25,224 bases of DNA from Triparma columacea (taxonomy: Eukaryota > Sar > Bolidophyceae > Parmales > Triparmaceae): the NCBI GenBank assembly GCA_030267965.1, contig BRYA01000063.1:8728-33951 (forward strand). The letters are read 5' to 3'. The position numbers and the translations under genes were made by a program. Position 1 is the first letter of the stretch; each line of letters begins with the position of its first letter. A model generated the notes under the pieces. It did not search any database, was not told where the DNA came from, and was given only the letters and a program-made list of their open reading frames with translations. This document shows positions 1 through 25,224 of the stretch, piece by piece.

Positions 1-41
1 CCCCCCCCCCCCTGCACTCGTTGATTTGCTCCACCCCCCAG

Positions 42-3000
42 GGTCTGGAAGGGGTTTGGAGCATGCTCAAGTGCATGGGCGAAAGAGGTAGGAAAGAGTT
101 CAAGGTGGGCTTTGTCATCAGGAGGGTTGTCGTCCAGACCGTGCTCAGCAACCTCACAGCCGGGATGGAGGACTCCGGCGTTTTCCACCAGTGCCTCAAG
201 GTAATCACCGAGCTCTACAGGGGCTACAGGAAGCACTGCAAGATGGAGATAGCCGTCCTTTGCGAGCACTACATGCTCAGGATCCTGAGGCTCGGCCCGC
301 AGGTGAGGGACGGGAGCCTCAAAAACCAGCAGCTGGCGGCCCTGGAGTTCATCGTGAGGTGGTTTGACACGCCCCACAACGTTTGCGAGCTCTACCTCAA
401 CTACGACCTCGACCAGAGGGCTGGGGTGGAGAGGTGGAGGGTCTGCGAGCAAGTGTGCGCCGCGCTCTGTACCCTGGCCGAGCAGTGCAGCGAGGTAATC
501 CTCGGTCAGAACTCCCAGCGCGCCGCCGTGCAAAGGTACGGGAACCCAACGCCGGAGACGTTCGACAAGCTCAAGAACTTGGAGCTCGCCGCCAGGACGC
601 TGCAGGAGCTGGCCCTGGGGGCGGTTCAGCACGTGGTCAGGTGCCTGATGGACGCGAGCGGGCACGTCTTCATGATGCAGAACGACGCGGGGCTTAGGCA
701 AAAGAGTATAAGCCTGAGCGGAGGCTGGGAGGCGAGCGGGGCGAAGAAAAGGAAAAAGTCAACCAAGGCTAAGAGGACAACGGTGGCGGAGGATGCTGAC
801 AGAATCGGGAAAGTTGACGAGGTGGAGGTAACTGCAAAGGGTAGGCTCGCCGTGGTTACGAAGGAAAGCCTTGATGCCTCCGAGACAGGTCCGCTTTCCA
901 CCTCCTCAAACGGCACAACACGCAGGCTCAGCCTACACGGACGCACGCTTAGTGTCGCGTTCAGGCAGGAGGAAGGCAAGAAAACGGAGGAGACTCTCAA
1001 GAAGGCATTCGAGATCATATCTGAGAAGGGCCTCAAGAAGGTGAGTTAGGGCGGGGAATCAATGTTTGCAGAAACAATGTTGTATTATCATCTATCTAAC
1101 CCTTGGTCGTCTGTTCACTCCTCTCCCGCCCATCGCACGCTTGCAGGGGCTCAATTACCTCATAGCCGTAAATTTCCTCGCTCCGAGCCCGAGGGACGTC
1201 AGCAACTTCCTCAGGGTGCACCAGGCGCGCCTCGACAGCACTCTGCTGGGGGACTACTTGGGGGAGGTGAGGCGTAGCGAGAGGGAAACGACCGGCCAAA
1301 AAAGAGTTTATGTGCACACTGCTGTACAGATCGTATCTTACCCCTTAATCGCCGCTATCATACTAATCCAATAACGCAACGCTCATAACACAACGCTCAT
1401 CGCAGGGAGGGACTAGCGACGTAGAGTACTGGAACTTGATTCGATACCATTATATCAGGGCAATTTCCTTCGAGGGGATGAACGTCGAGCAGGGCCTTAG
1501 GCATTTCCTGACCAACGCGGGCTTTCGGCTTCCTGGAGAGGCTCAGAAGATCGATCGCCTCATCACCGTCTTTGCTCAGTGCTTTTGGGAGGACAACGCA
1601 GGGACCGCTTCCTGCCCTTTCTCGCACCAAGACACGGTCTTCATCCTCTCTTTCTCTGTGATCATGCTCAACACCGATCTCCACAAGGCCAACGCAAATT
1701 TGGCGAAAAAGAAGGTGAAGAAGATGACGAAGCAGGAGTTCATGAACAACCTCAGGGGGGTGGACAATTCGAGCGATCTTAGCAAGGACTACCTTTCAAA
1801 GATTTACGACTCAATTGCGTCGCAGGTCATTGAGATGGAGTTCGATCCCAAGTCCAGACAGGACGAACAGGGAACCGAGGGCGGGGGAGATTCGTCAAGG
1901 GTCAGCTACAAGGGTCTCAGCAAGGGGGTCAAGTCTGCCGGCGAACTCCTTCGTGGAATGGCTCTCTTTGACCACCACTACTCCCTTGTCGGGATTGATT
2001 GCATGATCTCGAATGAGCTCATCTCTAGCACCGTCGAAGCTTGCTTCCATCACTTCCACGGCATCATCGCAGCTATTTTGGACGCTAGTGAATTCGACCT
2101 CCAGAGCGTCCTTGCGACGCTCGATATATTGAAGAACAGTCTCTGCACGAGCGTCTTCCTGGACATGAAGATTGAGAGGCAGGCGTTCGCGACACAGCTG
2201 GCCAGGGTGAAGTACATTAAGGACGAGCAGGAGGGCGGACAGACGGATGGGATGGACGCGGGGTTCTACATTGTTAGCGGAGAGCACAAGAAGGAGGAAT
2301 GGTTCGTTGAGATGGAGAGGGCATGCGAGACCGGGGAGGGGATAGAGACTACCATCGGCAACATTCATCTTCTGATTGTAGATTTAAGGGCGAGTATGCA
2401 CGATAGCAGGAAGAGGAAGGAGCTCAAGACAATTTGTAGTAGGATTCAGGGGGGGGACGAGCTTTTGGACGACGCAAATAGAGAATTCATCCTCGAGGGC
2501 GACCTTTTGAAGCGTTGTCGGAGCGGCAAGAAAGTCAAGTACAGGTTCTTCCTATTCTCGGACCGCCTCGTTTATACTCACCTCTCCATCAAGGGGTACT
2601 ATAAGATCCACCAGCAGCTTATCTTGAGTTTAATGCGAGTCGTAGACGAGAAGAAGAGCACGTTCCAGATCATGCATCCGCGGAAGAGCTTCCTCGTCAT
2701 CTGCCCGAGCGTTGAGAAAAAGCGTGCCTGGATGGAGGCGATTTTGACCGAGATTGATAAACTCGAAGAGAAGAAGAACAGGGCTGAGGAAATCAGGCAT
2801 GCGTACAGCGATGTATCGGGCCTCGTTGACATGTCGGCGGAAGGTGCTTCGTCCAACAGGGGCAGCGAAGGAGGAGTGGAGTGGACTGATCTTAGGAATG
2901 GTGTCGTCGTCGATATTAACGGACTGGGTAGCGTCGGGGGGGATGGAAATACATCGGGGGGGAGGGGGTCGGTCAAATCAGCCACAGATGTTAACAATAG

Positions 3001-3349
3001 AGACAGCGGCGTGGTTTCGTCGGGAGGAGGGGAAGATGTCAAGGTTTTGAATGAGAGATACTACAAGGCGTTGCATTATTCGACCGATCTCTTGTCGGAT
3101 AAGAACGCGGGGGAGGACGTTAAGTTGAGTCTATACGGGCTCTTCAAGCAGGCGAAGCAGGGCGACGCGAGCGTAGGAGCTGGGGAGAGGGGGGGGGTGC
3201 TGGGGGAGGTCGAGCAGCTAAAGCTGGACTCTTGGAAGTCCTGCGGAGGCATGAGTAAGTTGGAGGCCAAGAAGAGGTACATCGAACTTTTGGGGGAAGT
3301 CAGTCCGAACTGGGAGGAAGGAGTGGATGTAAAAGGGGGGAATTCCTAA
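42..3349 (+). CDS. Arf guanine-nucleotide exchange factor, HUS-Sec7-PH (5' partial)
   Basis: Exons are 42-1040, 1147-1266 and 1406-3349, all phase 0. The window opens in a pyrimidine-rich acceptor ending CAG at 41, so upstream exons are missing; 1020 residues are visible. Residues about 1-200 match the HUS region of large BIG/GBF-type Arf GEFs, including a degenerate NYDLD in place of the usual NYDCD. The Sec7 domain spans about 323-518, with the FRLPGEAQKIDR loop carrying the catalytic glutamic finger and the MLNTDLH motif. Sec7 domains load GTP on Arf GTPases at Golgi or endosomal membranes. A PH domain follows at about 733-828 (EGDLLKRCRSGKKVKYRFFL begins it), and then a Gly/Ser-rich tail. 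A C-terminal PH domain is typical of cytohesins, whereas HUS is typical of BIG/GBF1, so the combination is odd. The gene converges on the next one with 72 bp between stop codons. Confidence 0.93.
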
Positions 3350-3421
3350 AGCCCAGAGTTATTTTAGTGCAATCTATCACCTTCTATATTATCCTCCTCC
3401 CTCCCCCCCTTCGTTCGCCCC

Positions 3422-5796
3422 TTAGTTCAATTCCTTCGCCAAATTAGTCAGCTTCCCCACGAAGGCTTCCATGTCACGCATCTGCTCGTAGTTGTCCAAG
3501 TATCCCACGATCTCCTCGTCGCCCGCGTTAAACCGCGAGAGGAGCGCAGACCCTTGCACGGCCGTGATGATGTTCTGTTTGGAGAGTTCACTGATGAGCA
3601 TGGTGAAAATATAACGCCTCTCCATGTCAGTGAACTTGGAAGGGTCGGCTTCGGCCCCCTCTGTCTCCGCGGTAGCGGCGGTGGTTGCGGTAGATGCCGT
3701 GGTGGTGGTTGGGGCAGCTTCGTTCTCTCCGTTGCTCTCCTTTACATCGACCTCCTCGATGGCCCTGCGAATAATCTTCCACAGGGTATCCTTTAAATCA
3801 GATCCATTCTCAGTGATCCTGAACGCCTCGAGAGCTGCCCGGAGAGCGGGGTCGTTCTTGGCGATGGAGAGCCTGAGCGCAGCCGTCTCGATGTCGTTGA
3901 GGTTCATAGACTCCACGTAGCCAAAGAAGACATCGTAAGCAGAGCTCTCGGGGTCAACGTTTGGCTTCTCCTCCTCCTGCGTCTCTTGCTCCTCCTTCTC
4001 CTTGTCCATAGTGTTGGCGAGGAAGTCCCCGGCTGTCTGTGCAATCTGCTTCAAGGTCATGGCCAACTCGACGACGTCCTTGCTGTTCTCGTACAGCTGG
4101 AAGGTCATATCGATGTGCTTGTTTTCCTTCTCTACCAAGAGCTCCAATATGATGCACTCGTCTTCGGTGAGCACCCCTGAGGTTTGCATCATCTTGAAGA
4201 CCTCGAGCCTGTCAGACATTGAAAATGTCGCGCTCGAAGCCTCTCCCTCCTCACCCTCCTCCTCGTGCCCTGGTCCAGCCCCGATGAATCCGTCGTCGTC
4301 TCCCGCGTCGAACGACTCTGAAAATGTCTTAAGCTCAATGCCGTCCTCCTCCTTCTCCTGGTCGACCCTCGCTGCCCCTCCCTCGTCGTCCATCTCCGTG
4401 TCAGCGGCGTCGGTAGGTTGAACCTGGACGACCCCGTTGTCGGTCATGCTGAAGCTTGCGTGGCGTGGGTGGTATGGTCCGTGGCTTAGCTCCCTCTTGC
4501 ATATCCTCATGCAGGTGTCAACGAGGTCGTCGAGGGCGGCTTCCTTCTGGTTGTCGTCACCGTCGTTACCGTCGTTCTCGATGGCCGTTAGCATGTCCCT
4601 GTAGACGTCGAAGGCGGCGAGGCATCGGGGGTCGCTGGCCTCGGCGAGGGAGAGGAGGACGGCGCGTTCGGCTACCGATGCAAGGCCGGCATCGTGGAGC
4701 ATGACAATCAGGTGGGTAAGAGATGACGGGTGAGTGAGCATTTCTAGGGTGGGCCTTGAGTCGTCGTCGTCGTCATCGTCGTCGTCGGAGGAATAGTCGT
4801 CACCTCCGCCGACAGCAGCCTCTGAATTCAAGTCCCCGATTCCGGTGAGGCTGAGTGACCTTCTCCTCTCGACGGAGGTCATGGGCTGCACCCTCTCGTT
4901 GTCCTCCTCGCTGCTATCATCGTCGTCACCGTGGTCGTCGTTGCTCTCCTCGTTATCCTCTTCCATCATCTTGGTTCCCTCCCTCGCTAGGAGTACCATA
5001 GATTCGATCAAGTTAACAAGATTCTTGTCCTTATGATATGCCTCAAGTACCGCGTACAGTACCGGGCTGCGCTGTTCCGCCAGCATTGTGAGGAACGCGA
5101 CGCCCTGTTCGTCTATCATGTCCGTCCTGGTTCTGATCATGTCGATGATCTGTCCTACGACCGTGTGCATCCCGGAGCTCAGCTCCTTCTCGTGCTGCTC
5201 CTCTGCGGTCATGGCCTCCTCGACGACGGGGGCCCTAGAGTTTAGCTCCTGGTTAGCGAGCTCGGCCAGGGAGCCCAGGAGGTTCTCGAGGTCGAGGTTA
5301 GCGTCGAAGGCCTGCGCGAGGAGGGCGAGTAGGATGGGGGCCTTGGTCTTGGCGAGTTCAAGGAGGACCTTGGCGCCCTCGAGGGCGATGTCGCCCCTGG
5401 TCAACATGACCTCGATGCACTGAGTGAGAACCTTGATAAGCTGCTCGTCGACAGCCGCCTGTTCCGCCTCCGTCTCGGTTGGCTCTTGTACGTCCATCGG
5501 TGGCGCCGACGGTTGTGCGTCCAGCTGCAGCTGTTCCTCAGCGATTGTCCTTAGTTCCGTCAGGAGTTTATCAAGGTCAGCCGAGGTGTTGAAGTCCTCG
5601 AGGAGGACCATGAGGGATGGCATGTTGTCCTTGGCGTACTTGAGCAGGGCGACGGCGCCAGCCTGGGTTACCATGGACCGCGCCATCAGCAGCTGGAGGC
5701 ACTGTTTGAACACAGCTCCGAACCTGTCCTTGAGCTCATCGCTGAGATCCTCGGTCTTAACTTCTTGCTGCTGTTGCTCTTGGGGGGGTTGAGGGG

Positions 5797-5831
<35 letters not shown>

Positions 5832-7777
5832 TGCTGCTGTTCCGCGTCCTCGGTTTCCGGTGTGACCAGGTGCACGATCATTTGTAGGAATGCCTTGGCG
5901 TCCTTGTTTACCGTGAAGGCCTTGTAGATGGTCTCGAGGACCTGGTTGCCGTTGGCCATGGCGGTGAGAAGGGCGGTGGCGGCGTCCTTGGTGATGCGAC
6001 CGTGCTTCAGGAGCTTGATTATGGCGTCGTGGAAACCGGTCGGGATGGTGAGGCCGGCCTGAGGTGGGGGGGGGGGGAAAGAGAGAGAGAGAGAGTTGGG
6101 GGGGGAAGAGTTAGTTTCTTCCATTGGCGTCCTGCCTTTCATTCAAACCTCACCTGCCCACTATCATCGTCCTCTTCCTCCTCATCCTCGCTGTCCTCCT
6201 CTTCCTCGCTTTCCTCTTCATCTTCTTCCTCCTCCTCCTCTTCCTCCTCATCCTCGCTTTCCTCTTCCTCTTCCTCCTCCTCATCCTCCCACTCTTGTGC
6301 CCTCCTAATCTGCTCCCTCCTAACAACAACAAACCTTAGAAGCGTGTCCATAAAGTCGTCCTCATCTTCATCCTCGATCCACTTCTGTATAGCCCCCACA
6401 ACGAACTCCTCCTCCCTCGCCCCTAGCTCAATCAGGAACTCCTTGGCCTCAGGGGATATCATACCCTGGGATATGAGCTTGTTAGCCGCGTACGTTACCG
6501 CCGCTACGACGTACGCGGATCTCGGCATGTCCTTGTATTCCTCCGTATCCTCCTCCTCTTCCGTCCCCTCGATGGGTACAGGTTCCACAGGTTCAAGTAG
6601 GTCCGCGACGTGCTTGAGGTTGTCCAGCAGCTCGTTAACCACGTCCTCCGCCGCGTACGCACCGTCGTACGCCGCTACTACCATGTCGTTCTGCTGTAGG
6701 ATTGCGTCGACGAGAGCGATGTACTGACGGGTCTGGATGTCGGACTCCTCCATTAGGACCTCTGCGATGTCCAGCAGCTCCTCCTGGGCCTTGTGGACGT
6801 CAGAACCCTCGGGGCCGCGGGAGAGGTTCGAGGCAATGGATACGAGTGAGGCCTGGAAGTAGTTCGCGTCCTGCGTCCACTCCGCGTACTTGTAAGCCGA
6901 CAGAACAACTGGGTCGGACTGCCCGATTAGGTTGATCAACACCTGGGCGTCGAGGGGTGAGAGGTACTCCCCCCCGCATAGCTTGCTCACGAATGCGACG
7001 AGCACCCTCTTCAGGTCCCTCTCCTCCGCCTCGCTCCCGACGCTTGCTGCCACTGCCGTGCTGCTGCTAACGCTGGCGTCGTAGGGGGGAGGAGGGGGGG
7101 GGGCGGGGGAATGCTGGTTGGCGGAGGGGGCGGAGGGGGGAGGAGGGAGGGCGTAGGGGAAGTACTGGTCGGAGGACGCGTTGGAGACGCGGGGTTCCGA
7201 GGAGGCGATGGAGGAGCTTTGGGAGAGGAGGAGCTCGTACTCGTGGCCTGCGAGAAAGTGGAAGTGGAGTGGTTGGAGTGGTTCAAGTTAGTGTATGTGT
7301 ATGTGATGTTTTGTTCATCTGTCGGCCGGTTCTGCCTTTTCTGTCATTTGCTTATCTCCTTTTCTCTCTGCGTTCATACATTCCTCTCCATCCGTTCCTC
7401 ACCTTCCCCCACAAGTGTCTCCGGTGCCTGCGACGCAAGTGACAGTGGTATTACCGCTCTTGAGGCTGAGTCTACGATGCCTATGATGGTGGAGGGGTCG
7501 GCGTTGAAGGCAGCTCCAAGAACGGAAGCCAACTCGGAGGATGGGAGACCGGTGAAGAGGGCGACGAAGTGAGAGGATGAACCATGCTTGACCTGGGGGT
7601 GGTGAAGGGGGAATGGGGAGGGTGTTGGAGGGGGCAGATGGGGGGGGGCAGATGGGGGGAGATGTGCTCCAATAAAGGTTCGTAGGTAGGTCCCTGATGA
7701 AGTCATTTATCCATAAGGCCAACCTCCCTTACCTTAACAAATCTACACGAGGCCTTAATAGATGATGGGGATGCCAT
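3422..7777 (-). CDS. Large acidic helical-repeat protein with polyQ tract, function unknown
   Basis: Exons 7777-7733, 7592-7403, 7247-6154 and 6058-3422 join in phase (0, 1, 0) to give 1321 residues. The start is the first ATG of the first exon, MASPSSIKASCRFVK, which runs directly into a GTAAGG donor. I do not recognise the family. From about residue 150 to the C-terminus the protein holds about ten degenerate units of roughly 60 residues. Each has two or three amphipathic helices, following hydrophobic-helix, G-x-[ILM], xxxAxxLLxLA, then a Tyr/Phe helix and D-L-xxx-L-xxx-IA. Acidic linkers separate the units. A nearly pure Glu/Asp tract is encoded at 6157-6300, and 14 glutamines at 5798-5839. 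There is no signal peptide or membrane segment. An alpha-solenoid scaffold in the nucleus or cytosol is inference only. Exon boundaries rest on GT-AG and phase agreement; the two short 5' exons are less certain than the rest. Confidence 0.78.
5798..5839 (-). repeat. CAG/CAA trinucleotide run encoding polyglutamine
   Basis: Fourteen consecutive Gln codons in the acidic repeat protein, nine of them an uninterrupted CAG run. A second Gln/Pro-rich patch follows. It sits in the linker between two helical repeat units, so length changes would probably be tolerated. Confidence 0.95.
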
Positions 7778-8721
7778 TCTATCCCTCCTGCTGTGTATTG
7801 AGAGGGTGTGGGTGCGTATCGTGGTTAGTGGTGTAGTGTTAAGGGTTTGTTTGGAGTGTTGAGTAGTAAGAAGCTCTATTAGGGTAAGAAATTGACAGTC
7901 GAAGCCTTCCCTCCACCATCGTTTGATTATTATTGAAGTGAATATAATTGGATAGAAGAACATTTAGGGGATATGATTGGTATAAGGGTTGTGTATTATA
8001 GTATCATGGATAGCACAGTAGTTATTTACGTCTGAATTGATTGTTAAGGGAAGTTAAGGGGGGCCCAAGGGTTACCTTATTTTATGGAATGAGGAAGGAG
8101 AGAGAATCCAGAATGGATGGAGACTCCAAGAGCATTTATGGAATTAGGGACCTAGTACCTGACTTACAGACGCCACGACTACTGCACCGATTGACGATTA
8201 GTTCACACGTATACATACCTTCAGCCACGTACTGAAACAAGTACCGTAACACGCCGAAGCTCTTCACTAATATCTCCATACCTGCTCTCTCCCGAACAAC
8301 CATCAGAACCAACAATCCCACCGCCTTCTCCCCCAATTCTGAACTTTGTTGCTCACTAATACCTCCATAGCGACATATTCAACTCATATCGTTAGACCAA
8401 CACAACATACCATCAATTATAGAACCACAACAACCATTGCAACGCTGTAAAGCGCAAAAGGGAGGACCACAACGACCAAAAGAACGCCAGTCGTTCTCGT
8501 AGCCTGATTATCCTAAATTACTCTACACACACGCAACGGATCGACCCAAAATTGCAAGCAAACTAACGCCACGTACATACACAAACGCATCAACGCAACA
8601 AATCGGCGATTAAAGACCCCTAACACCTGCAATTACACCAACCGACACCATTAACCCACCCGCACTTCCTCCCTCCTCTATACAACCTTCTATACCTTCT
8701 TCTATCCCCCCAAAAAATTGC
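7778..8721. other. Divergent intergenic region between acidic-repeat gene and CCT gene
   Basis: About 940 bp separate the two divergent start codons, so both promoters should lie here. I see no clear TATA box, tRNA or long conserved motif. The only coding-like patch is on the minus strand at about 8236-8345, described separately. The part near the CCT gene (8390-8700) is A/C-rich and has no credible open frame. Confidence 0.6.
8236..8345 (-). pseudogene. Possible relic exon, Leu-rich helical repeat (weak)
   Basis: The minus strand reads an open, protein-like stretch, including EKAVGLLVLMVV and GMEILVKSFGVLRYLFQYVAE, followed by a plausible GTATGT donor at the end. About 89 bp upstream (around 8368) a similar stretch, ATGGAGGTATTAGTGA, repeats the ATGGAGATATTAGTGA at 8279, but in a different frame. 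The pattern suggests a degraded armadillo- or HEAT-like repeat gene. No upstream exon or stop in a matching frame was found. It may be chance. Confidence 0.25.
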
Positions 8722-10286
8722 ATGTCCGTAATGTTTCCCCCACCCCGTAGCGGTAAGCCCGTCCCCGGTGGTGACGGTACCCACCTGACCATCCACAAGC
8801 CTGATTCCACAGACTTCCCAGTAGATGACGGTATGAAGACACCAACACCAAGGTCTAGGGCATTCAGCTTAGGGAACATTAGCGTGAGCGACCTGGAGGA
8901 GTTGTTCCCGGAGAGCCCGGATGGGAAGAACAGCTTTAGGAGGACTAGGGTGTTCTCAATAGATGTTGATCCTGATTTGGAAATCGATGAGGTGAGCAGA
9001 GGGATGGAAGGATGGAAGGGTGGAGGGGTGGAGGGGTGGCAGAGCTGAGATACATATGAGCGCAGCGACGATGACATTGGCAATGAGCAACACGCACGCA
9101 ATCAGGGAGCACAGTCAAGCAATCCCCCGCACCCTATCCCATGACCAACCCCTCTCCCCCCCACCACCCACCCCTCCCCGCGCCCGCTCAGCTCGATATG
9201 AGCGACCAGAACCTGCTCGCCGGGGGGACCTTCGAGGTTGACTTCAAGGTGAATCGCGACAGAGGCATGTCCTTTGAGTTCTTTGCCTTCCAATCAGACG
9301 AGGCCGGAGAGATTGGAGCCATATCGTCCATCACCGCAGGCCCCAGGATCGAGCTGCCCACCCAGAACACCGTGACGTTCTCGTCCCAAATTCCTCCCTC
9401 CAGCGGCATCCCTAGGACACCGAATCGGCCCAGGGGGGACTCTATAATCTTCGATCCTAGGTCCTTTGAAGATGGGGGAATCCACGAGACTGCAGCGCTC
9501 GGGGTTGAGGTGGAGACCCCTTTGAAGGAGCGGATCGAGAGGAGGGTGCTCATGGAGGACAGCGACGAGGGGGAGACTGAGGACGAGTACATGGCTCGGC
9601 TAGCGCTTGACGCCAGGAGGCACTCCTCCTCGTCCTCACAGATGATAGCAGACTCTAAGATCTCAGTAAGCAACGTCATAGATGGAGACCAACTCAGCAG
9701 GAGGGAGAAGATGAAGCTCCAGTCCATCATCAACAAGGCAAAGTCGGCAATCGCAAGCAAGGTCAAGCCCAAGAGGAGGAAGTCGACGAGTCCCAAGCCC
9801 ACCCCAAAGTCCATCCCCAAGAAAGTAGTCCCTGCAACACCCCCCAAGAAGAAGAAGATCCTAGTCGAGAAGCTCGTCCCCCCCGCAGTCCTCACCGAGC
9901 TCGCCCCAGACCTCTACATCTCCTCCCACGCCGGTGACAAGGTCCTCGTGAACTCTGCCGTAGTACTCCTAACAGCCGCACTCAACAACAACCTATTCAC
10001 AGGAGTATACGACACCTCACCATTCGCAGCTCTACACACCCTAAACAAGGAGGGGAGGATTGGTATATACACACCGGCGCAGAGGAAGGCTAGGGTTAAG
10101 AAATTTCACTCAAAGAGAAAAATGAGAATATGGAGGAAGAGAATCAAGTACGACTGCAGGAAAAAATTAGCGGACTCGAGACCGAGGATTAAGGGGAGAT
10201 TCGTTAAAAGACAGGATGTTGTACAGGGGAATGAGGGGGCGGTTGAAATCGGAGTTGAGTTATTTCCAGAGAAGGGACATGATTGA
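8722..10286 (+). CDS. CCT-domain transcriptional regulator
   Basis: Exons 8722-8991 and 9192-10286 (phase 0, GTGAGC donor, CAG acceptor) give 454 residues. The C-terminal CCT domain (CONSTANS, CO-like, TOC1) spans about residues 385-428. It holds the basic run RKARVKKFHSKRKMRIWRKR and the diagnostic RPRIKGRFVKR end. CCT domains act in nuclear targeting and in DNA or NF-Y binding in plant light and clock regulators. No B-box or response-regulator domain is visible. Exon 1 carries two Arg-x-Arg-x-Phe-Ser motifs (RSRAFSL and RTRVFSI), and exon 2 opens with a conserved-looking RDRGMSFEFFAFQ block. A Lys/Pro/Ser-rich basic region follows (about residues 275-325). A nuclear location is expected. 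The target genes cannot be read from the sequence. Confidence 0.88.
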
Positions 10287-10828
10287 GGGAGGAGGTGGAA
10301 TCTTAGGATGGTGGGGGGGGGAGGGGGGTTTTTTCTTTCAGATACGAGGGGGGTTGATGAGGGGGGGGAGGGGGGAGCGAAAAGGTTGGAGAGATAATCA
10401 CAATATCACTTCTCTTCGGTACGAGTGCGGCAGGAACATGTGAAGAAATGTGTGGATGTGACTTTGGAGGTTTGTTGTTAAGGAGAGAAGCCACCTCAGC
10501 CCACTATGTTGACCTGTTTGGACAACTCTTTGAGGCAGACGGAGGCACGATCGAGATAACACACAGGAAACCAACAAATTTGACACAGGAGGAACACATG
10601 CCCAGCCCATCATACCAAGAAGGAAATATGGTTAACTTACAATTACAACACATCTAACCAGCAATTCGTTTTCCTAAAATTTAGCATTTCATGAAGGAAT
10701 TTCATAAAGGTGAAATACCGCCATACACAACCAGCGGGCTCAAAATTCTTTTTTTTGTCTGGCTGTTTTTTGCTTGTTTTATTGTATTAAAGATTCCCCC
10801 CCAATTTTTTTCCTTTCTTCCAACCTCC
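10287..10828. other. Convergent 3' intergenic region, no gene seen
   Basis: About 540 bp lie between the stops of the CCT gene (+) and the SOD-like gene (-). It starts with G-rich tracts (10308-10378) and ends in T- and C-rich sequence. Short open frames exist on both strands, but none has recognisable protein character or splice partners. It presumably holds both 3' UTRs. Confidence 0.6.
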
Positions 10829-11831
10829 TCAAGCGCTCGATGCGATCCCCACAACCCCTCCCGCGATCCTAGGTCCCGAGTTCCCAGTCGTCATGGACAA
10901 CTCATGTGCCCCGCGTCCCAGGTCGTCCTCACCAGCCTTGACGACTATGGAGCGACCGAGGACGGAGTGGGGGCCGATTAGCTTCACGATGCGGTCCTCT
11001 ATTTGGACCTTGCAATCACCGGAATCGGAAACCTAGAGTGGAAGGNNNNNNNNNNNNNNNNNNNNNNNNNNNNNNNNNNNNNNNNNNNNNNCAAGAGAGG
11101 AGAAGGGAAATAAGCTTGTAGGAGCCGAAACCAACTACTCCAAAGGCCAAATGGCTTGATTAGCAATTCGCTTCTCCTCGCTCGCTTCTTCTCTCCCCTC
11201 ACCTCTACATTCCCAAGGTCGCCGACCATACGCTCCTCGTCCTCAGGGGCCCCGTGGTTCTTCCCGAAGGGGTTGAAGATACCAGCGCACGACGTCAGAC
11301 CCATGGAGAGGTCGCCGAAGACGTGGATGTGGAAACCGTGCTTACCGGGGGTGAGACCCTTGATCTAAGAGAGGGGGGAAGAGGGGGAGAGGAGGGAAGT
11401 GGAGAGGGGGGAGAAGAAGGAGGAGAGGGTTAGGGGAGACTAGAGATAGGGAAGTTCAAACGTTGGATATGAGCGCAATTTCGCAAAGAATGTGATCGTT
11501 TCAACCCTGCAAACACTACATAGGCTATTTATTGTCTAACGGAACGGAGTTGCGGGTCAGGTTCGCAAATTTCACACTCACCTCTCCTTCTATGATGGTG
11601 GGGGCGTCTTCCGTGGCCTGGGATAGGGTAAGGATCCCAGTTATGCCTTCGCCTGACGATTCAGGTGGAGAGGAGAGAATAATTTTAGATTTTAGTTGAG
11701 CGGAAGTCGTGAAGAGGGGCGGATGAGAAGGGGTGGGAGGGAGTTAGAGGGTTGCTTGGGTGGGGGAGAGGGGGGAAAGAAGGGAGGCTGGGGGGGGGCG
11801 CACCTGTCATTGAAACGGATGCTTTGGCCAT
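10829..11831 (-). CDS. Cu/Zn superoxide dismutase-like protein lacking key metal ligands
   Basis: Exons 11831-11804, 11652-11582, 11364-11203 and 11032-10829 join in phase (1, 0, 0) to exactly 154 residues, the normal length of cytosolic Cu/Zn SOD. There is no targeting peptide. Fold landmarks are intact: [39 protein letters not shown], and a [15 protein letters not shown] end. In human SOD1 numbering the copper ligands H46 and H48 and the zinc ligands H71 and D83 are kept. The bridging H63 is Ile (residue 62), H80 is Met (79) and H120 is Lys (119). Both disulfide positions are also changed (C57 to Leu, C146 to Gly), while active-site Arg143 is kept. Normal dismutase chemistry is therefore unlikely. 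Intact frame and splicing argue against an old pseudogene. The last intron (11202-11033) contains the assembly gap. Confidence 0.9.
11046..11091. other. Assembly gap (46 Ns)
   Basis: A run of 46 undetermined bases inside the last intron of the SOD-like gene. Coding exons on either side join in phase, so the gap probably does not hide coding sequence. Confidence 0.99.
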
Positions 11832-12137
11832 ATTTTTAAGTTTTGTGTTGAATTTGGGAGGGGAGGAAGGGGGAAAGGTCGGTGACGATAGCGACGAGTG
11901 AAATGGGTGCCGTATTCACAGCGACGGTGATGGCTTTGCACCCAAAAAAATACATTTATTGTTACGACATCTCGCAACGTCTTTCGAACACCATGACTCT
12001 TCTCCAAGTCATAAAAACACATTTAACCCCATCACATAACAATTCCTGCGGCCCGGTGACCTCGATTGCCAAAGAAACATAATGTAAGAACACTTGCAGA
12101 CGAACGGAACGTATTTTTTTGGCAAACTATTGTTCAA
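11832..12137. other. Intergenic region between SOD-like gene and eS26 gene
   Basis: This 306-bp stretch should hold the SOD-like promoter and the eS26 3' UTR; both genes are on the minus strand. No motif stands out apart from short A/T runs near 11944 and 12114. Confidence 0.55.
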
Positions 12138-12458
12138 TTAATCCGACTTCTTCTGGAAGCGGGCAGGGGGCTCGCGCACCTTACGGCCCTCACGGGAGCG
12201 TCCGCGGACGATGCGCTGGTGGACGGCAGCCTCGACGCAGTAGAACATCTTGATGTAAAGCTTGGGGAGAGCATAGTTCTCGTAGGCGGAAGCCTCGCGG
12301 ATGTCACGGAGGGAGGAGGCATCGACAATGTTGCGGACGACAAACCTCTTGATGGCCTTGTCCTTAGGGATGGCCTTTCCGGTGGAAACGCACCTGACAC
12401 GCTTGACGTGTCCCCTTCCCTTCTTGTTACGTCCGTGAGCCCTTCTTTTGACAGTCAT
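12138..12458 (-). CDS. RPS26: 40S ribosomal protein eS26
   Basis: The uninterrupted frame gives 106 residues, close to the family length of about 100-120. It matches eS26 along its whole length: a basic start with [10 protein letters not shown], then [32 protein letters not shown] and [12 protein letters not shown]. eS26 sits at the mRNA exit channel of the small subunit. Eukaryotic eS26 usually carries a CxxC...CxxC zinc ribbon. Here only the first Cys of each pair remains (C23 and C74), with Thr at 26 and Ala at 77, so a four-Cys zinc site cannot form. Just upstream of the ATG, a C/T-rich stretch ends in TTCAG at 12473, which suggests a leader intron spliced 14 nt before the start. The matching donor was not located. 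Confidence 0.96.
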
Positions 12459-13221
12459 TTTGAGTTTTTGGTCTGAAGAAAGGGGGAAAGGGGGAAAGCG
12501 GTGAGGAGGGAAGAGGTTAGTTCAATAAGGAGTGATGGCGAGTGACAGATTTAGATGAATTGAAGGATGGGTTGAGTCTTTGTAGCAATAAGTATAGAGT
12601 TCGTCGATAAAAGGTCGCAGGGTGAAATATCAAGCATGAAGGACAAAGGGACTTCGAAGAGTTGTTTTGTATTTCAGTCAATGGATCATTTCACGGTATG
12701 GCATTTCATACTATGGGGTATTAGGAGCATATCATTCGTGGGTATCGGTCGTGGGGGGGAATATTGCACAAAAAGAGTTGCATTTGGCAAACTCCCTGAT
12801 TCCGAGATCGACTTGGGGAGGGATTGTTTGGGCACATTTGGCACATCCGTCGATATTCGTTCGTTCGAGAGGTCTTAAAAAGACACAGGTGGCACATCGC
12901 TGATAGGTGACGGGGTGTTTCGCACGTTTGGAAGAGTTGGGGTGGAGGACTCACTGTCGATTTTGTCTTTTTCTTGATGAGGAAATTGGGTGATGAGACA
13001 TGTTGGAGAGCTCTTCAAAATTGTGATGGTCGTGTCGTGACGATGGGGAAGGATGGGAGTGGAGGGGGTGTGTTGGTGCGTGTTATGAGTTGTGGTGGAT
13101 GCGGTGTGGTTTGTCGAGGCGTGGGCGTGAGGAGAGTTGAAAATTTCAAAAGTGAAAGGACTGTGAATGAATTTTGAAGAAACAATCATTAACACAAAGT
13201 TAGCGCATTAACAACGCACCC
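12459..13221. other. Intergenic region upstream of eS26, no gene seen
   Basis: This stretch of about 760 bp lies between the eS26 start and the stop of the CHAT gene. The first 15-60 bp probably contain a leader exon and a leader-intron acceptor of eS26. Open frames on both strands are low-complexity or lack recognisable similarity and splice sites. It should hold the eS26 promoter and the 3' UTR of the CHAT gene. Confidence 0.55.
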
Positions 13222-16200
13222 TCAAGGCCTCTGTTCCTTCTTGCGTCTGTTCCAGCTGCTGTCTTTGGAACCTCCGCCTCTGCTGGCAGTGGCATAGTTG
13301 ACAACAACCTGCAGGAGGTCGTGAAGGGTGCGTGCGTTAGTGTTTGTAGGCCAACCCAACATTGTCGTTGCGTGGATGCATATTCTCACCTTCCCGAATG
13401 CTTCCTCCTTGGTCTCGCCGTTGGGCAGCTTGATAAGTTTCTTGCACTCGTAAATGAGGTCCGTGAGGGTGTCGTATAAACGATGCCCCCCTTTTTTGAA
13501 GTCGAGGGTGAAGCCCTTCTCATTCACCGACATGGCGCAGTGATCTTGCCTGATCTTCACCTTGGTGTTGGACTTATACAGGTCGTTGAAGCTGATGGCC
13601 AGTGAACCCGGCTTGCTCTCACTAAGCCTGATCAGAAAGGTTCCAAAGTCCTTCCCCTTGAGCATCTTCTCCGCGTCGATCCTTCCAACGAATCCGTGGA
13701 GCAGCACCGGACTCTGGCACTGCCACTCGCTGCTGATCTTGATGAGCGTCGTTAGCGACGGCGAGAACCACTCGCAGAACGACTTAAAGTTATCAAATGT
13801 TATCAAGTCGTCCTTGACCTGAGACAAGCTCGTCATCCTTGACTTTATAAATCGCATCTCCTTGACGGTGAGCCTCCTGCAGGTTAACGCTGTCGCCTTG
13901 GTCCATCGATCTATGCAGTGCTGGAGTGCAGTCTGCGGCGAACAAAGTGGAGCTAGTGGTTAGTGGAGCTCGGAGGTGTCTACGACGTTACCACTTCCAT
14001 TTCTGTTCGTCCCATTCTCACCTCGCAAACTTCCCAGCTTACCACGACATTTCTAAGCTCGTCAAGATTCCTGACCTCTGGAGGGTTCTTGCTCCCGCCG
14101 TTCATTCTCGTGAAGAACCTTATACAAGTAACCCAAAGGCTCGCGCACCTCCTGTCCGAAATGTGTTTTCGGACCTCGGCCTCAATATCTTCGAACCTGT
14201 TTCTTTCCGACGGGGGTCGTTCCTTGGGCAGCTCGTCGAGCTCTCCCATCTTCTTGTTGTCGAGTTCGAGCGCCAAGTTCTTGATCTTTAGGGGGTTTCC
14301 CTCCGTGCGGAGGAGGGCTGGGCGCATCGCCAAGGAATGGAGCCACTGCAGGGGGGGGGGTGTTAGTGAAAACATTGGGTGCCTTGGGGGTTCCTTTTGT
14401 CTCGTTCTCTCACCTGCTCCCTCGTTATCTTGGCAAGTTCCATCCCCTCAACCGCGCTACTCTTCATCTCGTCCAGGTTGAGCGTCCTGCTCATGACGTG
14501 TATAAGCATGACGGCGCTGTTGAACTGGTCCAGAGGTTGCAGTGGCACGTTCTTCTCCACGACGTCCTTGACTGCCGCTATTGAGGTGTGGTGCCGACGG
14601 AGGAGAGGCAAACCCTTCTCCTCGCTGTTGGCAAGAGTGTTGGAGGCAGAGTCGAACTTATCGATTAGCGGCGCGAGCTTGACAGTGGAGGTCGCGAGGA
14701 TGCTAATCGAGGGGTAGCGGAGCAGCTCGTTGAGGAAGGATAGAGTAGGGGTGAAGAGGGGGGACTTGGGGTGAAAGAAGGTGTCGATGCCGTCAAGAAC
14801 CATGAGGGTCTTGTTCTCGTGAAGTTCTCCGCTGCTGTATCTATTGCTATCATAAAGGTTCCTTGCTGGCATGCTGGATGCTCTCCTTGCCTGACTCGGC
14901 ACTAGCCCCTCCGTCCTACCGTCTTTACCCTCCTCCAAGAATTCGGTGGTCGCCCAACCCTTTTCATCGAGCGTTCTTGTGAGCTCGTTGAAAAACTCGG
15001 ATGCCCTGAACCCGTCTCCCTCGTCTGCCCTGTGTTTAGCCTCCCCCTTTTCTGACCTCGTTAGCGACAGGCTCCCCTCAACGTCGCTCGCGAACTGCAG
15101 GCTGATGGCCTTGCAGAGGGCCTTGAGGCTGTAAAGTCCAGAGGTTGAACCGTCCATTCCCCTAGACCTGCACTTCCTCTCCGCAACCTCAAAGTAGTCC
15201 TTGAGGTCAGGGAAGCTAACGTAGTTCACGCGACCGAAGTGGCTAAGCCTCTCCGCGCTAGGGGGGCGGCGAGCGAAGCGAGGGCGACGAGCGAAGCGAG
15301 TTGCGTAAGGGGTTGGTGCGTTATTGTGGTGCGTTAGTTGGTTCGTGTCAGCATCCGTTTTTCCTCATCCTTCACCAGTCTCACCTGTATCTGACGGCTC
15401 TGATGACGAGGCTGCTCTTCCCCACTCCTGATGGCCCTGTGATAGTTGTTAGCCTTGCTCCGTTGGAGAGGTAACGGAGGACGTTGTTAACGTCGACTGC
15501 ACGGCCTATGTAAGAGGCCGCGTCCACGCCGAGGGGGAGGTTTATTAAGAGGGAACGGGGGGGGAGATGGGTGTTGAAGAAGGACACTTTGGAAGTCTTG
15601 GAAAAGAGGGAGGTGCGGGAGTGATCGCCGGGACCGAGAAGGACAAAGAGGTCCTCGTCCGACCTGTCGAGGTGATCGTTGGATACCATCAGAGAGTTCT
15701 TGGCAGTCTCAAAGCTCCCTTGTATGGTCTTCCCGCTGAATATCGCCTGGTAGAACTGCAGCTCGAACTCTATTACGCTCTCGTCCCTAACCGGGCTCGT
15801 CGTAGCCACGACGTGCGGGACCCCTGCGTTAACGAAAGCTTGGCCGGCTTGGACGGAGTGACAAGCTGACACGAACGCCAGCTGGGTTCGCTGGTAGGAT
15901 GGTGGGGGGGGGGGGGAGAGAGAAAGGGGGAGGGATGACAGGGAATGGGAGACTGAACCGGTGGAGGAAACGCTGTCGTCTGAGTCGTCATCGTTCTCGG
16001 CACCAGACTCAAACACCACCCTTAAAAGGTCTGGTTTTATGGGGGCGGCGACACCGTCGGGGCCTTCGAAAAGCAAGTCTCCAGTGTCCGTGCCATGGCC
16101 GGAATAGTGGATTATGGCGGAACCGTTGCCGACCGTGAGGAGAGTCTGGAAGGATGATACTGAGCAATTCAGGGGTCTTATGTTGAGGGAGTTGTATTTG

Positions 16201-16484
16201 TGGCTTGATTTTGTTGTATCCGTGGGTCCAGGTGAGGAAGTGCTGGGGGGGGGGGACTCTCGGTGGACTCTCTTGGCCGCCGTGAGTATTGTTTCGTATT
16301 CCTTTGATGTGTTCAGAACGGGAAGGGGTTGCTTGTTCTTGCTGGACTGCTGGAAGAGTGGTGATGATACTAAGAAGGTAAATCTGAGTGTGCTAGTGTT
16401 TTTGATGTTATTGACGTTATTGTTGATGTCATCGTTTGAAGGGTGTGATGAGGAGTCCTTTCTTGGGGTTGTGTGTGATTCCAT
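13222..16484 (-). CDS. CHAT protease-like / NB-ARC STAND NTPase / STAT-like SH2 fusion protein
   Basis: Exons 16484-15385, 15257-14414, 14345-14022 and 13932-13222 join in phase (2, 0, 0) to give 992 residues. Residues about 35-265 form a CHAT (caspase-HetF) domain, with IIHYSGHG (H126, H130), VSACHS (C208), GVPHVVATTSPVRDES and a final FYQAIFSGKT helix. A Ser/Asp/Pro-rich insert of about 40 residues separates the His and Cys blocks. An NB-ARC-type NTPase follows, with P-loop GPSGVGKSS (350-358), Walker B TLMVLDGID (517-525), a sensor strand ISILATST (551-558) and a GNPL motif (664-667). Residues about 800-925 hold a short linker with W-F spacing and an SH2 domain, FLIRLSES, with R858 as the phosphotyrosine-binding Arg. 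By family logic it is a nucleotide-gated sensor with a cysteine-protease effector and phosphotyrosine recognition. Its ligand and substrate are unknown. A possible 81-nt intron (13389-13309) would shorten the tail to 965 residues. Confidence 0.88.
13309..13389 (-). other. Possible retained or alternative 81-nt intron
   Basis: The stretch begins GTGAGA after AAG and ends CTCCTGCAG before GTTGTT, a good fit to this locus's splice signals. It is 81 nt, a multiple of three, and has no stop in frame. Both the spliced and the retained forms of the SH2-protein C-terminus are therefore translatable. Confidence 0.55.
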
Positions 16485-16745
16485 TTTTTAACCTTAAGGT
16501 CGGTGTAACCTTTGGGTAGAGGTGGGTTTTCTTCAACTTTCGTCAATTTACGACCCTTTATGTCGTCTTTTTCGTCGCTTTGTGTCGTCTATTTCGTCTA
16601 TATAACAAATTACACGAAATATATGACGTTAAAATGAAATTTCTCCCCTCTTAAAATCTCCTTCCTTTTCTGATCTGATCTTTTGCCATTTATTTTCCTC
16701 TTTTTTCACCATCTCCTTCCGGTAATCCTAATCAAAATACGTAAT
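16485..16745. promoter_or_regulatory. Shared divergent promoter with TTCGTC/TGTCGTC cluster and TATA-like box
   Basis: Only 261 bp separate the start codons of the CHAT-STAND-SH2 gene (-) and the F-box/ApaG gene (+). In it, TCGTC recurs at about 16540, 16563, 16572, 16585 and 16594, alternating TTCGTC and TGTCGTC contexts, followed by TATATAA at 16599-16605. This could be a bidirectional promoter with a clustered factor site. The function is inferred from position and repetition only. Confidence 0.45.
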
Positions 16746-18967
16746 ATGTCCTCCTTTGCAATTAATGACTCTCAAATCTTCTCCCCAACATCAATGCTTC
16801 CGATTGCAAGCTTCTTTTTCCCAATCGCACCCTCGAGATACCCATTTGAGACAACCTACAGTGGAAGTGAGGCCTTTCGGACGCTCTTCAGTCTAAGATT
16901 GGTATCCAGAAGGGTCAAGCAGGACTTCGATAGCGTAGTTCCCGCCTCCCTCATCCCATACCTCCTCAATGTCCTCGGTGTAAACCCTCAAGATATACAG
17001 ACAGCCAAACCAGGTGCTGCCAGTCGCGCCCTCGCCATCCTCAAGGAGGCTTACGTAATGGCCGAGTCCTCCGACCTGGACATCCACTACTCCCTCAATC
17101 ACTCCCTCTTCACTAGGTACAGTTCCCTTAAGTCGAGCCTCCTTACCAACCCTTCCCTCAAACCTTTGCTTAACACGTACCTGCTTCAGGGGGGGACGAA
17201 GGGGGCGGTACCGACGAGGGGGAAATGGAAGCTCGACGATGATGTGTGCGACCCGGAGTGGTCGGAAAGCGTATCTGCTGATGTGGACTTGTTTCAGGTG
17301 AGAGGGCGAGACTTATTTAATGGTAGTCTTTTGGGACTTATAACCATAACTAGTCGGACTCATCATGATCCCCTGCCGCTGCTCTTTCGCCTGGATGCAG
17401 AGGATATTATGGCTCGATCAGGATATCAACAACTTCGTACCTTACCCGACTGGAGAGAGTCTGGAAGACAGCACCTACTTCCAGCCTACTGCCAAGCTCT
17501 TCGAGGACTACGACGTCCTCGCCTCGTCGCTTTCTTCCTCACTATCAACCTCTGACATGAGCACCCTTCGCTCCAACCTTCAAGACCTGCTTGCGTTCAG
17601 GGCTTACTTCGCGCTCACAGGGGACTTCACGAGCCCGGGAGAACAAGAACGGCAGAGCCTCCTGCAAAGCTACAGGTTCAGCGCATTTTTTGGTAACTTT
17701 GCGGTAAGCTGAAGTATTGTCAATGAGGGTTGTGCGGCTCCCACTTCTTGCAACAAGACCCTCACTTCCTCCCCCCCCCCCTCTCTCTCAGGTCTACAAC
17801 TTGATTGGCATCTTCCACCTTCACCCCTACCTCCGTATCTACCGTTCCGGGCGCACCTTCTTCGCAGTGATTACCCAGAACCACAAGCCCTCCCCCCACC
17901 AAGTACACGAGGCGACCCGCCTCGTCCTTACGCTGTTCTCCCCCGAGGGGAGCGACTTCAAGTCAGGTCACGTGTATAGGGTTAATGGGTACAGCAGGAC
18001 CCCCGAGGACCTACTTTGGGGGGGGGAGGGTGAGGAGAGGGGATGGATGGGTGTGGCAATCGAAGAGGCGGAGTCGCTGATCTCGTTCGTGGAGACTTAC
18101 CTTCAGAACGTGAGAGACGGAAGGATAGGGACTACGGACTACGACATGTTCAAAGCTGGCGTTGTTAACGGTGGGGACAATTACTCAAGAGGGGTGGACC
18201 TTTTCAAGATTAAGGCACCGATAAGAGAGACTGGGGGGATCAATGTGGAGGTCAGTTATATGCAGTATGACTTCCACGAGGTGATGAGCTCGGAGGTTGG
18301 GTACGCGTACAGGTGAGGGGGGTTAAGGGTGGGGGGGGGCCTTTCCTGTTATTCGCTCATCGCCGCCCCGCTTCGTCGGCGCATTGCAGCTTCAAACTGT
18401 GGACGGAGGGAATAGACTACGACGTACAGCTGGTATCCCGGCACTGGAGGTTCTTGATTGTTGGAGAGAGGACAAACTCAGTCGATGGAGAGGGCGTTAT
18501 CGGGAAATTCCCGATCCTCCACCCAGATGGGTCCTACTCGCTGGCAGGGAAGCACTTCCCGAGGGATAAATACGGACCGTTTACCTACCAGTCGTGCACG
18601 GGAAATCTGGATACTCTGAAGGTGAGGGGAGGAGCGGGAGGAGCGAGGCGGCGACGATCGAAGGGATGCCCAACAGTTAGCTACTGTTTTCAAAAGAGGT
18701 TTTGCCTCTGCGACGACCGAAGGGATGCTCAACGGTTAGCTACTGTTTTCAAAAGAGGTTTTGCCTCTCCCGCCACCCTTAGCTCACATTGTAGGCCTGC
18801 CCTCGCAGATGAACGGATACCTCAAATTCGTAATTTTAGGGAAAGGGGCAAACGCAGGTACAGAGATAGACGCGCACATGCCAGAGCTGATTTTCAAGGG
18901 TGGAATTACAAGAGTTGTTCAGTTTCCCCTCCGCGTGATAGATGCAAAGAAGCTTTGGTCGAACTGA
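16746..18967 (+). CDS. F-box-like protein with C-terminal ApaG domain (FBXO3/SKIP16 type)
   Basis: Exons 16746-17297, 17401-17703, 17792-18312, 18390-18621 and 18809-18967 join in phase (0, 0, 2, 0) to give 588 residues. The C-terminal 130 or so residues are an ApaG (DUF525) domain: VQLVSRHWRF, GEGVIGKFPIL, the FTYQSCTG strand and MNGYLKF. Before it, SLISFVETYLQNVRDGRI resembles the end of the SMI1/KNR4 (SUKH) region that precedes ApaG in animal FBXO3 and plant SKIP16. The N-terminus has LFSLRLVSRRVKQDF, which fits an F-box helix, but this is weak. F-box proteins of this type are substrate adaptors of SCF ubiquitin ligases. The last acceptor leaves the ApaG loop two residues shorter than expected, so that junction is the least sure. 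Two AATAAA hexamers follow the stop. The gene is divergent from the CHAT-STAND-SH2 gene. Confidence 0.82.
18651..18768 (+). repeat. 59-bp tandem duplication inside an intron
   Basis: Units 18651-18709 and 18710-18768 differ at three positions and each contains CTACTGTTTTCAAAAGAGG. They fill most of the last intron of the F-box/ApaG gene. Confidence 0.95.
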
Positions 18968-18972
18968 AGTGA

Positions 18973-18999
18973 AATAAACGTAAATCTTGAACGAATAAA
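18973..18999 (+). promoter_or_regulatory. Two putative AATAAA polyadenylation signals
   Basis: AATAAA at 18973-18978 and 18994-18999 lie 6 and 27 nt after the F-box/ApaG stop codon, in an 87-bp gap between convergent genes. The position suits a cleavage signal. The use of AATAAA in this organism is assumed. Confidence 0.4.
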
Positions 19000-19054
19000 T
19001 GTGGGCAAACTACAAGCATTATTGTCGTCGTTTTTATCGTCGTCGTCGTCATCG

Positions 19055-20011
19055 TCAGCCTGATCCTGTGATTTCCTTGACTTGATTTTTTGTCAGCTCC
19101 ATCCGCCAGGTCACTGCAATAAGCGGAGATGTTCTCGCTCTCGGTTTCTTGTCCGTCGTTTCTACAAAATCTACGTAATCTTCTAGCATCCCGTACTTCT
19201 CCAAGACCTCAATCACCCCCTGTAAGTGGCACAGGTAGGCCATCTCGTTTTGACCATGTCGGCAGCGCTTGGAGCCGAACGGTATCGGCATTACTGCGAC
19301 GTAAAGGTCAGTCTTACCGAGGGATGTCACGGGGCGGAAATCCACGTCCAAAGGTGCGCCCCACTTACGAGTCAGCAAGTCAGCAAAGGCATAGCCGTCA
19401 AACTTCTGTGCCTCGTCCATGGTGGCAGTGTCGGCATTCGAAGGCAATCGCATTTCGTCAGCTTCCTTCATTGCCCTTTTGAAGGCCTCGGGGGTCAGGT
19501 CGTCATCTTCCTTCTTGTCGGCATTCGAAGGCAATCGCATTTCGTCAGCTTCCTTCATTGCCCTTTTGAAGGCCTCGGGGGTTAGGTCGTCATCTTCCTC
19601 CTTGTCGGCATTCGAAGGCAATCGCATTTCGTCAGCTTCCTTCATTGCCCTGTTGAAGGCCTGGGGGGTCAGGTCGTCGTCTTCCTCCTTGTCCTTGTTC
19701 TTCATCGCCCCCTTCATGGCAAGTTTCAGTGCTGCTGGAGAAAAGTCGTCATATTCGCCTTCATCATCTTCTTCTTTTACTCTCGCCTTCTTCATGCGCC
19801 GTTCTCCAGGTCCAAGCGTTGAGAACTCAATGATATCGTCGAGCCAGCCAGCCAGCTTGTGATGATTTCGATTTCGATCGTGAGTTGGCAGGATTTTCAA
19901 TTTATCATGACTACACATTCGTTTGGGGGGTATGCACGATTGTATATGAAGAGGAAATCCCGATATAAAGGACACAAACGTCGATAAGACGAGGAATGAG
20001 AGTGTTTGCAT
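19055..20011 (-). CDS. Plastid-targeted DUF3067 protein with internal tandem repeats
   Basis: A single exon encodes 318 residues. Residues 1-18 form a hydrophobic signal peptide ending ISG|FP, close to the ASAFAP-type site with Phe at +1 used for secondary red plastids. Residues about 20-60 are basic and Ser/Thr-containing, like a transit peptide. Residues about 203-318 match DUF3067, a small domain of unknown function found in cyanobacteria and plastids: FADLLTRKWGAPLDVDFRP, then a helix with VIEVLEKYG and an ARTSPLIAV-type strand. Between them lie three near-identical 29-residue acidic-basic repeats (107-193), each DDDLTPEAFKRAMKEADEMR-like, plus a diverged first copy near 88-105. Plastid import is inferred from the presequence. 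The gene is divergent from the ABC-F gene, with about 90 bp between starts. Confidence 0.87.
   Translation of the reverse strand: MQTLSFLVLSTFVSFISGFPLHIQSCIPPKRMCSHDKLKILPTHDRNRNHHKLAGWLDDIIEFSTLGPGERRMKKARVKEEDDEGEYDDFSPAALKLAMKGAMKNKDKEEDDDLTPQAFNRAMKEADEMRLPSNADKEEDDDLTPEAFKRAMKEADEMRLPSNADKKEDDDLTPEAFKRAMKEADEMRLPSNADTATMDEAQKFDGYAFADLLTRKWGAPLDVDFRPVTSLGKTDLYVAVMPIPFGSKRCRHGQNEMAYLCHLQGVIEVLEKYGMLEDYVDFVETTDKKPRARTSPLIAVTWRMELTKNQVKEITGSG
19430..19690 (-). repeat. Three 87-bp in-frame tandem repeats in the DUF3067 gene
   Basis: Units 19430-19516, 19517-19603 and 19604-19690 are nearly identical at DNA level and each codes for 29 residues. The high identity, including silent positions, indicates recent expansion or homogenisation. 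Copy number may vary between alleles. Confidence 0.97.
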
Positions 20012-20099
20012 GGCTAGAAATGCCCAAGAGCAAATAAATTACCCTATTTTCTTGAACCAATGTCGGATTTCTTAGACAATACTGCGGAGTTGCAACGTA

Positions 20100-22368
20100 A
20101 TGAGGCGTTCAGTCATAGAGGATACGACCCAACAGAGAAGCAGGGTAAAGGAAATTGAGGAAGAGTAAGTCCCACACCCTCCATCTTCTTTCCACTTTAA
20201 AAATGTCCTAACCTTCCCATCGCGGCTCCTTACTACACCACACGCGCATCTTACGAGAAGGGTCTTGCTAGACGAACAAAGCAGCCTGGTGTCAATTGCG
20301 TTGGAGTCAATCTAGACTACGATGGAACAAGGATACTAGAGATGGCAGAGGTCAAGTTCCTGCCTGGGAGGGTGTACGCACTAGTGGGCCGCAACGGGGT
20401 CGGGAAGAGGTGAGAATAGGCAATGCGATGCGATATCTTCCCAAGTAGCGAAAAAGCATCCATTCACCCACCCCCTCCATTCACCCACCCCCTCCATTCA
20501 CCCACCCCCCTTCAGCACGCTCCTCAAGAATATACACGGCAGAACGATCCTAGGGATCTCCCAGGATCTTGACACTTTCTTGCTCCACCAGGAGGTTGTC
20601 GCCACCTCAAAGACTGTTCGGGATTATGTAATCGATCAGGACAATCGAATGGCGGCCCTGGAACGTTCCCTGGAGGAAGCTTCAGAAGAGGAGGATATCG
20701 AGGCGATATGCTCAGAGATGGCCGACTTGGAGGAATCTGACGATGCTAATTTGCTCGCTGCCCTCTCACGCTTCTCCATGGAGGAGCATATTGACACACC
20801 TTTGACTGCGCTTTCTGGGGGCGAGCGGAAGCGGGCGGGGCTGTGCTTGGCCGCCTTCCTAAAGCCTGAGGTCTTGCTGCTCGATGAACCTACGAATCAT
20901 TTGGACATGAAGGGCATCAAAGATTTGGTTGATTTTGTTGTGTCGATTTCTTCCGGAACAGTCGTCGTGATTGTCAGCCACAACCGCGATTTGATCGACT
21001 CAGTCTGCACAGATGTTGCGGAGCTGCAAAACAAAACTCTCACCTATTACCGCGGTAACTACAATGACTTTCAAATACAGAAGCAGAGGGGGGATCTGAC
21101 ACAGACAAGATTGGCGGAGTCGATAAATAACGAACGCGAGAGAATTGTCAAGACGATGAAGAACATGCACCTTGCTGCAGCGAACGAAAAAGGCTCCGGG
21201 AAAAAGCGCTCGAAACAAATTTCGTCTCGTGTTAAAAAGCTCGAACGGACGGGCGTCGAAAAGGACAAAAACGGTCATCGATTTAAGACAACATCGTCGG
21301 GTACGGGGAGAGTAGGGTCCATCAATATGACTCTTGATGCTTCTACGCGCAAAAGACAGTCGTTCCGGGCGATGCTTGAAGCCGTTGCAGGCGTCCTCCA
21401 CCCTTACATTGACAAGGAAATTCAATTCAAGTTTGAAGCGACGACCCCCTACGAGTTCCACGAGCCCCTTGTCAAGGTGGAAGACGCCGAATATAAATTT
21501 GAGGGATGCAAGAGTAGCTTCCTCCACGCCGAGTGCTGCGTGGAGCAATGGAGTCGGAATATTGTAATGTGAGATTGACCACTTTTTGAGCGTCCTGTTC
21601 TTTCACTGCTGATCAAATTCCTGTGCACTAACCTCCGTCGGCCTTCGCCCCCCCCCCCCCCCCTCACAGCGGAGCGAACGGTTCGGGGAAAAGCACGTTT
21701 ATTGAGTTGATGGGAGGGGCTCTCAACCCCACATCAGGCGACGTCAAATTCGTGCAGAATCTAAATGTTGGGTTATTCAGTCAAATGGTTGCCGATGAGC
21801 TCTTGCAAGCAGTTGCAGACGATGATACTCCGCTGTCATTTTTAACAAAATTGTACCCGGAGACGACCGAATTCGATATGAGAGGAGAGCTGTCAAAGTT
21901 CGGAATTGGTTGTTCAAAGGTGACCTTGAAGATGAAAATGATGAGCGGCGGGGAGCGCATCAGAATCGTGCTTACAATGCTCATGCTCAAACGACCGCAA
22001 ATACTTATCCTAGACGAGCCCTCAAATCATTTAGATTTGGACTCGGTTCACGCGCTCGGTGTAGGTGAGAGGGGATAGCTGATGTGGTGGGGGTCGGCGG
22101 GGGGAATAAAGGAGGGTGCACCATCGCCAACATTTCAAACTAATTCCTCCCCACCAACGCACAAATAGGATTGGGGGAGTGGAATGGAACTGTCGTTCTA
22201 GCTTCACACGACTCAAACCTGATCAGGACCATGCTCGAGCACTCGGCCGACAAATATGATAAGAAGTTTTTTGAGCTCGTAGACGTTGACAAAAAGTGGA
22301 GGCTGGACTATGACCACGCAGTGAAACCAATCAACGCGGAGGACTTCGAGAAATACTTCGCGATGTAA
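20100..22368 (+). CDS. ABC-F family ATPase (two nucleotide-binding domains)
   Basis: Exons 20258-20409, 20516-21568, 21670-22058 and 22169-22368 are firm, with phases 2, 2 and 1 agreeing. They encode 597 residues. The first exon is uncertain: ATG at 20100 with a GTAAAG donor at 20145 keeps phase and is the tentative start. Cassette 1 has GRNGVGKST (split by an intron), signature LSGGERKR, Walker B LLLDEPTNH and switch VSHNRD. Cassette 2 has GANGSGKST (also split), MSGGERIR, LILDEPSNH and ASHDSN. Both sites look active. There are no membrane segments. A basic, Lys/Ser-rich linker of about 130 residues joins the cassettes. ABC-F proteins act on ribosomes (GCN20, ARB1, EF3 relatives) in translation control or subunit biogenesis. 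Which subtype this is cannot be decided here. Confidence 0.9.
20460..20511 (+). repeat. Short C-rich tandem repeat in an ABC-F intron
   Basis: About three copies of CATTCACCCACCCCCTC, 17 bp each, run up to the CTTCAG acceptor at 20515. They form the polypyrimidine tract of the intron. Confidence 0.85.
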
Positions 22369-22375
22369 CAAAGAG

Positions 22376-22449
22376 TAAAAATATTGACAACTGTTACGCT
22401 CTTGACGATAAAGACACCTCGTTTGTTTGTCATTAAAAATCGCCTTTTG
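22376..22449 (+). repeat. Direct repeat copy 1 flanking the membrane-protein gene
   Basis: It starts AATATTGACAA and continues TTACGCTCTT, then GTTTGTTTGTCATTA and AAATCGCCTTT. The same blocks occur in the same order and orientation at 24729-24803 with small indels. This copy sits in the 90-bp gap between the convergent stops of the ABC-F and membrane-protein genes. Confidence 0.88.
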
Positions 22450-22458
22450 TATTGTTTT

Positions 22459-24078
22459 TCATTTTGGCTCATTTTTATGATTCTCCAACCGATCACTGTT
22501 CATGGTAGCTTCTGGTGCAACTTTCCCGGTATTCGACCGTTGTTTCGTGACCTTGCTGCTTTGTGAGGTTATGACGGGGGGAGTGAAGGTGGGGAGGGAG
22601 GAGAGTGCAGTGCGGACGGAGGTGAGAGCGTCTTCATTACCCCACCAAGTGAATATGATGATCATGCGGTCGTGGAAGTCAGAAGTAAGGAAGGGGGGGG
22701 GGTTAACGTTCTCGTTTTTGTCGTTTTCAGTGTCGTCGCTCGCCAGCCCGTACTTTGAGACGAGGTCGTTGCAGATCCATGACTTTATGCGGTCCATGGG
22801 GAAGTAGAGGGGGTGGATAGCCATAAACCATGCGGTCATCGCCTCGTCCATTGTTTCCCTACCAGCTGGCCATATTTCCTTCGCATCCCACCTTTCTTCG
22901 GTGTGCTGCCTCCCTGTCTGCCTCCTCCACCACCTCCACCTCTCACAGTCCTCTGCCATATTCCCGAAGAACATCGCCGCTCCAACCCAGCTCAAGACTA
23001 AGCACGAGAAATGTAGTCCCATCCCACCCGTGACTGACAGCCACGGCAACGTTCCATCGTTGACGAGGTTTGGGAGGGTTAGAACAACAAGTACCGAACT
23101 TGTTATCATTCGCCAAATAATGAGCGTCGAACTGACATGTGGGCCCAACTCGCATGGAGCTTTGGACAATGTGTTGGGCCCGACAAACGTGACCATATAA
23201 TAGGCAAATGGCATGATTGGACCCAGAACGTAGTCAACTTTTGAAGGTTTCGCAGCAAGAGAACAAGCGAAAAGCTCGCCGTCCACAAAGTGCTTGAAGA
23301 GCATAACTGCGGCCATCTCGGTGAGGATACCGTATAGTATGAAGCCACCTCCAAATTTGAGGAATGCGAGAGCGATTGCGAAAACGTTGCATGTAAAGAA
23401 CGTAATGGTGAAGAGGAAGAAGCCACCGAAACACTTCTTGAAGGCTGTCTTATCTATCGGAAGCCAGTTGTAGGCAGGATTCTTAGGTGCACCAACAAAC
23501 AGAGAGCGAGCAAGACCAATATTGGCATCGGTGTAGATCATCCCAGTCGCAACAATCGAAGAAGTAATGCCGAAGTAGTTGATAAGAGAGAGGTCTTCAA
23601 GGTTGCTGGACAGCATGGAGATGGCCTGAATGATCGACTCGGGGAGCGACTCAAATGTAATTTCACAACCCTTGGTAACGGCGAGCATGAAAATAGGGTC
23701 AAGCAGCATACCCTTAGCCTGCTCAACACCCCGAAACACAGACCACGCTTCAATGACCGGTAGGACACCCAAGAATGCAGACAAAACCATTGGTCCCCAC
23801 TTCCTAAACCCCAGTCCCCGGTACTGGAACCATGCTGCCATAGCCTGAAATCCAATCCCCACAGACACACAAGTCAAGGAAGCCGTTCCCCAACCCTCTT
23901 GTCCAGCAGTCCTAAAGAATGCAATCGTCACCAACACATCCGTCGCCATGTCGACGTAAGATGACGCTGCAATAGTGAACAACCTCATCCCCAAGCCAAT
24001 CCTGAACATCTTGACCATCGGACGTAACTTGATCGCAAGCTCGACCACGAATGTCCTAACATTTTTCTTCACATTCAA
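22459..24078 (-). CDS. Polytopic membrane protein, stramenopile-type family (distal part of split gene)
   Basis: This 539-codon open stretch is in the same frame as the coiled-coil segment upstream, separated only by a TGA at 24079-24081. The first in-frame ATG lies about 50 nt further on, in RPMVKMFRIG. I count about eight or nine membrane helices: near SYVDMATDVLVTIAFF, GIGFQAMAAWF, FLGVLPVIEAWSVF, YFGITSSIVATGM, FFLFTITFFTCNVF, FILYGILTEMAAVM, PFAYYMVTFVG, SSVLVVLTLPNL and FSCLVLSWVGAAMFF. The segment EITFESLPESIIQAISML recalls the E-x-x-PxxxxQ core of diatom and bolidophyte families of large membrane proteins, and distantly the XK-related proteins. The soluble tail of about 150 residues is Asn/Ser-rich. 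Function is unknown. Either this is one gene with a nonsense codon or a separately started gene. Confidence 0.72.
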   Translation of the reverse strand: MNVKKNVRTFVVELAIKLRPMVKMFRIGLGMRLFTIAASSYVDMATDVLVTIAFFRTAGQEGWGTASLTCVSVGIGFQAMAAWFQYRGLGFRKWGPMVLSAFLGVLPVIEAWSVFRGVEQAKGMLLDPIFMLAVTKGCEITFESLPESIIQAISMLSSNLEDLSLINYFGITSSIVATGMIYTDANIGLARSLFVGAPKNPAYNWLPIDKTAFKKCFGGFFLFTITFFTCNVFAIALAFLKFGGGFILYGILTEMAAVMLFKHFVDGELFACSLAAKPSKVDYVLGPIMPFAYYMVTFVGPNTLSKAPCELGPHVSSTLIIWRMITSSVLVVLTLPNLVNDGTLPWLSVTGGMGLHFSCLVLSWVGAAMFFGNMAEDCERWRWWRRQTGRQHTEERWDAKEIWPAGRETMDEAMTAWFMAIHPLYFPMDRIKSWICNDLVSKYGLASDDTENDKNENVNPPPFLTSDFHDRMIIIFTWWGNEDALTSVRTALSSLPTFTPPVITSQSSKVTKQRSNTGKVAPEATMNSDRLENHKNEPK

Positions 24079-24606
24079 TCATCCCGATTCCTCTCTCCAT
24101 GTCAAAAAGTTCGCATCGAACCAGTTCTCCATCTCTCGCTGTATTGCCCCAGAGCTCATCTTGATTGTATCAACGTAAGACTCAGCGAGCGCCGCTAAGT
24201 CGATTGTAGCTATGATATCACTAATCGCCTTCATCTTGAGAAAGCCTGGAAGTGGTTTCCCTGAAGTATCGTAGAGTGGTTCACCAATTGCCAGGGACAA
24301 TCGGCGCAATTTTACCTCCACCTCTCGATCCTCCTCACTTGGAACAATTGCAGATGTAATCTCCTCATCATTATCTTGTGGGACTTCCACCGGGAGGCTG
24401 TCCCCCGCTTTCAACTTCCTGTTCTCCTCTCTGAGTAGTCTATTCTCCTCTCTGAGTAGTCTCATCCCCTCGACAAACTCGACAACCATGCCCTCAAAGG
24501 CGTCCAACTTGGTGTTTGCGGAATCCAGATCGTCGGAAGATCTAAGATTATTTCTCAAAGATGCGAAACTGGCAGTAATATTAGGGTTTAGGTTACCGGA
24601 GGCCAT
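24079..24606 (-). CDS. Coiled-coil N-terminal part of split membrane-protein gene
   Basis: It runs from the ATG at 24606 to the TGA at 24079 and gives 175 residues. Residues about 38-70 form a coiled coil with a duplicated LLREENR heptad, whose DNA is also duplicated (21 bp). An acidic linker follows, then an amphipathic region ending in ENWFDANFLTWREESG. That end has no sign of a natural C-terminus, and the reading frame continues straight into the membrane segments after the TGA. No intron boundary that removes the stop while keeping the frame was found. The part may belong to a cytosolic oligomerisation head. It has no recognised domain. Confidence 0.65.
   Translation of the reverse strand: MASGNLNPNITASFASLRNNLRSSDDLDSANTKLDAFEGMVVEFVEGMRLLREENRLLREENRKLKAGDSLPVEVPQDNDEEITSAIVPSEEDREVEVKLRRLSLAIGEPLYDTSGKPLPGFLKMKAISDIIATIDLAALAESYVDTIKMSSGAIQREMENWFDANFLTWREESG
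24420..24462 (-). repeat. 21-bp tandem duplication encoding a doubled heptad
   Basis: TTCTCCTCTCTGAGTAGTCT occurs twice in direct succession and encodes two LLREENR heptads of the coiled coil. Confidence 0.93.
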
Positions 24607-25224
24607 ATTTATCTTCAGCTGTTATGACGAGGGTTGAAATGTTCAGAGTGGTTTGGGTGATTGGTGGGGTCGGAGAGGGTAAGAAGTGTAGAATAGGTTT
24701 GTGAACTACGAGGGACGTAAGAAGGACTAAGAATATTGACAAATATTACGCTCTTAACGAACAAATACACGTTTTGTTTGTCATTAACAAAAATCGCCTT
24801 TGCTCGCAACATTTTTCAAAAGTCTTCTAAATTCTTTATCATTACCTAAAAAATTTCATATTTGTAAAGTGAATTATCAATGGATTTAACAATGCACAAA
24901 AAATAATATAGCAAAATATTTTACATCTGAGAAATTTCAAATATTTATTTAGGTCATACAAATATACCAAAACATTCAAAACGCAATAAATTATAGATAA
25001 TTGCATATATCAAGTAACATTTGAGACATTACTAAAATTATATTCTTGAGATATCAAAACAAGTTTCATATTATCATATATACTAAATAAGCTTATCATA
25101 TTGATTGTTGATAACAATATATATTTCGTAGGTATAAAATAGACAATTCAATTTTTCCGATTTTCGATTTGCAAGTGCACATCCTTAACCACAAAATTAA
25201 TCTAGTGTACGACTACCTAACACC
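24607..25224. other. Upstream region of membrane gene; AT-rich end of window
   Basis: After the start codon, about 120 bp of mixed sequence lead to direct repeat copy 2 (24729-24803). From about 24813 to 25170 the composition shifts sharply to AT-rich, with A/T runs, AATATTT-type motifs and no credible open frame. No gene is seen. Confidence 0.65.
24729..24803 (+). repeat. Direct repeat copy 2 flanking the membrane-protein gene
   Basis: It matches 22376-22449 in order and orientation. It contains an imperfect palindrome, TTAACGAACAAATA...TTTTGTTTGTCATTAA, that could form a hairpin. It lies 123 nt upstream of the ATG at 24606. Confidence 0.88.

Follow-up and report, generated by a model that had tools for sequence, protein, structure and literature searches.

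Does a single algal gene join a protease, a nucleotide-dependent switch and a phosphotyrosine reader, and what would such a protein do? CHAT proteases on STAND switches are parts of bacterial and fungal defence or cell-death systems, and STATs are phosphotyrosine-driven dimers that act on DNA. The locus lies in a 25,224-nucleotide stretch of Triparma columacea, an alga that seems to be kin to the diatoms (contig BRYA01000063.1, positions 8,728 to 33,951; hereafter the window), within contig C63 of the 37.85 Mb assembly of 789 contigs that was searched. A first-pass annotation, made from the letters alone, had described here a CHAT domain, an NB-ARC switch and an SH2 domain in an order for which it knew no described example. 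The reading that we favour, and to which we give about an even chance, is that of an NLR-like, phosphotyrosine-gated CHAT protease in which a STAT-type clamp stands in place of the repeats of its relatives.

The gene was found on the minus strand, which the annotation had not named, and an in-frame stop two codons upstream of the ATG at 16484 closes the frame. The predicted introns 1-4 are 127, 68, 89 and 81 bases long (365 in total), and each starts with GTGAGA, contains CTAAC and ends with AG. Although the annotated motifs are indeed in phase, in one frame after splicing, the proposed four exons, three introns and 992 residues had to be replaced by five exons, four introns and 965 residues: intron 4 is in frame and free of stops, so that reading through it had still given an open model. 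With this intron removed at the predicted splice sites, the protein ends in FGKVVVNYATAS, colinear with the C-termini of the relatives P0001 (FRRVIANYATAS) and P0002 (FSKVKSNYANYAS). By the exon junctions of the spliced model, three of the named motifs fall in exon 1 and the others in exons 2, 3 and 4. When the same genome was searched with P0001, this gene was matched in four overlapping pieces, and two weaker matches elsewhere extended over no more than CHAT, or CHAT plus the P-loop region. Intron 1 also carries two CGAGCGAAGCGAG units, 18 bases apart, at window positions 15270-15300. With up to two mismatches allowed, 54 copies of this two-unit pattern were counted across the genome, 29 of them forward and 25 reverse and often in tandem, and its reversed control gave no occurrence; the unit is a dispersed short repeat.

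Table 1. Window coordinates of the gene, its predicted exons and the features of the encoded protein.
Feature	Position	Strand	Description
Exon 1	15385..16484	-	Start codon, CHAT domain, Walker A
CHAT domain	15582..16400	-	Residues 29-301 by structural match with 8tl0; Pfam 111-267
Predicted catalytic His130 codon	16095..16097	-	H in every row but 4 gapped ones (90 of 94)
Predicted catalytic Cys208 codon	15861..15863	-	C in every row but 2 gapped ones (92 of 94)
Walker A GPSGVGKSS	15411..15437	-	Residues 350-358; K356 invariant in 7 rows of alignment A1
Exon 2	14414..15257	-	Walker B and the larger part of the STAND NTPase
Walker B VLDGID	14783..14800	-	Residues 520-525; D522 invariant in A1
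Exon 3	14022..14345	-	GNPL motif and start of the linker
GNPL motif	14289..14300	-	Residues 664-667
Exon 4	13390..13932	-	Residues 757-937, both ends phase 0; remaining linker and whole SH2
SH2 domain	13438..13704	-	Residues 833-921; Pfam 835-916, PDB match to residue 921
SH2 Arg858 codon	13627..13629	-	R in all 9 rows of alignment A4
Intron 4	13309..13389	-	81 bases, a multiple of three, free of stops; GTGAGA...CTAAC...CTGCAG
Exon 5	13222..13308	-	C-terminal tail and stop; tail colinear with P0001 and P0002
Stop codon	13224-13222	-	

The N-terminal part of the spliced protein matched the Pfam CHAT family (PF12770) with an E-value of 9.1e-8 (32.3 bits, cut-off 24), and the raw genome search likewise gave a CHAT score above the cut-off. 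HYSGHG starts at residue 126 and SACHS at residue 206, and the histidine and cysteine predicted to be catalytic are conserved among the relatives (Table 1). Structure prediction, which the annotation had named as a test of its CHAT assignment, was run on the window's own exon 1 and gave a CHAT/caspase fold of the caspase/separase clan, which does not refute the claim. These results point to a caspase-like cysteine protease domain with a predicted catalytic pair. In the bacterial SAVED-CHAT protease (PDB 8tl0) the sensor is a SAVED domain, whereas the query has STAND and SH2 instead.

Walker A, Walker B and GxP motifs, by which STAND NTPases are recognised, are all present in the query, and its NTPase region has the fold of the CDC6/Orc-STAND group. 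A P-loop switch of the STAND type is therefore retained from the earlier description, but the NB-ARC label is not: NB-ARC (PF00931) scored 12.1 bits against a cut-off of 23.5, although the relative P0002 passed with 25.2. The nSTAND1 profile gave 26.1 bits for the query against a cut-off of 27.1. In the exon 1 profile the Walker A K356 column, which lies near the profile edge, holds K in 42, R in 10 and a gap in 42 of the 94 rows described below. Among the 10 R rows, one of which is the LRR-CHAT-STAND protein of this genome, eight have a GxxxxGR motif, suggesting that the R is mostly real in that branch. A CHAT-STAND core of the same superfamily as the query was also found at locus L002 of this genome (G000:C228:63645-64151); its 919-residue frame differs in having an LRR-like part in front, no detected linker-SH2, and R for K in Walker A (GIPGIGRG), so that the NTPase of this protein is possibly inactive. 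Another CHAT-like match lies at C780:32254-32790.

On the spliced protein SH2 (PF00017) was detected with an E-value of 7.5e-9 (36 bits, cut-off 21), and together with the value for CHAT this excludes a chance origin of the motifs. The SH2 domain of the annotation was thus confirmed, yet not as a generic one. When the query alone was compared with PDB, Dictyostelium STAT (6.7e-6) and SHP-2 (8.6e-6) were level, but STAT, with a linker followed by SH2, came out ahead both by family profile and by fold search, and the generic SH2 was rejected. On the strength of profile and predicted fold, we conclude that the SH2 belongs to a STAT-type linker-SH2 module. STAT proteins (Dictyostelium STAT 1uur/1uus, STAT5 and STAT6) resemble the query in a helical linker and SH2 spanning about 240 residues and in the SH2 arginine, and differ in that coiled-coil and DNA-binding parts stand where the query has CHAT and STAND. 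The linker alone, used as a profile, found nothing significant by sequence: short viral gp41 fragments came top (0.019), STAT5B followed at 0.065, and STAT6 and STATa (1.2-1.5) were interspersed with S100 proteins. Pfam STAT_linker was seen at 0.077 in just one of nine rows, and its match in P0043 (0.17) fell at 884-928, away from the stretch preceding the SH2 core at 1121.

A STAT-like linker-SH2 also suggests that the protein might signal mainly by SH2-phosphotyrosine pairing, with CHAT self-cleavage freeing the linker-SH2 part as the signal. Tyr942, which follows the SH2 and is common to the query, P0001 and P0002 (the three close sequences that reach this position), would fit such a role as a candidate for the C-terminal tyrosine through which STATs dimerise reciprocally. 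We nevertheless regard this reading as improbable, as no STAT DNA-binding or coiled-coil family occurs among the 12 families that Pfam gave for the query at E-values up to 1, and P0040 and P0006 have no tyrosine past the SH2 core region.

The favoured reading of a phosphotyrosine-gated protease depends on what the SH2 pocket binds. GTFLIRLSES starts at residue 853, and its Arg858 is found in every A4 row, an invariance that is not independent because the nine rows were picked partly by eye for the arginine motif. A basic residue occupies the position of R840 in eight of these rows, P0043 having D there. FLIRLSES is unchanged in the query, P0001, P0002 and P0003, and in P0005, P0036 and P0037 other residues stand in place of the SES that follows the arginine (RFRYK). 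Such variable pocket residues in the P0005 branch would be compatible with an SH2 that works without phosphotyrosine, as a phosphoserine/threonine reader or a structural part, in an alga lacking a classical tyrosine-kinase system; the SH2 of Spt6, for example, reads phosphoserine/threonine. Similarly, the genome was searched with exact codon patterns of the tyrosine-kinase signatures HRDLAARN and HRDLRAAN and gave no match, a search that variant or intron-split motifs would escape. The conserved arginine, the nearly constant basic residue and the intact FLIRLSES of the closer sequences, as well as phosphatase-type HCxxGxxRT motifs present in the genome, all argue against this alternative, which we consider quite unlikely. 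Two other SH2 matches were observed in the same genome, one at L008 (G000:C67:13604-13693), with the core SFLVRFSEAK and a preceding stretch that could form a second linker-SH2, and one at L007 (G000:C44:40819-40989).

Three protein searches, which returned 35, 74 and 3 sequences, yielded a family set of at least 92 different proteins; because only the best word-sharing candidates were scored (in two of the searches, the 7994 and 7992 with the most words in common), the family is not exhausted. An unfiltered linker-SH2 profile of seven sequences was applied to 94 CHAT-STAND rows (the query, these 92 proteins and the LRR-CHAT-STAND protein of the same genome) and matched 12, the query and Triparma verrucosa among them. 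Sequences outside the profile were matched as well, namely P0003, P0006 (best domain 3e-17), P0088 (1.2e-12), P0043 (3.4e-8) and, marginally, P0050 (1.5e-4). Pfam SH2 exceeded its cut-off in the query, P0001, P0002, P0003, P0005, P0036, P0037, P0040 and P0088 but not in P0006, P0043 and P0050. The remaining 82 rows, fragments included, gave no linker-SH2 match up to E 1, and many of them list TPR, LRR or kinase domains in Pfam. The order CHAT, P-loop NTPase, linker-SH2 was found by Pfam or the family profile in P0001, P0002, P0005, P0006, P0036, P0037, P0040 and P0043, the SH2 of P0006 and P0043 being detected by the family profile only. CHAT fell slightly below the cut-off of 24 in P0002 (22.5) and P0088 (23.6), and P0003 lacks the N-terminus. 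The presence of three domains in one protein thus holds, for P0001 and P0002 as well, and the uniqueness of their order does not, since eight relatives share it. Homology, motifs and predicted fold together show the domains and their order, the predicted catalytic pair and the SH2 arginine, and an order kept in several divergent relatives.

Triparma verrucosa and T. laevis are the named close relatives. P0001 is 69% identical to the query over 89% and P0002 43% identical, and both have the same domain order in one protein. The 909 codons of P0001 occupy 2,727 bases on a longest contig of 3,039 bases; the room left is smaller than the 365 bases of introns in the query gene, and P0001 is therefore probably one uninterrupted frame. 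These relatives bear on the suspicion that neighbouring genes were fused by the gene model or the assembly, which might be raised because the model is predicted and its first version was wrong at intron 4. Since the same order recurs in P0001 and P0002 and again in more distant relatives, we rejected such an artefact as extremely improbable. By homology, the CHAT-STAND-linker-SH2 protein is not a one-off.

The CHAT exon has prokaryotic relatives as well, nine of 44 stretches being confirmed at 24-31% identity (four Chloroflexota-type loci, three cyanobacterial, one from Cloacimonetes and one from Thiothrix). Among 106 stretches from viral contigs scanned with A1, no relative was confirmed. Bacterial CHAT-STAND-TPR proteins, such as P0008 from an Anaerolineae bacterium, share CHAT and STAND NTPase with the query but carry TPR repeats (Pfam) where it has the STAT-type linker-SH2. 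The simplest picture suggested by these sequences is a CHAT-STAND core of bacterial type that carries a eukaryotic tail. As most of the 94 rows show, the core functions elsewhere without the linker-SH2, and SH2 domains often serve in recruitment; the protein could thus be a localised protease, its CHAT-STAND part responding to another trigger as in the bacterial kin and its linker-SH2 only bringing it to a phosphorylated partner or place without gating. We consider this unlikely, given that the linker-SH2 fills the C-terminal place of the repeats in several kin and that a STAT-type linker is present beyond the SH2 alone.

The number of fusions was examined by trees of the CHAT exon. In the first, of 89 rows (the short rows P0089, P0091, P0085, P0092 and P0003 were dropped), the SH2-bearing rows were not united and a long-branch warning was obtained. 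The second comprised 51 rows, 38 more having been dropped, of which 14 were labelled linker-SH2; P0004, P0038 and P0039, fragments that end before the SH2, were labelled by kinship. On this tree the 14 rows need 2 changes against a mean of 12.5 for shuffled labels, and 12 of them fall in one supported group (96/94). A single clade for all 14 had a p-AU of 0.49, and one-change trees made up 0% of 200 bootstrap trees. A single origin of the fusion was thus not rejected by these sequences, a result weakened by the long branches and by the naming of the group after the first tree and the profile result.

Precedents were found for parts of this architecture. In type III-E CRISPR, TPR-CHAT/Csx29 (7y85, 8eex) acts together with an RNA-guided partner and has TPR and, unlike the query, no SH2. 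Passages of the review PMC12881547 describe CHAT domains in fungal NLRs, the activation of a gasdermin by a CHAT protease with TPR, and a clustering of fungal NLR or TPR proteins bearing CHAT proteases with gasdermins. As in the query, CHAT is N-terminal on an NLR-like sensor in these systems; the sensors named in those passages are repeats and not SH2. A Pfam Gasdermin search of the Triparma genome gave no match, and control genomes were equally silent. Passages of PMC8195603 treat effector-STAND-sensor proteins, where a variety of binding domains is combined with caspases and STAND NTPases; nSTAND1 is named in that text, and SH2 is listed among the C-terminal domains of NCOA6-clade TRADD-N proteins. 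There, a caspase or other effector precedes the STAND NTPase and a binding domain follows it, as in the query; CHAT is absent from that text, SH2 occurs twice, and its passages contain no CHAT with SH2. We regard both groups as precedents for a possible defence or death role and not as evidence here. No literature joining a CHAT domain with an SH2 domain, or CHAT, STAND and SH2 in eukaryotes, was found within a coverage that most subscription journals lie outside, so that an earlier description is possible. By comparison of domains, the NLR-like CHAT protease appears to be the known part and the STAT-type module as its sensor the new one.

With a caspase-like protease, an ATP-binding switch and a phosphotyrosine-reading STAT half in one gene, tyrosine phosphorylation may directly control protein cutting. 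At rest, the nucleotide-bound STAND NTPase would keep the N-terminal CHAT protease shut or apart. The linker-SH2 at the C-terminus occupies the place of the bacterial relatives' TPR repeats and is therefore most likely the sensor or clamp. Its SH2 would bind a phosphotyrosine of a partner, or of a second copy of the protein itself as in STAT dimers, which would favour nucleotide exchange and oligomerisation; CHAT domains brought together in this way could then switch on cleavage of a substrate. While phosphotyrosine gating of proteolysis can reasonably be inferred, all activation steps and a stress, defence or cell-death role are put forward conditionally. The predicted full-length model of P0001 had a pTM of 0.37, at which the arrangement of its domains is not readable. 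A broader proposal, which we advance tentatively and with somewhat less than even chances, is that of an as yet undescribed protist family of 'STAT-proteases', in which STAND-CHAT cores pair through the STAT linker-SH2 half when it binds phosphotyrosine and phosphorylation is converted into proteolysis without transcription, as an NLR-like immune or death switch that arose by one fusion and was kept in divergent eukaryotic microbes. If true, tyrosine phosphorylation would lead directly to proteolysis in organisms other than animals, and a STAT linker-SH2 half working without the DNA-binding core would bear on the origins of STATs.

Several other frames were observed in the window. Positions 3425-7287 (minus strand) contain two long acidic frames rich in low complexity, of 906 and 382 residues, neither of which matched Pfam at 0.001. 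A frame at 10999-11364 (minus strand) resembles Cu/Zn superoxide dismutase by eye and is broken by 16 undetermined residues. CCT motifs are known from plant light and clock regulators, and a CCT-motif protein (3.6e-16) lies at 9087-10283 (plus strand). Finally, a 660-residue frame at 1367-3349 (plus strand) has Sec7 (2e-39), PH (6.6e-7) and acyl-CoA-binding ACBP (3.3e-15) domains and, by these matches, is an ARF exchange factor fused to an acyl-CoA binder.
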